In this document: positions 1 through 64,000 of the stretch, one piece after another
Position numbering within the stretch: the first letter of the stretch is position 1
Layout of the letters: each line of letters starts with the position of its first letter
NCBI GenBank assembly: GCA_900315675.1
Contig: OMZY01000018.1
Span: 30,306 to 94,305, forward strand
DNA length: 64,000 nucleotides
DNA from: an uncultured Eubacteriales bacterium
GTDB lineage: Bacteria; Bacillota; Clostridia; Christensenellales; Aristaeellaceae
Reading direction: 5' to 3'
Notes under the pieces: model-generated
Database searches by the model: none
Told to the model about the DNA's origin: nothing
What the model saw: only the letters and a program-made list of their open reading frames with translations
Position numbers and translations under genes: made by a program

Positions 1-368
1 AGCAGGTTATCAAGGCCATGCTGGAAGCGGAAGCTTATCACGGCCCGTCCCTGATCATCGCCTACGCACCCTGCATCAACCACGGCCTCAAGGCCAAGGG
101 CGGCATGGGTAAGGCCCAGGCTGAAATCAAGAAGGCCGTTGACTGCGGTTACTGGCAGCTGTACCGGTACAATCCGGAAGCTGAGAACCCGATGACCATC
201 GACAGCAAGGATCCCACCGGCGATTATCAGGAATTCCTGAAGGGCGAGGTTCGTTACACCTCCCTGGCTCAGCAGTTCCCGGATGCCGCCGCCAAGCTCT
301 TTGTCCAGCAGGAAGAGGACGCCAGAGTGCGCCGCGAATCCTACAAGAAGATGGCGGGACAGAACTAA
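1..368 (+). CDS. nifJ: Pyruvate:ferredoxin (flavodoxin) oxidoreductase, C-terminal fragment
   Basis: This is the 3' end of a gene that begins before the window; the reading frame is open from base 3. The enzyme oxidatively decarboxylates pyruvate to acetyl-CoA and reduces ferredoxin in the cytoplasm of anaerobes. The visible part has the PFOR C-terminal pattern SLIIAYAPCINHG followed by GGMGKAQAEIKKAVDCGYW and a short charged tail, as expected for the thiamine-pyrophosphate domain end. A strong terminator follows at once. The identification rests on recalled family sequence; no upstream domains can be checked. Confidence 0.9.
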   Translation, partial: QVIKAMLEAEAYHGPSLIIAYAPCINHGLKAKGGMGKAQAEIKKAVDCGYWQLYRYNPEAENPMTIDSKDPTGDYQEFLKGEVRYTSLAQQFPDAAAKLFVQQEEDARVRRESYKKMAGQN

Positions 369-370
369 TC

Positions 371-417
371 CCAAAACAAATATCAGGACTGCCTTTCGGG
401 GCAGTCCTGATTTTGTT
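371..417 (+). terminator. Rho-independent terminator of the PFOR gene
   Basis: A 12-bp perfect stem (382-393 with 400-411) around a 6-nt loop is followed by a T-rich run. An A-rich segment ahead of the stem can pair with that run, lengthening the hairpin. Confidence 0.9.
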
Positions 418-421
418 TTGG

Positions 422-454
422 AAATGAAGAATGAAGAATGAAAAATGAAGAATT
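422..454. repeat. Heptamer array, ATGAAGA type
   Basis: About four imperfect 7-bp units (GAATGAA-like) lie directly after the terminator. This is the first of the window-wide heptamer arrays and it stands alone here. Confidence 0.7.
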
Positions 455-490
455 GCAGAGTGTTTACCTGTATGCCTGATGGCATGGAAA

Positions 491-518
491 AGCGCATCGG
501 CAGGATGTCCGATGCGCT
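491..518 (-). terminator. Terminator of the reverse-strand Lgt-like operon
   Basis: A 10-bp perfect stem (491-500 with 509-518) and 8-nt loop lie just after the reverse-strand stop at 535, followed on that strand by a short T run. Confidence 0.65.
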
Positions 519-534
519 GTTGATTCAGTACCTA

Positions 535-1449
535 TCATTCTTCATTGGTCAGCCGTTTATGCCCCTTATGTTCCATAAACGCCATAAGGGCCAGCGTCGC
601 GGCAACAATGCCGTAGATGGCCCACTGGGACATCATATGGCCGAAGGGCATGATCTTGCCGTCCTTGGCGAATTCGGCGACGATCACGACGCCGCAGACC
701 AGGAGGCCGGTGAGGGCGGGTACCCAGGAGCGGAGCTTCTTCGGCTCGGCGCGCAGGGCATACCAGATCAGGACGCCTTCGCACAGCAGGAAGCAGAACA
801 GCTGCTCAGACCGGACGAAACGCCAGGAGATGGAGACCCAGCGCAGGCTCTCGTGGATGATCTGCGGCAGGCACAGGTAGAACAGCGTGCGGATCCAGCG
901 GTACTTCTCGTCCCTGTGCACCAGGGAAAGGATCATGGCGATGAGGGAGAAGATGCCCTCCAGCATGAAGACCGCGGGATAGAATTCGGAGAAATCCCCG
1001 TAGTTGAATTCAATGGTCAGGGGGAAGAAGAGGCCTTCCTCCATCCAGGCACCGAGACCGAAATCGCCCAGGAAATACTCGGCGAAGCGGATCGCGGCCG
1101 CCAGCAGGGCGCCCATGGGAGCGAAAGCGTTCAGGGTTTTCCGGACGTTTTCCCCGCAGAGTTTCGCGGCCAGGCATACCGCCAGGACCACGCCGGCCAT
1201 GCCGCCGTAATAGGAAAGCTCGTCATAGCTGAGGGCGAACAGCGGCGGGTGATAGCTGATCATGCACAGCACCCAGACCAGCCGGGCGCAGGCGACGCCC
1301 AGCACCGTGCCCAGCACCAGGATCAGCAGGCTGAGCAGGGCGGATTTTCCGCTGCCGGCTTCAGCACGCCGGGACAGGAAAAACCAGAGGATGCAGAGCA
1401 GCGCTCCGCATCCGGTGACAAGCAGGAATCCGGTCAGATTAATCTCCAT
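535..1449 (-). CDS. Lgt-like (prolipoprotein diacylglyceryl transferase family) membrane protein
   Basis: A 304-residue protein with about seven hydrophobic segments. Residues 79-90 (SYYGGMAGVVLA) and 108-127 (a glycine/alanine-rich stretch ending RFAEYF) sit where Lgt enzymes carry their HGG loop and GR-x-GNF signature, but the key histidine and the canonical GNF are not present. It is therefore a divergent family member whose lipidation activity is doubtful. It starts 30 bp after the NAGPA-domain gene stops and shares its promoter. An unrelated multi-pass protein cannot be excluded. Confidence 0.5.
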   Translation of the reverse strand: MEINLTGFLLVTGCGALLCILWFFLSRRAEAGSGKSALLSLLILVLGTVLGVACARLVWVLCMISYHPPLFALSYDELSYYGGMAGVVLAVCLAAKLCGENVRKTLNAFAPMGALLAAAIRFAEYFLGDFGLGAWMEEGLFFPLTIEFNYGDFSEFYPAVFMLEGIFSLIAMILSLVHRDEKYRWIRTLFYLCLPQIIHESLRWVSISWRFVRSEQLFCFLLCEGVLIWYALRAEPKKLRSWVPALTGLLVCGVVIVAEFAKDGKIMPFGHMMSQWAIYGIVAATLALMAFMEHKGHKRLTNEE

Positions 1450-1479
1450 GGGTTGTCTCCTCAGAAAGGTCCGGGCAGA

Positions 1480-2568
1480 TTACCTGGTGAACCAGGAACT
1501 TGCGAAATAGATGATATCGGTCACGGGACGCTCGCCTTCCTTGTCCTTGGCGGTGTCGGGATTGGTGTCGGTGTTGTTCTTCTTCCGGCCGAGGAAGATC
1601 ATCTGGGAGGAGTTGCCGCCGTCCAGGGTGTAGATCGTGCTGGCCTGGTAGTTGGAAACATACATGGCCAGGTCACGGAACCTCGGCAGGGTCAGGCCGT
1701 AGTGGGCGCAGGTCAGCACCATGTAGTGCAGCTTGCCCAGCTGCATGATGCCCATGCGCTGGTTGGCCATATCCGGCTGGGCGTCCCGGGGGGAATGGGC
1801 CCGGTCCACCAGCTTTTCGTCCTCCACGGGCTGGCCGTCAACGACCAGTGCGGGGCCGAACTGGAAGGCGTTGATCACCTTTTTGCCGTCGATCGTGGTC
1901 TTGTCGATGGAAGCCAGGTCCTGGTCCGCGGTGATGACGTGGAAGTCGCCTTCCTCATCCACCAGCAGCACGTCGAAATTCGGCTCGCAGCTGTCGCGGT
2001 AGACATCGCCCTGGCGCAGGACGAAAGCGTTGCCGGAGAAGCCGGCAAAGAAGTCGCCGTTGATGGCGATCACCGGGTTCAGCCGGGCGGAAATGGCCCG
2101 GACGGTTTTCTTGGCGTTGGGATTGAACTTCGTGGTGTTGGTCGCGAAGGAGGTCCGCATCTGGGTGGGCTCCTTGATCTGGATATCGGCGAAGTAGTAC
2201 ACCACGCCCCAGGTCTTGCCGCCGTTCACCCGGTGGTATTCCACGCGGATGGAGGGATCTTCATAAACGGAAATGTCGGAGGTGTAGGTGAAGGGCACCA
2301 GCTTCGCGCCGCCCTGTTCAATATCCAGGGGCAGGGAGCGGAACTCACCGCCGTCTTCCTCTTTCACATGGATGTCCGTGGGACTTTCCGGGAAGGGAGG
2401 CAGCGGCTCCACCGTGGGGGTGGCAGTCGGCAGCGGCGTGGGGGAAGGGGTGGGCTCTTCCGTCGGGACCGGAGTGGTCTCTTCCGCGGCGGGGACATCG
2501 GAAGCGTATGCGCCGAAGCTCATGAGCATTATCAGCAAAGCAAGTATCAGTGAAAGGGTTTTCTTCAT
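1480..2568 (-). CDS. Secreted phosphodiester glycosidase domain (NAGPA/DUF2233) protein
   Basis: A 362-residue exported protein. Residues 1-22 form a signal peptide ending near SFGAYA. Residues 29-62 are a Thr/Pro/Glu-rich linker of the cell-wall spacer kind, and the rest is the NAGPA fold with NPVIAINGDFF (165-174), FGPALVVDG (237-245) and YTLDGGNSSQM (313-323), which form the family's active-site signature. The family cleaves sugar phosphodiesters or acts on wall polymers; the substrate is not known here. I chose the ATG at 2568 because GGAG lies about 9 nt upstream and the signal peptide begins there. The frame stays open much further upstream but runs antisense to rsmA. Confidence 0.8.
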   Translation of the reverse strand: MKKTLSLILALLIMLMSFGAYASDVPAAEETTPVPTEEPTPSPTPLPTATPTVEPLPPFPESPTDIHVKEEDGGEFRSLPLDIEQGGAKLVPFTYTSDISVYEDPSIRVEYHRVNGGKTWGVVYYFADIQIKEPTQMRTSFATNTTKFNPNAKKTVRAISARLNPVIAINGDFFAGFSGNAFVLRQGDVYRDSCEPNFDVLLVDEEGDFHVITADQDLASIDKTTIDGKKVINAFQFGPALVVDGQPVEDEKLVDRAHSPRDAQPDMANQRMGIMQLGKLHYMVLTCAHYGLTLPRFRDLAMYVSNYQASTIYTLDGGNSSQMIFLGRKKNNTDTNPDTAKDKEGERPVTDIIYFASSWFTR

Positions 2569-2623
2569 CAGTTCAGACTCCATTGCGCACAGCGAAAAAT
2601 AAGCCTTCTCAAAGCCTTTTGAC

Positions 2624-2652
2624 ATTATAACAATGAACGGGAGGCAAGTCAA
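2624..2652 (-). promoter_or_regulatory. Sigma-A promoter of the NAGPA/Lgt-like operon
   Basis: On the reverse strand TTGACT (2652-2647) and TATAAT (2629-2624) are separated by 17 bp. Confidence 0.8.
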
Positions 2653-2664
2653 TGAAGGGGAGCC

Positions 2665-2693
2665 TTGTCCGGAAGCCGGGAAAATGCTACAAT
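2665..2693 (+). promoter_or_regulatory. Sigma-A promoter of rsmA
   Basis: TTGTCC (2665-2670), a 17-bp spacer and TACAAT (2688-2693) lie 35 bp before the start codon and are divergent from the operon promoter next door. Confidence 0.65.
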
Positions 2694-2727
2694 AATATGA
2701 ATAAGTTTGTGAAGGAGGTGCCCCCGG

Positions 2728-3555
2728 ATGAGCAAAACAAAGGATCGGATCCGGGAAAGCAATCTCCGGTATAAACAGTCCCTCGGACAGAATTTCCTTT
2801 ATGATGAGGCACTGCTGGCGGAACTGACCGCCGCGGCGGGCGTCACGAAGGATGAGGATGTGCTGGAGATCGGACCGGGCTGCGGCAGCCTGACAAAGCA
2901 TCTGTGCGACGCGGCGAACAGCGTGCTGGCCGTGGAACTGGATGAGCGGCTGATTCCGCTGCTGAAGGCCTTCCTGGACGAGAAAAAGAACCTGACCGTG
3001 GTGCAGGGCGACGTGATGTCCCTGAACCTGCAGGAGATTACAGCCGGGCTGAAAAAGCCCTTTGCCGTGGTGGCGAACATTCCTTATTATATCACCACGC
3101 CCCTGATCAAGCTGCTGCTGACCGGCGGCCTGCCGGTGAGCCGGCTGGCCCTGATGGTGCAGAAGGAAGTGGCGGACAAGATCCTGGCTTCCCCGGGAGA
3201 GGAAAGCTGGGGACCGCTGTCGATTCTGTGCCGGTTCCTGTGTGAACCGCGGCTGGCGGTGGATGTGCCGGCAGAAATGTTCACGCCCCCGCCGAAGGTG
3301 GACAGCGCGTTTGTGGTGCTGCCCCTGCGGGAGAAGCCTGCCGTGGATGTGAAGAGCACGGAGATGTTCTTCAGGGTAGCTAACGCGGCGTTTGCCATGC
3401 GGCGCAAGACCATGCTGAATAACCTGTGCGCCACCTTCCGGGTGGAACGAACGGTAGCGGCCGGATGGATGAGTGCGGCCGGCCTGGATGAAAAAGTCAG
3501 GGGCGAGAAACTGACTTTGGAAGAACTGGCGCGTTTGGCTGACGCGATAGAATAA
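2728..3555 (+). CDS. rsmA: 16S rRNA (adenine1518-N6/adenine1519-N6)-dimethyltransferase
   Basis: The enzyme dimethylates two adjacent adenosines in helix 45 of 16S rRNA using S-adenosylmethionine, a late step of 30S assembly. Residues 18-24 (SLGQNFL) are the family N-terminal signature. VLEIGPGCGSLT (45-56) is the SAM-binding motif I and NIPYYI (117-122) the catalytic motif IV. The length of 275 residues is normal. The start has AAGGAGG upstream at a good distance. It appears to be a single-gene unit with its own promoter. Confidence 0.95.
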   Translation: MSKTKDRIRESNLRYKQSLGQNFLYDEALLAELTAAAGVTKDEDVLEIGPGCGSLTKHLCDAANSVLAVELDERLIPLLKAFLDEKKNLTVVQGDVMSLNLQEITAGLKKPFAVVANIPYYITTPLIKLLLTGGLPVSRLALMVQKEVADKILASPGEESWGPLSILCRFLCEPRLAVDVPAEMFTPPPKVDSAFVVLPLREKPAVDVKSTEMFFRVANAAFAMRRKTMLNNLCATFRVERTVAAGWMSAAGLDEKVRGEKLTLEELARLADAIE

Positions 3556-3559
3556 GCGG

Positions 3560-3583
3560 AACGAAAAGAGCGCGCTTTTCGTT
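3560..3583. terminator. Hairpin after rsmA, possible terminator
   Basis: A 9-bp perfect stem (3560-3568 with 3575-3583) and 6-nt loop follow rsmA by 5 bp. There is no T run after it, so intrinsic termination is uncertain. Confidence 0.45.
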
Positions 3584-3941
3584 GCATGTTCGGAATAAGG
3601 GTTGAATGCTTCGCTGCCTGGGGTTAAACCTGGCAGGCCTGATTTCGGGTGGCCCCCCTCAGGCCCGCTTGCGCTTAGTAAAACGCGCAGCGGTACTAAG
3701 CTCTGCCTTCGCTTACGCTTGCCAGTCGCCAAGAACCGGCGCACTTCAATCCCGCGCATCCGGAAACCCTGCCCTGCTCGCTGGAAAAAGCGGATCCGCG
3801 GCAGGAAGATTTTGCGGGTTCCTTTCGTTATGATAGAGCATTGCGTTTGGGTGTCATTTCGACCAAGGGCGCGGTTGCGCCCACGCGGAGAAATCTCCTT
3901 CGGAACAGGCACCTGATCGCGGCAGGAACAATCAGGAGTAT
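3584..3941. other. Gene-free, hairpin-rich region
   Basis: No believable gene lies here; the open frames have no ribosome site and no family resemblance. The stretch holds several possible long hairpins, best seen on the reverse strand: GGCCTGA/TCAGGCC arms around 3634-3664 and GCTTAGTA/TACTAAGC arms around 3673-3701. It ends in a short TGTCATTTCGACC element. It could be a decayed repeat element or a structured RNA; I do not recognise it. Confidence 0.4.
3852..3898 (+). repeat. Short TGTCATTTCGACC...GAAATCTCC repeat element
   Basis: The element begins TGTCATTTCGACC, has a 6-bp hairpin GGGCGC/GCGCCC (3867-3882) in its middle and ends GGAGAAATCTCC. The same ends bound the larger copy at 45346-45506 on the other strand, and a TGTCATTCCGACC variant lies at 26739. 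Confidence 0.6.
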
Positions 3942-3947
3942 ATGAAA

Positions 3948-4427
3948 ATGAGTATTGCAAAGTTCACGCATGTTTCGGAAGCGCAGTACGCTGAGGCCAT
4001 GCAGGGCAGGGCATGCCTGCCGCTGAATGAAATCGCTTTACCAAAGCGTGCTACGACAGGAAGCGCGGGATATGATTTTGTTTCACCGCTGGAGGTGACC
4101 GTCGAGCCTGGCGAAACCGCCCTGATTCCCACCGGAATCCGGGCAGAGATGGATCCCGGCTGGGTACTGCTGCTCTTCCCCCGCAGCTCGCTGGGCTTTA
4201 AGTACAGCCTGCGGCTGGCCAACACGGTGGGGGTCATCGACAGCGACTACGCCTTCGCGAAGAACGAGGGACATATTATGGTCAAACTCCGCAATCCGCT
4301 TTCCGTGCCGGTGACCATCGGCCGGGGAGACCGGTTCTGCCAGGGCATTTTCCTGCCCTACGGCACAGCGGAGGAAGACGAAGTCACCGCCGGAAGAGTC
4401 GGCGGGTTTGGCTCAACAGATCGTTGA
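3948..4427 (+). CDS. dut: dUTP diphosphatase-family protein (trimeric dUTPase)
   Basis: It hydrolyses dUTP to dUMP, keeping uracil out of DNA and supplying thymidylate synthesis. The five trimeric-dUTPase motifs are visible: ATTGSAGYDF (35-44), PRSSLG (79-84), GVIDSDY (95-101), GDRFCQG (127-133) and GGFGSTDR (152-159). Four extra residues follow motif 3, where the usual form is close to YRGEI. Two in-frame ATGs lie 6 bp apart (3942, 3948). I prefer the second because GGAG at 3935-3938 is then 9 nt away. The next gene begins 16 bp after the stop. Confidence 0.88.
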   Translation: MSIAKFTHVSEAQYAEAMQGRACLPLNEIALPKRATTGSAGYDFVSPLEVTVEPGETALIPTGIRAEMDPGWVLLLFPRSSLGFKYSLRLANTVGVIDSDYAFAKNEGHIMVKLRNPLSVPVTIGRGDRFCQGIFLPYGTAEEDEVTAGRVGGFGSTDR

Positions 4428-4443
4428 GGAGGAGTATTTATCC

Positions 4444-5961
4444 ATGGAACTGATTCAGGCAACAGAGCGGGACCTGGAAAACCTGCTTGCCTTTTATCAG
4501 CATGTGGCGCAAAGCATGGTGGACGGCGGCCTGCGGCAGTGGAACTGGGGCGTGTATCCATCGGAGGAAATGATCCGGGAGGACGTCCTGAAGGGAGAGA
4601 TGTATATTCTTCCCGGCAACGCCGGAACAATTGACGCGGCGGTGGTGGTCACCCCCGGACAGGAGCCGGTGTATGAAAACCTGGACTGGTCCTGCGGGAT
4701 TCGCCCCGGCATGATTCACCGCCTGGCGGTGGAACCTGTGCTGCAGGGCCACGGCCTGGCCGGCCTGGTGCTGGACGACGCCCAGAAACTGCTGCGCGCG
4801 GCGGGCTGCGACTGCGTCCGCTGCGATACGGCGGAGAATAACCGGAACGCGATCCGGATGTATGAGAAGATGGGTTTCCGCCGATGCAGTTCACTGAACT
4901 GGCCGGATACGGACTGCGGGTTTGTCGCCTTTGACAAGCCGCTGAAGCGGGAAACCCCGCTCTGGCCGATCCGGATGAAACCGGCGTTCCGGGACGGGGA
5001 GGAAACCCCCTGGGGCGGCACCCGGCTGCATGACCTGTTCGGCAAGGAAACAAAGGACAGACATACCGGCGAAAGCCTGGAAGTCAGCTGCATCCCCGGC
5101 CTGGAGAGCGAGGATCCCCAGGGACGGAAGCTGCCGGAGCTGATTACCGAGTTCGGGGAGAAGCTGGTAGGCGGATACGCGGGCAGGGCTTTCCCGCTGC
5201 TGCTGAAGCTGCTGGACGCCCGGGAACGCCTGAGCGTGCAGGTACACCCGGATGATGCGTATGCCGCGGCCCGGGAAAACGGGAAATTCGGCAAGACGGA
5301 AGCCTGGCTGATCCTGGACACGCCTCCGGAAGGCGGCAAACTGGTCTACGGCCTGCGCCCGGGCACAACCCTGAAGGAATTGAAGGAAGCCTGCGCGTCG
5401 GGGGAGGAAATGAAAAAGCTGCTGAACCGGGTGAAGGTATTCCCCGGGGACGTGTGCTACATTCCCGCCGGCTGCGTGCATGCCATCGGCGAAGGCGTGC
5501 TGCTGTATGAGCTGCAGCAGTCTTCGGATATCACCTACCGTTTCTATGACTGGGAGCGGAAGGATGAGCAGGGCCGGAAACGGAAACTGCACCTGGATAA
5601 AGCGCTGGACGTGGTGAAGGTGAAATGCGCCTCTTCCCCCATGCGGGTGGAAAAGGCCTTCGGAATCCGCCGGGTGCTGTCGGAGGCATATTTTACCCTG
5701 GACCTGATCCGCACGGACAGCATGGTGCTGCTGCCGCAGGTGGAGGAGTTCGGAATCCTGACCGTGACGGAAGGGGAGACCGAGCTGCGCTTCCCCGGCG
5801 CCTCCATGAAGCTGAAGGTCGGGGAAACCTGCCTGATCCCGAAGCAGTCGCCGGAACTGGCCCTGGTGGGCTGCGGCGCCGCGGCGCTGGCTATGCCGGT
5901 GGGCGCGCCGCTGTATACGGATGAACCTATCCTGGAAGACCAAGCATTCGGAGAAGACTGA
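4444..5961 (+). CDS. GNAT acetyltransferase fused to type I mannose-6-phosphate isomerase
   Basis: A 505-residue two-domain cytoplasmic protein. Residues 1-165 are a GNAT fold, with MIHRLAVEPVLQGHGLAG (90-107) as the acetyl-CoA loop and NAIRMYEKMGFRR (135-147) as the C-terminal signature. From about 172 it is a type I ManA, which interconverts mannose-6-P and fructose-6-P: QVHPDD (266-271), E287 and H346 are the zinc ligands, and the SSDITYRFYDW stretch (360-370) holds the active-site arginine. I chose the ATG at 4444 because GGAGG precedes it by about 10 nt; an upstream ATG at 4408 would overlap dut. Free-standing ManA is about 310 residues, so the N-terminal domain is an addition of unknown substrate. 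Confidence 0.85.
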   Translation: MELIQATERDLENLLAFYQHVAQSMVDGGLRQWNWGVYPSEEMIREDVLKGEMYILPGNAGTIDAAVVVTPGQEPVYENLDWSCGIRPGMIHRLAVEPVLQGHGLAGLVLDDAQKLLRAAGCDCVRCDTAENNRNAIRMYEKMGFRRCSSLNWPDTDCGFVAFDKPLKRETPLWPIRMKPAFRDGEETPWGGTRLHDLFGKETKDRHTGESLEVSCIPGLESEDPQGRKLPELITEFGEKLVGGYAGRAFPLLLKLLDARERLSVQVHPDDAYAAARENGKFGKTEAWLILDTPPEGGKLVYGLRPGTTLKELKEACASGEEMKKLLNRVKVFPGDVCYIPAGCVHAIGEGVLLYELQQSSDITYRFYDWERKDEQGRKRKLHLDKALDVVKVKCASSPMRVEKAFGIRRVLSEAYFTLDLIRTDSMVLLPQVEEFGILTVTEGETELRFPGASMKLKVGETCLIPKQSPELALVGCGAAALAMPVGAPLYTDEPILEDQAFGED

Positions 5962-5967
5962 TCATCT

Positions 5968-7734
5968 ATGTTAAAGCATAACGTAAACGGAAATATCGAG
6001 GGTGTGCGGGACGCGATGCTCGCACGCCTGGACAGCCTTTACAGCTATGAGCTGGAAGAGGACGAGTTCCTGCCCCGGGAGCTGATGAAGCTGCTGGCGG
6101 AGTGTTCCTGCGCCCTGAACCGGGAGATCGCGGTCTATATTACCCGGGACGGGGAGATCGTGAACGTGGCCATCGGCACGGACTGCGACGTGGAGCTGAC
6201 GGACTTCCGGCTGCGGCGGAATACGAGCCGCCTGAGCTGCGTGCGCTGTGTGCACACCCATCCGGACGGAGACGGCCGGCTGAGCGACGTGGATCTGAGC
6301 GCCCTGAAGATCTTCCGCTATGACGCCATGACGGCGGTGGGCGTGAAGGATGATGAGCCGGTTACCGTGCAGACCGCTTTCCTCGGAGAAAACGCGGAGG
6401 TGCTGCTGGTCCCGCCGGCCCGCTGGTACAAGCTGCCGGAAAAGGAATGGCTGAACCAGATCCTGGAGAGCGACCGGCTGGTGGGCCGGGAGGAAACCGA
6501 AGAGAATGAGGACGGCCGGGAAAAGGCTGTGCTCATGGGCATAGAAAGCAAGGAATCCCTGGAGGAGCTGGCCCGGCTGGCGGAGACCGCCGGCGCGGAG
6601 ATTGTGGGCAGCTTCCTGCAGAAGCGGGAAAAGCCGGACAGCGCCATGTTCATCGGCAAGGGACGGGCGGAGGAACTGGCCCGGGACTGCCAGGCGCTGG
6701 AAGCGGATGTGTGCATTTTTGACGAGGAGCTGACCGGCATTCAGGTCCGGAACCTGGAGGAAACCCTCCGGGTGAAGGTCATCGACCGGACCGCCCTGAT
6801 CCTGGACATCTTTGCCCAGCGGGCCTCCAGCGCGGAAGGCAAGCTGCAGGTGGAACTGGCGCAGCTGCAGTACCGTTCCGCCCGGCTGATCGGCCAGGGA
6901 CTGGCGCTGAGCCGTCTGGCCGGCGGGATCGGCACACGGGGTCCCGGTGAAAGCAAACTGGAAATGAACCGGCGGCGCATCCGGGAACGGATGACAGAGC
7001 TGAGGCGGCGGCTGGACGAGCTGGAAAAGCAGCGCAGCCTGCGGCGGAAAAGCCGGGAACGCAACGAAATTCCCGTGGTGGCGCTGGTGGGCTATACCAA
7101 CGCCGGAAAGTCCACGCTGCTCAACGCCCTGACCGGGTCGGACGTCTATGTGCAGGACCAGCTGTTCGCCACCCTGGACGCGGTTTCACGTCGGATGACA
7201 ACCCCGGAGAATACGGAATACCTGCTGACGGATACCGTCGGCTTTATCCGCAAACTGCCCCATACTCTGGTCAGCGCCTTCCGCTCCACGCTGGAGGAAG
7301 CGGCGCTGGCGGATGTGCTGGTGATCGTGTCCGACGGATCCAGCCGGGAGATGTTCAGCCAGCACGATACGGTGGAAGAGGTTCTGGCGGAGCTGGGCGC
7401 CACGGAACAGAAACGGATTGAAGTCATCAACAAGTGCGACGAGGGAGATCCGGATCCGGTGTTCCCCGGCGCGATCCTGATTTCCGCGAAGACCGGAGAG
7501 GGACTGGAGGACCTGAAGGCGAAGATCGCCGAAACCCTGCAGGCGTCCCACCGGCCGGTGACTTTCCGCATTCCCTTCAGCCGTTACGGCATTCTGTCCG
7601 AGATCCGGCCCCTGGGCCGGGTGATCACGGAAAACCACACAGACACCGGTACCGAGATCACCCTGATGATCGCGGAGGAAGACGCAACGCGGCTCATACA
7701 GAAGTATGGAACAGAAATCGTGATTCAGAATTGA
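5968..7734 (+). CDS. hflX: GTPase HflX with N-terminal JAMM-like extension
   Basis: HflX binds and splits stalled or stressed 70S ribosomes using GTP. Residues 190-345 are the HflX nucleotide-binding domain with glycine-rich GGIGTRGPGESKLE (319-332), followed by a coiled coil. The G domain has GYTNAGKST (375-383), DTVGFIRKLPH near 418 and NKCD near 490. The first 170 residues are an extension typical of Clostridia. It contains H96-T-H98-P followed by S106 and D109, the spacing of the JAMM metal site. The last residues (IQN) and the stop lie in sequence resembling the heptamer repeat. No good ribosome site is seen. Confidence 0.92.
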   Translation: MLKHNVNGNIEGVRDAMLARLDSLYSYELEEDEFLPRELMKLLAECSCALNREIAVYITRDGEIVNVAIGTDCDVELTDFRLRRNTSRLSCVRCVHTHPDGDGRLSDVDLSALKIFRYDAMTAVGVKDDEPVTVQTAFLGENAEVLLVPPARWYKLPEKEWLNQILESDRLVGREETEENEDGREKAVLMGIESKESLEELARLAETAGAEIVGSFLQKREKPDSAMFIGKGRAEELARDCQALEADVCIFDEELTGIQVRNLEETLRVKVIDRTALILDIFAQRASSAEGKLQVELAQLQYRSARLIGQGLALSRLAGGIGTRGPGESKLEMNRRRIRERMTELRRRLDELEKQRSLRRKSRERNEIPVVALVGYTNAGKSTLLNALTGSDVYVQDQLFATLDAVSRRMTTPENTEYLLTDTVGFIRKLPHTLVSAFRSTLEEAALADVLVIVSDGSSREMFSQHDTVEEVLAELGATEQKRIEVINKCDEGDPDPVFPGAILISAKTGEGLEDLKAKIAETLQASHRPVTFRIPFSRYGILSEIRPLGRVITENHTDTGTEITLMIAEEDATRLIQKYGTEIVIQN

Positions 7735-7804
7735 TTCTGAATAACGATTTCCTGCAAATTCATAATTCACAATTCATAATTCATAATTTTTCGACCTGCA
7801 AACA

Positions 7805-7827
7805 CGTCGGATCAGTCCGGCGTTTTT
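7805..7827 (+). terminator. Terminator after hflX
   Basis: A 7-bp stem (7805-7811 with 7816-7822, one G-T pair) with loop TCAG is followed by TTTTTG. Confidence 0.65.
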
Positions 7828-7868
7828 GCTTTTATTGGAACGTATAATTGTTCTTCCCTGAAATAAGC

Positions 7869-7898
7869 AAAGCGCGTTGAGTTCTCAACACGCTTTTT
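7869..7898. terminator. Bidirectional terminator between converging genes
   Basis: A GC-rich stem (about 7869-7881 with 7884-7896, one G-T pair) is flanked by an A run on one side and a T run on the other, so it can stop hflX and the sigma-fusion gene alike. Confidence 0.75.
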
Positions 7899-7934
7899 GC
7901 TATGGGACTTTAATTATGAATTATGAATTGTGAA

Positions 7935-9236
7935 TTATGAATTAACTATAATGCAGTCATACCAGTGGACGAACAGTTCCCCGTTGACGGTCAGCTGCTC
8001 GTTTTCGGGCAGGAGTTCGGACCAGCGCTTTCCGTAGCGGTCGATGGCCCAGTTGTCCCGGTTGAAGCGGCGCCAGAGCACGGTGCGGCCGTCCCGGCCG
8101 ATAAACTGCTCACTGAGGGTTCCCTGGTCATACATTCCGAAATCCATCAGGCAGACGGTGTCATAAGCAACGCCGTCCAGGGTCACTTCGCAACGGCCTG
8201 CCACATCCCGGAAGGGCTTGTTTTCACCGGTGGTCACGACGGAACCCTTCCGCTGGATTTTTCCTTCCGGTTTCAGGCGGACGCAGGTGCCGATGTTGTC
8301 ATCGCCGAAGCCCCAGTTGTCCATAAAGTCTTTCCCGTCCAGGAAAGTGGTCAGTACGCTCTTTCCGTCCTCCAGGTGTTCGGCGGAAAGGAAACGGGTA
8401 TAGCCGTCCTTTTCCTGGGCAACGAATTTCCATTCCTCCCGGCCGCCGCAGGAAGCTTCCACGGCGTCCTGCATCGGATCGCCGGAGCTGACGGCGGACT
8501 TGGGCTGGATCACCTTCGCGGTGATGGCGACACCCTCCAGGCCGTGCACGCTGGCAGGGCCGGTCACGGTCATCTCATAGGAAATGTCCAGCTTGCGGGA
8601 AGGCAGGTCATACATGCCCCAGGTGATCTTTTCCCCTTCCTTCGGCACGATGAACCAGCCGGTCAGTTCTTCACAGTCCACGGGAAATACGGGATCCTTT
8701 TTCCAGGTGATGGAGTATTCAGGCAGCATATCGGGTAAAACCGTAAAATTCTTTTTCATCATCTTATCTCCTTTCGGCGGGCAGGGGTAGGCGGTCCGGA
8801 ACCGGTCGCGGGCGGTATTCATACGGCTCTTTACCGTGCCTTCGGGAATGTTCAGCCGGGCGGAAATCTGCTTCTGCGACAGCATTTCCTGATAGAACAG
8901 GCGGAGCATCAGCCGGTCCCGCTCGGGCAGCACGTCCAGCGTTTCCTCCACGGGGAGTTCTTCAGGGGTTTCTTCCGCTTTTTCCGGCAGCTGATCCATC
9001 GGGATCTCCCGGCGGCGGGTCTGCGCCCTGTACCAGTCCGCATACTTTCTTTTGGCAATACTCAGGATCCAGGGGAGAAACGCGTTGTGATTCCGAAGCC
9101 CGGAAAAGCTCTGGAACGCGGCCAGGTAAATCTCCTGGAGGATGTCCTCCGCGTCAGCCGGGCGGCTCGTGCGGGCTCTGACCCACCGTTCCACCGCTGT
9201 TTTGCCTGACGCAAGCAGAGTTTCGAATTCATCCAT
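7935..9236 (-). CDS. ECF sigma factor fused in frame to an unknown C-terminal domain
   Basis: A 433-residue protein. Residues 7-75 are sigma region 2 (ADAEDILQEIYLAAFQSF, then WILSIAKRKYADWYR), and 100-147 are region 4 with its helix-turn-helix (SQKQISARLNIPEGTVKSRM). It should direct RNA polymerase to stress-type promoters. A stretch of about 275 residues follows (159-433), rich in beta-type sequence and without membrane segments, which I do not recognise. At residue 159 two ATG codons are preceded by AAAGGAG at ideal distance, so the C-terminal part may also be made alone. The ATG at 9236 has GGAGG 8 nt upstream; a GTG lies 9 bp earlier. The stop is inside a heptamer array. Confidence 0.8.
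   Translation of the reverse strand: MDEFETLLASGKTAVERWVRARTSRPADAEDILQEIYLAAFQSFSGLRNHNAFLPWILSIAKRKYADWYRAQTRRREIPMDQLPEKAEETPEELPVEETLDVLPERDRLMLRLFYQEMLSQKQISARLNIPEGTVKSRMNTARDRFRTAYPCPPKGDKMMKKNFTVLPDMLPEYSITWKKDPVFPVDCEELTGWFIVPKEGEKITWGMYDLPSRKLDISYEMTVTGPASVHGLEGVAITAKVIQPKSAVSSGDPMQDAVEASCGGREEWKFVAQEKDGYTRFLSAEHLEDGKSVLTTFLDGKDFMDNWGFGDDNIGTCVRLKPEGKIQRKGSVVTTGENKPFRDVAGRCEVTLDGVAYDTVCLMDFGMYDQGTLSEQFIGRDGRTVLWRRFNRDNWAIDRYGKRWSELLPENEQLTVNGELFVHWYDCIIVNS
8757..8774 (-). promoter_or_regulatory. Internal ribosome site and start inside the sigma-fusion gene
   Basis: On the reverse strand AAAGGAG (8774-8768) is followed after 5 nt by ATGATG (8762-8757), exactly at the boundary between the sigma part and the unknown C-terminal domain, in the same frame. 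Confidence 0.65.
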
Positions 9237-9356
9237 GCGTTTCACCTCCTTTTTTGCAGGATGGAAAATCGATTTTCACCTGTATAGTCGTATCAAAGAG
9301 CTGAAAGGTTCAGGGGAAAAAGAAATTTTCCCAATTCTGAATTATCCGCTGCGGCG

Positions 9357-9455
9357 AGTTGACAGAGGGACGGGGTTTTTGTCAACTTTTCCAAAACGAA
9401 AGGTTAAGTCGGAATAGCCAAAAAAGTTGACAAAAACCCCGTCCCTCTGTCAACT
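9357..9455. repeat. Long palindromic element, GTTGACAGAGGGACGGGG family
   Basis: Two 34-bp arms (9357-9390 and 9422-9455) are perfect reverse complements around a 31-bp centre. Each arm also contains its own GTTGAC...GTCAAC inversion. A decayed relative with the same GGGACGGGG core lies at 35767-35841. It looks like a non-autonomous REP- or MITE-like element; no transposase is near. Confidence 0.8.
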
Positions 9456-9493
9456 TCAGGGGAGAGCAGGAACGTGACAGAAGGGACAGTAAC

Positions 9494-9524
9494 TATCATT
9501 CTTCATTTTTCATTCTTCATTTTA
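9494..9524. repeat. Heptamer array, ATTCTTC type
   Basis: About three 7-bp units after a TATCATT boundary. The array edge overlaps the stop codon (9522-9524) of the reverse-strand EAL gene. Confidence 0.7.
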
Positions 9525-11210
9525 TCCGCGGGCTTTGCCCAGCGGATAAAACCGCCTGTCCAGCCTTTCCTCGAAATCCTTGACCGGCAGGGGCTTGTCA
9601 TAGTAGAAGCCCTGGGCAATGTCGCAGCCGCATTTGCGCAGGATATTGACCTGGCCGATGGTTTCCACGCCCTCGGCCACGCAGATCAGGCCGATCTCCT
9701 TGGCCATGCTGACCACATGGCGGAACATGATGTTCTGGCGCTCCTCATCGGCGCCTTCATTGACGGGCAGGAAGTTCTTATCCACCTTCAGAATGTTCCA
9801 GGGGATTTCCCGGATCAGGTTCAGGGAACTGTAGCCGATTCCGAAGTCATCCACGGAGGTATAGACGCCGGCTTCCTGCAGCGCGCCGGCCACGCGCTTG
9901 AGATCGCGGAACTCCACGTCCGTGACCGTCTCTGTCAGCTCGATTTCAATCAGTTCGTGCGGGACCTGGTACCGGTCCACAACCTCCAGGATGTTTTCCG
10001 TCAGGCTCAGGTTGATCAGGTGCCGGCGGGAGAAGTTGACGGAGACGCGGACAGGCTGGCGGCCTTCGTTCAGCCAGCGCCGCAGGTCCCGGCAGACCTG
10101 ATCCAGCACATAGAAGTCCAGTTTGCAGATATCCATGGTCTGTTCCAGGTCGGAAATGTATTCCGCCGGCATCATCAGGGTGCCGTTGCGGTACCACCGG
10201 CTCAGGGCTTCCGCCCCGGCAATGGAGTTATCCTTCAGGCTGATCTTGGGCTGATAGAAAACCAGGAACTCCCGGTTTTTCAGGCCGATGGGGAACTGGG
10301 CGCGGATCTGCATGAACCGATCCTTTTCCGCCATCAGCTCTTCGCTTGCGTAAACAATATCCCCGGCGTCCCCGCGCCAGGCGGCGTTGTAGGCGCCGGT
10401 GAGTCGGTCCATGATGTCTTCGACCTGGTAGAAATAGTAGTCATCGGGAATCAAAAAGATCCCGGCGCGGGAGGAGATCATCACACGATCTCCTTCATTA
10501 TAGGAAATCGGGACGCCCTCAAAACGTGCCAGGACTTCATTCAGTTTTTCTTTGAGGAATACCGCCACGAAGTTGTCTCCCCCCAGGCGGCTGACAATGC
10601 CGTCCGGACTGACGACCTCTTCAATGGTATCGATATATTTTCTCATGGCCTCGTCGCTGACCTTCCGCCCGAGCTGGCGGTTGATCAGGGAGAAATGGCG
10701 CAGGTTGAAACGGGCGAAAGCATACTGGTTGATTTTGCCGGAGGAACCGATCTGTTTAACGGTGGCATGGAGGAAGCGGTAATTGCTGTAACCCGCGTCA
10801 TCAAAGAGGGTAGCCTGCTCCACCAGGCCCGCGGCGCGCAGGCGGCCGACCACTGTGAGCATCAGGCGCTCGACCATTTCGATCCGCTTCCGCTCCACAT
10901 CGGTCCATGGTTTGACGCCTTTGGCGCGGTAAGCTTTGCAGTCCGCCACCACGATATCGCTGAGAACTGTCCGGCAGGTGATGACCTCTGCCGTTTCCTC
11001 CCCGCTGTCATAGCAGGTGAGCACGGTGCCGCGCCCCAGGCGCTCCTCTTCCGCGCTGGTGTAATACTCCATTACGCCTTTGCACACACGGAACGCGATG
11101 CACATCTGCCTCAGGATGGTATATGTTTTCTCAATGTTGAAGTGATCCAGATCCGTGATTGTGTCCGTCAGATCCTCCAGATACTGCGAAAACAAGACGT
11201 CCTGATTCAT
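9522..11210 (-). CDS. Cyclic-di-GMP phosphodiesterase with degenerate GGDEF domain
   Basis: A 562-residue soluble protein. Residues 1-150 are a sensory segment of unclear type. Residues 150-290 are a GGDEF domain with GGDNF (210-214) in place of GG(D/E)EF, so cyclase activity is doubtful. The EAL domain from about 305 keeps the expected catalytic residues: EALSR (334-338), VNFS, ELTE, DDFG, KVDK, EGVE and QGF. It should therefore cleave c-di-GMP to pGpG, perhaps with the GGDEF part binding GTP as a regulator. I chose the ATG at 11210 because GGAG lies 8 nt upstream; a start at 11249 has no ribosome site. Confidence 0.88.
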   Translation of the reverse strand: MNQDVLFSQYLEDLTDTITDLDHFNIEKTYTILRQMCIAFRVCKGVMEYYTSAEEERLGRGTVLTCYDSGEETAEVITCRTVLSDIVVADCKAYRAKGVKPWTDVERKRIEMVERLMLTVVGRLRAAGLVEQATLFDDAGYSNYRFLHATVKQIGSSGKINQYAFARFNLRHFSLINRQLGRKVSDEAMRKYIDTIEEVVSPDGIVSRLGGDNFVAVFLKEKLNEVLARFEGVPISYNEGDRVMISSRAGIFLIPDDYYFYQVEDIMDRLTGAYNAAWRGDAGDIVYASEELMAEKDRFMQIRAQFPIGLKNREFLVFYQPKISLKDNSIAGAEALSRWYRNGTLMMPAEYISDLEQTMDICKLDFYVLDQVCRDLRRWLNEGRQPVRVSVNFSRRHLINLSLTENILEVVDRYQVPHELIEIELTETVTDVEFRDLKRVAGALQEAGVYTSVDDFGIGYSSLNLIREIPWNILKVDKNFLPVNEGADEERQNIMFRHVVSMAKEIGLICVAEGVETIGQVNILRKCGCDIAQGFYYDKPLPVKDFEERLDRRFYPLGKARG

Positions 11211-11439
11211 GGCAAGCGCTCCGCTTTCTTCTTTAGTTTTGAAAACCATTTACATCATACAGGAATCGAATCCGAAAAACAACCCCAATGTACGGACATT
11301 TTTGTACAAAAACGGCCAAAAGAATAAATAAACCTATGGTTTTTGTAAGCATTGCAAGATTTGTCCGCAAAAAAGTATAAATTGTATTTTCTTTGCTCTG
11401 CGGATACGGTGTTTCTTCACGCTGAAGTTCCGGAGCAGA

Positions 11440-11470
11440 ACAGAAAAGCAGGAGTCCTTTCGGACTCCTG
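11440..11470 (-). terminator. Terminator of metY
   Basis: A 9-bp perfect stem (11449-11457 with 11462-11470) and TTTC loop are followed on the reverse strand by CTTTTCTG. Confidence 0.7.
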
Positions 11471-11545
11471 TTGTCAATATCAGATACACAACGGCTCAGA
11501 ATTGAACGGTATACTGAAACCGTATATTGTTTGGCCGGAGTATCT

Positions 11546-11580
11546 CATTCTGCATTCTGCATTTTTAATTCTGCATTGCA
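11546..11580. repeat. Heptamer array, ATTCTGC type
   Basis: About four imperfect units of ATTCTGC between the metY stop and its terminator. Confidence 0.65.
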
Positions 11581-11601
11581 GCTATCTGATCCGCGAAGCG
11601 A

Positions 11602-12879
11602 TCAGATGGCTGCCAGCGCCTGCGCAATATCCTCGATCAGGTCGTCCTTGCTTTCCAGGCCGACGCTGAGGCGCACCAGGTCCGGAGAGACGCCGGCGGC
11701 GAGCAGCTCCTCATCGCTCATCTGGCGGTGGGTGGCGCTGGCGGGATGCAGGCAGCAGCTGCGGGCGTCCGCCACATGGGTTTCGATGGCGGCTACCTTC
11801 AGGTGCTTCATGAAGGCTTCCGCGGCCTTCCGTCCGCCCTTCACGCCGAAGGACACCACGCCGCAGGAACCGTTGGGCAGGTATTTCTTTGCCCGCTCAT
11901 AGTATTTGTCTCCGGGCAGACCGCAGTAACTGACCCAGGCGATCTTGTCATGCCCGGCCAGGAATTCCGCCACGGCCTGGCCGTTTTCGCAGTGACGCTT
12001 CATGCGCACGTGCAGGCTCTCCAGGCCCAGACCCAGCAGGAAGGCGTTCTGCGGCGCCTGGATGGAACCGAAGTCCCGCATCAGCTGGGCGGTCGCCTTG
12101 GTGATGAAGGCGCCTTCCAGGCCGAAACGCTCGGTATAGGTGATTCCGTGATAGCTGTCATCCGGCGTGGTCAGGCCGGGGAATTTGTCCGCATACCTGT
12201 TCCAGTCGAACTTGCCGCTGTCCACAATGGCGCCGCCGACCGCGCTGCCGTGGCCGTCCATGTACTTGGTGGTGGAGTGGGTCACGATATCCGCGCCCCA
12301 TTCAATGGGCCGGCAGTTGACGGGGGTGGCGAAGGTGTTGTCAATGATCAGCGGAACACCGTGGGCGTGGGCGGCCTTCGCGAACTGCTCAATATCCAGC
12401 ACGCACAGGGCCGGGTTGGCGATGGTCTCGCCGAAGAGCGCCTTGGTGTTGGGCCGGAAGGCGGCGTTCAGCTCCTCATCCGTGCAGTCCGGGCTGACGA
12501 AGGTGAAGTCGATGCCCATCCGCTTCATGGTCACGGCGAAGAGGTTGTAGGTGCCACCGTAGATGGCGGAGCAGGCCACCACATGGTCTCCGGCGCTGGC
12601 AATATTGAAGACGGCGAAGAAGTTGGCCGCCTGGCCGGAGGAGGTGAGCATGGCCGCGGAGCCGCCCTCCAGGGCGCAGATACGGGCCGCGACTGTGTCG
12701 TTGGTGGGATTCTGCAGGCGGGTATAGAAATAACCGGAGGCTTCCAGGTCAAAGAGCTTGCCCATATCCTCACTGGTATCATATTTAAAGGTAGTGGACT
12801 GGATGATCGGAATCTGGCGGGGTTCGCCGTTCTTCGGCGTATAGCCGCCCTGTACGCAAAGAGTTTCAATGCGGGACAT
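11602..12879 (-). CDS. metY: O-acetylhomoserine sulfhydrylase / aminocarboxypropyltransferase
   Basis: A pyridoxal-phosphate enzyme of the Cys/Met metabolism family that makes homocysteine from O-acetylhomoserine and sulfide in the direct methionine route. The 425-residue length and the N-terminus ETLCVQGGYTP are typical of MetY. STTKYMDGHG (202-211) contains the PLP lysine K205, and the YTRLQNPTNDTVAAR and SSGQAANFFA stretches are family signatures. The start has AAGGAGG about 7 nt upstream. No SAM riboswitch or T-box was recognised in the 5' region. It is a single-gene unit. Confidence 0.92.
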   Translation of the reverse strand: MSRIETLCVQGGYTPKNGEPRQIPIIQSTTFKYDTSEDMGKLFDLEASGYFYTRLQNPTNDTVAARICALEGGSAAMLTSSGQAANFFAVFNIASAGDHVVACSAIYGGTYNLFAVTMKRMGIDFTFVSPDCTDEELNAAFRPNTKALFGETIANPALCVLDIEQFAKAAHAHGVPLIIDNTFATPVNCRPIEWGADIVTHSTTKYMDGHGSAVGGAIVDSGKFDWNRYADKFPGLTTPDDSYHGITYTERFGLEGAFITKATAQLMRDFGSIQAPQNAFLLGLGLESLHVRMKRHCENGQAVAEFLAGHDKIAWVSYCGLPGDKYYERAKKYLPNGSCGVVSFGVKGGRKAAEAFMKHLKVAAIETHVADARSCCLHPASATHRQMSDEELLAAGVSPDLVRLSVGLESKDDLIEDIAQALAAI

Positions 12880-12893
12880 AAAGTTGCCTCCTT

Positions 12894-12928
12894 TTAATTC
12901 AGAATTCAGAATGAAGAATTCAGAATGA
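12894..12928. repeat. Heptamer array, AATTCAG type
   Basis: About five units of AATTCAG/AATGAAG lie in the metY leader, immediately upstream of its ribosome site. Confidence 0.75.
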
Positions 12929-13041
12929 TAAGATGAACGCAGGACAGCCAGGACTGCTCCTGCGACCAGAATACTATATCAGTTTTTGAAGGGATGCGGA
13001 TGCCCTTTTTGTGTTTTCGGAGGAAGGGATATTCTATTACG

Positions 13042-13064
13042 AGTTATAGCCTCAGGCTATAACT
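13042..13064. other. Perfect 23-bp palindrome
   Basis: Two 11-bp arms (13042-13052, 13054-13064) surround a single base. No T run follows, so it is more likely an operator or a repeat remnant than a terminator. It lies between metY and the importer promoter. Confidence 0.5.
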
Positions 13065-13206
13065 TCTACTGTCTCTTTATTATATAATGAAGCAAAAAAC
13101 GCAATAAATGAAAAATGCACGGCGAGCTTACGTCTGCCTGAAATCAAGGAAATACAAGGATACATGAAAAAACCGGTCAAATATTGTCCAGTTCATACCA
13201 AAATGC

Positions 13207-13236
13207 TTGCAATGTGTTCGTACAGAAGAGTATAAT
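13207..13236 (+). promoter_or_regulatory. Sigma-A promoter of importer operon 1
   Basis: TTGCAA (13207-13212), an 18-bp spacer and a consensus TATAAT (13231-13236) precede the binding-protein gene by about 60 bp. Confidence 0.8.
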
Positions 13237-13295
13237 GTGTACAATTCCTGCTGTGCAGGGGACATTTTTCACAATTCTGAAAGGAGACCTGAACC

Positions 13296-14585
13296 ATGAA
13301 GAAACTGTTGTCTGTTGTACTGGCTGTTATCATGCTGATGAGCATGGTATCCCTGGCCGGTGCCGAAGAAGTACAGGAAATCACCTGGATGTTCTGGGAT
13401 GACCTGGAGGCGTCCTCCGACCTGATCACCCAGGGATTCAAGCAGGTGATTGACCGGTTCAATGAGGATTACGCCGGAAAGTACCACGTAACCCCCATCA
13501 CCACCCAGCTGGAGCCGTACTACACTGACCTGAACGCTCTGGTTGACGCGCAGAAGACCCCCGACGTGTTCATCGTCAGCCCCGGCCCGAACCTGACTGA
13601 CTACGTGGCTCCCGGAATCGCCGCTCCCCTGGATGAATATCTGGAAGCGGACGGCTGGAAAGATACTTTCGCCGGTGACGCTGTGTTCGCTCAGCAGACC
13701 TACGATGGAAAGATCTACGCCATCCCGCTGAACACCGCTGCGGCTTGCGTGTTCTACAATAAGGAAATCTTCGAAGCGGCCGGTGCTGCTGTTCCCACCA
13801 CCTACACCGAACTGCTGGACGCCTGCGAAAAGATCAAGGCTTACGGCAAGACCCCCATCACCATCAGCGCCGGTACTGCCTGGTGCCTGTCCATGCTGGC
13901 CGGCTACCTGTGCGACCGTGAAGGCGTTGACCTGAAGGCCCTGAATGCCAACGAAGCGAGCTGGGTCAATGAAAAGACCATCGCTGCCGGCGAAAAGCTG
14001 GTTGAGCTGTCCCAGTACTTCCAGGAAACCGCGGCCGGCGACTCCAACGATGACGCCACCACCGCCCTGTACATGGAAGACGCTGCGATCCTGATCCAGG
14101 GTTCCTGGGCGATCGGCCAGATGAACGGCGGCAACCCCGACTTCGAAGCGAAGTGCGGCGTGTTCCAGTTCCCGGCCATCGAAGGCGCGAACGATCCTAA
14201 CCGGATCATTGCGAAGTCTGACTCCCTGGCGATGAGCTCCACCACCAAGTATCCGGAAGCCTGTATCGCCCTGATGAAGTACTTCACCGATGACACTGCC
14301 CAGAAGTACACCGCTGAAGTCGGCGGCAAGATCCCGGTGACCAAGGTTGAATATGACGCGGACAAGGCTCCTGCCCAACTGGCCGACGTTATGGCGATCT
14401 TCAGCAACGCTTCCGCCACCTTCGGATTCTACAATGAATCCCTGGTGTCCTCTGACGCCGGTTCCTACTTCGACGATCAGATGGTCGCGATGTTCCAGAA
14501 GGAAAAGACCCCTGAAGAAGCCTTCCAGGCTGTTCAGGACTGGTATCAGAACTATTTCGCCGAGCAGGCAAAGAAAGCAGAATAA
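13296..14585 (+). CDS. ABC sugar transporter, extracellular solute-binding protein (importer 1)
   Basis: A 429-residue family 1 binding protein that captures a sugar or oligosaccharide outside the cell and hands it to the permeases that follow. Residues 1-23 are a signal peptide ending SLAGA with no lipobox cysteine, so anchoring must differ from the usual lipoprotein form. The mature part shows the family pattern: an early FNEDY helix, DVFIVSPGPNL, then YAIPLNTAAACVFYNKEIFE and GSWAIGQM. A ribosome site AAAGGAG precedes the start. A strong terminator follows, so the permeases are probably expressed at a lower level. Confidence 0.92.
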   Translation: MKKLLSVVLAVIMLMSMVSLAGAEEVQEITWMFWDDLEASSDLITQGFKQVIDRFNEDYAGKYHVTPITTQLEPYYTDLNALVDAQKTPDVFIVSPGPNLTDYVAPGIAAPLDEYLEADGWKDTFAGDAVFAQQTYDGKIYAIPLNTAAACVFYNKEIFEAAGAAVPTTYTELLDACEKIKAYGKTPITISAGTAWCLSMLAGYLCDREGVDLKALNANEASWVNEKTIAAGEKLVELSQYFQETAAGDSNDDATTALYMEDAAILIQGSWAIGQMNGGNPDFEAKCGVFQFPAIEGANDPNRIIAKSDSLAMSSTTKYPEACIALMKYFTDDTAQKYTAEVGGKIPVTKVEYDADKAPAQLADVMAIFSNASATFGFYNESLVSSDAGSYFDDQMVAMFQKEKTPEEAFQAVQDWYQNYFAEQAKKAE

Positions 14586-14600
14586 GAGTATTCTGTGATC

Positions 14601-14632
14601 GGCGGGGCTGTTACTGCAGCCCCGCCCTTTTT
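14601..14632 (+). terminator. Intra-operon terminator / attenuator
   Basis: A 10-bp perfect GC stem (14601-14610 with 14617-14626) and six-base loop are followed by CTTTTT. It lies between binding protein and permease genes of one transport unit, as is common where the binding protein is needed in excess. Confidence 0.85.
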
Positions 14633-14682
14633 GAAAAGCAGCCCGTGAGCGGGCATCTGAAACAGATCTGAAGAGGAGTACT

Positions 14683-15582
14683 ATGGAAAAACTGCTGAGA
14701 AACAAAACCGCCATTATCCTGTTTATGGCGCCTACCCTGATTCTGTTTACGGCAATTCTGCTTGTCCCGATAGCTACGTCCTTTTATTACGCGTTATGCG
14801 ATTACGATAAGGCGACCCGCGCTTATTCCTTTATTGGCTTTGACAATTTCAGCAAAATGGTGAAGGATCCGATTTTCTGGATCTCCATCAAGAATTCGCT
14901 GTTTTTCCTCGTTTTCTCCTGCGTTTCCCAGTTGATCTTCGGTATGCTGTATGCGGCTCTCCTGACCAACATCAACAAAGGACGGAACTTCTTCAAAAAT
15001 ACCATTTATATGCCCTGCGTGCTTTCATCCGCGGCCCTGGGCCTTCTGTGGGCGTTTGTGTTCCACGCCAAGGTCGGTATCAATACGCTGCTGGCCGGTA
15101 TAGGGATCAAAGGCCCCGGATGGCTGTATGACATCAAGGGATTTATTACCCTGCCCATGTGGGTCATCGCCTTTGTAGCCCTGTGGCAGTACGTAGGCCA
15201 GTCCATGATGCTGTACATGGCCCAGATTTCCGGCATCAGCAAGTCCCTGTATGAAGCGTCCTACATCGACGGCGCAACAAAGAAAAAAGCTTTCTGGCAC
15301 ATTACGCTGCCGCTGATCAAACCCATGGTGGGTACCGCAATGAGCCTGAACGCGATCGGCTCCCTGAAATTCTTCGACCTGATATACTCCATGCTGGGAG
15401 ATAAAACCACGAACCTGAAAATGGACGTGCTGGCCACGTTCCTGTACCGGTCCGGCTTCTCTTCCAAAGGCGGCAACCATTACGGCTACGCCAGCGCCAT
15501 CGGTGTGGTGCTCGTGGCGTTGTGCCTGCTGTCCACGTTTGTGATCAACAAAGTCTTTAAAACTGAAAATTACGAGATGTAA
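14683..15582 (+). CDS. ABC sugar transporter permease, MalF/UgpA type (importer 1)
   Basis: A 299-residue inner-membrane protein with six predicted helices. The cytoplasmic EAA loop is visible as EASYIDGATKKKAFWHITLPLIKP in two parts (EASYIDGATKKKAF, then WHITLPLIKP), the contact site for the ATPase. It pairs with the permease that starts 18 bp downstream. A GAGGAG ribosome site precedes the ATG. No ATPase gene is in this cluster. Confidence 0.93.
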   Translation: MEKLLRNKTAIILFMAPTLILFTAILLVPIATSFYYALCDYDKATRAYSFIGFDNFSKMVKDPIFWISIKNSLFFLVFSCVSQLIFGMLYAALLTNINKGRNFFKNTIYMPCVLSSAALGLLWAFVFHAKVGINTLLAGIGIKGPGWLYDIKGFITLPMWVIAFVALWQYVGQSMMLYMAQISGISKSLYEASYIDGATKKKAFWHITLPLIKPMVGTAMSLNAIGSLKFFDLIYSMLGDKTTNLKMDVLATFLYRSGFSSKGGNHYGYASAIGVVLVALCLLSTFVINKVFKTENYEM

Positions 15583-15600
15583 GAAAGGAGGGTGTCTGCA

Positions 15601-16467
15601 ATGACCGCTGTTACCGCGAAAACAAAGATTAAAGAAAACAAGCCGAAATTGAAGAGTTCCACCGTCCTGATTTACGTCTTGTTCTCGATTCTGGTAATCC
15701 TGTATATTGCCCCGATCGTGTGGATTGCCATCACATCCCTGAAAACGCGCCCGGAAATCTATAAGGATCCTTTCGGACTGCCGACTGTGCTGCAGTGGGA
15801 AAACTATTCCTTCGCCTGGAATGCGGGTAAGCTGGGAACCGCCATGCTGAATTCCCTGTTTGTCTGCGTGGTGACCCTGATTTTTACCATGCTGTTCGGC
15901 TCCATGTCAGCCTTTGCCATCGGCCGGATGAAATGGAAACTGTCCGGGGCAGCCATGATGTATATCCTGATCGGCATGATGATTCCCGTCCACTGCGTGC
16001 TGATCCCGCTGTTTGTGCGGTTTGCGGGGATGGGACTGGACAATAACCTGTGGGGTCTGATCCTGCCGTACCTGACCTTCTCGCTGCCAACCTGCGTGTA
16101 TATCATGACGGGCTTCTTCCGGAGCATCCCCAATGAGCTGCTTGAATCGGCCTGTATTGACGGCTGCTCCATCTACAAGACCTTCTATTCCATCTGCCTG
16201 CCGCTGTCCAAGACGGGCCTGTTCGTCACCGGCCTGATGACCTTCATCGGCAACTGGAACGAGCTGCTGCTGGCGATGGTATTCATTCACGATGACACCA
16301 AAAAGACCCTGCCGGTAGCTGTGACCAAGTTTGTTTCACCCTACCAGACGAACTACGAAAAGATGTTCCCGGCGATCCTGATCGCTATCATCCCCTCGAT
16401 CATTGTCTACAGCATGTTCAGCAACCAGATTGTGGACGGCCTGACGCAGGGCGCGGTGAAAGGATAA
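15601..16467 (+). CDS. ABC sugar transporter permease, MalG/UgpE type (importer 1)
   Basis: A 288-residue six-helix permease, partner of the preceding gene. The EAA loop reads ESACIDGCSIYKTFYSICLP, and the C-terminus (DGLTQGAVKG) is typical of UgpE-type permeases. I chose the ATG at 15601 because AAAGGAGG ends 8 nt upstream; a GTG 9 bp earlier overlaps that site. Two hairpins end the unit. Confidence 0.93.
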   Translation: MTAVTAKTKIKENKPKLKSSTVLIYVLFSILVILYIAPIVWIAITSLKTRPEIYKDPFGLPTVLQWENYSFAWNAGKLGTAMLNSLFVCVVTLIFTMLFGSMSAFAIGRMKWKLSGAAMMYILIGMMIPVHCVLIPLFVRFAGMGLDNNLWGLILPYLTFSLPTCVYIMTGFFRSIPNELLESACIDGCSIYKTFYSICLPLSKTGLFVTGLMTFIGNWNELLLAMVFIHDDTKKTLPVAVTKFVSPYQTNYEKMFPAILIAIIPSIIVYSMFSNQIVDGLTQGAVKG

Positions 16468-16470
16468 AAA

Positions 16471-16551
16471 AAGAAGCGGGCGTTCCGCTTCTTCATAATG
16501 AATCATGACAGGTATATGCCGGATGGGCGGATGACGCCCGTCCGGTTTTTT
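16471..16551 (+). terminator. Tandem hairpins ending importer operon 1
   Basis: The first is a 9-bp stem (16471-16479 with 16485-16493). The second is an 11-bp stem (16519-16529 with 16535-16545, one G-T pair) followed by TTTTTT, and it is the likelier true terminator. Confidence 0.8.
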
Positions 16552-17366
16552 CAGTACTTGGAGTTGCCGTCCAGGATCCGGTTCCGCAGGGAGTCGAGAT
16601 GTTCCGAGGGCAGGCACCCCAGCTCCGCCTGGAAGGCCCGGCGGAAGGTGCGCATGTTGGTATAGCCGCAAGCGTCGCTGACCTCGGTCAGGGTCATGTT
16701 GGGATCCCGCATCAGCAGGCGGGCCTTGCTGATCCGGATGGCGTTAATGAACCGGCGGAAATTGGTGTGCATCCGTTCCGAGAAGAAATGGCTCAGGTGG
16801 GACACGCTGATGCCCAGAGCCCGGGAGGCGCTTTCCAGGGTGATTTCCTCAAAGGCGTGATCGGAGATATAGTGGATGATCCGGTGGCCCAGCTCCTTCT
16901 CGCTGTAGTCATAGACCGGGCGGTAGGAGAGGTTGTGGAGCAGGCCGGCCAGGACCACGTGCAGGTAGGCGACGCACAGGGGCAGGTCGTTCTCCATGGT
17001 CAGGCTGCTCAGCCGGCCGACGGCGAGGCGGAGATCCATACAGGTCTGGGACGCAGGCAGGAACGGGCTTTCCGGCTGGAGGCCGTGGAAGGTGCCCGCG
17101 TATTCCGGAATGATGTCCGGCGGGAAGATGGCGGTGATTCCGTTGATGTCCTCACTCATTTCGTCATAGCTGTGGGGCACCAGGGGAAAAACAACGGCCG
17201 CGTCCCCGGGATTGAGCCGGTAGGGCGTTTCGTCAATGGTCATGACGGTGGTGCCCCGGGTGACCACCACCAGCTCTGCCACGGCATGGACGTGGGCGGG
17301 GAAGGTATGGTGGGTCATCTCACCGATAAACATCTTTTCCGGGCGCTGCTCATAGAAAGTACTCAC
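16551..17366 (-). CDS. AraC-family transcriptional regulator
   Basis: A 271-residue regulator. Residues 15-75 form a cupin sensor domain (HVHAVAELVVVTRG, then NPGDAAVVFPLVPHSYD), which usually binds a sugar. Residues 165-262 are the double helix-turn-helix DNA-binding domain (LESASRALGISVSHLSHFF and LTEVSDACGYTNMRTFRRAF). It lies between importer operons 1 and 2 and is divergent from operon 2, so operon 2 is the most likely target. Translation appears to begin with GTG at 17366, 10 nt after GGAGG. Confidence 0.9.
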   Translation of the reverse strand: MSTFYEQRPEKMFIGEMTHHTFPAHVHAVAELVVVTRGTTVMTIDETPYRLNPGDAAVVFPLVPHSYDEMSEDINGITAIFPPDIIPEYAGTFHGLQPESPFLPASQTCMDLRLAVGRLSSLTMENDLPLCVAYLHVVLAGLLHNLSYRPVYDYSEKELGHRIIHYISDHAFEEITLESASRALGISVSHLSHFFSERMHTNFRRFINAIRISKARLLMRDPNMTLTEVSDACGYTNMRTFRRAFQAELGCLPSEHLDSLRNRILDGNSKY

Positions 17367-17520
17367 AGTCTGGAAACCTCCGTTTTTTGCTGCATTCTTT
17401 GTCCTGCATGCGGTACATTATACGGTATGTTCTGACCTATTGTAAACCAAATCCAACAAAAAGAAAATATTTTTCAACTGCCAAAAGCAAATTTTGTCCC
17501 TCACTTGTTCAAAAAAGGCG

Positions 17521-17549
17521 TTGTAGGTGAACGTTCTTCCTGCTATAAA
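17521..17549 (+). promoter_or_regulatory. Sigma-A promoter of importer operon 2
   Basis: TTGTAG (17521-17526), a 17-bp spacer and TATAAA (17544-17549) lie in the divergent region opposite the AraC gene. Confidence 0.7.
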
Positions 17550-17638
17550 TATAGGGTAAGTAAAAGCAGAACAGGGAACACAAAATGTTTTTTGAAACAG
17601 TAACAAAAGCGAAACGATTCGCGGAAGGAAGTGAAGAG

Positions 17639-18547
17639 ATGAGCAAGAAAACCCGGTCATACGTGGAATTCCTGTATATCCTTCCGTTTCTGATTCTTGC
17701 GGCATTCATGTTCTATTATCCCCTGTACGGATGGATCTATGCGTTCCATGACTATATGCCGCCCAAGCCTATTTCGTCAGAAACCTTTGTGGGCCTGAAA
17801 TGGTTCCAGTTTATTGTCAGCAACCCTGTCCGCCTGGCGGACGTGGGCCGCGTGCTGGTGAACACCTTCGCCATGAGCGGCATTTCCCTTGCCTTCAGCT
17901 GGTTCCCGATGATCTTCGCGGTGTTTCTCAATGAAATCCGCTGCAAACCCTACCGCAAGTTTGTCCAGACGGTCACCACCCTGCCGAACTTCATCAGCTG
18001 GGTGCTGGTGTTCTCGGTGGCCTTCAACGTGCTCAGTTCCACCGGCGCGGTGAACACGGTGCTGACAAGCCTGGGGCTGATTGACAAGCCCGTCGCCTTC
18101 CTGAGCTCCAAGGAGCATGTCTGGTTCAGGATGTGGCTGTGGCTGACCTGGAAGAATGCCGGCTGGGCGGCCATCATGTACCTGGCCGCGATTTCCGCCA
18201 TCGATGAGCAGATGATCGAGGCAGCCAAGGTGGACGGTGCTACCCGGATGCAGATTATCTGGCGGATCACCATTCCCTGCCTGCTGCCCACTTACTTCGT
18301 GATCGTCATGCTGAACCTGGCCAATTTCCTTTCCAACGGCATGGAACAGTATTACGTGTTCATGAACAACTTCAACAAGAAGTCCATTGAGGTGCTGGAC
18401 CTGTATGTGTATAACATCGCCACCTCGGGACGCGGCAACTATCCGCTGTCCACCGCGATCAGCATGCTCAAGAGCATCGTGAGCGTGGCGCTGCTCTTCA
18501 TCACCAATACCGTTTCCCGCCTGGTCCGCGGGGAAGGCTTCGTGTAA
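17639..18547 (+). CDS. ABC permease, LplB type (importer 2)
   Basis: A 302-residue six-helix permease of the LplB group. The EAA loop is IEAAKVDGATRMQIIWRITIP. The N-terminus that fits the family starts at the ATG at 17639 (MSKKTRSYVEFLYILPF), preceded by a GGAAG-type ribosome site. The frame extends upstream to 17585 but adds residues with no family counterpart. It pairs with the YtcP-type gene that starts 21 bp later. Confidence 0.92.
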   Translation: MSKKTRSYVEFLYILPFLILAAFMFYYPLYGWIYAFHDYMPPKPISSETFVGLKWFQFIVSNPVRLADVGRVLVNTFAMSGISLAFSWFPMIFAVFLNEIRCKPYRKFVQTVTTLPNFISWVLVFSVAFNVLSSTGAVNTVLTSLGLIDKPVAFLSSKEHVWFRMWLWLTWKNAGWAAIMYLAAISAIDEQMIEAAKVDGATRMQIIWRITIPCLLPTYFVIVMLNLANFLSNGMEQYYVFMNNFNKKSIEVLDLYVYNIATSGRGNYPLSTAISMLKSIVSVALLFITNTVSRLVRGEGFV

Positions 18548-18567
18548 GCGGAAGGGGGAAGAAGAGT

Positions 18568-19515
18568 ATGACAACGAGAACTGCCGCAAGGCATATAAAG
18601 CACCGCAATCCCATGGACCGGCAGGGGCCCGGGGACAAAGTGATCAGCGTGGTCACCTATATCGTCTACGCGTTCTTTGCCTTCGTCTGCGCCTACCCGT
18701 TCTACTACATCATTATCAACTCCATCAGCGCCAACAACCTCTCCGAACGCGGCAAGGTCCTGTTCTGGCCCATGGAGATCCACTTCAAGAACTATACCCG
18801 GCTGACCAGTATTCCCGGCCTGCTGGACGCGGCAAAGATTTCCGTGCTGCGGACCGTGATCGGTATGGCTCTTACGGTGCTGATCGCCGCCTTCCTGGGC
18901 TATATGTTTACCCGGGAAACCATGTGGAAACGGAAACTGTGGTTCCGCTTTGTGGCCGTAACCATGTATTTCAACGCCGGTATCATTCCCTGGGTGCTGT
19001 GCATGCGGAACCTGGGACTGAACAACAACTTCTGGGGCTATATTCTCCCGATGGTGATCCAGCCCTTCTATATCATCCTGTGCAAGACCTATTGTGAATC
19101 GGTTCCCAGGGAACTGCAGGAGGCTGCCGAAATAGACGGCGCCGGGACGCTGAAGGTATTCTTCCGGATCATGCTCCCGGTTATCAAGCCCATCCTGGCC
19201 ACCATCGCGATCTTCGCGGCGGTGAACCAGTGGAACGCCTTCCAGGACAACCTGCTCCTGATGCCCAACCGCCGGGACCTGGACACCCTGCAGTACAAGC
19301 TGTGGCAGTATATCACCCAGGCCAACAGCCTGAAGGCCCTGGTCAGCAACACCACCAACTCCAACGCGATTATGGCCGGTATGGCCACCGCCGCCACGGC
19401 GACCGCCATCCGGATGTCCGTTACCGTTGTGGTTGTGCTCCCCGTCATGATGATCTATCCCTTCTTCCAGCGGTACTTTACGAAGGGAATTATGATCGGA
19501 GCGGTGAAGGGCTAA
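18568..19515 (+). CDS. ABC permease, YtcP/UgpE type (importer 2)
   Basis: A 315-residue permease, partner of the LplB-type gene. The EAA loop is LQEAAEIDGAGTLKVFFRIM, and the C-terminus (YFTKGIMIGAVKG) is the YtcP-type signature. The group typically imports complex sugars or oligouronides. A long structured leader of 600 bp then separates it from its binding-protein gene. Confidence 0.92.
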   Translation: MTTRTAARHIKHRNPMDRQGPGDKVISVVTYIVYAFFAFVCAYPFYYIIINSISANNLSERGKVLFWPMEIHFKNYTRLTSIPGLLDAAKISVLRTVIGMALTVLIAAFLGYMFTRETMWKRKLWFRFVAVTMYFNAGIIPWVLCMRNLGLNNNFWGYILPMVIQPFYIILCKTYCESVPRELQEAAEIDGAGTLKVFFRIMLPVIKPILATIAIFAAVNQWNAFQDNLLLMPNRRDLDTLQYKLWQYITQANSLKALVSNTTNSNAIMAGMATAATATAIRMSVTVVVVLPVMMIYPFFQRYFTKGIMIGAVKG

Positions 19516-19535
19516 AGCCCTTAACCGCCCGATCA

Positions 19536-19665
19536 AATGAACAATTAACAATTAACAATGAATAATGAGAGTGTGTAACGACAAATTGTGAAACGTTACG
19601 GCGCGTGAAAGAACGTTGGTCTGGAGAATAAAGTATTAATTCTTCATTTTTCATTCTTCATTTGG
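19536..19665. repeat. Inverted pair of heptamer arrays
   Basis: AATTAAC/AATGAAC-type units at 19536-19569 face ATTCTTC-type units at 19635-19665, with about 65 bp between. Confidence 0.7.
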
Positions 19666-19700
19666 AATAAAGACCAGAAGGTCTTTATCATATTTAAAAG

Positions 19701-19826
19701 GGAGGGGAGCGAGGGAAGCGGTGTCCCAGTGGGACATTTGCCGAAGGCAAAAGCGACCCGAACGAGTCAACCGAAAGGGAGAGCAAAGTCCGCTCCAAGG
19801 ACTTTGAGCGACCATTGAGGTTGCGG
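19701..19826 (+). ncRNA. Candidate structured element, copy A
   Basis: It begins GGAGGGGAGCGAGGG and ends ATTGAGGTTGCGG. Three local hairpins are predicted: TGTCCC-AGT-GGGACA, TTGCC-GAA-GGCAA and CAAAGTCC...GGACTTTG, plus a long-range CAACC with GGTTG pairing. The same fold with different paired bases is found in copies B and C. Strand is assigned by the direction of the flanking genes. No Rfam family is recognised. Confidence 0.5.
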
Positions 19827-19871
19827 TAGTAGTCGATGTGGGCGCGCAAGCCCTTACATCATATATTAAAA

Positions 19872-20000
19872 GGAGGGGAGCGAGGGAAGCGGTGCCACAG
19901 TGTGGCATTTGCTGAAAGCAAAAGCGACCCGAACGAGTCAACCGAAACAAGCAGAAGGCTGCAACGACAGCAAGGCCTTCTGCGACGATTGAGGTTGCGG
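19872..20000 (+). ncRNA. Candidate structured element, copy B
   Basis: It is aligned to copy A end to end. The hairpins become TGCCAC-AGT-GTGGCA, TTGCT-GAA-AGCAA and GCAGAAGGC...GCCTTCTGC, so both sides of each stem have changed. The core CCGAACGAGTCAACCGAAA is identical to copy A. Confidence 0.5.
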
Positions 20001-20074
20001 ACCAAGGAATTATGGCCTGCAACGACAGCAAGGCCTTCTGCGACGATTGAGGTTGCGGACCAAGGAATTATGGC
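19959..20074. repeat. 58-bp perfect tandem duplication
   Basis: Units 19959-20016 and 20017-20074 are identical. Each contains the second half of hairpin 3 and the 3' end of element copy B followed by an ACCAAGGAATTATGGC tail. This is a recent local duplication. Confidence 0.9.
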
Positions 20075-20116
20075 AGCATTGCCAAAAATTCATATATTTA
20101 AAGGAGGGTATTGCAA

Positions 20117-21802
20117 ATGAAACGGTTTCTGTCTGTTCTGCTGACAATTGCCATGCTCCTGAGCCTGGTAACCATCAGCGCGGTGGCTGAGGAAGAAGCA
20201 CCCCTCGTCATCGATGTGTACGATGATGCCGCCAACTACAACGGCATCCAGAGTGGCTGGTTCGCCAAGGTGATTAAGGATCGGTTCAACATCGAACTGA
20301 ACATCATCGCGTCCCAGGTGGTTGGTAATACTGTCTATGCCACCCGTTCCGAAGAAGGAAATCTGGGTGACATCCTGCTCGTGGACAAATCCAAGTTCCC
20401 GGAAATCGTGGAAGCCGGCCTGGCCAAGGATATCAGCGACAAGCTGCCCGGCTGCGAAAACATCATGAAGTTCAAGACCCAGATCGACGTTTACAACAAG
20501 GGCCTGACCGGTGAAGAAGGCAAGTACTACGGCATTCCTACCGAAATGACCGATACTTCCCCCAGCACCCTGACCGATGACGTGATCTATTCCAGCCCCA
20601 TGCTCCGCTGGGATCTGTATAAAGAGATCGGCGCCCCGAAGCTGGAGACCCTGGATGACCTGCTCGACGCTCTGGTGAAGATCCATGAGATCCATCCCAA
20701 GAACGAACAGGATGATCCCGCTTATCCCTTCTCCCTGTGGCCCGACTGGGACGGCAACGACAACATGGTCGGTCCGGCCAACGTTGTGCAGCTGACCACC
20801 TGGTACGGCGAAAAGTTGAAGGGCAGCGCCATGCTGAAGCCCGACAACACCTTCAGCAAGCTCTATGAACGCGACAGCGCCTACTACAAAATCACCAAGT
20901 TCCTGAACAAGGCTTATCAGCTGGGTCTGGTGGATCCGGACTCCGGCACCCAGAACTGGGATAACGCCTGCGCCAAGATGTCCTCCGGCCGCGTGGACGT
21001 GATGTGGTACAGCTGGCAGGTTGGTTTCTGGAACAGCGTGGACCGTCTGAACGCCGGTACCGCTTTCCGCTTCATCCCCGTTGGCGATATGCAGTTCTAT
21101 GCTGACGCTGACCGTTACTACGGTTCCGACCGTATGTTCGGTATCGGCGCCGGTGTGGAAGGCGAGAAGTATGACCGGATCATGGAATTCCTTGACTGGT
21201 ATGCCAGCCCCGAAGGCGTCACCTTCCAGCACAACGGTATCGAAGGCCTGAACTACACCATCGGCGAAGATGGCAAGTTCGTGCCCTACAAGGACAACGC
21301 CCTGATGGACAACCTGCCCGTGCCGGACGAATTCGGCGGCGGCGGATTCAGCGACGGTAACAACGCCATCAACCAGTGGATCGTTTCCTCCATCTGCGTG
21401 AACCCCACCACCGGCGAGCGCTTCGCCCAGAAGTACTGGCAGTCCTACAAGGACATGACCATGACCGAGATGAAGAAGGAATGGTCCGAAATGTTCGACG
21501 CTGAGGACGATGTTGACTGGATGAAGAAGAACGGCAAGCTGCTGGCCAGCCCGAGCGTTGACTTCACCCCCGCTGCGGACGACAACACCATCGCTGCCAT
21601 CCGTACCGACGTCAACAAGTGCCTGTGCGAATACACCTGGAACCTGTTCTTCTGCGCTTCTGACGACGAGTTCGAAGCCATGTGGGACGAAATGATCACC
21701 CAGCTGGACGGCTTCGACTATCAGACCCTGTTCGATTATGACTGCGCTCTGTGGCAGCCCGAAATCGACGCGAAGGTTGCTGCTGCGGCCGCCGCGGAAT
21801 AA
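20117..21802 (+). CDS. ABC transporter solute-binding protein, LipO-like (importer 2)
   Basis: A 561-residue binding protein, long as usual for partners of LplB/YtcP permeases. A signal peptide (1-24, ending ISAVA) has no lipobox cysteine. The mature region contains DILLVDKSKFPEIVEAGLAK, then YYGIPTEM and a block of aromatic residues. The ATG at 20117 lies 9 nt after GGAGG. The gene is separated from its permeases by the structured leader, which may set its expression. The tail is alanine-rich (VAAAAAAE). Confidence 0.92.
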   Translation: MKRFLSVLLTIAMLLSLVTISAVAEEEAPLVIDVYDDAANYNGIQSGWFAKVIKDRFNIELNIIASQVVGNTVYATRSEEGNLGDILLVDKSKFPEIVEAGLAKDISDKLPGCENIMKFKTQIDVYNKGLTGEEGKYYGIPTEMTDTSPSTLTDDVIYSSPMLRWDLYKEIGAPKLETLDDLLDALVKIHEIHPKNEQDDPAYPFSLWPDWDGNDNMVGPANVVQLTTWYGEKLKGSAMLKPDNTFSKLYERDSAYYKITKFLNKAYQLGLVDPDSGTQNWDNACAKMSSGRVDVMWYSWQVGFWNSVDRLNAGTAFRFIPVGDMQFYADADRYYGSDRMFGIGAGVEGEKYDRIMEFLDWYASPEGVTFQHNGIEGLNYTIGEDGKFVPYKDNALMDNLPVPDEFGGGGFSDGNNAINQWIVSSICVNPTTGERFAQKYWQSYKDMTMTEMKKEWSEMFDAEDDVDWMKKNGKLLASPSVDFTPAADDNTIAAIRTDVNKCLCEYTWNLFFCASDDEFEAMWDEMITQLDGFDYQTLFDYDCALWQPEIDAKVAAAAAAE

Positions 21803-21836
21803 TCACTCAAAACAAACATGATCTTTTAACCCCTAT

Positions 21837-21865
21837 GGGGCGCTCCTCACGGGGCGCCCCAATTT
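21837..21865 (+). terminator. Terminator after the importer-2 binding protein
   Basis: A 7-bp GGGGCGC/GCGCCCC stem (21837-21843 with 21854-21860) is followed by AATTT. The T run is short and merges into a heptamer array. Confidence 0.65.
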
Positions 21866-22035
21866 AATTCAGAATGAACAATTCATAATTCACAATTAAT
21901 TATGGATTGTGGACTTCATCCGTAAAATCCCGGCCGGAGCGGAAACGGACTTTTGAAAAGGCTTTTTGCAGTTGTGTTTTTCCTGTTGCTAAATGACAAA
22001 TCATTATGAATTGTGAATTATGAATTATGAATTAA
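21861..22035. repeat. Inverted pair of heptamer arrays
   Basis: AATTCAG/AATTCAT/AATTCAC units at 21861-21905 face AATTATG/AATTGTG units at 22001-22035, about 95 bp apart. The right array provides the only upstream ATG for the beta-helix gene. Confidence 0.85.
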
Positions 22036-23936
22036 ACTCTTCTCTTCTGCCGGACGGCAGCAGCTACGGGTTCTGGGAGACCGAGCCTGTATGGGAACGG
22101 GAGCTCTTTGTGAACGGTTCGGATCCGGCTGCTTCGGATGATAATGACGGCAGCGAGGCGCACCCGTTCCGGACCATCAGCCGGGCGGCGGCGGAAGCAA
22201 CGCCGGGCACCCGGGTGCGGATCCATGCGGGCCTGTACCGGGAATGCGTGAAGCCTGCCCGGGGCGGTACGGATCCGGAGCATATGATCTCCTATGAAGC
22301 CTTCGGCGACGGGGACGTGGTCATCAGCGCCTCGGAGGAAGTCAGGGACTTTATCCCCAGCGAAGGCTGGATGCTGAACCGGGGCTGGGGAGCGGAGCAG
22401 CCGGAGGACGCCCGCGTCTGGGAATATGACCTGGATCCGGACCTGTTCCGGGGCTACAATCCTTTCTGCGCGGTGAACATCCTGCACGACCGGCTGTTCA
22501 TTGAGTATGACAAGACGGATATGACCACCTACCTGAACCGGCGGGGCTGCGTCTTCTGCGACGGCAAACCGCTGAAGCAGGTGCCGCTGTACGGCGGCAT
22601 GGCGCAGGAGGACAACACCTACTGGGTGGAAGCCAACGGCCAGAAGGTGCATTTCCGCCTGGAGTATGACGAGGATCCGAAGGATCACCGGATCGAGGTG
22701 ACGGTGCGGGAGCAGTGCTTCGCGCCGGATAAGCCTTTCCTGAACTATATCCGGGTGAAGGACCTGGTTTGCGAGCACGCGGCCACCGGCGCGCCGGTAC
22801 CGCAGCGCGGGGCGATCTCCGCCTACCGGGGCCACCACTGGATTATTGAGGGCTGCACGGTTTACTGGACCAACGGCGTGGCCATTGATGTGGGCAACGA
22901 GTGCTGGCATCATACTCACCGGCCGGACGAGGTCATCGGATACAGCGTGATCCGCAACTGCACTATCCAGGACGCGGGCGTCTGCGGCATTGCCGGGATG
23001 TTCGCGGAGGGGATGCTGATTGAAGGCAACGTGATTGAGGGAACCGGCTGGCAGAAGATGGAGCTGAGCTGGGAGGCCGGAGCCATCAAGCTGCACAACA
23101 GCGTGAACGGCCTGATCCGCAACAACGTTTTCCGGAACACCTTCCGGGCGGACCACCTGTGGCTGGACTGCGGGAACGAGAACAACCGGATTACCGGCAA
23201 CCTGTTCCTGGACGGTATTGAACAGCGGGAAGCGATCTTTATCGAGTGCACCCGGGAAGGCGTCAACCTGATCGACCACAACATCATCTGGAACGTGGAA
23301 GGCCGGTTTGATCCGGCGAAGGTGCCGGCGGAGCCCGGCTCTTCCGGCTGGTACAAGCTCCGGGAGAACGAGGCGGTGAACGGCTACGGCGTCTACGGGG
23401 AGGGAACGGACCGGCTCCATGTGTCCCATAACCTGATCGGCCGCTGCCGCCACAGCGGGTATTACCTTAAGCCCGTGCCCTTCCGCATGCACGGCTTGCT
23501 GCGGGGCGGCACATCCCGGGACGCGAAGATCCGGAACAATATCTTCTATGACTGCGGCGAGGCGGCCATTGATTTCCCCACCCGGGACAATGAGGCGGAG
23601 GGCAACCTGTATGTGCGTATGCAGGGCGGCTACCTTCGGGTGATGTATCCGGAACCGGAAAACTGCCTGGATCTCAGGTCCTGGCAGGAGTTCTTCGGCT
23701 TTGACAAAGAAGGGCAGAACGCCTGGTTCGATATCGACCTGGACGAGGAAACCGGAGAAGCGTTTTTCCGCCGCGCGGAAAAGGCGCCCTTCGGATTTCC
23801 GCGGGACCTGGAAAGGCTGAACATGATCCTGGAGCCTGAAAAGGTCCGGAAGGTTCCTGCGGACAAAGACCTGCCCTATGAGCAGGAGGAAAAGGTGCTG
23901 CCGGGGCCATGGGAAAAATTCAGAATTCAGAATTAA
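22020..23936 (+). CDS. Right-handed parallel beta-helix protein, probable carbohydrate-active
   Basis: A 638-residue protein without a signal peptide. Residues 25-75 match the DUF1565-like opening of beta-helix proteins (GSEAHPFRTISRAAAEATPGTRVRIHAGLYRE in parts: HPFRTISRAA, then IHAGLYRECV). Repeats rich in asparagine follow (VIRNCTIQDAG, IEGNVIEGTG, IRNNVFRNTF, ITGNLFLDGI), as in pectate lyases and related enzymes. It is likely to act on imported oligosaccharide. The start (MNYELN) and the last residues with the stop (FRIQN) are both encoded by heptamer-repeat sequence. No ribosome site is visible, so the true start is uncertain. Confidence 0.75.
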   Translation: MNYELNSSLLPDGSSYGFWETEPVWERELFVNGSDPAASDDNDGSEAHPFRTISRAAAEATPGTRVRIHAGLYRECVKPARGGTDPEHMISYEAFGDGDVVISASEEVRDFIPSEGWMLNRGWGAEQPEDARVWEYDLDPDLFRGYNPFCAVNILHDRLFIEYDKTDMTTYLNRRGCVFCDGKPLKQVPLYGGMAQEDNTYWVEANGQKVHFRLEYDEDPKDHRIEVTVREQCFAPDKPFLNYIRVKDLVCEHAATGAPVPQRGAISAYRGHHWIIEGCTVYWTNGVAIDVGNECWHHTHRPDEVIGYSVIRNCTIQDAGVCGIAGMFAEGMLIEGNVIEGTGWQKMELSWEAGAIKLHNSVNGLIRNNVFRNTFRADHLWLDCGNENNRITGNLFLDGIEQREAIFIECTREGVNLIDHNIIWNVEGRFDPAKVPAEPGSSGWYKLRENEAVNGYGVYGEGTDRLHVSHNLIGRCRHSGYYLKPVPFRMHGLLRGGTSRDAKIRNNIFYDCGEAAIDFPTRDNEAEGNLYVRMQGGYLRVMYPEPENCLDLRSWQEFFGFDKEGQNAWFDIDLDEETGEAFFRRAEKAPFGFPRDLERLNMILEPEKVRKVPADKDLPYEQEEKVLPGPWEKFRIQN

Positions 23937-24077
23937 GAATTCAGAATTAAATGTTGACTTCGTCAGCGTGAAATATTCGGCTGACGCCGAATGTGACAGT
24001 TTCTTATAGCCTGTATCTGATTCAGACTGAAAAAACAATGCATCATTATGCATTGTGCATTGTTCATTATGCATTGA
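23916..24077. repeat. Two facing heptamer arrays
   Basis: AATTCAG units at 23916-23950, overlapping the end of the beta-helix gene, are followed by ATTGTGC/ATTATGC units at 24041-24077 with about 90 bp between. Confidence 0.8.
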
Positions 24078-24096
24078 AAAAGCCGGAGGTGTGTTT

Positions 24097-25620
24097 ATGT
24101 TAAGACAGGTAAGGACAGAGAACGGCCTCGTTCGGGGCATTGAAGCGGCGGATCCGCGGATTACGGCCTTCAAGGGAATTCCCTTTGCCGCGCCGCCCAT
24201 CGGGAAGAACCGCTGGCGGGCGCCCCAGCCCTGTGAAAGCTGGGCGGGTGTGCGGGACTGCTCCCGCTTTGCGCCCATTTCCATGCAGTGGATCCCCGGC
24301 CTGGGAGACGATATCTACTGCCGGGAGTGGCATGTGGATCCGGAAATCCCCATGGGCGAGGACTGCCTTTACCTGAACGTCTGGACAAAGGCGAAGAAGG
24401 CGGACGAGAAGATGCCCGTTCTGGTCTGGTTCTTCGGCGGCGGCCTCCAGTGCGGTTATCCCGCGGAAATGGAATTTGACGGGGAGAGGATTGCCCGCCG
24501 GGGCATCGTGGTGGTCACCGTCAATTACCGGGTCGGCGCCCTGGGCTTCCTGACCCACCCGCAGATCAGCCGGGAACAGCCGGACGCTCCGGCCAACTTC
24601 GGCAACCTGGACCAGCAGGCGGGCCTGAAATGGGTGCAGCGCAATATCGCGGCCTTCGGCGGGGATCCGGGCAGGGTGACCATTGCCGGCCAGTCCGCCG
24701 GCGGCGGCAGCGTCATGAGCCAGCTGGCCTGCCCGGCCAACAAGGGACTGTTCTCCGGCGCGGTGGTCATGAGCGCCATGATCTTTGATCCCTATCTCCG
24801 GCGGGAGGTGGGCCGCCCGGAGACCCTGAAGCAGGCGGAGAAAAAAGGCGAGGATTTCTTTGCCTTCCTGAAGGTGAAGAGCCTGGAGGAAGCCCGCGCC
24901 GTGGACGCGGTGACCCTGCAGCGCAGCTATGAAAAATACATGGAAGGTCATACGCCTTTCTTTACCGTGCAGGACGACCTGTTCTGCGTAGGGGACCCGA
25001 TTGCCCTGTATACCCGCGGGGAATGCGTGGACGCCGTGATGATGGCCGGCAACACCTCGGACGAATTCCTGAACACCATTGAAGCGGAGAACGGAGATCA
25101 GCTGAAGGAGAAGGCGGAAAAGCTCTTCGGCAGCAAGGCGGGACGGTTCCTTTCCTTCCCGGAAACCGGCGAAAAGGTTCCGGATCAGGGCTACGCCCCG
25201 GTCAGCGGGATTGAGTGCACGGTCAAGGGCGTTCTTTCGAAGACCGCCCAGGCCGGAAAGAAGGGGTACTGCTACTGCTTCGATCCGGATATGCCCGGCT
25301 GGGACAACCCCGGCACCTTCCATTCCTCGGACCTGTGGTTCTGGTTTGAAACCCTGGCCAAGTGCTGGAGACCCTTTACCGGCCGTCATTACGACCTGGC
25401 CCGGCAGATGTGCGATTATTTCTGCAACTTCATCAAAACCGGCGATCCGAACGGGGAGGATCTTTGCGGCCTGGCCCTGCCGGAGTGGAAGCCCTGGTCG
25501 GCGGAGGAACCCTGCAACATGCGGTTTGAAAAAGACGGCGCCGTGCCGTCTGCCGAACCGCTGACGCCCTTCAAACAGTTCCTGTCCGACCGGATTATGG
25601 AAAGAATTGACAGCATCTGA
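24097..25620 (+). CDS. Carboxylesterase, type B (PnbA-like)
   Basis: A 507-residue cytoplasmic alpha/beta-hydrolase that cleaves carboxylic esters. It shows EDCLYLNVW (88-96), GQSAGGGSV (198-206) with the nucleophile S200, NTSDEF near 320 with the likely acidic residue and FHSSDLWFWFE near 413 with the catalytic histidine. There is no signal peptide. The ATG at 24097 is 7 nt after GGAGG. Its place after an importer and a beta-helix protein suggests removal of acetyl or feruloyl groups from imported oligosaccharides; this is inference. Confidence 0.9.
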   Translation: MLRQVRTENGLVRGIEAADPRITAFKGIPFAAPPIGKNRWRAPQPCESWAGVRDCSRFAPISMQWIPGLGDDIYCREWHVDPEIPMGEDCLYLNVWTKAKKADEKMPVLVWFFGGGLQCGYPAEMEFDGERIARRGIVVVTVNYRVGALGFLTHPQISREQPDAPANFGNLDQQAGLKWVQRNIAAFGGDPGRVTIAGQSAGGGSVMSQLACPANKGLFSGAVVMSAMIFDPYLRREVGRPETLKQAEKKGEDFFAFLKVKSLEEARAVDAVTLQRSYEKYMEGHTPFFTVQDDLFCVGDPIALYTRGECVDAVMMAGNTSDEFLNTIEAENGDQLKEKAEKLFGSKAGRFLSFPETGEKVPDQGYAPVSGIECTVKGVLSKTAQAGKKGYCYCFDPDMPGWDNPGTFHSSDLWFWFETLAKCWRPFTGRHYDLARQMCDYFCNFIKTGDPNGEDLCGLALPEWKPWSAEEPCNMRFEKDGAVPSAEPLTPFKQFLSDRIMERIDSI

Positions 25621-25695
25621 CCGGTTTTCGGTCTCTTTTCCCCGGATGACGTAAATGTTTGCAGCAACAGAACAAAATCCATAAACTGGAAATCG

Positions 25696-25745
25696 CTGCC
25701 GGAAAGTTCCTGTGATAAAAAAGGAAGTTTTCGGCAGTGTTTTTT
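25696..25745 (+). terminator. Terminator of importer operon 2
   Basis: A 15-nt arm (25696-25710) pairs imperfectly with 25723-25737 and is followed by a run of seven Ts. Confidence 0.75.
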
Positions 25746-25869
25746 GTGCCGAAAGAAGGATTTTGATCAAAAATTGTCGAAAAATTACATGAAAGTTACA
25801 TTCAAAAAATGGAAAAATCACATGTAACAATCTTTTAAGGAATTTGAAACAAGCCCTAAATACTTGACG

Positions 25870-25898
25870 TTGACAGGAATATGTGCGGTCGCTATATT
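25870..25898 (+). promoter_or_regulatory. Strong sigma-A promoter of the SH3-domain gene
   Basis: Consensus TTGACA (25870-25875), a 17-bp spacer and TATATT (25893-25898). The rest of the 390-bp gap is AT-rich, with nothing else recognised. Confidence 0.85.
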
Positions 25899-26010
25899 AC
25901 AAATAACCCAGGGAAATTGATGGCCATGCCGCAAGAATATTGCTCATTCCGCGACACGACCTTGAGCCTGCGGAGCTGCTCCGCGAGGCCTATAAGGAGT
26001 GAAAGCTGAT

Positions 26011-26616
26011 ATGAAATCCACCGTAAGGATCCGTCTCCTGTGCCTTCTGCTGTGCCTGGCAGTGCTGGCGCCCTGCGCGTCCGCCCTGTCAGAGACCACA
26101 AAGGTCACGGGATACCTGCTTCGCCTCCGGGAGGGGGCGTCCACAGACAGCAAGGTGATCGACGCCTATCCCCGCGGGACCAAGGTGACTATCCTCAAAA
26201 AAGGGGATACCTGGACCAAGGTCAGCGTGAAGGATAAGGAAGGGTACATGATGACCTGCTATCTGGCCTACAGTAAAGACAAACCGGAGGAGGAAAAGAA
26301 CGGGGACGCTGGCCGGAAGTCCTCGTCCGCGACTTCTTCTTCATCTTCTTCCAAAACTTCTTCAGGGTCTTCTTCCAGTGCTTCCTCCAAAGCCAGCAAG
26401 AATGAGAAGTCTTCCTCCTCCGGCTCTACCATGTATATCGAAAAGGGCGCCCGGGTAAACTTCCGGGAAGAAGCCAACAGCGACAGCGCGGTCATCGACT
26501 CCTACCGCGGCGGCACCAAGGTAACCGTGCTGAAGAAAGGCAGGTACTGGAGCCGGGTTGAAATCAACGGCGTTGTAGGGTACATTGCAACGGAATTCCT
26601 GACAGACGAAAAGTAA
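26011..26616 (+). CDS. Secreted protein with two bacterial SH3 domains
   Basis: A 201-residue exported protein. The signal peptide (1-27) ends near CASALS. SH3b domains occupy about 30-85 and 142-200 (KGARVNFREEANSDSAVIDS is typical), joined by a 40-residue serine/lysine linker. Such domains bind cell-wall peptides. The ATG at 26011 lies 11 nt after GGAG; a GTG at 25999 overlaps that site and is unlikely. Confidence 0.88.
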   Translation: MKSTVRIRLLCLLLCLAVLAPCASALSETTKVTGYLLRLREGASTDSKVIDAYPRGTKVTILKKGDTWTKVSVKDKEGYMMTCYLAYSKDKPEEEKNGDAGRKSSSATSSSSSSKTSSGSSSSASSKASKNEKSSSSGSTMYIEKGARVNFREEANSDSAVIDSYRGGTKVTVLKKGRYWSRVEINGVVGYIATEFLTDEK

Positions 26617-26620
26617 GACG

Positions 26621-26654
26621 CAAAAGAGGACCGGGAAACCGGACCTCTTTTTGT
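26621..26654 (+). terminator. Terminator of the SH3-domain gene
   Basis: Arms AGAGGACCGG and CCGGACCTCT with one mismatch and a GAAA loop are followed by TTTTTG. Confidence 0.75.
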
Positions 26655-26655
26655 G

Positions 26656-26915
26656 TTAATTCACAATTCATAATTCGTTTAGTTCCGTGCCTGTGATACC
26701 AACACGCTGAATGCGGTCTGCAGGTGCAGAAAATGGTATGTCATTCCGACCGGAACGAAGTGGAGTGGAGGAATCCCATGCTATTTATAGCAAGGGATCC
26801 TTCGACTTCGCTCAGGATGACAGCCATTAGGCTCCGAACACCGTACGCATTGAATGATTCCAACGTGCGGTCAGTATCTGAAATTATGAATTATGAATTG
26901 TGAATTATGAATTAA
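26656..26915. repeat. Inverted pair of heptamer arrays enclosing a second element
   Basis: Units at 26656-26677 face an array at 26881-26915. Between them lies the palindromic TGTCATTCCGACC element. No gene is present in this 312-bp gap. Confidence 0.8.
26739..26822. repeat. TGTCATTCCGACC...AGGATGACA inverted-repeat element
   Basis: An 84-bp element. The left end TGTCATTCCGACC and right end CGCTCAGGATGACA are inverted relatives; GGAATCCC and GGGATCC form an inner pair around CTATTTATAG. It resembles a dispersed element seen in many gut bacteria (recalled, not searched). Confidence 0.75.
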
Positions 26916-26928
26916 AAAAAGGCTGTTG

Positions 26929-27999
26929 TCAGCCTTTTTTCTGTACTTCTTCGATTAATTCCAATACTCTTTTTGTTCCGTCCGCAGGAGGAGCGTTTCT
27001 CAGCGCTTCCGTCAGCGCATCCCTTTCCGCCCAGGTTTCGCGGATTTCCTGCACCATGGTTTCGGGCGTCATGTTTTCCTGCAGGAGGACGCGGCACAGG
27101 CCGCGCTTTTCCAGGCTCTTTGCGTTCAGGATCTGGTCGCCGCGGCTGGCGCCCTTGGGGTAGGGGATCAGCAGCATCGGCCGGCCCAGGGCCTGGAACT
27201 CGCACAGGGCGTTGGCGCCGGCCCGGCTGAGCACCAGATCAGTGCAGGCCAGTACGTCCGGCAGGTCCGCGTCCAGGAATTCAATCTGTTTATATCCGGG
27301 CGTGCCTTCCAGTTCCGCGTCCAGGTTGCCCTTGCCGCAGATATGGGCGATATCAAAGTGGGGGGTCAGTTCAGGCAGAGCCTTGCGCAGGCAGGCGTTC
27401 ACGCTCTGGGCGCCGGAGGAGCCGCCCATCATCAGCAGCACGGGCTTCTGTCCGTCAAAGCCCAGCAGGGACAGCCCTTTTTCGCGGCTGCCGGTAAACA
27501 GCTCCGGTCGCAGGGGCGTGCCGGTCATTTCCGCTTTGCTGCCCAGGGCTTCCGCGCATTCCGGGAAGGTGGTGGCAAACCGGGAGGCGAAGGGCTTGCA
27601 CAGCTTGTTGGCCAGGCCGGGAGTCAGGTCGCTTTCATGGCAGAGCACCGGAATCCGGTGTAGCCAGGCGCCGAAGACCACCGGTACCGCGACGAAGCCG
27701 CCCTTGGAGAACACCACGTCCGGTTTGATTTTGCCCATCAGCCGGGCGGACTGGAAGGCGCCTGCGATCACCCGGAAGGGATCGGTAAAGTTCTTCCAGT
27801 CGTGATAACGGCGGAGTTTGCCGCTCTTCACCGCGTGATAGGTCACCCCTTCCACGGCGCGCATCTTCGGCGCTTCCATTCCGTTCTCCGTACCGATATA
27901 GTGGATTTCGTACCCGGCTTCCTTCAACCTGGGAATCAGCGCCAGGTGAGGAGTCACATGGCCCAGGGTTCCGCCGCCGGTCAAAACGATTTTCTTCAA
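26929..27999 (-). CDS. murG: UDP-GlcNAc:lipid I N-acetylglucosaminyltransferase
   Basis: MurG adds GlcNAc to lipid I on the inner membrane face to make lipid II. GGTLGHVTPHLALIP (9-23) is the N-terminal lipid-side glycine loop, HESDLTPGLANK matches the acceptor region and MMGGSSGAQSVN is the C-terminal nucleotide-sugar loop. The 356-residue length is normal. The start appears to be TTG at 27999 with only a weak GGGG upstream, next to a heptamer array. It stands alone instead of in a cell-wall cluster, so a second murG may exist elsewhere. Confidence 0.92.
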   Translation of the reverse strand: MKKIVLTGGGTLGHVTPHLALIPRLKEAGYEIHYIGTENGMEAPKMRAVEGVTYHAVKSGKLRRYHDWKNFTDPFRVIAGAFQSARLMGKIKPDVVFSKGGFVAVPVVFGAWLHRIPVLCHESDLTPGLANKLCKPFASRFATTFPECAEALGSKAEMTGTPLRPELFTGSREKGLSLLGFDGQKPVLLMMGGSSGAQSVNACLRKALPELTPHFDIAHICGKGNLDAELEGTPGYKQIEFLDADLPDVLACTDLVLSRAGANALCEFQALGRPMLLIPYPKGASRGDQILNAKSLEKRGLCRVLLQENMTPETMVQEIRETWAERDALTEALRNAPPADGTKRVLELIEEVQKKG

Positions 28000-28014
28000 A
28001 AAAACACCCCAAAC

Positions 28015-28230
28015 AATATTTGGAATTCTGAATCTGGAATTCAGGATTCCAAATTAATTCATAATTCACAATTCATAATTCATAATTATATAATGTGAAT
28101 TCCATATGGGAATAAAGCAATTATATATCATTCAGCTATTTGAAGCAAATTTCTCACCGCTGTCAACTTTCCTCCAGGCGATGGTTGAAAGTATATATCA
28201 TTGTGCATTATGCATTGTGCATTGTTCATT
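28015..28230. repeat. Two heptamer arrays in the murG-lacI gap
   Basis: An AATTCAT/AATTCAC array (28051-28088, with a degenerate extension from 28015) faces an ATTGTGC/ATTATGC array (28193-28230) that begins at a TATATCATT boundary. The 105 bp between contain a CTGTCAACTTTCC string also seen near 35830. Confidence 0.75.
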
Positions 28231-28232
28231 TT

Positions 28233-28271
28233 CCAAAAATCAGCAGGCCGGGAGGCCTGCTTGATTTTTGG
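28233..28271 (+). terminator. Strong terminator-like hairpin ahead of lacI-type gene
   Basis: GCAGGCC-GGGA-GGCCTGC is extended by CCAAAAATCA/TTGATTTTTGG arms. It lies 48 bp before the regulator's start codon with no gene upstream on the same strand, so it may act as an attenuator or as a boundary element. Confidence 0.75.
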
Positions 28272-28318
28272 AAGGTTGTATGGCATGATATCGACAAACG
28301 ACAACCGGAGATGGAAGC

Positions 28319-29347
28319 ATGGAGAAGAAGAATATCACGATTTATGATATTGCCAGGGAAGCTCAGGTCAGTCCGGCCACTGTATCCCGGATCCTGACCG
28401 GGACTACCTCCGTGCGCGAAGAAAAACGCAAAAGGGTGATGGAAGTCATCCGGAAGCACGACTTCCATCCGAATGCCTATGCCCGGGCCCTGACGGAGAA
28501 CCGGAGCCGGACCATCGCCATGATCGTGGCGCACAGCGACAACTCCTATTACAGCAGCGTGTTCGCCGCCTGCGAAAGCGAAGCCCACAAGCGGGGCTAT
28601 GTGACCATGCTGATGGATACCTCCTCCCGGCCGGAGAAAGAGGTTTCCGCTCTGAACCGCATCCGGGAGCTCCGCCCTGAGGCGGTTATCCTCTGCGGCG
28701 GCCGCATTGACCTGGAAAAGCAGGACCCGGCCTTTACCCACCTGCTCCGGCAGACGCTGGGCTATACCCGGATTGTGGTGGGCGCCCGCAGCCCCATGCC
28801 GGAAATCCCGGGAATCTTTGTGGATCACCGGGCTTCCGTGGAGATTGCCGTCCGCTACCTGGCGGGACTGGGACACCGGGAGATCGGGTTTGTCTATGCG
28901 GGAAGCGAATACTACGGTACGGTGGAGCGGCTGGACTGTTTCCGCCGGGTGATGGGGGAACTGGGCCTGCCGGTGGAAGAGGAGATGCTGATCGGCGTCT
29001 CGGACTATACCGTGAAGGCAGGCCTGGAGGGCGTGGAAACCCTGCTGAAGCTGAAAAAGCGGCCCACCGCCCTGCTGGGCATGAACGACCTGGTCAGCGC
29101 GGGCATCCTGCAGGGCCTGCTGGCCGCCGGGTTGCACGTGCCGAAGGATATTTCCCTCCTGGGTTTTGACGACACCTTTGTAACCGGCATTACCACCCCG
29201 CAGCTCACCTCCGTGGGGTACGACTACCAGGCCTTCGGCACTGCCCTGGTGCAGGCGGCGCTGGATCCGGAGAACCCCTGGCAGCCTGAAAAACGGATTC
29301 CGGTTTTCATCACGGAGAGGGAATCCTGCGCGGCACCGCTAAAATAA
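28319..29347 (+). CDS. LacI-family transcriptional regulator
   Basis: A 342-residue repressor. Residues 6-30 are the helix-turn-helix (TIYDIAREAQVSPATVSRIL) and the hinge helix follows. Residues 62-340 are the periplasmic-binding-type sugar sensor (TIAMIVAHSDNSYYSSVF, LLGFDDTFVTGITTPQLTSV). GGAG lies 8 nt before the ATG. It precedes importer operon 3 in the same direction, and two perfect palindromes of LacI type lie in front of that operon, making it the likely target. Confidence 0.93.
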   Translation: MEKKNITIYDIAREAQVSPATVSRILTGTTSVREEKRKRVMEVIRKHDFHPNAYARALTENRSRTIAMIVAHSDNSYYSSVFAACESEAHKRGYVTMLMDTSSRPEKEVSALNRIRELRPEAVILCGGRIDLEKQDPAFTHLLRQTLGYTRIVVGARSPMPEIPGIFVDHRASVEIAVRYLAGLGHREIGFVYAGSEYYGTVERLDCFRRVMGELGLPVEEEMLIGVSDYTVKAGLEGVETLLKLKKRPTALLGMNDLVSAGILQGLLAAGLHVPKDISLLGFDDTFVTGITTPQLTSVGYDYQAFGTALVQAALDPENPWQPEKRIPVFITERESCAAPLK

Positions 29348-29388
29348 AAGCCAAAACTTGTATAATCTGGTAAAAAAGTATAAAGATC

Positions 29389-29417
29389 TTGCAATGCCAT
29401 GACACATTTGTTATAAT
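29389..29417 (+). promoter_or_regulatory. Sigma-A promoter of importer operon 3
   Basis: TTGCAA (29389-29394), 17 bp, TATAAT (29412-29417). Transcription would start near 29424, upstream of both operators. Confidence 0.85.
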
Positions 29418-29495
29418 AATTCCAGACAAAGAAGATCCAAATTTGATTTTGCTTAAGGAATGAAAGGGTTTCCGGGTTTTTTACGACAGGAGGAT

Positions 29496-29509
29496 TGAAA
29501 CCGGTTTCA
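29496..29509. promoter_or_regulatory. LacI-family operator 1
   Basis: Perfect 14-bp palindrome TGAAACCGGTTTCA with the central CG typical of LacI-family sites, about 70 bp downstream of the predicted transcription start. Confidence 0.85.
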
Positions 29510-29525
29510 TTTTTTCTCAGAGATT

Positions 29526-29539
29526 TGAAACCGGTTTCA
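29526..29539. promoter_or_regulatory. LacI-family operator 2
   Basis: A second identical TGAAACCGGTTTCA, 30 bp centre to centre from the first (close to three helical turns), so both face the same side of the DNA. Confidence 0.85.
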
Positions 29540-29593
29540 GAATTCCGGAAAGTACATGTTTCTGTCAGGACCGAGAGAGAAGGAGTGAGTCAC

Positions 29594-30547
29594 TTGCAGA
29601 AAGCTGCGCAGCAGAAGGTGATCAATTACCGCAAACCTTCCGTGGGCCGCACACTGAAGCAGAACAGGACGCTGATCTTTATGTGCATACCGGCGATCCT
29701 GTTCTTCTTCGTCTTTTCCTACCTGCCCATGCCGGGCGCCTATATCGCGTTCACCAACTTCCAGTACAACAAAGGCATTTTCGCCAGTCCCTTCGTTGGC
29801 CTGAAGAACTTCCAGTTTCTCTTTATCTCCGGCCAGCTGGGACTGCTGCTGAAGAATACAGTGCTGTACAACCTGGCTTTCATCATCCTGGGAAACATCC
29901 TGCAGCTGGCTTTCGCCATCATGCTGAATGAAGTGGCCTGCAAGGGTTACAAGAAGACGGCCCAGAGCATCATGTTCCTGCCATACTTCATTTCAGACGT
30001 TCTGGTGTCCCTGCTGGTTTATAACCTGATCAATTACGACTTTGGCTTCATCTCCCACCTGGTGCGGAACCTGGGCGGTACCATGCCGAAGGTTTACCAG
30101 AACCCGGGGGCCTGGCCCTTCATCATCGTGCTGGTTCATCTGTGGAAGTCCACCGGTTACGGCACGGTGGTCTACTTCGCCGCCATCACCGGCATGGATT
30201 CTTCCATGATGGAAGCGGCGCAGATTGACGGCGCCAACGCCTGGCAGCGGATCCGCTACATTACGCTGCCCACCCTGAAGCCCACGGTCATTATCCTGTT
30301 CCTTTTCGCCATCGGCGGCATCCTGAAGGGCAACTTCGGACTGTTCTACAACCTGGTCGGCAACAACTCCATGCTGTTTAAGACCACGGACATCATTGAG
30401 ACCTATGTGTACCGGTCCATGATGAACAGCTTCAACTTCTCCCAGAGCAGCGCCGTCGGCCTGTTCCAGAGTGTGGTCGGATTCTTTATCGTGCTGGGGG
30501 CCAATGCCTTCGTGAAGCACCTGGATCCGGATTACGCCCTGTTCTGA
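29594..30547 (+). CDS. ABC permease, LplB type (importer 3)
   Basis: A 317-residue six-helix permease with EAA loop MEAAQIDGANAWQRIRYITLP. The frame is open from 29495, but that start lies inside operator 1. AAGGAG at 29579-29584 points to a TTG start at 29594, giving a normal N-terminus (LQKAAQQKVINYRKPSVGRT). It forms a unit with the permease that starts 21 bp later. Confidence 0.9.
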   Translation: MQKAAQQKVINYRKPSVGRTLKQNRTLIFMCIPAILFFFVFSYLPMPGAYIAFTNFQYNKGIFASPFVGLKNFQFLFISGQLGLLLKNTVLYNLAFIILGNILQLAFAIMLNEVACKGYKKTAQSIMFLPYFISDVLVSLLVYNLINYDFGFISHLVRNLGGTMPKVYQNPGAWPFIIVLVHLWKSTGYGTVVYFAAITGMDSSMMEAAQIDGANAWQRIRYITLPTLKPTVIILFLFAIGGILKGNFGLFYNLVGNNSMLFKTTDIIETYVYRSMMNSFNFSQSSAVGLFQSVVGFFIVLGANAFVKHLDPDYALF

Positions 30548-30568
30548 GCGGAAAGGAGGAAGGGAAAA

Positions 30569-31498
30569 ATGACTGAAAAGATCCGCGCCGAGCACCTGAT
30601 GCATACGACCCATATCCGCAAGGATAAGAGCCAGATCGTCATCAATGTGCTGACCTATATCCTGGTGACCATTTTCTGCGTCATGTGCATCCTGCCATTC
30701 TGGATGATCATCGCGTCCTCCTTCGCCACAGAGGACAGCATCCGCCGGTCCGGCTTCACCCTGTGGCCTTCGGAATTCACCACCTTCTCCTATGAACTGC
30801 TTTTCCGCAGCCCGGACCAGATGATCGGCGCCTATATCGTGACCATCGGCCTGACGGTCGTGGGAACCCTGATCGGCCTGTTCATTATTGCCATGACAGG
30901 CTACGCCCTGCAGCGGAGGGACTTCCCCTACCGGAACGGGATCATGTTCTATATCTACTTCACCTCCCTGTTCTCCGCCGGCCTGGTGCCTTTCTACCTG
31001 CTGATGGTTCAGTACCTGAACCTGCGGGACAGCTACTTCGCGATCCTGCTGCCCCTGCTGATGAGCTCCTGGCTGATCGTACTGATGAAGAACTTCGTGA
31101 AGGCCATTCCCCATGAGATCACCGAATCCGGCAAGATCGACGGGGCAGGGGACTTCCGGATTTTCTACAGCCTGATCCTGCCGAACCTGAAGCCGGCCCT
31201 GGCCACCATCGGCCTGTTCCTGGCCCTGAGCTACTGGAACGAGTGGTATTACAGCTCCCTGTTCCTGACCACCAAGGTGGAATACCGGCCCCTGCAGTAT
31301 CACCTGTATAACGTGATCAACAAGGTGGCCAGCCTGAAGAACTCCGTGGCCGGCTCCAACGTGGTCATTACCGACCTGCCCGGCGAAACCCTGAAGATGG
31401 CCACCGCCGTGGTTGCCACCGGCCCCATCATCCTGCTGTACCCCTTCGTGCAGAAGTACTTCGTTGCCGGCTTGACAGTGGGCGCAGTGAAGGGATAA
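30569..31498 (+). CDS. ABC permease, YtcP type (importer 3)
   Basis: A 309-residue partner permease. The EAA loop is ITESGKIDGAGDFRIFYSLILP and the C-terminus YFVAGLTVGAVKG. AAAGGAGG precedes the ATG. It is followed by a heptamer-array pair and then the binding-protein gene. Confidence 0.92.
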   Translation: MTEKIRAEHLMHTTHIRKDKSQIVINVLTYILVTIFCVMCILPFWMIIASSFATEDSIRRSGFTLWPSEFTTFSYELLFRSPDQMIGAYIVTIGLTVVGTLIGLFIIAMTGYALQRRDFPYRNGIMFYIYFTSLFSAGLVPFYLLMVQYLNLRDSYFAILLPLLMSSWLIVLMKNFVKAIPHEITESGKIDGAGDFRIFYSLILPNLKPALATIGLFLALSYWNEWYYSSLFLTTKVEYRPLQYHLYNVINKVASLKNSVAGSNVVITDLPGETLKMATAVVATGPIILLYPFVQKYFVAGLTVGAVKG

Positions 31499-31520
31499 AT
31501 CGCGAAGCGCTTTATCCCTC

Positions 31521-31687
31521 CAAATTCACAATTCATAATTCATAATTCATAATGAAAGTTACTGAAACCGCCGGAACTGCTCATTATGAGACATGGATTA
31601 GGAAACAGGGATTGTGAACGGAACACCAGTTGGTATCACGGTCAACAAATTATGAATTATGAATTATGAATTATGAATTATGAATTG
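31521..31687. repeat. Inverted pair of heptamer arrays
   Basis: AATTCAC/AATTCAT units at 31521-31554 face AATTATG units at 31647-31687, about 90 bp apart, between permease and binding-protein genes. Confidence 0.85.
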
Positions 31688-31741
31688 ATCTCGGATTTAC
31701 GCCCGGATGGGCTGAATCATATTTAGTAAGGAGGACATCCC

Positions 31742-33268
31742 ATGAAAAAACTGATTGCGGTTTTCCTGACACTGGCCATGCTGCTCAGCATCGTGCCGGT
31801 CCTGGCCGAAAGTGCCATCGACACGTCCGAACACGTGAAGATCGTGTACCTGGTGACCGGCGACAAGCCCACCAACCGGACCGATGAAGTGCTGGCGAAG
31901 ATCAACGAGCTGCTGACCGAAAAGATCAACGCGGAGCTGGAGTTCCGCTGGATCGAATGGACCGACTGGCAGACCCAGTACAACCTGGCCCTGGCCACCC
32001 AGAGCGGCGACATCGACCTGATCGGTACCGCCACCGACTGGCTGGACGCCTGGCCCAACAGCCAGAAGGGCGCTTTCCTGCCCCTGACGGAAGACATGCT
32101 GAAGACCTACGCCCCCAAGACCTGGGAGAGCGTGTCCGAAGCGCACTGGAACCTGTGCAAGTACAACGGCGACATCTACCTCATGCCCGAAGACAACTAC
32201 GCGCAGTGGACCAACCACGGCTTCATGTACCGCGGCGACTGGGCCAAGGAAGCCGGACTTGAAAACGGCGTGCATTCCTGGGAAGACCTGGGCGTGTACT
32301 TCAAGTACATCAAGGAAAACAAGGATGGCGTGATCCCGTGGGACGCCAACGGTAACGGATCTTCCTACAGCCCCCAGATGGCCGGCGGCTGGCAGACCTC
32401 CCATACCGGCAACATCGCCATTGAAGGCTTCCCGGTAGCCATCTTCTACGGCGAAAGCAAGGACAACCCCTACACCCTGAGCCGCTACTATGTGGAAGGC
32501 GACGAACTGGTGAACTTCGCCAAGACCATGAAGGAATGGGCCGACGCCGGTTACTGGCGCGCAGACGTGCTGAACTACACCGGTGACGTGGTTGCCGAAA
32601 TGGAAGAAGGCAAGACCGGCGCCCATCAGCACCACACCCAGACCTGGACCAGCGAGCGGACCGCCATGGAACGGAAGCAGCCCGGTTCCGACCTCGGCTT
32701 CTTCTGGTTCGGTGAGGAAGCTTCCAACCTGATCTCCCTGAACATCACCCACGGCGCCATGGCTGTGGCGGCCCAGAGCAAGAATCCGGAACGCGCCCTG
32801 ATGGTCTATGACCTCATGCGGAACGATCCCGAAATCTATCACCTCATGCAGTACGGCTTCGAAGGCGATATGTACACCGTGGATGAGAACGGCCTGTTCT
32901 CCCGTCCCGATGGCTTCGAAGACTCCGTGGACGGCGTCTCCTTCAACTTCTGGTGGGGCCGCAACGACAACCTGGAGTACCGCAACGCGCAGCTCGACTG
33001 GGACGCCATCCAGAAGATGTATGACGCCTATGACGCGGTCAAGATCGACTATCCCTACGGACAGTACATCTATGACAACTCCATGGTGGGCGTCTTCATG
33101 GACAACCTGAGCAATGTGTACAACACCTATATGCCCCGTATCGTCTTCGGTATGAACGATGATCCGGAAGCGCTGGTGGCTGAGTTCCGTCAGGCTCTGC
33201 AGGATGCCGGCATCGAAATGGTGATGTCCGAGATCCAGGGCCAGCTGGACGCTGTTTACGCCAAGTAA
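31742..33268 (+). CDS. ABC transporter solute-binding protein (importer 3)
   Basis: A 508-residue extracellular binding protein for an LplB/YtcP-type importer. The signal peptide (1-21, ending VPVLA) lacks a lipobox cysteine, as with the other two binding proteins in the window. GDIDLIGTATDWLDAW and the aromatic-rich middle are family-like. The ribosome site is AAGGAGG. A terminator follows, then the GH2 gene. Confidence 0.92.
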   Translation: MKKLIAVFLTLAMLLSIVPVLAESAIDTSEHVKIVYLVTGDKPTNRTDEVLAKINELLTEKINAELEFRWIEWTDWQTQYNLALATQSGDIDLIGTATDWLDAWPNSQKGAFLPLTEDMLKTYAPKTWESVSEAHWNLCKYNGDIYLMPEDNYAQWTNHGFMYRGDWAKEAGLENGVHSWEDLGVYFKYIKENKDGVIPWDANGNGSSYSPQMAGGWQTSHTGNIAIEGFPVAIFYGESKDNPYTLSRYYVEGDELVNFAKTMKEWADAGYWRADVLNYTGDVVAEMEEGKTGAHQHHTQTWTSERTAMERKQPGSDLGFFWFGEEASNLISLNITHGAMAVAAQSKNPERALMVYDLMRNDPEIYHLMQYGFEGDMYTVDENGLFSRPDGFEDSVDGVSFNFWWGRNDNLEYRNAQLDWDAIQKMYDAYDAVKIDYPYGQYIYDNSMVGVFMDNLSNVYNTYMPRIVFGMNDDPEALVAEFRQALQDAGIEMVMSEIQGQLDAVYAK

Positions 33269-33280
33269 TTTCCTGACTTC

Positions 33281-33326
33281 GGGGGCTGTCCGCGGTGTGC
33301 ACTCCGCCGGGGCCAGCCCCCTTTTT
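33281..33326 (+). terminator. Terminator / attenuator between binding protein and GH2 genes
   Basis: An 8-bp GGGGGCTG/CAGCCCCC stem (33281-33288 with 33314-33321) with an inner GCGG/CCGC hairpin is followed by TTTTT. Confidence 0.8.
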
Positions 33327-33387
33327 ATGCCCGAAGTGCCGCGCGTGAGCGGCAGGGGGCGACAATCCTTTCAAAGGAGAGACGCGT

Positions 33388-35673
33388 ATGAGAAAAAGCA
33401 TCTGCCTGAATGACGGCTGGCGGTTCCATCTCGGGGACGCTGCCGATGCGTACTATATGGGTTATGACGACCGGGGCTGGCGGCAGGTGACCGTTCCCCA
33501 TGACTGGGCGGTGGAGCATCCTTTTGATCCCTGCTGGGCCAGCGGCACGGGCTATCTTCCCGGCGGCGTCGGCTGGTACCGGGGGCATTTCTGCCTGGAC
33601 GGGGAGGACGCCGCCCGCAGGGTCCGCGTCACCTTTGAGGGCGTCTACAAGCGCGCCCGGGTCTGGATCAACAGCAATTACCTCGGGCAGCATGCCTACG
33701 GCTATACCGGTTTTTCCTTTGACATCAGTGAATTCGTCCGTCCCGGGGAGAATGTGATCGCCGTCCGGGTGGATCACAGCGAGGTAGCGGATTCCCGCTG
33801 GTACACCGGTTCCGGAATCGACCGGCCGGTGAAACTGACGGTGACGGATCCGGTCTGCTTTCAGGAGCACGGAGTTTTTGCCGTGACCGAGGCGGACGAC
33901 GGAGAGGAAGCACTGATCCGGATCCGGTATGAAACGGAGGGAGCGGACGCGGTGCGCTTCGCCCTGCTGGACGCGGAGGGACAGACCGCCGCGGAAGGAA
34001 AGGCGGAGGGCGCGAAGGGCTGCCTGCGGCTGCAGGCGGTTTCTCCCCGGCGCTGGAGTCCGGCGGATCCCTTCCTGTACACACTGTGCGGCGAAGCGGA
34101 AAAGAACGGAACGGTCTGCGACCGGATGGAGATTCCCTTCGGCGTCCGCACGGCCGTCTTTGACGCGGATAAGGGTTTCTTCCTCAACGGAGAGAACATG
34201 AAGCTCAAAGGCGTCTGCGTGCATCATGACGCGGGCTGCCTGGGCGCCGCGGTGCCGGAAAGCGTATGGCGGATCCGTCTGGAAAAGCTGAAGGCCATGG
34301 GCTGCAACGCCCTGCGGACCGCGCACAACCCGCCGGATCCGGATCTGCTGGACCTGTGCGACCGGCTGGGCTTCCTGGTGATGGACGAGGCCTTCGACGA
34401 GTGGGAAGGTATCAAGAATAAATGGTGGCAGGGGCATAACGTCTATCCGCCCAAGCATTTCGGCTACGCGGAGGATTTTCCCCAGTGGCATGAGCAGGAT
34501 CTGCGCGCCATGGTGGAGCGGGACAGGAACCATCCCTGCGTGATCCTCTGGAGCATCGGCAATGAAATCGACTATCCCAACGATCCGTACGTGACGCCCC
34601 TGTTCAAGGAGGTGCTGGGCAACAACGACGCCAATAAGCCCCTGGCGGAGCGTCTGTATGATAACCGGAAACCGGACGCGGGCCGCCTGGCGAAGGTGGC
34701 GGCGGAGCTGACGGCGCAGGTGCACGCCCTGGATGACAGCCGGCCGGTGACCAGCGCCCTGAGCTTTCCGGAACTGAGCAACCGTACCGGCTACGCGGAC
34801 GCCCTGGACCTGGCGGGTTACAACTACCGGGAGCAGTTCTACGAGGAGGATCATAAGGCCTATCCCGGCCGGGTGATCCTGGGCAGTGAGAACAGCCACG
34901 ATCCGGCGGCCTGGCGGGCGGTGACGGAGCATGAATTTATGGCGGGCCAGTTCCTCTGGACCGGCGTGGATTTCCTGGGCGAATGCCCCGGCTGGCCGAA
35001 GCGTATCAGCCAGGCGGGCGCCCTGGATCTGCGGGGAAAGGAGAAACCCCTGTATGCCCAGCGCCTGGCGCTGTGGACCAAAGACCCGGTGATCCGCATT
35101 GCCGTGGGTCCCGGGGAGGAGGAACACGATTCCGGCGCCTGGGGTGAATGCTTCCGCTGGCAGGGCGTTCCCGGGGAGAAGAAACGGGTTTCCTGCTATA
35201 CCAACGGCGGTGCGGCGGAACTGTTCCTGAACGGAAAGAGCCTGGGAAAGAAGACGCTGAAGGAAGAGGACGGCGGCCGGGCTGTATGGGTCATCCCGTA
35301 TGAGGAGGGAGTCCTGGAAGTAAAAACAGAGGGCGCTTCCGACCTGCTGGCTACGCCTGCAAAGGCCTGCAGCCTGAAGTGGATCCGGAATGCTTCACAG
35401 CCCGGAGAGGACGTGATCCAGCTGGAAGCGGTGCTGCTGGACAAAGACGGCCGGCCAGCGCAGGACGAAGTGATCCGCTGCCAGGTGCTGGGAGACGTGG
35501 AAATCCTGGGCATGGAGAACGGCCTGCCGGATGACCTGACGCCCTATACCGAGCGCTTCCGCACGACCGGGGAAGGCACCCTGACCGTATACCTGCGGAA
35601 AGGGAAGAGCGAAGGCAAAACCCTGGTATATGCCAGGACAGACAGCGGACTGGAAGCGGAGTACAGAATGTAA
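33388..35673 (+). CDS. Glycoside hydrolase family 2 protein (beta-galactosidase/glucuronidase type)
   Basis: A 761-residue cytoplasmic enzyme that hydrolyses terminal beta-glycosides. Domains in order: jelly-roll sugar-binding (1-155), immunoglobulin-like (156-255), TIM barrel (256-545) and C-terminal beta domains. SIGNEI holds the acid/base E393, and VILGSENSH the nucleophile E501. FNRTAHNPP-like motif reads LRTAHNPPDPDLLDLCDRLG. A ribosome site AAAGGAG precedes the ATG. As the last gene of the LacI-controlled importer unit, it probably cleaves the imported oligosaccharide; the exact sugar cannot be told. Confidence 0.92.
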   Translation: MRKSICLNDGWRFHLGDAADAYYMGYDDRGWRQVTVPHDWAVEHPFDPCWASGTGYLPGGVGWYRGHFCLDGEDAARRVRVTFEGVYKRARVWINSNYLGQHAYGYTGFSFDISEFVRPGENVIAVRVDHSEVADSRWYTGSGIDRPVKLTVTDPVCFQEHGVFAVTEADDGEEALIRIRYETEGADAVRFALLDAEGQTAAEGKAEGAKGCLRLQAVSPRRWSPADPFLYTLCGEAEKNGTVCDRMEIPFGVRTAVFDADKGFFLNGENMKLKGVCVHHDAGCLGAAVPESVWRIRLEKLKAMGCNALRTAHNPPDPDLLDLCDRLGFLVMDEAFDEWEGIKNKWWQGHNVYPPKHFGYAEDFPQWHEQDLRAMVERDRNHPCVILWSIGNEIDYPNDPYVTPLFKEVLGNNDANKPLAERLYDNRKPDAGRLAKVAAELTAQVHALDDSRPVTSALSFPELSNRTGYADALDLAGYNYREQFYEEDHKAYPGRVILGSENSHDPAAWRAVTEHEFMAGQFLWTGVDFLGECPGWPKRISQAGALDLRGKEKPLYAQRLALWTKDPVIRIAVGPGEEEHDSGAWGECFRWQGVPGEKKRVSCYTNGGAAELFLNGKSLGKKTLKEEDGGRAVWVIPYEEGVLEVKTEGASDLLATPAKACSLKWIRNASQPGEDVIQLEAVLLDKDGRPAQDEVIRCQVLGDVEILGMENGLPDDLTPYTERFRTTGEGTLTVYLRKGKSEGKTLVYARTDSGLEAEYRM

Positions 35674-35674
35674 A

Positions 35675-35928
35675 TTGAATTCATAATTCAGAATTATGAA
35701 TTCAGAATTAATACTGCCGCCGGGCGCATCGGAGGTTTGGTTTTGGCAGTAGAGGCTATGGAGAACGGGAAGATGACAGCAGGGACGGGGTAAAGGTCAA
35801 ACTTCTCATGACATTAACCCCGTCCCTCTTGTCAACTTCCCGCCAGGCAAGGTGAGCATTCTGCTTTTTTTGCGGGAGGTTTTGAGAGCCGGAAGACTAT
35901 ATCATTATGAATTGTGAATTATGAATTG
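35675..35928. repeat. Two facing heptamer arrays flanking a palindromic remnant
   Basis: AATTCAT/AATTCAG units at 35675-35711 face AATTATG/AATTGTG units at 35898-35928, which start at a TATATCATT boundary. The remnant element at 35767-35841 lies between. No gene is present in this gap. Confidence 0.8.
35767..35841. repeat. Decayed copy of the GGGACGGGG palindromic element
   Basis: Arms 35767-35790 and 35818-35841 are imperfect reverse complements sharing GGGACGGGG and a TGACA/TGTCA segment with the intact element at 9357-9455. Confidence 0.7.
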
Positions 35929-35929
35929 C

Positions 35930-35972
35930 AAATAAAGACATCCGCTTCCATTCGGAAGCGGATGTTCTTTAT
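35930..35972 (-). terminator. Terminator of the citrate-synthase-like gene
   Basis: CATCCGCTTCC-ATTC-GGAAGCGGATG (35939-35964), extended by AAATAAAG/CTTTATTT arms, overlaps the stop codon and has a T-rich 3' side on the reverse strand. Confidence 0.8.
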
Positions 35973-37363
35973 TTGCTTTTGTGGAACAGCAGCCGTTCGT
36001 ACCGGTCCTTGTCGCAGCGGCGGACCATAACTTCCAGCTCCTCGTCGCCCATGACCGTGTTGCGGCCCTTGGCGTAGAGTTCGTCTACGCGGGCGCGCAT
36101 ATCGATGATCAGCGGATCGGTCTTGTCGATGGTGTTGTCGCCGGTCAGGCGGAAGTAGTTGTTCAGCCAGTGGGCAATGGAGGCGGTGCCGCCGCGGCTG
36201 TCAACAGCCACGGAAGCGGGCCGGTTCAGCAGCTTGGCGGTGTTGAAGATGTTGTAGATCTCTTCGTCCTTCAGCATGCCGTCGGCATGGATACCGGCGC
36301 GGGTCACGTTGAAGTGGCGGCCGACGAAGGGCTGCCGCGGGCTGATTTCCAGGCCGATTTCCCGCTCCATGTAGTCCGCGATTTCGGTGATGGCGGTCAG
36401 GTCCATGCCGCCGTCATCGCCGCGCAGGCTCTGGTATTCAATCGCCATGGCTTCCAGCGGGCAGTTGCCGGTGCGCTCACCGATGCCCAGCAGGCTGCAG
36501 TTGATGCTGGAGCAGCCGTGCAGCCAGGCGGTGGCGGCGTTGGAAACCACTTTGTAGAAGTCGTTGTGGCCGTGCCACTCCAGCTGTTCGGAGGGCACTT
36601 CGGCGTAATGCCGCAGGCCGTAGATGATACCCTGTACGCTGCGGGGCAGCGCGGTACCGGGATAGCTGACGCCGTAACCCATGGTATCGCAGGCACGGAT
36701 CTTGATCGGGATACCGCTTTCACGGCTCAGGTCCATCAGGGCGCCGGCGAAGGGAACCACGAAGCCGTAGAAGTCGGCCCGGGTGATGTCCTCAAAGTGG
36801 CAGCGGGGACGGATGCCGTATTCCAGGGCGGATTTGACGATACCCAGGTATTTGTCCATGGCCTGACGGCGGGTCAGGTGCATTTTGTTGAAAATATGAT
36901 AGTCGCTGCAGGAAACCAGCACGCCGGTTTCGGCGACGCCGGCCTGCTTGACCAGTTCAAAGTCCTTTTCATTGGCCCGGATCCAGGTGGTGATTTCCGG
37001 GAACTTCAGGCCCGCGTCCTGGCACAGGTGCAGCGCCTTCTGGTCGTTTTCCGTGTAGAGGAAGAACTCGCTCTGGCGCACCATGCCCTTGGGTCCGCCC
37101 AGGCGGCTCATGAGCTTGAACAGGTGCAGGATCTGTTCCGGCGTGAAGGGGCTGACGCTCTGCTGGCCGTCACGGAAGGTGGTATCGGTCATCCAGATCT
37201 CATCGGGCATCTGCATGGGAACATGACGGAGGTTGAAGGCAACCTTCGGTACATGGTCATAGTCATAGATTTCCCGGTACAGGTTGGGTTCCGCCACGTC
37301 CTGCAGGTTGTAGCGGTACTTGGACTGCATCAGCAGGTTCACGGTGTTGTCAAAACTCAGCAT
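35969..37363 (-). CDS. Re-citrate synthase-like / homocitrate-isopropylmalate synthase family enzyme
   Basis: A 464-residue TIM-barrel aldol-type synthase. MTDTTFRDGQQS (58-69) is the metal-binding start of the barrel, and RCHFEDITRADFYGFVV, CDTMGYGV, EWHGHNDF and TRAGIHADG complete the family signatures. The pattern fits the clostridial Re-citrate synthase group, which condenses oxaloacetate and acetyl-CoA in anaerobes without the usual GltA and would feed glutamate synthesis. 2-isopropylmalate or homocitrate synthase is the alternative. GGAG lies 9 nt before the ATG. It is a single-gene unit. Confidence 0.75.
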   Translation of the reverse strand: MLSFDNTVNLLMQSKYRYNLQDVAEPNLYREIYDYDHVPKVAFNLRHVPMQMPDEIWMTDTTFRDGQQSVSPFTPEQILHLFKLMSRLGGPKGMVRQSEFFLYTENDQKALHLCQDAGLKFPEITTWIRANEKDFELVKQAGVAETGVLVSCSDYHIFNKMHLTRRQAMDKYLGIVKSALEYGIRPRCHFEDITRADFYGFVVPFAGALMDLSRESGIPIKIRACDTMGYGVSYPGTALPRSVQGIIYGLRHYAEVPSEQLEWHGHNDFYKVVSNAATAWLHGCSSINCSLLGIGERTGNCPLEAMAIEYQSLRGDDGGMDLTAITEIADYMEREIGLEISPRQPFVGRHFNVTRAGIHADGMLKDEEIYNIFNTAKLLNRPASVAVDSRGGTASIAHWLNNYFRLTGDNTIDKTDPLIIDMRARVDELYAKGRNTVMGDEELEVMVRRCDKDRYERLLFHKSK

Positions 37364-37398
37364 ACGCGATCACTCCGGTTTCTGTATACAATGCGCTC

Positions 37399-37427
37399 AT
37401 TATAGTCTCAAAGTTTCGGAAACTCAA
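37399..37427 (-). promoter_or_regulatory. Sigma-A promoter of the citrate-synthase-like gene
   Basis: On the reverse strand TTGAGT (37427-37422), 17 bp, TATAAT (37404-37399), about 35 bp before the start codon. Confidence 0.8.
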
Positions 37428-37473
37428 GCAAAGAACAAAAAGAACACCAAAATGAGCATGTTGGTTTAATCAT

Positions 37474-37514
37474 TTATCATTGTGCATTATGCATTGTGCA
37501 TTGTGCATTGAATT
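37474..37514. repeat. Heptamer array, ATTGTGC type
   Basis: About five ATTGTGC/ATTATGC units after a TTATCATT boundary, followed by AATTAAACAGAATC and its inverse, which together form a small palindrome. Confidence 0.75.
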
Positions 37515-37535
37515 AAACAGAATCAGGGATTCTGT

Positions 37536-38438
37536 TTAATTGAGTTCTTCTGTTTCGGGCTCCTTCGGGGCTTTTTCCCCGCTGCGAAGGAACAGGTAGA
37601 ACACGGCTACGGAGCAGCCCATGTATACGCTGATGGCCAGGCCGGCCAGCATCTGGACCAGCAGGGAAAGGGTGCCGGTGAAGAGGGAGGAAAGCGTCAT
37701 GGCCAGCAGGTGCCACAGCAGGAAACCGATCAGCAGGAAGAACAGATCCTTCTTTTTGTCCTTCATCAGTTCCTTGCTCTGCCGGATGCAGTCCAGGATC
37801 CGGGTCTGCGGTTCATCCGCCATGATGAACTCCGACAGGGCGTAACGCAGGGCGGCCATGCCGCCGGGAATAATAATCAGAAGCATGACCGGCAGGGTCA
37901 TGTTATAGCTGCGCTGCAGGGCGGCCAGCTGGGCGTTGATGTCTCCGGACTGATAAACCGGCAGCAGCAGGTATACGGACAGGGCAATCCCGGGAAGCAT
38001 CCACAGCAGGATCTTCAGGATGACCAGCAGCTGCAGGGCGATCGCCCGGAAGAACTGATTCATCCGGCACAGTACGGTGCTGACCGGATCCTCCAGGCCG
38101 CGTACCCGGTTCATGAGCCACCGGTACATGCCCAGCGTGAGACACGGGGTGATCAGCCAGGCAAGCAGCTCCAGGCCGCGCATGGTCCAGAAAGCGGTGC
38201 TGCCCATGATGGAATCAATTTCCTTGAGCAGCTGCTGCTGGGGAATGAGTCCGTCCCGGGAGGAGGAGATCAGCACGCTTTGCAGCCGGCTGGCCAGGTC
38301 ATTGCCGGTGAAGGCGGAAAAACCCTGCATCAGCAGCGTGGGAAGATTGACGATCAGCGCGATCAGCAGGGCTGTCTGCCAGTGGCCTTTCAGTACGGAA
38401 CGGGCCTTCAGGCGGAATAGTCCGGAAGGGTAGAACAT
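37536..38438 (-). CDS. DUF975-like integral membrane protein
   Basis: A 300-residue protein with about six membrane segments. The N-terminus FRLKARSVLKGHWQTAL (6-22) and the amphipathic loop ahead of the last helices resemble the DUF975 family of Firmicutes, whose role is unknown. The tail is acidic. I chose the ATG at 38438 because GGAG lies 8 nt upstream; the frame extends to 38492 but would overlap a terminator hairpin. It follows the parvulin gene in the same direction but is separated from it by that terminator. Confidence 0.7.
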   Translation of the reverse strand: MFYPSGLFRLKARSVLKGHWQTALLIALIVNLPTLLMQGFSAFTGNDLASRLQSVLISSSRDGLIPQQQLLKEIDSIMGSTAFWTMRGLELLAWLITPCLTLGMYRWLMNRVRGLEDPVSTVLCRMNQFFRAIALQLLVILKILLWMLPGIALSVYLLLPVYQSGDINAQLAALQRSYNMTLPVMLLIIIPGGMAALRYALSEFIMADEPQTRILDCIRQSKELMKDKKKDLFFLLIGFLLWHLLAMTLSSLFTGTLSLLVQMLAGLAISVYMGCSVAVFYLFLRSGEKAPKEPETEELN

Positions 38439-38463
38439 GGGAGAATCTCCTTCATAAAAGCAA

Positions 38464-38489
38464 AAGGGGATGCCTTGCGGCATCCCCTT
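38464..38489 (-). terminator. Terminator of the parvulin lipoprotein gene
   Basis: An 11-bp perfect stem (38464-38474 with 38479-38489) with a 4-nt loop is followed on the reverse strand by TTTTGCTTTT. Confidence 0.85.
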
Positions 38490-38499
38490 CATGCATTGG

Positions 38500-39879
38500 T
38501 CAGTCTTTCAGGGCATTCAGGTCAACCTTGATGCCGGCTTCTTCCACCCACTGCGCTTTGGCGGTCTTATAAGCGTCATCCTGTTTCGCGGTGAGCAGAG
38601 CGGAGGAAATGGATTCCTTCACAGCGTCCAGGGCCACAGGACCTTCGGCCTCGTCGCCTTCATAGCGGATGATGTAGTATCCGTAGTCGTTTCCTTTTAC
38701 TTTGCCGCTGTAATCTCCGGGCTTGGCCAGGGCCATGGCGGCTTCCACAAAGGCGGGGTCGAAGCCGGTCATATCGGCGGCAACGGCGTAGCCCTTTTCA
38801 TTGTTCTTCATGCCGGGATCTTCGTTCTTTTCATCCATCAGCTTCTGCCAGTCGGCGCCTTCGGCCAGCTGGGCCAGGATGGCGTCGGTGTCTTCATCGA
38901 TGTTGGCGAAAGCTTTGTCAGTGGCGTCTTCCAGAGCCTTGGCGGCAGCCTGCACGGCCTTGTCGGCTTCGTCCAGTTCCTGCTTGGCGGCGGTCAGGGA
39001 TTCTTCGGTCTTGGCCTTGTCTTCCTCGGTGATACCTTCGGCGTCCAGGGTGGACTGGAGAGAATCAACCTTGGCCTGGGCGGTGGACAGGGCGGTGTTG
39101 GCTTCAGTCTGCGCGGTCTTGGCGCTGCTGATGGCGGTCTGGTCTTCTGCCTTGAACTTGACCAGGATCTGCTTCACGCGGCGGATGCCGGCGGGAGTGT
39201 AATACAGGGTGGAACCGCTGTTCGCGGCGGAAGCCCAGGAACCGGCATTTTCAGCATAGGAAGTTTTGTTGGCTTCCACTTTGCTGTCATAGTCAACCTG
39301 GATTTCTTCGTCGGAAACTGTGATATCCTTTACGGCATAATCCTTCAGTTTCTTGTCGATCTCGTTCTTTTTCGCGACTTCGGTCAGCGTATCAATGTTG
39401 ATATTCTGCTCGGCCAGCAGATCTTCGACGAACTTGGCGACTTCTTCCTCGCTCTTGCCTTCCAGCGCGCTCTGGTTCAGGAGTTCGGCATAGTTCTTAT
39501 TGAGATCCAGTTCCTCCTGGGCGGCGGCTTTGACGGATTCAAGCTCTTCATCGGTCAGCTGATCCAGTCCCAGTTCCTTGGCCTTTGCGGTCAGGGCAAG
39601 GTCTTCTTTCAGGCCGTTAATAGCGGCGTCCTGAGCCATGGAGATAACGTTTTTATCTGTGGTATCAACCCTCTGGCCATAATACATATACATGTTGGAA
39701 GCGTACTGTGCCAGATAATTTTCGATCTGGGATTTAACTTCCTTTTTTGTGATGACCTGGTCACCCATCCGGATGATTTCGGTGGCGTCATCCACGGCCT
39801 GGTCTTTGACAATCAGGTTACAGCCGCTCAGCAGCAGGACAGCGGCCATCATGAGTGCAAGAAGAGCTTTTTTACGCAT
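38500..39879 (-). CDS. PrsA/SurA-type peptidyl-prolyl isomerase lipoprotein with coiled-coil insert
   Basis: A 459-residue lipoprotein foldase that should help exported proteins fold outside the membrane. The signal peptide ends in lipobox LLSGC (C20). A SurA-like N-terminal helical domain (30-200) is followed by a parvulin domain that starts RVKQILVKF near 235 and ends GYYIIRYEG near 415. Between its first strand and the rest lies an 80-90 residue Ala/Glu/Lys coiled coil (TAQTEANTALSTAQAKVDSL and on), unusual for the fold. GGAGA lies 7 nt before the ATG at 39879. Confidence 0.88.
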   Translation of the reverse strand: MRKKALLALMMAAVLLLSGCNLIVKDQAVDDATEIIRMGDQVITKKEVKSQIENYLAQYASNMYMYYGQRVDTTDKNVISMAQDAAINGLKEDLALTAKAKELGLDQLTDEELESVKAAAQEELDLNKNYAELLNQSALEGKSEEEVAKFVEDLLAEQNINIDTLTEVAKKNEIDKKLKDYAVKDITVSDEEIQVDYDSKVEANKTSYAENAGSWASAANSGSTLYYTPAGIRRVKQILVKFKAEDQTAISSAKTAQTEANTALSTAQAKVDSLQSTLDAEGITEEDKAKTEESLTAAKQELDEADKAVQAAAKALEDATDKAFANIDEDTDAILAQLAEGADWQKLMDEKNEDPGMKNNEKGYAVAADMTGFDPAFVEAAMALAKPGDYSGKVKGNDYGYYIIRYEGDEAEGPVALDAVKESISSALLTAKQDDAYKTAKAQWVEEAGIKVDLNALKD

Positions 39880-39999
39880 AGGAATCTCTCCGTTCATATC
39901 TAGTCTTTGGGAACACTTCCAATATTATAACAAAGCGGACAGGTGCAGGCAAGCGAAAAAACGGGGATAAGGAAAAAATACAGCAAAGAACCTGAAAGG

Positions 40000-40028
40000 T
40001 TTTCATGTGTTGTGTTTTGTGATATAAT
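40000..40028 (+). promoter_or_regulatory. Promoter of the 40.1-kb secreted-protein gene
   Basis: TTTTCA (40000-40005), 17 bp, TATAAT (40023-40028). The -10 sits inside the 15-bp palindrome TGTGATATAATCACA, so a repressor site could overlap it. Confidence 0.65.
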
Positions 40029-40073
40029 CACATATATATTCTGCCATTCGTTAAAATTGAAAGGAGAAACACC

Positions 40074-41195
40074 ATGAAGAAAATCACAGCCCTTTTGCTG
40101 GCACTGTGCATGCTGCTGGCGATCACTCCTGTTCTGTCCGAGGACAGCCCTGCCGGAAACTGGTATATGTCCCTGGCGGATGTTACGCTTGGATACATCC
40201 TGCTCAATGAAGACGGTTCGGCAGTTGTGAATATAGCGTCCAAGGAAGACATGCAGGGAACCTGGACGGGTGACGGGGAAACCGTGACCATCACCATCAA
40301 CGGTGAAGGCCTGGATTTCGCCTATGACGGCGCTTCCCTCAGCAGCTCTCAGTTCCCGCTTGCCCTGACCCGGGAAGAGGGAAAACTGCCCATGACGCTG
40401 ATTGCCAGCGTGATGAACGGTGAGGAATATACCCTGCCGGAAGGCGTGACCGATCTGGAAGTAATGTCCATTGCCATGAACTTCATGGCTGAGTATGCAA
40501 AGATCGTACAGAACATGGGCGGCGAAAGCAGCATCGGAGGGACCGACGGCGGCGCGGCACTTTCCAGATCCGCCAAAGCAACCGTCCTGAAGGAAAACTT
40601 CAAGATTGTGGAGAGCTACAGCGGCTATAACGGACTGTACATCGCCAAGATCAAGAACGAAACGGAATCCCCCATGTTTGTGACGGACGGCAGCATGCAG
40701 CTGACGGACAAGGACGGCAAGACTGTGGGCGAAGCCAAATACATGTATCCCACCGGATCCCAGTACCTGGAGCCCGGTGAAGTCACCTTCGTTGCCATGC
40801 AGGCGGATCTGGAAGAGGACATTGAAGTCAACGTGGCAAAGCATGTGAATACCAAATTCGATTCCTATCAGGATACCGACTTTGCCGTGACCGTGGAAAA
40901 CCCCACCTACGTTAAGGGCACCGGCGAATATGACAACGACACCATGCGGGTGACCGTGGTCAACGATTCCGATGAACCCCTGGCCGGGATCCAGGCAGTG
41001 CTCGTGCTGGAAGACGCGGACGGCAACCTGCTGTTCATCACCACTGAGTCCCTGTACCGCTATGAACTGGGACCGCATAGCTCCCTGACCCTGGTTTCCT
41101 CCGTGGACAACAAGATCCGCGATTACTGCACAAAGAACGGCATTGAGCCGACCACCGTGGAAGCCTATGCCTGGGTTGAAAACAGAAGCTGGTAA
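40074..41195 (+). CDS. Secreted protein with N-terminal lipocalin-like domain, function unknown
   Basis: A 373-residue exported protein with a signal peptide (1-22, ending PVLS). Residues 26-105 (AGNWYMSLADVTLGYILLNEDG...) resemble the repeated domain of the converging gene at 41271-41966, pointing to a shared ancestor. Residues 185-373 form a beta-rich domain (VEVNVAKHVNTKF, then TMRVTVVNDSDEPLAGIQAV) similar in style to FxLYD-type extracellular domains. No enzyme motif is seen. AAAGGAG precedes the ATG. Confidence 0.75.
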   Translation: MKKITALLLALCMLLAITPVLSEDSPAGNWYMSLADVTLGYILLNEDGSAVVNIASKEDMQGTWTGDGETVTITINGEGLDFAYDGASLSSSQFPLALTREEGKLPMTLIASVMNGEEYTLPEGVTDLEVMSIAMNFMAEYAKIVQNMGGESSIGGTDGGAALSRSAKATVLKENFKIVESYSGYNGLYIAKIKNETESPMFVTDGSMQLTDKDGKTVGEAKYMYPTGSQYLEPGEVTFVAMQADLEEDIEVNVAKHVNTKFDSYQDTDFAVTVENPTYVKGTGEYDNDTMRVTVVNDSDEPLAGIQAVLVLEDADGNLLFITTESLYRYELGPHSSLTLVSSVDNKIRDYCTKNGIEPTTVEAYAWVENRSW

Positions 41196-41218
41196 GCAAT
41201 CTGAACAATCAGGGATAA

Positions 41219-41260
41219 AAAGAAATTGCCGTGCTCACAGTGAGCACGGCATTTCTTTTA
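41219..41260. terminator. Bidirectional terminator
   Basis: GCCGTGCTCA/TGAGCACGGC (41228-41237 with 41241-41250), flanked by AAAGAAAT and ATTTCTTT, lies between two converging genes. Confidence 0.85.
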
Positions 41261-41270
41261 TCTTTCAGAA

Positions 41271-41966
41271 TCAGGCGGCGGGTTCTTCTGCGGCAGCCTT
41301 GACGAAATACATGGTGGCGCTTGTATCGCCCATAACGGCGGTCAGGGACAGCATACCGTCTTCCAGCATTTCCAGTTTGAGCCCGTAAGAGGTTTCGCCC
41401 AAAGAAACGGACAAGCTGAGGGCACCGTCGGCGAAGGTCAGCGGCAGGGCGTTCGTTCCGAATACCTGGGCCAGGCTGCTTTCACCGGTAAATTTCATGG
41501 TGCTGTTTTCAACCACCAGGCCGGGGAGCGCCTGGCCAGCCAGGGAAGCGTCCACGAGCGTGCCGTTATATCCGATGTACGCGATGTCCCATGTGCCGTC
41601 AAAATCTTCCGCGGCGGCGGCCGTGTTCACTTCCGCAATCTCGTTGGCTTTGGGCATCTCGCGGGTGAAAACCATGGTCATATCTTCGTCGCCCAGCGTG
41701 ATTTTGCCGTCGGCGTAGGTGCCTTCGGCGGGAGAATCTTCGATGGTCACGGTGATCTTTTCACCGTCGAGAACCCAGGTGCCGGAAGCGGCGTTTTCAC
41801 TGCCGGGCATGGTCATTTCCGCGGTTCCGTCTTCGGACAGGTTCATGACCATTGTCACACCGGCCAGGGAAGCGTACCATTCGCCTGCAATGCTGTCTTC
41901 CGCCATCGCGGGAATCATCATGCATGCCATGCACACAACCAGGATCAGAGAGAACAGTTTCCTCAT
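41271..41966 (-). CDS. Secreted lipocalin-like protein, function unknown
   Basis: A 231-residue exported protein with a signal peptide (1-22, ending PAMA). Two related beta-rich units are seen: 25-100 (AGEWYASLAGVTMVMNLSEDG, split as AGEWYASLAG and VTMVMNLSEDG) and 118-225 (DGTWDIAYIGYNGTLV). The first matches the N-terminal domain of the converging gene. It may bind a small ligand or act as a wall protein. It probably has its own promoter at 42031-42059. Confidence 0.72.
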   Translation of the reverse strand: MRKLFSLILVVCMACMMIPAMAEDSIAGEWYASLAGVTMVMNLSEDGTAEMTMPGSENAASGTWVLDGEKITVTIEDSPAEGTYADGKITLGDEDMTMVFTREMPKANEIAEVNTAAAAEDFDGTWDIAYIGYNGTLVDASLAGQALPGLVVENSTMKFTGESSLAQVFGTNALPLTFADGALSLSVSLGETSYGLKLEMLEDGMLSLTAVMGDTSATMYFVKAAAEEPAA

Positions 41967-42030
41967 CAGTTCATTGCTCCTTTGTTTTTTCTTTCATCTG
42001 TCGCACTCATTATGCGAAAAGTCTTTTTTT

Positions 42031-42059
42031 ATCCTACCATATGTTGGAAGATATTGCAA
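42031..42059 (-). promoter_or_regulatory. Probable promoter of the lipocalin-like gene
   Basis: On the reverse strand TTGCAA (42059-42054), 17 bp, TAGGAT (42036-42031). Confidence 0.5.
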
Positions 42060-42204
42060 AAAGGAGCGACGGGAGCAGTGGAGCAAATTGATTGCTTCAG
42101 ATGGGATTTTGCAGGGAATCAAATCTTTCTTTATGGAAAGCAGTAAACTGCATAGTTTCCTCATAGGGTTCCTCCTGAAGCGTGAAACAAAAACCAATTG
42201 TCTC

Positions 42205-43269
42205 TTATTTGACATCATCCCAGGTGAGCCAGACGGCTTCAGACCGTTGACCTTTATCTTTGGGCGCGTCCGTATCTACCAGGAGACCGGTTTGCGCGTT
42301 AACAAGTGCTGCAGGTGTGGCTGCGCTTTCCGGTTCATCATCATCTTCCAGCACCCAGAAGGGAAGCAGGATGGGATTTCCTTGCCGGTCTTCCGGATTG
42401 TTCATGGACAGATATACAAGACGAAGCCTTGTGGGTTTGTGCGGTTCAAGATTGATTTCACTTCCGCCGGACTGCTTCAATGCCTGGATGACATCGGACA
42501 GTGAGCAAAGCGGTATGTCGTTCGCCAGAATGCCGGATTCATTGCTCATGTCAAGGTAATACCAGTAGCATTCAGGGGAAAAGATATTGAATGTGCATTG
42601 ACCCAGGGGCAGTGTTCCCGGCTTTCGGTCATACCCGCTGACTAAAGCATAGTAATGAGATATATGGCCGTAATAGGGAAGACCGTGGAAAGCTTGCTCA
42701 TATTCCAGTGAATAATATCCGGTGCTGTCAACCGGCTGATCCATAGACGGCTGCAGCCCCTTTGCCCGGTATTGCCGGGAATTGGCCCAGGAACGATGCA
42801 GGCGGAAGACAGGATTGCCGCTGCCTGAATTCAGAGTCTGATCCGCGAAAGCAATGGCTTCAGCCATGGTCAACGGGCTTTCATCCGCCTGTGCATCCGG
42901 TCCGAACCGGCTGATTCGCATGACGCCTTTGATCGGCGCTCCAATCAGTTTTTCTTTCCGGAGCTTAACAGCCCAGCCGGTCATATAACCTGCATTACCG
43001 GGACGGCGTTCCTCTTCAGCACCGCCTTCCGGAACCGGCGGGGCCTGATCGGGGTCGGGAAACGTTATGGTGATTACCGGGAGCTGATCAATCTCCGGAA
43101 TCTCCAGGGAGACGGGATAGCGCCCTTTGAGCGTTTCAATTTCGAGTGTGCCGTCAGTGAGGGTTTCCGCCTGTTCCCGTATCTGACTGATCGTATAGTA
43201 TTCGTTGTCAGCGACTGACATACAGGGCAGACATAATATGCATATAAGAAGTGCTGTAATTCTTTTCAT
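42205..43269 (-). CDS. Secreted protein of unknown function
   Basis: A 354-residue exported protein with a signal peptide (1-19, ending CMSVA). The body is rich in beta-type sequence and ends with a segment describing a conserved hydrophobic core (RLVYLSMNNPEDRQGNPILL, then PFWVLEDDDEPES and ALVNAQTGLLVDTD). The last motif resembles the end of PepSY-like or DUF6034-like secreted proteins, but I cannot assign it. GGAGG lies 7 nt before the ATG at 43269. It follows the anti-sigma gene after a terminator and may belong to the same regulon. Confidence 0.7.
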   Translation of the reverse strand: MKRITALLICILCLPCMSVADNEYYTISQIREQAETLTDGTLEIETLKGRYPVSLEIPEIDQLPVITITFPDPDQAPPVPEGGAEEERRPGNAGYMTGWAVKLRKEKLIGAPIKGVMRISRFGPDAQADESPLTMAEAIAFADQTLNSGSGNPVFRLHRSWANSRQYRAKGLQPSMDQPVDSTGYYSLEYEQAFHGLPYYGHISHYYALVSGYDRKPGTLPLGQCTFNIFSPECYWYYLDMSNESGILANDIPLCSLSDVIQALKQSGGSEINLEPHKPTRLRLVYLSMNNPEDRQGNPILLPFWVLEDDDEPESAATPAALVNAQTGLLVDTDAPKDKGQRSEAVWLTWDDVK

Positions 43270-43290
43270 CAGAATTCCTCCTGTAAAACG

Positions 43291-43316
43291 GAGGGCACAG
43301 GCTTGTCTGTGCCCTC
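43291..43316 (-). terminator. Terminator after the anti-sigma gene
   Basis: GAGGGCACAG/CTGTGCCCTC (43291-43300 with 43307-43316) followed on the reverse strand by CGTTTT. Confidence 0.7.
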
Positions 43317-43331
43317 GCATGACGTTGGTAG

Positions 43332-44636
43332 TCAGTCTGCCGGCTTTACCAGCACGGCCTGGCTCATATCCACCTTGACCTGGCTCATATCCACGTTTCC
43401 GTCTTCATCTTCTTCAGGCATTTCAACGGGCGCCAGATACAGCTCATCCGGGATTTCTTCCAAATACGGGTAAATGAAATCCGCAGAATCACTGCCGCCG
43501 GATTCGCAACCGCGGTGTTCCGGGAAGATGAGATTGCCGTTGCCGTCCACCAGTTCAAGGCTGAAGGTCCATCCTTCGAACACGTCCAGAGGTGTATAGG
43601 GCCACAGATCTGTACCGTCATCATCTTTGAAATATTCGCCGTTTTCTGCTATGAAGGCAGCCATGGCGTCAGGATTAACTTTTAAATCCAGATTGATATA
43701 GGTCATCAGGGGCGTGAAAGCGGCTTCCCTGACTTTGGCTGTTACTGTGGGTGTAACAGTTTCTTTATCCGGATGGAAGGTTTTGACCCTGGACTGGATC
43801 GGGCCGGCGTCATAGGTAAAAGTGACCATGCCCTTTTCAGGCTTGGGCGAATTGCCGTTTTCATCCTGTTCTTTCGGGAATTCAGCTTCACTTGTATCAC
43901 CGACGGCCAGGCTGATTTCAATCGGCCCGTCCACGATGACGTTGTTGTTATTCAGCCGCCAAACCAGCGTACAGACAATTTCACCGGGATTCTTTGTTGC
44001 CTCCATCCCGTTTTCGGAACCTCCGGGAGCGTTGACTTCTTCTCCATTCACCCAGATTGAATCATACCACCAGCCGAGATGATGAGCGGAAAGCGCTTCA
44101 TACATCTCGTCATCTCCCCAACCGGGGACGGGCATGTCAGGATCACCGCCGCTCTCTTCCAGGTAGTCTTTTGGAATATTATCGCCGAAACGGTCCCTGA
44201 GGGTGACTCCGAATGGCTTGTCCATATCAGGGAAGTGATAGGAATACTGGACCATCAGGATGCGGCCGTCATAGCCGGCTTCATCGACGGTGACTTCCAC
44301 GCCGTTAATGGTTTCCTTGTACAGATCACGCTGCATGACGCTGTCCGCGTTCGCCGGAGATTCTCCGGTCAGGTAGGAAATGGATATACGTTCAAACAGA
44401 TGCCACTGGGTGGCGGCCAGGGCGATGGCGCCCAGGGCCAGGACGATAATCAGCGCGATAACCAGGGTACGGCGGCTGAACCGTCCGGCAGTCCGGATGG
44501 CCTGCTTTGTACTTTCTTTCATTTGAGCCTCCTGCGTTATGATATCCTCCAGCGTTTTTTCAACGCGGAGATGGAAGTGTTCGGGAACGTCAGGAGCCGC
44601 GGAGATGAATTGCTTTCTGAATTCGTTGTTGGTCAT
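43332..44636 (-). CDS. DUF4179-type anti-sigma factor
   Basis: A 434-residue single-pass membrane protein. Residues 1-54 are cytoplasmic and would hold the sigma factor. Residues 56-76 (RTLVIALIIVLALGAIALAA) are the membrane helix and the rest is an extracellular sensor. VEVTVDEAGYDGRILMVQYSY (113-133, given here in two parts: VEVTVDEAGYDG, RILMVQYSY) is the DUF4179 pattern. It overlaps the sigma gene by four bases (ATGA), a sign of coupled translation. Confidence 0.85.
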   Translation of the reverse strand: MTNNEFRKQFISAAPDVPEHFHLRVEKTLEDIITQEAQMKESTKQAIRTAGRFSRRTLVIALIIVLALGAIALAATQWHLFERISISYLTGESPANADSVMQRDLYKETINGVEVTVDEAGYDGRILMVQYSYHFPDMDKPFGVTLRDRFGDNIPKDYLEESGGDPDMPVPGWGDDEMYEALSAHHLGWWYDSIWVNGEEVNAPGGSENGMEATKNPGEIVCTLVWRLNNNNVIVDGPIEISLAVGDTSEAEFPKEQDENGNSPKPEKGMVTFTYDAGPIQSRVKTFHPDKETVTPTVTAKVREAAFTPLMTYINLDLKVNPDAMAAFIAENGEYFKDDDGTDLWPYTPLDVFEGWTFSLELVDGNGNLIFPEHRGCESGGSDSADFIYPYLEEIPDELYLAPVEMPEEDEDGNVDMSQVKVDMSQAVLVKPAD

Positions 44637-45118
44637 TCTTCCATCCCTCCTTCCATGAGGAGAGTTTTGCCGAGCTGTTTCCGTGCGATCCTCATACGGG
44701 TTTTGACCGTGCTGGGCGGCAGGCCCAGCGCATCAGCCAGCTCCTGTATGGAATAGCCATCCGCATAATGAAGCGTAATAAGCAGGCTGTATTCAGGTTT
44801 CAGTTTCCGGACAGCCTCCATGACCGGAGCCTCCGGTACAGGAGGTTCCGTTGCTTCCGCGGCGGCGTCTTCCAGGGGACTGAAGCTCCATTTTTTGCGC
44901 GTGCGCAGCAGATCCTTGCACTGGTTGGTGAGAATCCGGGCCATCCACGGTCTGAAAAGTTTCAGGTCCCGCAGGCTTTCCCGCCTCTCCCAGGCTTTGA
45001 TCAATGCATCCTGTACCGCATCCTCGGCGTCGGCATTATTGCCCATGTAGGACCAGGCGATGCGGTATAACAGCTTTTCAATCCGCCTGACTTCCGCTTG
45101 AAACATCAAAGCATCCAC
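44633..45118 (-). CDS. ECF-family RNA polymerase sigma factor
   Basis: An alternative sigma factor of about 161 residues. Region 2 reads YRIAWSYMGNNADAEDAVQDALIKAW, with FRPWMARILTNQCKDLLR after it. Region 4 reads YSIQELADALGLPPSTVKTRM. The frame is open to 45199, but no ribosome site lies there. AAAGGGG 8 nt ahead of a GTG at 45118 gives the usual short N-terminus, and ATG 45106 is another option. It is the first gene of a unit with the overlapping anti-sigma gene. Confidence 0.88.
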   Translation of the reverse strand: MDALMFQAEVRRIEKLLYRIAWSYMGNNADAEDAVQDALIKAWERRESLRDLKLFRPWMARILTNQCKDLLRTRKKWSFSPLEDAAAEATEPPVPEAPVMEAVRKLKPEYSLLITLHYADGYSIQELADALGLPPSTVKTRMRIARKQLGKTLLMEGGMEE

Positions 45119-45345
45119 GACATTGTTCCCCTTTGAATTCTTCGTTTTGCGCGTCCGCTTTCCGAAGACCCTCTGAACAGCGCTGATTACAGATTCCACC
45201 TATAAGACGAATGAGGAGGGGAAAAAGTTTTCATTCTGAAAACTTTTTTGAAAAAGAAAAAGCCGCGTCCGGAATGAACACGGCGGGTAGGCGGATGGCC
45301 AGAGTTATAAGGTGTTCCGTAAATGTTGAAGGTTCAGGTCCCCGG

Positions 45346-45506
45346 AGGAGATTTCCCCGCAACTTCAATCGTCGCGTCTCACGCTTGGAGCGCGCTCGCC
45401 GCTCGTTTCAGTTGACTTGTTCGCATCATTTCGGCTTCGCCGACAGCGCACTGCGCTGACATTCAGCTCGCTCCCCACGCGGCCTGCGGCTTCGGTCGAA
45501 ATGACA
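45346..45506 (-). ncRNA. Candidate structured element, copy C, with TGTCATTTCGACC ends
   Basis: Read on the reverse strand it starts TGTCATTTCGACC, continues into GGGGAGCGAG and then shows CAGCGC-AGT-GCGCTG, TCGGC-GAA-GCCGA, GCGAACAAGTCAACTGAAAC, and ends GATTGAAGTTGCGG then GAAATCTCC. The hairpins and the CAACT with AGTTG pairing mirror copies A and B with changed bases on both sides. Here the element lies inside the shorter TGTCATTTCGACC repeat seen at 3852. Confidence 0.5.
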
Positions 45507-45543
45507 CGCGGAGGCGCTGATTGATTCACAACTTTCAGGACAC

Positions 45544-45582
45544 TATATCATTTTTCATTTTTAATTCTTCATTCTTCATTTC
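45544..45582. repeat. Heptamer array, ATTCTTC/ATTTTTC type
   Basis: About four imperfect units after a TATATCATT boundary, just beyond the DegV stop. Confidence 0.7.
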
Positions 45583-45601
45583 ATCGGATATTGATCATAG
45601 A

Positions 45602-46435
45602 TCAATATCCGACAATCAGCCCTTCTCTTTCCGCGTAGAAACTGTCCAGTCCCCGTGTGGCCTGTACCAGCACTTCAATGCCGGCATGGGCGGCTTCCAG
45701 GGCCTTCTTCAGCGCTTCGGCGTCCTTCAGGTTCTGGCAGTGGCTGATGACGATCTGCTTGCCGGCGATGCCGACCTTGCCGATCTCCTCCACCAGGAAG
45801 CGGATCATGCCCTTGCTGCCCCGGGCCTTACCGCGGATTTCAATTTCTCCCTTGTCGCTGCCCGCGCCGATGCCCCAGAAGCCCAGGTGGCCGGCGATGA
45901 AGCCGATCAGGCGGCCGACCCGGCCGGACTTGATCAGGTTATGATAGGAGGAAAGGGCGAAGCAGGTATGGATCCTGTCCGCGGTTTCGTTCAGATCCTT
46001 TTCAATCTCCTCAATGGATTTGCCCTCGAGGATCAGGTCCCGGGCGCGCCAGATCAGCATGGCTTCTTCCGGACCGGTGGCCCGGGAGTCAATGATGAGG
46101 ATCTGCTTGTCCGGTTCATCCTCCAGCAGCATATCCCGGCCGAGGCAGGCGCTGTTGTAGCAGCCGGACAGGGCGCCGGAAATCGTGAAGGCGATCACGG
46201 GGCCGGGAGCAGAAAACTTTTCCCGCCAGATTTCCGGGGAGGGGCAGGCCGTCTGGGCCATTTCGCTATGAGTCTCATTGGCCTCCAGCATATCGCTGAC
46301 CGGCATGTTTTCATCATCCACAAATTCTTTGCCGCCGATCCGGATGGTGAACGGAATCGTGGCGAAGTCCATTTTTCCCTCTGTGCCCTCCAGCTCATAC
46401 AGGTCACAGGCAGAGTCGGCAACCAGGTGCCACAT
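45602..46435 (-). CDS. DegV family protein
   Basis: A 277-residue member of the DegV family, whose members bind a fatty acid and in some species feed fatty-acid kinase. WHLVADSACDL (2-12) is the N-terminal signature, FTISGALSGCYNSA (83-96) the fatty-acid head-group loop and NLIKSGRVGRLIGF the second conserved loop. It follows the secreted-protein gene after 24 bp and so is probably co-transcribed with it. Biological role here is not known. Confidence 0.9.
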   Translation of the reverse strand: MWHLVADSACDLYELEGTEGKMDFATIPFTIRIGGKEFVDDENMPVSDMLEANETHSEMAQTACPSPEIWREKFSAPGPVIAFTISGALSGCYNSACLGRDMLLEDEPDKQILIIDSRATGPEEAMLIWRARDLILEGKSIEEIEKDLNETADRIHTCFALSSYHNLIKSGRVGRLIGFIAGHLGFWGIGAGSDKGEIEIRGKARGSKGMIRFLVEEIGKVGIAGKQIVISHCQNLKDAEALKKALEAAHAGIEVLVQATRGLDSFYAEREGLIVGY

Positions 46436-46459
46436 TCAGGAACATCTCCCTTCAAATCA

Positions 46460-47563
46460 TCACTGCTTGAATACCGGCACATCAAATTCCGGTGTTTCCG
46501 CGGAGGGCATGGAAGCAAAGTCGACGGGATTGCCGTTGATATCCTTCACGGAAGTGTTGGGTGCGATTTTCTTCTCCTGCAGCAGGAACAGCGGCTCCGC
46601 TGTTACCACCACATACTCTTCATAATCCGAATAGTCCCCGAAGGACAGGATCCACATCCGGGCGTTTTCCGGCAGCGGGCCGCCGGCCGGAGGCAGGTCG
46701 GTCATCGTAGCCAGGCGAAGCATGGAAGGCGCGGCGTCCGGATAGTCGCTGATGACGGTCATGGTGGCTTCTCCGGGATCGAAACTGTTGTTTATCAGCA
46801 CTTCGAACTCTTCCGCGGACGCGGTCATCGGCAGGCTGCGGGCCTTGAATGCCTCGCCGTCCGCACGGTAATCCAGGGACAGAGGCGTTCCTTCCGCGTC
46901 CAGCATGACGTTCAGCTCATAGCCGCCGTAGTCCGCGGAACGCCAGCCCAGGGAGCAGCTTTCCGTGTTTCCTTCCGGCGTGAAACTGACCACGCGGGTG
47001 AAGCCGGCGTTTTTATTGGAAAGGGTCCGGGTTTCGGAAATCAGGGTGCCGTCCTCCCGGAAGGAGTAAATGTTCTCCCCGGAGTTCCAGGAGGGGAACA
47101 TGGAAACGTCCGCCCGCAGGGTCAGCTCGGCCCGGACAAAAGCCATGTCGCCGGACCAGGTGTTGTACTCTTCCACGAAGCGGCGTTTCTGGGCCGCGTC
47201 CGGGTAGATATAGGCGATGAAAACGCTGTATTCGTTTCCGGTTATTTCAACTTCGGCGCCGGAGGCGTTCTCCTGAGAGAAGATGACCTTCTCCGCGCCT
47301 TCCGAAAAATCCAGTTCGTTAATCTGCAGATTGGCGGCGGGCCGGTCCAGCGTCAGCTTCAGCTGAGTGCCTTCCGCGGAAAAACCGGTCACCCGCACGG
47401 GCTTTTCAAGGCCTTCGGGAAGGGTAATCTCCCCGGTGGAAGCCGGAACGGTTTTCATGCTTTCAAGCAGGACATATCCGCCCTTGGGGGCAGCCGCGTA
47501 CGCGGAAGCCAGGAGGCAGACGGCCAGCATAAGGACACAAGCCAGAACCAGGGCACGTTTCAT
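46460..47563 (-). CDS. Secreted protein of unknown function
   Basis: A 367-residue exported protein with a signal peptide (1-23, ending SAYA). The body has alternating beta-type segments (YVLLESMKTVPASTGEITLP, VFIAYIYPDAAQKRRFVEEY), no cysteine pattern and no recognised domain. AAAGGAGG lies 10 nt before the ATG at 47563; the longer frame to 47596 has none. DegV follows in the same unit. Confidence 0.75.
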   Translation of the reverse strand: MKRALVLACVLMLAVCLLASAYAAAPKGGYVLLESMKTVPASTGEITLPEGLEKPVRVTGFSAEGTQLKLTLDRPAANLQINELDFSEGAEKVIFSQENASGAEVEITGNEYSVFIAYIYPDAAQKRRFVEEYNTWSGDMAFVRAELTLRADVSMFPSWNSGENIYSFREDGTLISETRTLSNKNAGFTRVVSFTPEGNTESCSLGWRSADYGGYELNVMLDAEGTPLSLDYRADGEAFKARSLPMTASAEEFEVLINNSFDPGEATMTVISDYPDAAPSMLRLATMTDLPPAGGPLPENARMWILSFGDYSDYEEYVVVTAEPLFLLQEKKIAPNTSVKDINGNPVDFASMPSAETPEFDVPVFKQ

Positions 47564-47737
47564 GATACGCAGCCCTCCTTTCACCGCTTTAAGCAAGCCG
47601 GATTACCTTTTATTATACACTTTCCCCTTGTTTGTTTGCAATGCATGAGGCCTTCGCGTCCGTCCTTTTTGTGCTTTTTCCTCCGGACAGGAAAACGGAG
47701 CGGCACGAAACCGCTCCGCATGGAAAACAAAGGGATC

Positions 47738-48688
47738 TTACAGGTTGACAAAGCTGACGTACTGTTCCCGGGGCGCCTTCGCCCGCTCGCACTTCAGCTC
47801 GTTGAGCATCAGGGCGGTCTGGCCGTCCGGTCCCTGCACCATTTTGCAGCGGGCAGTCAGCGTGAAGAAGGTCTTGTTGTCCGGCGTACGTTCGCCCTTG
47901 CAGACCCAGCCGCAGGGGGCGATGTCGTTGGAGCAGCAGGTCATGGCTTCCCGGGCAAAGTAGTAGAAGCCCTTCGGGAATTCCCGGCGGCGCCAGGCCT
48001 GGCCGATGATGGAAACCACCTTGCCATCATAGCGCTCCGGATGCTCCATGCTGTCCACGTAGAACAGGCCGAACTGCTCATCCGTGATCCGGATGACATC
48101 CGCCTTCATATCATAGGGCAGGTCCTCGTCCGTGATGCCGTCGTCCACCGTGCCGTCCAGGTTTTCAAACATGATCGTAGCGCCGCTGTTCATGGCCCGC
48201 AGCTGCCGGCGCCAGGAGCTCTTGTTGAAGTTCTCCCCGCAGCGGTTCACATAGATCATGTCCGCGGTCTTCATCGGGTCGGTGAGGAGCTTGCGCATGT
48301 TGGTCATGTAGTTTTCGAAGGTGGTGGCGTCGGCCGTGGTGACCACCTGGGCCCAGTCCCACAGGCGGGGCAGGGTGATCTCATCCAGCTTTTCCAGGCC
48401 CCACATGGTGTTGTACTCCATGATGACGCAGGTCGGCTCGATCTCCCGGTCCAGGTCCGCCAGCTTCGCCGTGGTCAGCTCATCCTTGCTGTCCAGGTTC
48501 ACCAGCACGCCCTTGTACTTCTCCAGGCTGTCATCGTCCCACTCGGTCTCGCCTTCCTCGCAGCACAGCACCAGCACCCGGCCGCCGTTGGTAAAACGGT
48601 CGTTGCCCAGGACCGTCAGTCCCAGGGTGGTCTTGCCGCTTTCAATGAAACCGGTGATCAGATATACCGGAACAAATCTCCTGATCAT
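47738..48688 (-). CDS. G3E-type P-loop GTPase fused to a YcgQ/DUF1980-like C-terminal domain
   Basis: A 316-residue protein. GFIESGKTTL (13-22) is the Walker A loop of the SIMIBI/CobW class; residues 1-190 are GTPase-like but lack a clear CxCC metal site. The last 110 residues (from about 205: YDGKVVSIIGQAW, then FAREAMTCCSNDIAPCGWVC) resemble the C-terminal domain of the YcgQ/TIGR03943 proteins that work with YcgR-type permeases. The start overlaps the stop of the CobW-type gene by two bases, so the two are made together. A role in metal handling is inferred. Confidence 0.7.
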   Translation of the reverse strand: MIRRFVPVYLITGFIESGKTTLGLTVLGNDRFTNGGRVLVLCCEEGETEWDDDSLEKYKGVLVNLDSKDELTTAKLADLDREIEPTCVIMEYNTMWGLEKLDEITLPRLWDWAQVVTTADATTFENYMTNMRKLLTDPMKTADMIYVNRCGENFNKSSWRRQLRAMNSGATIMFENLDGTVDDGITDEDLPYDMKADVIRITDEQFGLFYVDSMEHPERYDGKVVSIIGQAWRRREFPKGFYYFAREAMTCCSNDIAPCGWVCKGERTPDNKTFFTLTARCKMVQGPDGQTALMLNELKCERAKAPREQYVSFVNL

Positions 48689-49833
48689 AAATGAAACAAC
48701 TCCGTAATCGCTTGTTCGTTTAGGTCGGCGCCGATCACGCACAGGCGGCCGGTATAGTCCGCGCTGCCGTCGCGCATATCGATTTCGCCGGGCACATAGT
48801 CAAACTGGAACCAGCCGCCGGCCGCGTTCTGCAGGATACCCTTGGCCCGCAGCACCTTGCCGTATTCCTCTTCGTCGGACAGCTTCTCCAGCATGCCGCG
48901 GATCTCGTCCTGCTCATACCGCTGCGCGGTTTCAAGGCCGATGTTGCCGAACACTTCGTCCGCGTCATGGCCTTCACCGTGATGGTGATGGTGATGATGA
49001 TGCTCATGGTCGTGGCAGCCGCAGGTGCAGCCCTCACCGTGTTCATGATGGTGATGATGTTCGTGTTCGTCGTCATCGTCATCATCGTCGTCATGGTCGT
49101 GGTGATGGTGATGATGTTCGTGCTCGTCCTCATCATCGTCATCGTCGTCATGATCGTGGTGATGGTGATGATGTTCGTGCTCGTCCTCATCATCGTCATC
49201 ATCGTCATCGTCCAGCGGGGCGAACCAGATGGGCTTGCCGTTCTCGATCACGTCCAGCATGAAGTCCGGCTCCATTTCATCCCAGGGGGTGGTGATGATC
49301 CGGGCGTCGGGATGGGCTTCGGCGATCAGCTGGCGGCTCTTTTCCACCCGGGCGGCATCCAGCAGCTGGGTGCGGCTGAAGATGACCGTGGAGGCGCTCT
49401 TCACCTGGTCCAGGAAGAATTCGCCGAAGTTCTTCATATACATCCGGCACTTGCCGGCGTCCACCACGGTGGCGCTGCCGCCGGTCTCAATATCCGTGTG
49501 GCGTTCCTTGGCCTTTTCCACAGCGGCGAGGATCTCGCTCAGCTTGCCGACGCCGGTGGGCTCCACCAGGATCCGGTCCGGGTGGTAGGTGTCGATCAGC
49601 TGGTCCACCGCGGCCTGGAAGTCTCCGGCCAGGGTGCAGCAGATGCAGCCCGCGTTCAGCTCGGTCACGGTAATGCCGGCGTCCTTCATGAAGCCGCCGT
49701 CGATACCGATCTCGCCGTATTCATTCTCCAGCAGTACGACCTTCTCGTTCCGGAGACGGCCGGTCAGCAGTTTTTTAATCAGTGTTGTCTTGCCGGCTCC
49801 CAGGAAGCCGGAGATCACATTTACCTTTACCAT
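48685..49833 (-). CDS. COG0523 G3E GTPase metallochaperone with His/Asp-rich loop
   Basis: A 382-residue CobW/ZNG1/YciC-type protein. GFLGAGKTTL (9-18) is the P-loop, GCICC (62-66) the invariant metal-binding CxCC and EPTGVGK near 93 the switch region. Residues about 208-294 are almost only His, Asp, Glu and a CTCGC patch, a metal store typical of zinc or nickel members. The C-terminal CobW_C domain follows (RAKGILQNAAGGWFQFDYVP). It would deliver metal to client proteins using GTP. It has its own promoter and is the first gene of a two-gene unit. Confidence 0.9.
   Translation of the reverse strand: MVKVNVISGFLGAGKTTLIKKLLTGRLRNEKVVLLENEYGEIGIDGGFMKDAGITVTELNAGCICCTLAGDFQAAVDQLIDTYHPDRILVEPTGVGKLSEILAAVEKAKERHTDIETGGSATVVDAGKCRMYMKNFGEFFLDQVKSASTVIFSRTQLLDAARVEKSRQLIAEAHPDARIITTPWDEMEPDFMLDVIENGKPIWFAPLDDDDDDDDEDEHEHHHHHHDHDDDDDDEDEHEHHHHHHDHDDDDDDDDEHEHHHHHEHGEGCTCGCHDHEHHHHHHHHGEGHDADEVFGNIGLETAQRYEQDEIRGMLEKLSDEEEYGKVLRAKGILQNAAGGWFQFDYVPGEIDMRDGSADYTGRLCVIGADLNEQAITELFHL
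48970..49215. repeat. 57-bp repeats encoding His/Asp-rich units
   Basis: At least two near-identical 57-bp (19-codon) units and one partial unit encode repeats of the form EHEHHHHHHDHDDDDDDED. The expansion is in frame and lies inside the metallochaperone gene. Confidence 0.85.
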
Positions 49834-49889
49834 GAAACAGTTTCCTTCTTTCCTTACGATCGACGCCGCCTTTATCTGACGGCATACCT

Positions 49890-49918
49890 TTTATAGCGCT
49901 TGATCCCTTGTTTGTCAA
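49890..49918 (-). promoter_or_regulatory. Sigma-A promoter of the metallochaperone operon
   Basis: On the reverse strand TTGACA (49918-49913), 17 bp, TATAAA (49895-49890). No Zur-type box was recognised near it. Confidence 0.85.
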
Positions 49919-49975
49919 ATGTTTTCCTGCTCAGAAGGCAGGAATGGGCATACTGGGACGTTTTTGGGATAATGC

Positions 49976-50004
49976 GTGACAAATATTGTGAAAGATGCTA
50001 TAAT
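49976..50004 (+). promoter_or_regulatory. Sigma-A promoter of the 50.1-kb secreted-protein gene
   Basis: GTGACA (49976-49981), 17 bp, TATAAT (49999-50004), divergent from the operon promoter. A TTCCTGC/GCAGGAA inverted repeat (near 49924-49943) lies between the two. Confidence 0.8.
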
Positions 50005-50107
50005 ACCTTACACAGTTACATGAGTATGTTCGATCAGTGACATAAACAGATTGCCTCCGGGCAGTCATTCGCTTCTTTCAATTGGGTATAACTAAGGAGG
50101 AAAGGCC

Positions 50108-50914
50108 GTGAAATCAGCCAATGTAACGGACTTCCGCAGGACAGCAGCGCTGGCGTTGCTGATAGCCCTGCTTGTGTCCGTTTGCGTGCCTGCCCCCGCA
50201 AAGGCAGCGGATCCCGCGGACGTGGATCTGATGCTGGCGGGCAGTGCCGTTTCGGCGATGGGCCTCACAGACGCGGCGGGAACGCTGATCCAGCCGCATA
50301 AGGCACCGGAACTGCTGGGCAGGGGCAACCCGGACGTGACAGGCATTGAGCCTGATTACCGGGGAACCGTGGGATATGTTGCCCTGCAGACCGGATGGGA
50401 GGTCAGCCGTTTCAACACCTTCACGGAAACGCCCTGGATGCTTCCGCTGTACGAGCAGGAGGGCACAAAGTGGAAGGTGGTCGGCGCCGTGGCGCACAAG
50501 ACGCCGGTGCTGGTAACCGATCAGCAGATTAAGGAAGAAAGGGGACACAAGTTCGGCGGCCACCTGCAGGTGATCCGGCTGGATACCTTTGAGGAAGCGT
50601 GGATTGACGTGATCCATTTTGTCACCGCGCCCTACTGGTCCATGAACCTGACGGACGCCGTGGGCTACGGATACTGCATTGCCGTGTACAACAACAATTC
50701 CGGCATTATGCCGACGGACCGGAAGGGCAACCGGGGCGAACTGCAGGAAGGAACCCGGGTGCTGATGTGCGAAAGGCGCACCGCCCGGTATGTGAGCCCC
50801 GACAAGAAGAACAATCCGCTGCCGGGCATTATCTTCCGGAGCGGGGAGAAAAAGGATTCCTATTACCGCACGTTCCTGTTCTTCAACGCAAACGACCTGA
50901 CGCTGACCTACTGA
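50108..50914 (+). CDS. Secreted protein of unknown function
   Basis: A 268-residue exported protein with a signal peptide (about 1-33, ending PAKAA). The middle (WMLPLYEQEGTKWKVVGAVAHKTPVLVTDQ) has the look of an SH3-like wall-binding domain, and YGYCIAVYNNNSGIM follows. No enzyme motif is seen. Translation starts at GTG 50108 after AAGGAGG. It is a single-gene unit with a clear promoter and terminator. Confidence 0.78.
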   Translation: MKSANVTDFRRTAALALLIALLVSVCVPAPAKAADPADVDLMLAGSAVSAMGLTDAAGTLIQPHKAPELLGRGNPDVTGIEPDYRGTVGYVALQTGWEVSRFNTFTETPWMLPLYEQEGTKWKVVGAVAHKTPVLVTDQQIKEERGHKFGGHLQVIRLDTFEEAWIDVIHFVTAPYWSMNLTDAVGYGYCIAVYNNNSGIMPTDRKGNRGELQEGTRVLMCERRTARYVSPDKKNNPLPGIIFRSGEKKDSYYRTFLFFNANDLTLTY

Positions 50915-50937
50915 CAGGAAAGACTGAAAGATGACGG

Positions 50938-50966
50938 GCCCCGGCAGAAAATGCCGGGGCTCTTTT
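50938..50966 (+). terminator. Terminator of the 50.1-kb gene
   Basis: A 9-bp GCCCCGGCA/TGCCGGGGC stem with a 5-nt loop is followed by TCTTTT. Confidence 0.85.
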
Positions 50967-51077
50967 CATGCCTGCGGAAGACCCGGAAGAGAGGCGGCGG
51001 AGAATAAAAAGACAGTCAGTGGAAACTTGAAAAACAGTAGATTCGGGGTTTATCATTAGGATAGAAAAATATGTTCA

Positions 51078-51109
51078 GGGCTCCGGCGGCGACGCCGGGG
51101 CCCCTTTTT
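51078..51109 (+). terminator. Terminator-like hairpin just ahead of the phage module
   Basis: An 11-bp stem (51078-51088 with 51093-51103, one G-T pair) followed by CTTTTT ends 17 bp before the first phage gene. A weak promoter (TTGAAA near 51028, TATCAT near 51052) precedes it, so it may attenuate expression of the module. Confidence 0.7.
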
Positions 51110-51125
51110 GCTGAGGAGGGAAGAT

Positions 51126-51524
51126 ATGCCGGAAACCACAACCCTGTGCGGACTGCGCCGGGAACTGACAAAGGATCTGTTCGAGGAGCTGGCGGCGCTG
51201 CAGTGCACCACAGAGGAAATCCTGGGCTATATCGGCACCACGGAGAAAAAGCTGGAAAGCTGGTGCCGGAAAACTTACCGCCGTCCGCTGGAAGTCATGA
51301 TTCCCATGATCCGCAAGGACGGGCTCATTGCCATCCGCCGGGCCAGCTTTGACCAGCTGAAGAAAAGCGCCACCATCATCTCCCAGCAGTATAACCGCTT
51401 TGTGCCCCAGGCCTGCGCGGATCCGCGGGAGGAGACGGAGAACGCCATCCGCCTGCTGACGGCCGCGGTGACGCCCTCTCCGGAGGCGATGCGGGAACTG
51501 TACGGGGAAGGTGAGGAGGAATGA
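51126..51524 (+). CDS. Phage terminase small subunit-like protein
   Basis: A 132-residue protein. Residues 15-60 form a helix-turn-helix (DLFEELAALQCTTEEILGYI, then GTTEKKLESWCRKTYRRP), as in DNA-recognising terminase small subunits, and IRRASFDQLKKSATIISQQY is the later family pattern. It would bind the packaging site and recruit the large subunit. GGAGG lies 6 nt before the ATG, and the gene overlaps the next by four bases. Confidence 0.78.
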   Translation: MPETTTLCGLRRELTKDLFEELAALQCTTEEILGYIGTTEKKLESWCRKTYRRPLEVMIPMIRKDGLIAIRRASFDQLKKSATIISQQYNRFVPQACADPREETENAIRLLTAAVTPSPEAMRELYGEGEEE

Positions 51525-52771
51525 GCTTTCAGTTCCGGCCCTTTTCCCGCAAACAGAGCCGGCTGCTGAACTGGTGGCGGCCGGGATCCGGTTATGAGGA
51601 CCGGCGCATTGTCCTGGCGGATGGCGCCATCCGCAGCGGGAAGACCGTGGCCATGATCCTTTCCTTCCTGCTGTGGAGCCTGACCTGTTTCAGCGGAAAG
51701 GACTTTATCCTGGCGGGTGTCACCTCCGGCGCCCTGGCGCGCAACGTGCTGGGCCCGATGCTTTCCATGCTGGAAACCCTGGGTATTGACTATGAATGGA
51801 AGCGCGGGGAATCCCGGGTGATCATCGGGGAGAACAGCTATTACCTGTTCGGCGCGGACAAGGACAACGCCCAGGACAAGCTGCAGGGCATGACGGCCGC
51901 CGGCGCCTACGCGGACGAGGCGGCCCTGTTTCCCCGCTCCTTTATTGACCAGATGATCGGCCGCTGCTCCGTGGAGGGCAGCCGGATCTTCCTGAACTGC
52001 AACCCCAACGGCGCCTGGCACTATATCAAGACGGACTTTATCGACCGGGCGGAGGAGATCGGCCTGTACCGGCTGCACTTCACCATGGACGACAACCTGA
52101 CCCTTTCCCCGGAAATCCGGCAGAGCTATGCCCGGAGTTTTTCCGGGGTTTTTTACCGCCAGTATATCCTGGGCGAGTGGGTCAGCGCCGAGGGCGCGGT
52201 ATATCCCATGTGGGACGACCGGGAGAACACCTTCATCGAAGGAGAGCGGGAAGCGGAGGCGCTGCCCTTCCGGGATATGCGCCGCTTCTGCGCCGTGGAC
52301 TACGGCACGGTGAATCCCTGCGTGTTCCTGGACGTGCGGGACGACGGAAAAACCTTCTGGATTATGAAGGAATACTACTGGAATTCCGCGGTCCGAAGGC
52401 GGCAGAAAACGGACGCGGAGTACGCGGATGACCTGGCGGCGTTCCTGGATCATGACCGGAACACCCAGGTGATTGTGGATCCCAGCGCGGCCAGCTTCAA
52501 GGCAGAGCTCCGGAAGCGGGGTTACCGGGTGCTGGACGCGAAGAACGACGTGAGGGAAGGCATCGCCACCACGGCGGTATGCATCGGGAACCGGCGGATC
52601 CGGGTGGAACGGAACCACTGCCTTTCCCTGCTGGGAGAGGTCCACAGCTATGTGTGGGACGAGAAAGCCCGGCAGAAAGGGGAGGAGCGGCCGGTGAAGG
52701 TGCATGACCACGCAATGGACGCGGTACGCTATTTATGCCACACGAAAGCGTCTCGCTTTCGTGCGACATAA
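51521..52771 (+). CDS. Phage terminase large subunit
   Basis: A 416-residue packaging motor with ATPase and nuclease domains. GAIRSGKT (35-42) is Walker A and YADEA (130-134) Walker B with the catalytic glutamate. The nuclease aspartates are likely in VDYGTVNP (near 264), VDPSAA (near 325) and DHAMDA (near 398). All key parts are present, so the enzyme could be active. The last ten residues (HTKASRFRAT) are encoded by one arm of a long hairpin and look like an added tail. Confidence 0.92.
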   Translation: MSFQFRPFSRKQSRLLNWWRPGSGYEDRRIVLADGAIRSGKTVAMILSFLLWSLTCFSGKDFILAGVTSGALARNVLGPMLSMLETLGIDYEWKRGESRVIIGENSYYLFGADKDNAQDKLQGMTAAGAYADEAALFPRSFIDQMIGRCSVEGSRIFLNCNPNGAWHYIKTDFIDRAEEIGLYRLHFTMDDNLTLSPEIRQSYARSFSGVFYRQYILGEWVSAEGAVYPMWDDRENTFIEGEREAEALPFRDMRRFCAVDYGTVNPCVFLDVRDDGKTFWIMKEYYWNSAVRRRQKTDAEYADDLAAFLDHDRNTQVIVDPSAASFKAELRKRGYRVLDAKNDVREGIATTAVCIGNRRIRVERNHCLSLLGEVHSYVWDEKARQKGEERPVKVHDHAMDAVRYLCHTKASRFRAT

Positions 52772-52776
52772 ATAGC
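52728..52776. repeat. Long hairpin over the end of the large-terminase gene
   Basis: Arms 52728-52750 and 52754-52776 (23 bp, two G-T or mismatched positions) surround a 3-nt loop and include the stop codon. There is no T run; it adjoins a heptamer array. Confidence 0.8.
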
Positions 52777-52891
52777 AATTAACAATTAATAATTTACAAT
52801 GAACAATTATATAGTGTTTCCGCTTATGTTCCCGGTTGCACGCGACAAAGTAAAACAATTATGAATTGTGAATTATGAATTATGAATTGAA
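52777..52891. repeat. Inverted pair of heptamer arrays between terminase and portal genes
   Basis: AATTAAC/AATTTAC-type units at 52777-52811 face AATTATG/AATTGTG units at 52856-52891. The right array supplies the ATG of the portal gene. Confidence 0.85.
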
Positions 52892-54182
52892 CTCTCGCCG
52901 CCTCAGCGGCGCAGACGGCTATTCCAACAGTGCGGCGTTCCTCGGGGATGAGTCGCCGCTGCTTTCCTCCGGAACTTTTGTCCGCTCCGGGCTGACCTCG
53001 GATCCGGAGCTGCTGACGGCCATGTACCGGGAATCCTGGCTGACCAAGCGGATCATCGACACCCCTTCGGAGGATATGACCCGGGCCTGGTACCGGCTCT
53101 CCGCGGCCCGGGAGCCGGAGGAGATCCACGCCCTGCGCCGGCTGGAAGCCCGCCACAGCGTGAAGCAGGAGCTGACCAACGCCCTGCGCTGGGCGCGGCT
53201 GTACGGCGGCTCCCTGGCCCTGATGGTGATCCGGGGCGAGGAGGACCGGCTGGACCGGCCGCTGGAGCAGGACCTGCTGCTGCCGGACTGTTTCCAGGGG
53301 CTGCTGGTGCTGGATCGGGCGCAGGGGATCGAGCCTTCAGCGGAACTGGTTGCAGACCTGGACGATCCCGATTTCGGGCTGCCGGAATACTACACCGTGA
53401 ACCTGGAAACGGAAGGATACCGGACCGTGCGGCTGCATCACTCCCGGGTGCTGCGGTTTGTGGGCCGGGAGCTGCCCCGGGGAGAAACCATCCGGGAAAA
53501 CTTCTGGGGCGCCAGCGAAATGGAGCATATCCGGGACGAGCTGCTCAAGCGCAGCGCGGCTTCCGCCAACATCGCCCAGCTGATTTTCCAGGCGAACATC
53601 ACAACGCTGAAGATGTCGGACTTCGGGGAACTGCTGGGTACCGGAACGGAGGAGCAGCGTCGGAACCTGGAACAGGCCATGGGCCTGGAGAACCGGTTCC
53701 GAACCTCCTTCGGCATCCAGCTGCTTTCAAAGGACGACTGCCTGGAGAATCATGCCTACTCCTTTGCCGGGCTGAGCGAGATCTACGAGCAGTTCATGAT
53801 GGATATGGCAGGCGCTGCGGAGATTCCGGCGACCCGGCTGTTCGGCCGTTCGCCCCAGGGCATGAACGCCACGGGCGAATCGGATCTGAAAAATTACTAC
53901 GACATGATCGCCTCCCTGCAGGAACGGCTGCTGCGCCCGGCGCTGGAGAAGCTGCTGCCGGTGATGGCCGTCTCCTGCTGGGGTTATGTGCCGGAGAACC
54001 TGGAGATTGTGTTTGAGCCGGTGATGACCAGCAGCCCCGCCGAGCGGGCGGAGCTGGTGCAGAAACTGTCGGCGGATGTGATTGAAGGCTTTAAGTGCGG
54101 CCTGTTCACCCGGGAGGAAGCGATCGCGGAACTGAAAGCGCGGGGAGAGGAGATGGGAACGTATAAGACAATTCAGAATTAA
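52875..54182 (+). CDS. Phage portal protein, DUF1073 family
   Basis: A 435-residue portal, which would form the dodecameric DNA channel at one capsid vertex. WLTKRIIDTPSEDMTRAWY (55-73) and RWARLYGGSLALMVIRG are DUF1073 signatures, and PATRLFGRSPQGMNATGESD (near 320-340) is the conserved crown region. The first residues (MNYELN) and the last (TIQN) with its stop are encoded by heptamer repeats. No ribosome site is visible, so native ends may have been replaced. Confidence 0.88.
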   Translation: MNYELNSRRLSGADGYSNSAAFLGDESPLLSSGTFVRSGLTSDPELLTAMYRESWLTKRIIDTPSEDMTRAWYRLSAAREPEEIHALRRLEARHSVKQELTNALRWARLYGGSLALMVIRGEEDRLDRPLEQDLLLPDCFQGLLVLDRAQGIEPSAELVADLDDPDFGLPEYYTVNLETEGYRTVRLHHSRVLRFVGRELPRGETIRENFWGASEMEHIRDELLKRSAASANIAQLIFQANITTLKMSDFGELLGTGTEEQRRNLEQAMGLENRFRTSFGIQLLSKDDCLENHAYSFAGLSEIYEQFMMDMAGAAEIPATRLFGRSPQGMNATGESDLKNYYDMIASLQERLLRPALEKLLPVMAVSCWGYVPENLEIVFEPVMTSSPAERAELVQKLSADVIEGFKCGLFTREEAIAELKARGEEMGTYKTIQN

Positions 54183-54204
54183 GAATTCAGAATTCAGAAT
54201 TAAA
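54171..54204. repeat. Heptamer array, AATTCAG type, ending the portal gene
   Basis: About five units (AATTCAG, AATTAAG). It encodes the last residues and the stop of the portal gene. Confidence 0.8.
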
Positions 54205-54225
54205 ACTGTTGCTCATCCGGTAAAT

Positions 54226-54247
54226 AAAAAACAGCTCGAAAGAGCTG
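54226..54247 (-). terminator. Terminator of the reverse-strand lipoprotein gene
   Basis: CAGCTC-GAAA-GAGCTG (54232-54247), followed on the reverse strand by TTTTTTA. Confidence 0.8.
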
Positions 54248-54263
54248 CTTTTGCCATTATGAA

Positions 54264-54668
54264 TTAATTCTCTGCCGTGGTGACTCGGACAAAGGCGATG
54301 CTGCCTTTGGCCTTGTGGCCGGTAACGGAGATGTGATAGGTGCCGGCTTCTGAGATGGGCAGGAGCATCTCGCCGTTCTTCTGGCCGGAACCCCTGTAAA
54401 GCGGGGTTTGCCCATCCATGCCGACGACGATGTCCACGGTGCCCTGGGTATGGGAATACTCGATGTGGAGCTGCTCACCCTCGGCCAGGACCAGATCCGC
54501 GGAATCCTCACGGTTCAGCGTGGTGTAATTCATGCGGAAGCTGTTTTCGTCGGCTGTCCGTGAACCGTCAAAAACACTTTCACTGACGGTTCCGCAGCCG
54601 GACAGCGTCAGGGTGAGAAGGACCAGCAGGCAGGCTGCCGCGATTGTCTTCAGGACTGTTTTCTTCAT
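54264..54668 (-). CDS. Small lipoprotein of unknown function
   Basis: A 134-residue lipoprotein; signal peptide with lipobox TLSGC (C at about 25). The C-terminal 60 residues form a beta-rich unit (GTYHISVTGHKAKGSIAFVRV), as in small beta-sandwich proteins. GGAGA lies about 7 nt before the ATG at 54668. The stop lies in a short heptamer remnant. It is the first of three reverse-strand genes that interrupt the phage head genes. Confidence 0.75.
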   Translation of the reverse strand: MKKTVLKTIAAACLLVLLTLTLSGCGTVSESVFDGSRTADENSFRMNYTTLNREDSADLVLAEGEQLHIEYSHTQGTVDIVVGMDGQTPLYRGSGQKNGEMLLPISEAGTYHISVTGHKAKGSIAFVRVTTAEN

Positions 54669-54740
54669 GGTTCCGATCTCCTTATGAATGATATGTGAAT
54701 GCCTTGCCCCAAAGGCACAGATCAACAACGGGAAAGAAAA

Positions 54741-55076
54741 TCAGTAATTGTGATATCCGTAGGAATCTTCCTTTTCCTGCGCGATTCTGTCCTGCTCGTC
54801 CTGATGGTTCTTTTTACCCTGATAGCTGAAGATGAGCCACAGGGCAATCATCGGAACGGTCGCCAGGAGAAGAACAAGAAACAGATCAGACAGGCCGCCG
54901 AACAGAATCAGGAGGAGAAGGAACGCAACGCAAACGGTTCCGAGCAGCACCCGCTGGCCGGTGGTGAACGTTGAAATCCCGTAGTTCTTTATATACCTGA
55001 ATCTCATGATCAGGGGAGCTTCCTTCGGCTTGATGCTTTCGGCTTTAATGTTCTTCCAGCTCCTGTAGGTACCCAT
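54741..55076 (-). CDS. Small two-helix membrane protein
   Basis: A 111-residue protein with two adjacent hydrophobic segments (about 41-62 and 63-84) and a charged C-terminus. No family is recognised. AAAGGAGG precedes the ATG. Its position with the lipoprotein and flippase genes suggests a cellular origin. Confidence 0.7.
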   Translation of the reverse strand: MGTYRSWKNIKAESIKPKEAPLIMRFRYIKNYGISTFTTGQRVLLGTVCVAFLLLLILFGGLSDLFLVLLLATVPMIALWLIFSYQGKKNHQDEQDRIAQEKEDSYGYHNY

Positions 55077-55224
55077 CGGTCCGGCCTCCTTTCAGCGTAT
55101 ACGGCGGGTTTCACCGTGAGAAAAGCATATCATCCCGGCGCGGAAAATAACAGGGCCGGATGCGAAAAATAAAATAGTTATTTCACGGGCGCGGGAACAA
55201 TAGCGCCGGGAAACAGGGCTGCAG

Positions 55225-55270
55225 GCGCAAAAAAGAAATACCGGCCGAGTTTCAGCCGGTATTTCTTTTC
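55225..55270 (-). terminator. Terminator of the flippase gene
   Basis: A 14-bp stem (55232-55245 with 55255-55268) with A-rich and T-rich flanks, just after the reverse-strand stop. Confidence 0.85.
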
Positions 55271-55278
55271 GTATGCTG

Positions 55279-56889
55279 TTATGCCTTTTTCCTGCGGAAA
55301 CGGGCGGGCAGGTGATCCGGATTAATCGCTTTGAACAGGAGAGCTGCGCCCAGGTAGACAATGGCGCCGACTCCGATACAAACCACTACCAGCAACAGCT
55401 GCTTTGACAAGCCCGCACTGAGCAGACCTTGCTCGCCGCCGAAGATATAGTTGTAGATCGCCCAGACAGCACCACCCATCACAGCAGCAGCTCCCAATGG
55501 ACGGATAATGATATTCATCACCGAGAACCTGTAGCCGGTGTATTTACAGGTATAGTACAGGTTGGGAATCATCGAAACTGTATAGCATGTCAGTGATGCG
55601 ATAGGCGCACCGTGAATGTTGATATCATATCGACTGACCAGGATGGCGTTCAGGGCAATCTTACAAACGACGCCTGCTACCAGAGTCAGCATGGCAATCT
55701 TCTGCTTGCCTGCACCCTGTAAGGCTCCTGAGGTTGCCTGTACCATGGTGAACAGGATGATGGTCATGGCTGAAAACTCCAGAAGACTGCTGGCTATGAG
55801 TAATTCTGCAAGCTTATAGCTTCTGCCGAAGCACAGGAAAACAATTGGTTTGGCCAGCAAGCTCATACCGATGGAACAGGGGAAGCCGACCACCGAGGCA
55901 ACCTGAAGGCCGATACCGGTTTCCCGGGCTACAAATTTCATATCTTTCCGTGCCAGACCGGAAGCGACAGCGGGAACCAGGTTGGTGGACATGGCCATGG
56001 CCAAGGCGGTAGGTACATTGATCAACGGGAAAACAATACCGGTCAGGAGACCGTGACGGGCTTGTGCTGCCTTGTCCGTAAATCCTGAATCCATCATCAG
56101 GCTCTTGAGCATTGATGCGTCGATGGAGTTGGAAAGGGGCACGATACAGGCACCTAACGTGATCGGGATTGCGATCATCACAATGCGTTTAGCCAGCGTA
56201 CGGCCGGAAATGGGAGATTCGTTCGGAAGGGCTGGCTGTGTTTTCACAAAATGGCAGCGGATGATCATATACAGCATGGCGGCACATTCCGCCAGGGAGG
56301 TGCCCAGCAGGGCGCCGGCGCTGCCCATAATCCAGCCTGTTTCTTCGCCGCCCCGGGCAAAGCCGATGGAGGCCAGGGGCAGGGCGATCGCTACCTTACC
56401 GACCTGTTCAATCAGCTGGCTGACGGCGGTGGGCATCATGCGGCGCATGCCCTGCATATAGCCCCGGTAGGCGCTCATGATGCAGACGAAGAACAGGGAA
56501 GGCGCAATACAGATGAAGCTTTGATAGCCTTCCGGAGTCTTGACAATTACTGCAAGCAGGCGGGAACAAAGCAGCAGGATAATGGTGGAAACTATGCCAA
56601 GTACGGTCAGCAGCTTCAGGGCTGTTTTGAAAACACGGCGGGCGTTGCCCGGTTCCCCGATGGTGATGTAATGGGAAACCATACGGGAAATGGCTACCGG
56701 TATACCGGCAGAGGTGATGCTCAGAAGCAGGTTGTACCAGGGCATAACCTGTCCGAAGAGTCCCATTCCCAAACTGCCGATCATGTTGGAAAGCGGGATT
56801 CGGAACAGAACGCCGACAACTTTACAGATGAGTCCGGCTACACCCAGTACGGAAATGCCGCCGATCAGGCTGCGCTGTCTTTGAGTCAT
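55279..56889 (-). CDS. MOP-superfamily flippase, SpoVB / polysaccharide export type
   Basis: A 536-residue integral membrane protein with about fourteen helices. The N-terminus (GGISVLGVAGLICKVVGVLF) and the AYRGYMQGMRRMMPTAVSQLIEQ stretch (near 145-165) are typical of SpoVB, Wzx and MurJ-like lipid-linked sugar flippases. It would move cell-wall or polysaccharide precursors across the membrane. The ATG at 56889 has AAGGAAG just upstream. It lies on the opposite strand between portal and protease genes of the phage module, an odd place for a cellular gene. Confidence 0.88.
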   Translation of the reverse strand: MTQRQRSLIGGISVLGVAGLICKVVGVLFRIPLSNMIGSLGMGLFGQVMPWYNLLLSITSAGIPVAISRMVSHYITIGEPGNARRVFKTALKLLTVLGIVSTIILLLCSRLLAVIVKTPEGYQSFICIAPSLFFVCIMSAYRGYMQGMRRMMPTAVSQLIEQVGKVAIALPLASIGFARGGEETGWIMGSAGALLGTSLAECAAMLYMIIRCHFVKTQPALPNESPISGRTLAKRIVMIAIPITLGACIVPLSNSIDASMLKSLMMDSGFTDKAAQARHGLLTGIVFPLINVPTALAMAMSTNLVPAVASGLARKDMKFVARETGIGLQVASVVGFPCSIGMSLLAKPIVFLCFGRSYKLAELLIASSLLEFSAMTIILFTMVQATSGALQGAGKQKIAMLTLVAGVVCKIALNAILVSRYDINIHGAPIASLTCYTVSMIPNLYYTCKYTGYRFSVMNIIIRPLGAAAVMGGAVWAIYNYIFGGEQGLLSAGLSKQLLLVVVCIGVGAIVYLGAALLFKAINPDHLPARFRRKKA

Positions 56890-56977
56890 AAAGCTTCCTT
56901 TCTGAATCACAGAATGAAATCCCGGACATTATATCACAAATAGGGAAAAAGGAAAAATTACGGGGAGGGCTGACGCC

Positions 56978-58348
56978 ATGCACTATTACGGAACGCGACT
57001 TTCAGACAATCTGTCTTTCAGGGAACCGGAGGGATATCTGCTCTGCCTGAACGTGCCGGTGGCACGGACGGGTACGCAGGAATACCTGCCGGAGGAGCTG
57101 GGAATCAGCACCAATTCAGAATTCAGAATTCAGAATTCAGAATTATCGCCTGCGGGCGGGAATGAGAATGGGCTTATTCCTGTGTACAGGCCTGAAGAAG
57201 AGGTATTCTCGCCGGCGACGATTGCATCGTTTGAGGGAATGCCGGTGACCAACGATCATCCGCCCGAAGGGGTGGATGTTTCCAATATCCGGGCCCTGCA
57301 GAAGGGCCATGCCCACAACGTCCGGCGGGGGAGCGGAGCGGAATCAGACCTGCTGCTGGCAGATCTGATCATTACTGATCCCGCCCTGATCACCGCGATC
57401 CTGGAGGAGGGAAAACGGGAAATCTCCTGCGGCTATACCTATGAGCTGTGCGAGGAGGACGGACAGTATATTCAGCGGAAGATCCGCGGGAACCATGTGG
57501 CGGTGGTGGACGCCGGCCGCGCCGGTTCCCGCGTTTCTATCAGGGACAGGCGGCCTGCCGCGCAGGCATGCGGCAAGCCGCGGCCCTTAAAGGAAACCAA
57601 AGATGAAAGGAGACAGAACATGATGAAGAAATCCCTGTCCAAGGTACTGGCCCGGATGGCCAAAGACGGCGACATTGAAACGGTCGCCGGGATCATTGAG
57701 GAAATGATCGACCCCGCCGGGGAGGAGGAACCCGTTCAGGCGGAGGGCGGCGAGACCACGGTGATCGTGGAGACGCCGGCGGAAGAACCCGCGGAGGAGA
57801 CGCAGGCGGAGGAAACAAAGAACATCATCATCGATGAAAGCGGCCTGAGCGGCGTGCTGGAACGCCTGGACCGGATCCTGGCGCTGCTGGAGGGTTCCGC
57901 GGTGGGCAGCGCGGAGGATGAGGATCCCGCGGAGGCCGCGGTGGCGGAAGCCCTGGAGGAAGCGGCGCAGGAAACGCAGGATCCGGCTGCGGAAGAACTG
58001 GCTGCCGCGATGGAGGAAATCCTGGATCCCGTGGCCTCGGTCATCCTGGAGGATGAAGTGGAGGAAAGCGAACCGGAAGATTCCCGGATGAACCTGGACG
58101 CGCTGCGCGCCGCCGTCGGCGCGATCCGTCCGGCCCTGGCCCGCCTGCCCCGCAGCGTGAGAAAACAGGTGATCGGGGATATCGCCGCCCGGATCCGCAG
58201 GACGCGGGATCACCGGGCGGACGCTTCCGGCGTCTACGCCGCCCTGGCTTCGGCCCAGCGGCGCACAGTCCCCGTTTCCGCGGACCTGGGACGCCGGATT
58301 ATGAAAAAGCGCAACGCCAGTTATAAGGAGGGAAACCGTCGTGGGTAA
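56978..58348 (+). CDS. Phage DUF2213 protein: probable prohead protease with C-terminal scaffold
   Basis: A 456-residue protein. Residues 70-195 are the DUF2213 domain (MPVTNDHPPEGVDV, GKREISCGYTYEL, RGNHVAVVDAGRAGSRVSI), likely the maturation protease. Residues 215-456 are acidic, repetitive and helical, as in capsid scaffolds. Residues 46-56 (NSEFRIQNSEL) are encoded by a heptamer array inserted in frame. The start has GGGAGGG upstream. It overlaps the next gene by eight bases. Confidence 0.82.
   Translation: MHYYGTRLSDNLSFREPEGYLLCLNVPVARTGTQEYLPEELGISTNSEFRIQNSELSPAGGNENGLIPVYRPEEEVFSPATIASFEGMPVTNDHPPEGVDVSNIRALQKGHAHNVRRGSGAESDLLLADLIITDPALITAILEEGKREISCGYTYELCEEDGQYIQRKIRGNHVAVVDAGRAGSRVSIRDRRPAAQACGKPRPLKETKDERRQNMMKKSLSKVLARMAKDGDIETVAGIIEEMIDPAGEEEPVQAEGGETTVIVETPAEEPAEETQAEETKNIIIDESGLSGVLERLDRILALLEGSAVGSAEDEDPAEAAVAEALEEAAQETQDPAAEELAAAMEEILDPVASVILEDEVEESEPEDSRMNLDALRAAVGAIRPALARLPRSVRKQVIGDIAARIRRTRDHRADASGVYAALASAQRRTVPVSADLGRRIMKKRNASYKEGNRRG
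57113..57144. repeat. Heptamer array inside a coding region
   Basis: Four perfect AATTCAG units plus AATT. This is the only array inside a gene body, and it belongs to the type and orientation that has no stop codon in any frame. Confidence 0.9.
57620..58348 (+). CDS. Nested scaffold protein from an internal start
   Basis: An in-frame ATG at 57620 is preceded by AAAGGAG with a 7-nt spacer, exactly where the protease domain ends and the acidic helical part begins. Translation from here would give a 242-residue free scaffold, as in the C/Nu3 arrangement of phage lambda. Whether it is used is not shown by sequence alone. Confidence 0.6.
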   Translation: MMKKSLSKVLARMAKDGDIETVAGIIEEMIDPAGEEEPVQAEGGETTVIVETPAEEPAEETQAEETKNIIIDESGLSGVLERLDRILALLEGSAVGSAEDEDPAEAAVAEALEEAAQETQDPAAEELAAAMEEILDPVASVILEDEVEESEPEDSRMNLDALRAAVGAIRPALARLPRSVRKQVIGDIAARIRRTRDHRADASGVYAALASAQRRTVPVSADLGRRIMKKRNASYKEGNRRG

Positions 58349-58841
58349 GGTACAGGCAGTCTTTGGCAACGGCAGTCCCGGAGCGATTACCCGCTCCGTG
58401 GACGATATTGTGATCTCCGTGAAGAACGCATACAGCGGGGAGATTGCTTTCGGAACGCCCGTCTTCCTGGAGGCCGGCGGCGCCGTGCCATTCAATACGG
58501 CAGCGCCGCAGGAGTACAGCAGCTTCCTGGGCTTCGCGGTCCGGGTGGCGGATAAAACGCCGGATACCTATCCCCAGGACCAGTCCGGAGAAGAACAGGC
58601 CGGCACCTGGAAGCCGGGCGATGTGATGGAAGTGCTGGTCCGGGGCGGAATCACCGTGGAGCTGGCCGCCGGCGGGGAAACCGGAGACCCGGTTTATCTC
58701 CGCAAATCCGACGGCGCCCTGACCGCGGTTTCCGGACAGGAAGGCACCACGGTCCTCCTGGAGAATGTCCGCATCCGCCGTCCCGCCGGCGCGGGAGGAC
58801 GGAACACGGAAGTGACCGTGAATAAAAGAAACCTTATATAA
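58341..58841 (+). CDS. Phage structural protein, probable capsid decoration (DUF2190-like)
   Basis: A 166-residue beta-rich protein between scaffold and capsid genes, the usual place for a decoration or stabilising protein. It begins with GTG at 58341 after AAGGAGG. ITRSVDDIVISVKN and GDPVYLRKSDGALTAVSG resemble small capsid-associated proteins. The stop sits at the edge of a heptamer array. Confidence 0.65.
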   Translation: MGKVQAVFGNGSPGAITRSVDDIVISVKNAYSGEIAFGTPVFLEAGGAVPFNTAAPQEYSSFLGFAVRVADKTPDTYPQDQSGEEQAGTWKPGDVMEVLVRGGITVELAAGGETGDPVYLRKSDGALTAVSGQEGTTVLLENVRIRRPAGAGGRNTEVTVNKRNLI

Positions 58842-59026
58842 TTCAGAATTCAGAATTAAGAATTCAGAATTAATAGTGTACGAATAACTGGTATTATGAC
58901 ATAACAGAAAACAACTCACAATTCAGAATAATAAATTCAGAACGAAACAAGAGAAGATGAAATGCTGTTCATCGCCATTGGCAGTTCAACAAATAATTCT
59001 GAATTCTGAATTCATAATTCTGAATT
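58839..59026. repeat. Inverted pair of heptamer arrays ahead of the capsid gene
   Basis: AATTCAG units at 58839-58874 face their reverse complement (AATTCTG) at 58991-59026. A degenerate patch lies between at 58916-58941. No promoter is obvious. Confidence 0.85.
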
Positions 59027-59054
59027 TGGTTTCAACCACGAAGGGAGTTTTGCT

Positions 59055-60026
59055 ATGAACCATACTTTCCGGATCGCTCCCCGCCGTCTGGCGGTGAACG
59101 ATTCCTATACATTCCTGATGAAGGAACTGGAGAAGGTGGATGACGTGATCCTGGAGCCGCTCTCCGGGACGGACTGGCCCCGGGACATGCCGGTGATCAC
59201 CGGCGGAGGCCTGCTGGAATCCATTGCCTCCGTAGACGTTTCCTACGCCTCCTCCGGCGGGGATGACGACAACCTCTTCTTTGAGGCGGCCAACGATATT
59301 CCCGTGATCCAGGCAGACCTGTCCAAGCAGGTGGCCCGGACCTTCAACTTTGCCGAGTACATGTCCTTCTCCACCATGGAGCGGGAAAAGATGCTGCAGG
59401 TGGGCCGGGATCCGGAAACCTTCCTGAACAAGGGCATCCGCCTGCACTGCGACAAGCTGATCGACCGGAACGTCTATACCGGCTTTACCAAAGTATCCTC
59501 CACGGGCCTGTGCAACAACCCGAACATCACCCGGGCGTCCGCTCTGCCTCACACCCCGGGCGGTACGGATACTTCCTGGGACAACAAGACGGCGGATGAG
59601 ATCCTGGCGGATATCAACCGGGCTATTTCCGCCCTGTGGAAGGATAACGACTGCTCTTCCGACGCCTTGCCGAACCATATCCTGATTCCCGTGGAGCAGT
59701 TCGGCCAGCTGGTGACCCGGAAGGTTTCGGATGACTCCGAGCGGTCCATCCTCACCTATGTGCTGGAGAACAACCTGTCCGTGCAGCAGGGCGGGGAACT
59801 GACCATTTCTCCCTGCAAGTGGTGCAGCGGCACGGGCAGCAACGGATCCGACCGGATGGTGGTCTACATGAACCGGGTGGACCGGATCTGCTTCAACCTG
59901 ACCCAGCCCCTGCGCCGGATGGACACGGAGTATTCCGAAATGCGCATCAAGATTCCCTATATCGCCCAGTTCTCTGAGGTAAGATTCTTATATCCGAGTA
60001 CGGTCAGATATTTAGACGGGATTTGA
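59055..60026 (+). CDS. Major capsid protein, DUF2184 family
   Basis: A 323-residue protein that would build the phage head shell. FNFAEYMSFSTMEREKMLQVG, split here as FNFAEYMSFS and MEREKMLQVG (about 97-117), and YIAQFSEVRFLYPSTVRYLDGI at the end are family patterns. Order after protease/scaffold and decoration genes is standard for a head module. GGGAG lies 7-8 nt before the ATG. No frameshift or internal stop is seen. Confidence 0.85.
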   Translation: MNHTFRIAPRRLAVNDSYTFLMKELEKVDDVILEPLSGTDWPRDMPVITGGGLLESIASVDVSYASSGGDDDNLFFEAANDIPVIQADLSKQVARTFNFAEYMSFSTMEREKMLQVGRDPETFLNKGIRLHCDKLIDRNVYTGFTKVSSTGLCNNPNITRASALPHTPGGTDTSWDNKTADEILADINRAISALWKDNDCSSDALPNHILIPVEQFGQLVTRKVSDDSERSILTYVLENNLSVQQGGELTISPCKWCSGTGSNGSDRMVVYMNRVDRICFNLTQPLRRMDTEYSEMRIKIPYIAQFSEVRFLYPSTVRYLDGI

Positions 60027-60086
60027 TCCGAGGGCAGCCGGAGACTGACATTCCGTCGGATTAATCTCAAGCGAAAGGAGATAAAA

Positions 60087-60434
60087 ATGCTAATATTGTC
60101 CCGCGTATGCGCCGAGTTCAGGGATCGCAGCGGCGCAGTCATTCACCGGGTTACCCCGGAAACCCGCCTGACCTTCCGGGAAGCCCCGGAAGCCATCCGG
60201 GAAGATCCCCTGTTTCAGATGCTGCTCAGCGACGGTTCCCTGGAGGCGGCAGTGACGAACGTACAGCGGAAAAAGCTTGAAGCCGAACCGCTGGAAGGAA
60301 CCGACGCAACGGGCCGGAAAGTGCCTGCCGCCCCCTCTCCGGGGGAGGAAACGCGGCCGAACGCGTCCGGCCGGAAGTCCGCCGCGGCAAAAACGGCGCG
60401 GCAGGAGGATTCCGGGTCGGCAGAAAAGCAATAA
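60087..60434 (+). CDS. Small phage protein of unknown function
   Basis: A 115-residue protein in the head module, after the capsid gene. The first 60 residues form a compact unit (VTPETRLTFREAPEAIREDP) and the rest is a Pro/Ala/Lys-rich disordered tail. AAAGGAG lies 6 nt before the ATG. Similar small genes in head clusters are often head-fibre or connector-linked, but no family is recognised. Confidence 0.65.
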   Translation: MLILSRVCAEFRDRSGAVIHRVTPETRLTFREAPEAIREDPLFQMLLSDGSLEAAVTNVQRKKLEAEPLEGTDATGRKVPAAPSPGEETRPNASGRKSAAAKTARQEDSGSAEKQ

Positions 60435-60515
60435 TTAATTGACGAACGGCCCAAAACACGATATCATTATGTGAATCAAAAAGCAGAATTGAACAGCGTG
60501 AGGGGAGGAATACGG

Positions 60516-61940
60516 ATGAAAAGGCTCGCAGCGGTTCTGACGCTATGCGTTTTCCTCCTTTGCTGTATTCTTCCTGCCGCCGTGGCGGAGCAGAGCATGA
60601 AGGCCGGGGATTATACCTATATCCTGCAGCCGGATGGCACTGCCGAGATTATCCTGTATGAAGGATCGGAAACCTCCCTGGTGATTCCGCAGGAGCTGAA
60701 CGGTACGGCGGTCACGGCCATCGGGCCTTCCGCTTTCCAGGCCAATAACGCCCTGACGGAGCTGACCATCCGGGACGGAATGGTCTCCCTGGGGGATTAC
60801 GCTTTCCGCCGCTGCGCCAGCCTGACCAAGGTGACCCTGCCGGCCACCCTGACGGAGATCGGCATGAATCCCTTTGAAGGCTGCGCCTCGCTGACAGACC
60901 TGACGGTGTCCGAAGGAAACCCGAACGTGTACCTGGCTGACGGCGTTCTGTTCAGCCGGGAGGACAGCCGCCTGATCTGCTACCCCATGACAAAGGAATT
61001 AAGCGCCTATACGCTTCCGGCGGGTACCCGGATTATCGGGGCGTCCGCTTTCTACGGCAATGAAAGCCTGGCCCAGCTGGTCGTCTTTGATACGGTGCGG
61101 GCCATCGGCCGCCGCGCCTTCTACCAGTGCGGAAACCTGCGGTACATTAACCTGCAGGATACCAGCATCTCCACGGTCGGCGCGGACGCCTTCAGCGGCT
61201 GCCGCATGCTGAAGAGCATTGCCTTCCCGGCGCGGGTCAACTCCATTGCGGACCGCGCCTTCCAGGACTGCACGGCGCTGACGGAACTGGTTTTCCCGGA
61301 AAACATCACCTTCATCGGAGAGATGGCCTTCCGGAACTGTGAATCCCTGACCTCCGTACGCCTGCCTGTGGACCTGACCACCATCGGCAAGAACACCTTC
61401 GCGGGCTGCGTCAGCCTGACGGAGCTGATCCTGCCGGAAGAGCTGTTCTACATCGGCGGCGGCGCCTTCCAGAACTGTGAAAGCCTGGCCAGCGTAAAAC
61501 TGCCCGCCGCCGTGGACTATATCGGCAGCGAAGCGTTTGACGGCTGCGTCAGCCTGGCGGAAGTCTCCATTCCCGATACCTGCAGCTACATCGGCGCCAA
61601 GGCCTTCAACCGCTGCCAGTCCCTGCAGAGCCTGGTGGTTCCTTCCTGGACCTACACGATCAATCCCTTCACCTTCTCCGGCTGCGTTTCCCTGACGGAT
61701 ATCCGGCTGCCGGCCGAACTGGAGGAGATCGGTGAGAGCGCCTTCTTCTGCTGCTACGCCCTGAAGGAAATTGTGATTCCGGATCCGGTGGAAGTGATCG
61801 GCGACAAGGCCTTCTCCAACTGCATGTCCCTGGAAAATATTGAACTGCCGGAGGATCTGGAAAACATCGGTCCGGACACCTTTGAGAACTGCCTGAAGCT
61901 GATCAACCTTCCGGACCTGAGCGACCTTTACGAGGAATGA
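60516..61940 (+). CDS. Secreted BspA-type leucine-rich-repeat protein
   Basis: A 474-residue exported protein. The signal peptide (1-24) ends PAAVA. From about 50 to 465 it carries around sixteen 23-residue LRR_5 repeats of the type LTELTIRDGMVSLGDYAFRRCAS, here cited as the core IGDYAFxxCxSLxxVxLP. Such proteins bind host or bacterial surfaces. The ATG at 60516 has GGGAGG about 8 nt upstream. It is four bases from the next phage gene and so appears to be part of the phage operon, which is unusual for this family. Confidence 0.85.
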   Translation: MKRLAAVLTLCVFLLCCILPAAVAEQSMKAGDYTYILQPDGTAEIILYEGSETSLVIPQELNGTAVTAIGPSAFQANNALTELTIRDGMVSLGDYAFRRCASLTKVTLPATLTEIGMNPFEGCASLTDLTVSEGNPNVYLADGVLFSREDSRLICYPMTKELSAYTLPAGTRIIGASAFYGNESLAQLVVFDTVRAIGRRAFYQCGNLRYINLQDTSISTVGADAFSGCRMLKSIAFPARVNSIADRAFQDCTALTELVFPENITFIGEMAFRNCESLTSVRLPVDLTTIGKNTFAGCVSLTELILPEELFYIGGGAFQNCESLASVKLPAAVDYIGSEAFDGCVSLAEVSIPDTCSYIGAKAFNRCQSLQSLVVPSWTYTINPFTFSGCVSLTDIRLPAELEEIGESAFFCCYALKEIVIPDPVEVIGDKAFSNCMSLENIELPEDLENIGPDTFENCLKLINLPDLSDLYEE

Positions 61941-61944
61941 GAGT

Positions 61945-62352
61945 TTGACCGAAGCTGAATTCACTTCATACTATCCACAATTTGCGGGCTTTCAGCCCGC
62001 TTTTGTTTTATCCTCCTGTATCGTGCAGGCCAACGCCCGTTTTGCCTCCTTCACGGCGGAGGACGCGGCGGAGGCCCGGCGCCTGTTCACGGCGCACAAG
62101 CTGACCCTGTATGCCCGGACGGCCCTGCCGGAAGGAAGCGCGCCCTCCCCGGCGCTGCTGGCGGAGGCAGGCATGCCGCCGCAGAGGATCACAGGCAAAA
62201 AAGCAGGGGAGGTATCGGTCACTTACGCGGCTGGTTCCTCCCCTGCGTCTTCCGCTGCGGCCACGGGTCTGGCGGATCTGCCGGAGACTGCCTATGGACT
62301 GCAGCTGTTATCCCTCATCCGGCAGTACCGCCGGACGGTGTATGTACCGTAA
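61945..62352 (+). CDS. Phage head-completion-like protein, DUF4054 family
   Basis: A 135-residue protein with the DUF4054 pattern: FTSYYPQFAG (6-15), a helix with ARRLFTAHKLTLYA (about 45-58) and the end AYGLQLLSLIRQYRRT. These proteins close the head-tail joint. Translation starts at TTG 61945, with GAGGA in the end of the previous gene as ribosome site. It is the last phage gene in view; no tail genes follow. Confidence 0.75.
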   Translation: MTEAEFTSYYPQFAGFQPAFVLSSCIVQANARFASFTAEDAAEARRLFTAHKLTLYARTALPEGSAPSPALLAEAGMPPQRITGKKAGEVSVTYAAGSSPASSAAATGLADLPETAYGLQLLSLIRQYRRTVYVP

Positions 62353-62360
62353 AAACGGAT

Positions 62361-63023
62361 TTACTCTTCCCTGTATTTTTCCATCAGGGACTTGAAAAGC
62401 TCATTGGTGGTCGGCGGGGTGTAGGTAATCGCGTTTGCCCCGGCAAGAATGGTTTTCTCGATATTCGCGTCGGTGTTGCCGCCGCTGGCGATGATGGGAA
62501 CCTCCGGGAATCGCTCCCGGATACTCCGGACAATCTCCGGGGTGGCGGCGCCGCCGGCCACGTTCAGGATGGACGCGCCGGCTTCCAGCCTGGCTTCGAT
62601 ATCCGTGTCCGGTTTGGTGACCGTGATGATCACGGGAATATCCACCGCCTTGACCACGGCGGCCAGGTTCGGGTTGGTGATCGGCGCGTTGAGCACAACA
62701 CCCATCGCGCCCTGGCATTCCACGTCCTTCGCCAGGGTGACCGTGCGCAGGCCTTTCGTGGTGCCGCCGCCCACGCCGCAGAAAACAGGGATATAGGACG
62801 CCTTGATGATCGCGTCGCTGATGACCTGCTGGGGCGTGAAGGGATAGACCGCGAAAACGGCGTCCGCGTCGCAGTTCCGGATAATGGCCAGGTCTGTGGT
62901 AAACACCAGGCTCTTGATTCTGCGGCCGTTGATGATGATTCCGGTAGCGGAATAGCATGCTTCGGGCATCTTCAGGATCTCGTGGCGCAGGGAGCTGGAG
63001 ATGGTGGGTGTGTTCTTTTCCAT
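62361..63023 (-). CDS. TIM-barrel protein of unknown substrate
   Basis: A 220-residue protein with the beta-alpha barrel layout of HisA, ThiG and nitronate-type enzymes: VFAVYPFTPQQVISDAI, VFCGVGGGTTKG, IPVIITVTKPDTD, ASILNVAGGA and VPIIASGGNTDANI. The last two glycine loops would hold a phosphate. The ATG at 63023 has GGAAG 7 nt upstream. It is convergent with the phage genes, so it marks the right edge of the module. Confidence 0.72.
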   Translation of the reverse strand: MEKNTPTISSSLRHEILKMPEACYSATGIIINGRRIKSLVFTTDLAIIRNCDADAVFAVYPFTPQQVISDAIIKASYIPVFCGVGGGTTKGLRTVTLAKDVECQGAMGVVLNAPITNPNLAAVVKAVDIPVIITVTKPDTDIEARLEAGASILNVAGGAATPEIVRSIRERFPEVPIIASGGNTDANIEKTILAGANAITYTPPTTNELFKSLMEKYREE

Positions 63024-63057
63024 GGGATCTTCCTTTCGGTCAGGCGTTTTCCGCCTG

Positions 63058-63285
63058 TTACTTCCGGATATCCGTATCAAGAATCATCTTCTTGCAATGA
63101 TCGCAGTAATGGCCGCTCAGGGTAAACCGCCAAAGCCCGCGATGGGCGTTTTTTACAACGCCGCGGCCGCCGAGGACGTCCATAAAGCGGCGCTTTACGC
63201 CGCCCGGCCGCCAGCTGAGGCAGGCACGGTCGCTTCCGGCAAGGGTTCCGGCCTGCATTTCCTGTCCGCACCAGGGACAAAGCAT
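63058..63285 (-). CDS. Small zinc-ribbon protein (PF20097/DUF6487-like)
   Basis: A 75-residue protein with two CxxC pairs: CPWCGQEM at 3-10 and CDHCKKMI near 62-69, which would bind one zinc. The spacing fits the small zinc-ribbon family common in Clostridia. GGAG lies 8 nt before the ATG at 63285. It precedes the TIM-barrel gene by 34 bp in the same direction and may share its transcript. Confidence 0.75.
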   Translation of the reverse strand: MLCPWCGQEMQAGTLAGSDRACLSWRPGGVKRRFMDVLGGRGVVKNAHRGLWRFTLSGHYCDHCKKMILDTDIRK

Positions 63286-63379
63286 GGGAATCGCTCCTTT
63301 CTTCACTCTTCTCTGTCAAAACAGATTGTAGGGCGGAAGGAACGGGAAATACAGGACAAAGCCTGAAAAATACGGCCGG

Positions 63380-63652
63380 TTATTCGTCGTCTTCGGAATC
63401 GGTATACTCTTCCGGGTTTTCTTCCGGAATCTCTTCCGGCATTTCCTGCGGGGCAGGGATTTTTTCGGCCTTGCGTCCGGATCCCTGGGCCGTCATCTTC
63501 CAGTATTGCACAAAATGCAGCTTGGGAGTTTCCCCGGAAGCCCATTTGTGAACAGCTTTCACATTTTTATCAAAGCCGATGCCGGACTGGTCCACAAAAA
63601 GGAAAAACCAGCCCAGGGCAAGATAACCGCCGATCAGTTTCAGTACCTTCAT
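63380..63652 (-). CDS. Small membrane protein with acidic tail
   Basis: A 90-residue protein with one hydrophobic segment (about 4-22, LKLIGGYLALGWFFLFVDQ) and a proline/glutamate-rich C-terminus. No family is recognised. AGGAGG lies 8-9 nt before the ATG. Confidence 0.65.
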   Translation of the reverse strand: MKVLKLIGGYLALGWFFLFVDQSGIGFDKNVKAVHKWASGETPKLHFVQYWKMTAQGSGRKAEKIPAPQEMPEEIPEENPEEYTDSEDDE

Positions 63653-63743
63653 ACGTTACAACCTCCTGTTTCAGAATAGGGTACTTGTATATATAACGTA
63701 CGAAAGTGCCGAAATGATCCGCGGCGGTCAGGACCCGGGCGTG

Positions 63744-63905
63744 TTATTCTCCCTGTCCGTCTCCGGCGGGTTCCTGGCCTTCGCCGCTGTTTTCCCTGTT
63801 TTTGTTCTCCGCTTTCAGGGCTTTGCGTTTCCGATGCTTCTCTGAAAAAATGCTCAGGATAATGTCCAGGACGACGTCGGCAACTTCAGCCAGAAAATCA
63901 ATCAT
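63744..63905 (-). CDS. Short peptide with amphipathic helix
   Basis: About 53 residues: a hydrophobic N-terminal helix (MIDFLAEVADVVLDIILSIF), then a Lys/Arg/Glu-rich tail. The ATG at 63905 is the likely start (GGCGGAA upstream at a long distance); the frame extends to 63962. No family is recognised. Confidence 0.5.
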   Translation of the reverse strand: MIDFLAEVADVVLDIILSIFSEKHRKRKALKAENKNRENSGEGQEPAGDGQGE

Positions 63906-64000
63906 ATTTATGTTCCGCCTTTCTGCGAAAGGCACCCATGAGGTTATGAAACCGGGGACCATTTCGCGGGAATAGTTTGATATACTTTTTCTGTAGGCCT

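Follow-up and report, generated by a model that had tools for sequence, protein, structure and literature searches.

Between an importer permease gene (18568–19515, forward strand; a listed open reading frame with PF00528) and a putative solute-binding-protein gene (20117–21802, forward strand; PF01547 at E 1.4e-4 and 22.5 bits, below the Pfam cut-off of 26), the window, meaning the whole 64,000-nucleotide stretch of DNA that we analyzed, carries hairpin-rich sequence whose paired stems differ between copies. The question is whether this sequence is a leader RNA of the importer, a structured RNA of another kind or a DNA element. We consider it probable, with real room for doubt, that it is an interspersed repeat of about 120 bp, mobile but non-autonomous and found in one bacterial family as sampled, which acts as a folded single DNA strand.

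Copies in the window

The original prediction treated 19701–20000 as one structured element. The element sequence is present there, but the span consists of two copies plus a linker. Copy A, a type 1 element with the core GGGG...GCGG, occupies 19704–19826 of the forward strand (142.0 bits to our covariance model R1; match 19701–19826), its ends being set from 107 copies; the conserved unit begins at GGGG, 3 nt inside the model match. Copy B, type 1 with a different P5, follows on the same strand at 19875–20000 (127.2 bits; match 19872–20000). Copy C, also type 1, lies on the reverse strand at 45357–45476 (112.3 bits; match 45357–45479), within another hairpin repeat. All three are where they had been placed and belong to one family, and the stems quoted for them can be read: TGTCCC/GGGACA in A versus TGCCAC/GTGGCA in B, TTGCC/GGCAA versus TTGCT/AGCAA, and in C CAGCGC/GCGCTG, TCGGC/GCCGA and CAACT/AGTTG for CAACC/GGTTG. 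The element is absent from all three orthologous gaps of copy C that we read. In one genome of the genus (G284, locus L350) the surrounding repeat occurs at the orthologous site with no element in it. Copy C thus seems to have been inserted into the repeat.

Repeat searches revealed further structure around these copies. In an exact 58-bp tandem duplication (19959–20074, forward strand), the 3' end of copy B recurs together with its linker. A stretch resembling a leader with a ribosome-binding site, conserved among relatives, lies immediately 5' of copy A (19688–19706, forward strand), and similar leader-like stretches precede copy B (19859–19877) and the binding-protein gene (20090–20108). 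A hairpin followed by ATCATATA and a ribosome-binding-site leader before the binding-protein gene can be recognized at 19660–19706, 19845–19877 and 20060–20108 and in the orthologous gaps (L207–L231); its stem, too, changes on both sides among relatives. A+T-rich repeats of the types AACAATTAACAATGAATAATGA and TTCATTTTTCATTCTTCATT adjoin copies A and C (19540–19665 and 45555–45585). The hairpin repeat that houses copy C (45300–45520 and L350; TGTCATTTCGACC...GGAAATCTCC) also combines stems with G·A steps, and repeats like it are widespread in bacteria.

A dispersed family with sharp ends

A BLAST search with copy A gave 27 matches in its own genome (3.62 Mb, 57 contigs). The covariance-model search that had been proposed, run with R1 (built from 11 own-genome copies), recovered a dispersed family. 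At E<=0.1 the own genome has 54 places, of which 30 score above 50 bits, and seven genomes of the same genus have 162 matches (five genomes contribute 99 at E<=1e-5, two others 63 at E<=1e-6). Some named records duplicate genomes that carry G labels (L063 and L164, for example, match G097). For the structural analysis we used an alignment (A3) of 116 matches at E<=1e-15 from 99 chosen loci, 110 of them distinct, with weak and strongly mosaic copies left out.

The unit is about 120 bp long and G+C-rich (mean 0.61 versus 0.54 in own-genome loci). Its ends are sharp over 107 copies with different flanks, GGGG at the 5' end and GCGG, mostly followed by A, at the 3' end, and no flanking position outside the unit is strongly conserved. 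Copies can be modular and mosaic. In 8 of the 110 (type 2) entire blocks are swapped, with CAAAC opposite GTTTG and a last stem that ends GCGAACGG. Three mosaic copies (L160 and L161, both at 1501–1676, and L212 at 2943–3119) have, close to where the element halves join, a hairpin insert that is G+C-rich (GGAGTCCT...GAATCC).

The family is narrowly distributed. Among 297 genomes sampled across the order, 10 had matches. All belong to the same family, which the sample covers with 23 genomes from 4 genera, and none of the 274 genomes outside it matched. When a collection of 84,980 species was searched with a DNA pattern for the element, 99 stretches were found; the 80 that were fetched were all titled Clostridia, Clostridiales or Candidatus Limiplasma. 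One pattern stretch came from a viral collection, where an 8.2-kb contig bears two copies along with a gene that matches a Pfam phage-protein domain, and type 2 was found in another contig of that collection. Copy A had no match in phage, plasmid or E. coli collections, and we found no description of the family in the open-access literature.

A fold kept by double-sided changes

That the paired stems reflect a conserved fold, and not chance, is now strongly supported. Over the 110 distinct copies, 97.4% of 2619 helix cells are paired (73.7% in shuffles), 21 of 24 base pairs show double-sided changes, and the covariation score is 0.634, compared with 0.195 in shuffled alignments and 0.036–0.082 when partners are slid. 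With three extra pairs, double-sided changes affect 24 of 27 and the score is 0.616. These figures come from an alignment fitted to the model and hence biased towards its structure; unfitted MAFFT/RNAalifold recovered the helices of the 5' half and not P4/P5. We dropped a pairing noticed by eye, and left uncounted, between 5' GGAGCG and the P5 loop CGCTCC.

The consensus structure is asymmetric, P0–P3 being unlike P4–P5, and is built of short Watson-Crick blocks with tandem purine (G·A) mismatches between them. The P2 loop has three bases in all 110 copies (AGT in 79, GGT in 18, TGT in 13) and the P3 loop in 99, with GAA in 77. Folded alone as DNA, copies A and B and locus L135 lie below shuffled sequences (z of -2.98, -2.99 and -2.25); the values as RNA are -3.25, -3.09 and -1.60. 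Copy C folds no better than shuffles as DNA (-0.34; the RNA value is -0.57), and its lowest-energy fold differs.

Paired arms might also be maintained by replication itself. On such an explanation, which we consider improbable, the element would be inverted-repeat DNA spread and kept paired by template switching or gene conversion, with no enzyme of its own and no selection on shape. Long flanking direct repeats and tandem arrays, mosaic copies, double-sided changes with few intermediates and the lack of a mobiliser among the genes searched (below) are all in keeping with it. However, self-correction should turn G·A into Watson-Crick pairs, yet tandem GA/GA is retained at three places in 96, 98 and 106 of 110 copies, and this persistence argues against mere palindrome self-correction. 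The sharpness of the ends in 107 copies, despite their different flanks, speaks against it as well.

Wobble pairs as a test of DNA or RNA

If the fold were an RNA, G·U pairs should be tolerated better than A·C mismatches. In the element helices (2619 cells) we counted 2527 Watson-Crick pairs, 23 G·U, 31 A·C and 38 others, whereas 30 of the 46 TPP riboswitch matches in the genus gave 442, 59, 4 and 5, and 30 distinct tRNAs, called by ARAGORN, which may not bracket A·C, gave 584 Watson-Crick and 49 G·U. The G·U share is thus 0.9% of cells in the element, 11.6% in TPP and 7.7% in tRNAs. Comparing G·U with A·C in the element and in each control gives p about 9e-10 for TPP and 1e-11 for tRNA, the former dropping to p=0.044 when two fixed TPP G·U columns are omitted. 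Unfitted MAFFT/RNAalifold counts for the element were 2195 Watson-Crick, 40 G·U, 20 A·C and 43 others, with 20 of the 40 G·U in one pair that is absent from the model. Wobble pairs seem to be tolerated no more than A·C, which would be expected of a paired DNA strand, and the pairing statistics suggest that the element works in the form of folded DNA and not as an RNA switch.

These counts bear directly on the most serious rival, namely that the element is a structured RNA (an mRNA stability, processing or regulatory element, or a small RNA) spread by duplication and selected as RNA. We regard this as rather unlikely. It would account for the good RNA folding energy of copies A and B, for the conserved purF–purM copy with in-place compensating changes described below and for a sense bias relative to the upstream gene (62 sense, 33 antisense and 11 undetermined among 106 copies; p=0.004 with related loci counted separately). 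Tandem G·A pairs occur in RNA too and are compatible with it. Against it stand the scarcity of G·U relative to A·C and to both controls, the absence of an orientation bias to the downstream gene (43 sense, 36 antisense, 27 undetermined by the tally), copies that are antisense to both neighbors, tRNA gene copies split by the element (below) and the lack of an Rfam match. Rfam gave no match at gathering score in the whole window, just two weak matches to unrelated families in the A/B region at E<=10, and in six further loci at E<=0.5 a tRNA, a 5S rRNA and three weak matches below gathering score, none of them on the modeled element.

Gene calls for these orientations came from an in-house codon-usage script. 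Copies are mostly intergenic. Overlap with a predicted gene exceeds 20 nt in nine cases, always in sense; eight of these copies lie at the 3' end of the gene and one (L147) at its predicted start.

The folded-DNA reading also has a general implication. Structured RNA is what covariation is usually taken to signal; here it is massive while G·T is no commoner than A·C, a combination that points to folded DNA. The G·U-to-A·C ratio offers a simple test to which other orphan RNA motifs could be put.

The importer setting and orthologous gaps

Copies A and B lie in sense between permease and binding-protein genes, and the original prediction saw the element as part of an importer leader, with regulatory RNA as one of its possible functions. 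A genus search over 45 genomes returned 26 importer loci, 24 of them readable with both neighbors. The type 1 element is present in 5 of these 24 orthologous gaps and neither element type in 18; another element, which shares the 3' half, sits right behind the permease stop codon in 5 loci, 4 of which also have type 1. This second element type (L208, L212, L213, L215 and L224) has another 5' hairpin (CCTCTTTTGA...TCAAAAGAGG) and the common 3' half (TCAACCGAAA...TTGAGGTTGCGG).

A leader RNA that controls the importer operon of A and B would fit their position and the presence of a unit at the same ribosome-binding site in four genomes; in G284, G297, G322 and the own genome the unit begins directly after AAGGAGGG, with a further leader-like stretch behind it. 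Other importer operons of this type carry copies as well; these operons, however, are numerous paralogues, many copies lie elsewhere, and the 18 empty gaps contradict such a general role, as does the near-even orientation to the downstream gene. We therefore hold a leader RNA to be very improbable. The importer-leader location is true of copies A and B and not of the family; judged from these gaps, the setting is incidental and no family property.

Element-free orthologous sites such as these lead us to infer that the element is, or has been, mobile. Some sites tell another story. The element is found at the same place between purF and purM in five loci, where its 5' end encodes the last PurF residues. 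In four of them it is 89–98% identical, versus 71–76% at purF third codon positions; in the fifth (L108) it is 78–81% identical, no more than purF (79–82%). Reading of 30 purF–purM loci of the genus showed 10 with the element, 3 with a 3'-end remnant only and 17 with neither. Double changes have occurred there in place, an outer pair going from G-C to A-T and P1 from GGC/GCC to GCC/GGC. This copy may have been kept for a host role, or may be uniform through gene conversion. Since several species have conserved it, some copies may serve the host, and a regulatory role at single sites such as purF–purM is possible.

tRNA genes and flanking repeats

The flanks of the element are enriched for several features. 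A tRNA gene lies <=300 bp from 18 of 110 copies, with about 1.4 expected (1.2 Mb of sampled genome), and a T-loop motif occurs <=30 nt 3' of the unit in 7 of 107 copies and in 2 of 817 control windows; in these counts, as in those of flanking repeats below, same-locus and orthologous copies are not independent. Twelve loci, chosen for their flanks or variant, were read singly, the unbiased count remaining 18 of 110. In L201 and L150 the copy splits in the T-stem a tRNA-Ser with a promoter-like stretch of its own, and an intact tRNA copy follows; in L159 it sits in the T-arm of a tRNA-Pro-like sequence, and in L156 in the D-arm of a tRNA 5' part (all by reading). In L155, L202 and L236 it lies between antisense and sense tRNA 3' parts, behind an intact tRNA gene. 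All 8 type 2 copies of the alignment, which are among the twelve loci, have tRNA-derived flanks.

Flanking inverted repeats (score >=24) were found at 12 of 107 copies, compared with 0.4% in shuffled flanks, and flanking direct repeats (score >=32) at 27 of 107, compared with 1.4%. The direct repeats vary in length, some stem from tandem element copies, and the left repeat copy often ends exactly at the element. Together, these features suggest insertion into hairpins with target duplication. Copies in tRNA gene copies beside an intact one provide a testable model of how small elements can enter essential genes while the host survives.

A model of insertion and the search for a mobiliser

A mechanism consistent with these observations can be outlined. 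An exposed strand, for instance behind the replication fork, would fold into two short hairpins on a stem (P0–P3) beside a longer stem (P4–P5), with tandem G·A pairs sitting between the Watson-Crick blocks. A putative enzyme supplied in trans would recognize the folded shape and join the unit into a new site, often a hairpin or tRNA arm, and insertion, often with a long target duplication, would leave a working host gene. Copies would afterwards be inherited, some being kept or co-opted and others decaying. The replication-strand bias is weak (67 lagging versus 45 leading, p=0.047; 52 to 35 after collapsing, p=0.086), based on 112 of 123 copies, with origin and terminus placed by eye from sampled GC skew and positions transferred by hand. 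It is too weak to serve as proof.

The search for a mobiliser found none. The Y1 transposase domain had 24 matches in six genomes, with frames of 245–341 aa in all six, and no listed element match lies within 2 kb of any of them, so a Y1 transposase adjoining the copies was rejected. Five of the 24 matches have frames of 112–155 aa, all in G179, and two of these loci were read; in L441 a 155-aa Y1 gene has a weak element match (24.2 bits) about 0.2 kb away. Two of the three own-genome Y1 loci are associated with other palindromes (by eye). Y1 transposase genes in L031 and L033 of the own genome are surrounded by palindromes of other kinds (GTTGACAGAGGGACGGGG..., and GGAACGATAGGGACAGTCCCTATCGTTCC on both sides). 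The IS110 (bridge-RNA) family was rejected as a general mobiliser, PF02371 being present in 2 of 6 genomes and absent from the own genome. In L447 (1276–2649) and L446 (645–2325, broken), IS110-family genes and an element match are separated by about 0.13 and 0.37 kb. A recurrent partner gene was also discarded: gene clusters of three or more consist of importer permeases, binding proteins, purF/purM and other neighbors, and no transposase or nuclease gene is recurrent beside the copies, as judged by reading of the neighbors. The idea of a transposon-linked guide-like RNA, also raised originally, found no backing in such neighbors or in a near Rfam family at E<=10.

A more specific proposal, which we put forward tentatively, is that the element could represent a separate class of mobile DNA. 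This class would combine an asymmetric multi-hairpin single-strand fold, almost wobble-free helices and obligatory tandem G·A pairs; it would enter DNA hairpins, above all tRNA T- and D-arms, with a long target duplication that leaves a working tRNA gene, and would be driven by an unrecognized enzyme or by the replication machinery. An enzyme that recognizes the fold, if one exists, would be either a new recombinase of single-strand DNA or a known one put to a new use.

Comparison with known systems

HEARO, a dispersed structured element in bacteria, had been suggested for comparison. Our element resembles it in dispersal and structure and differs in having no covariance-model match to Rfam, HEARO included. 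Non-autonomous derivatives of IS200/IS605 have folded single-strand ends and a lagging-strand link. The element would share the folded single strand and, weakly, the lagging-strand link. Among the few Y1 loci read, none was seen to share its ends, and a quarter of its copies have long direct repeats of variable length.

MITEs are described as short, highly base-paired, non-coding and multicopy (PMC3049150), as is the element. Unlike MITEs as described there, it is G+C-rich and has no terminal inverted repeats, none being seen when the 5' end GGGGAGCGA was compared with the reverse complement of the 3' end CCGCAACCTC; among the direct repeats that flank 27 of 107 copies no target duplication of fixed length was recognized.

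BOX elements of Streptococcus are, according to the same paper, modular, intergenic, strongly folded, presumed parasitic and able to add coding ends (PMC3049150), and all of this can be said of our element. They also have terminal inverted repeats that resemble an IS of their host (PMC3049150). The modules of our element appear to be other than boxA, boxB and boxC, and no terminal inverted repeats were seen when its ends were compared.

REPs and REPINs, with their RAYT transposases, are presented in two papers as dispersed, mainly extragenic DNA hairpins with compensating changes and no gene of their own (PMC3116915, PMC2817692). The element agrees with them in each of these respects. It differs in that its unit is asymmetric with several hairpins, whereas a REPIN, by the same accounts, is two inverted REPs, and in that the search turned up no RAYT gene with the element on its flanks. 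Of the three functions originally offered, a REP-type DNA element is the best fit: copies are dispersed, orthologous sites can lack the element, the ends are sharp and G·T is tolerated no more than A·C. The likeness holds for the kind of element rather than for its design. We conclude that the element represents a new family of probably mobile DNA, small, folded and dispersed, which is REPIN- or BOX-like in kind and has a design of its own.
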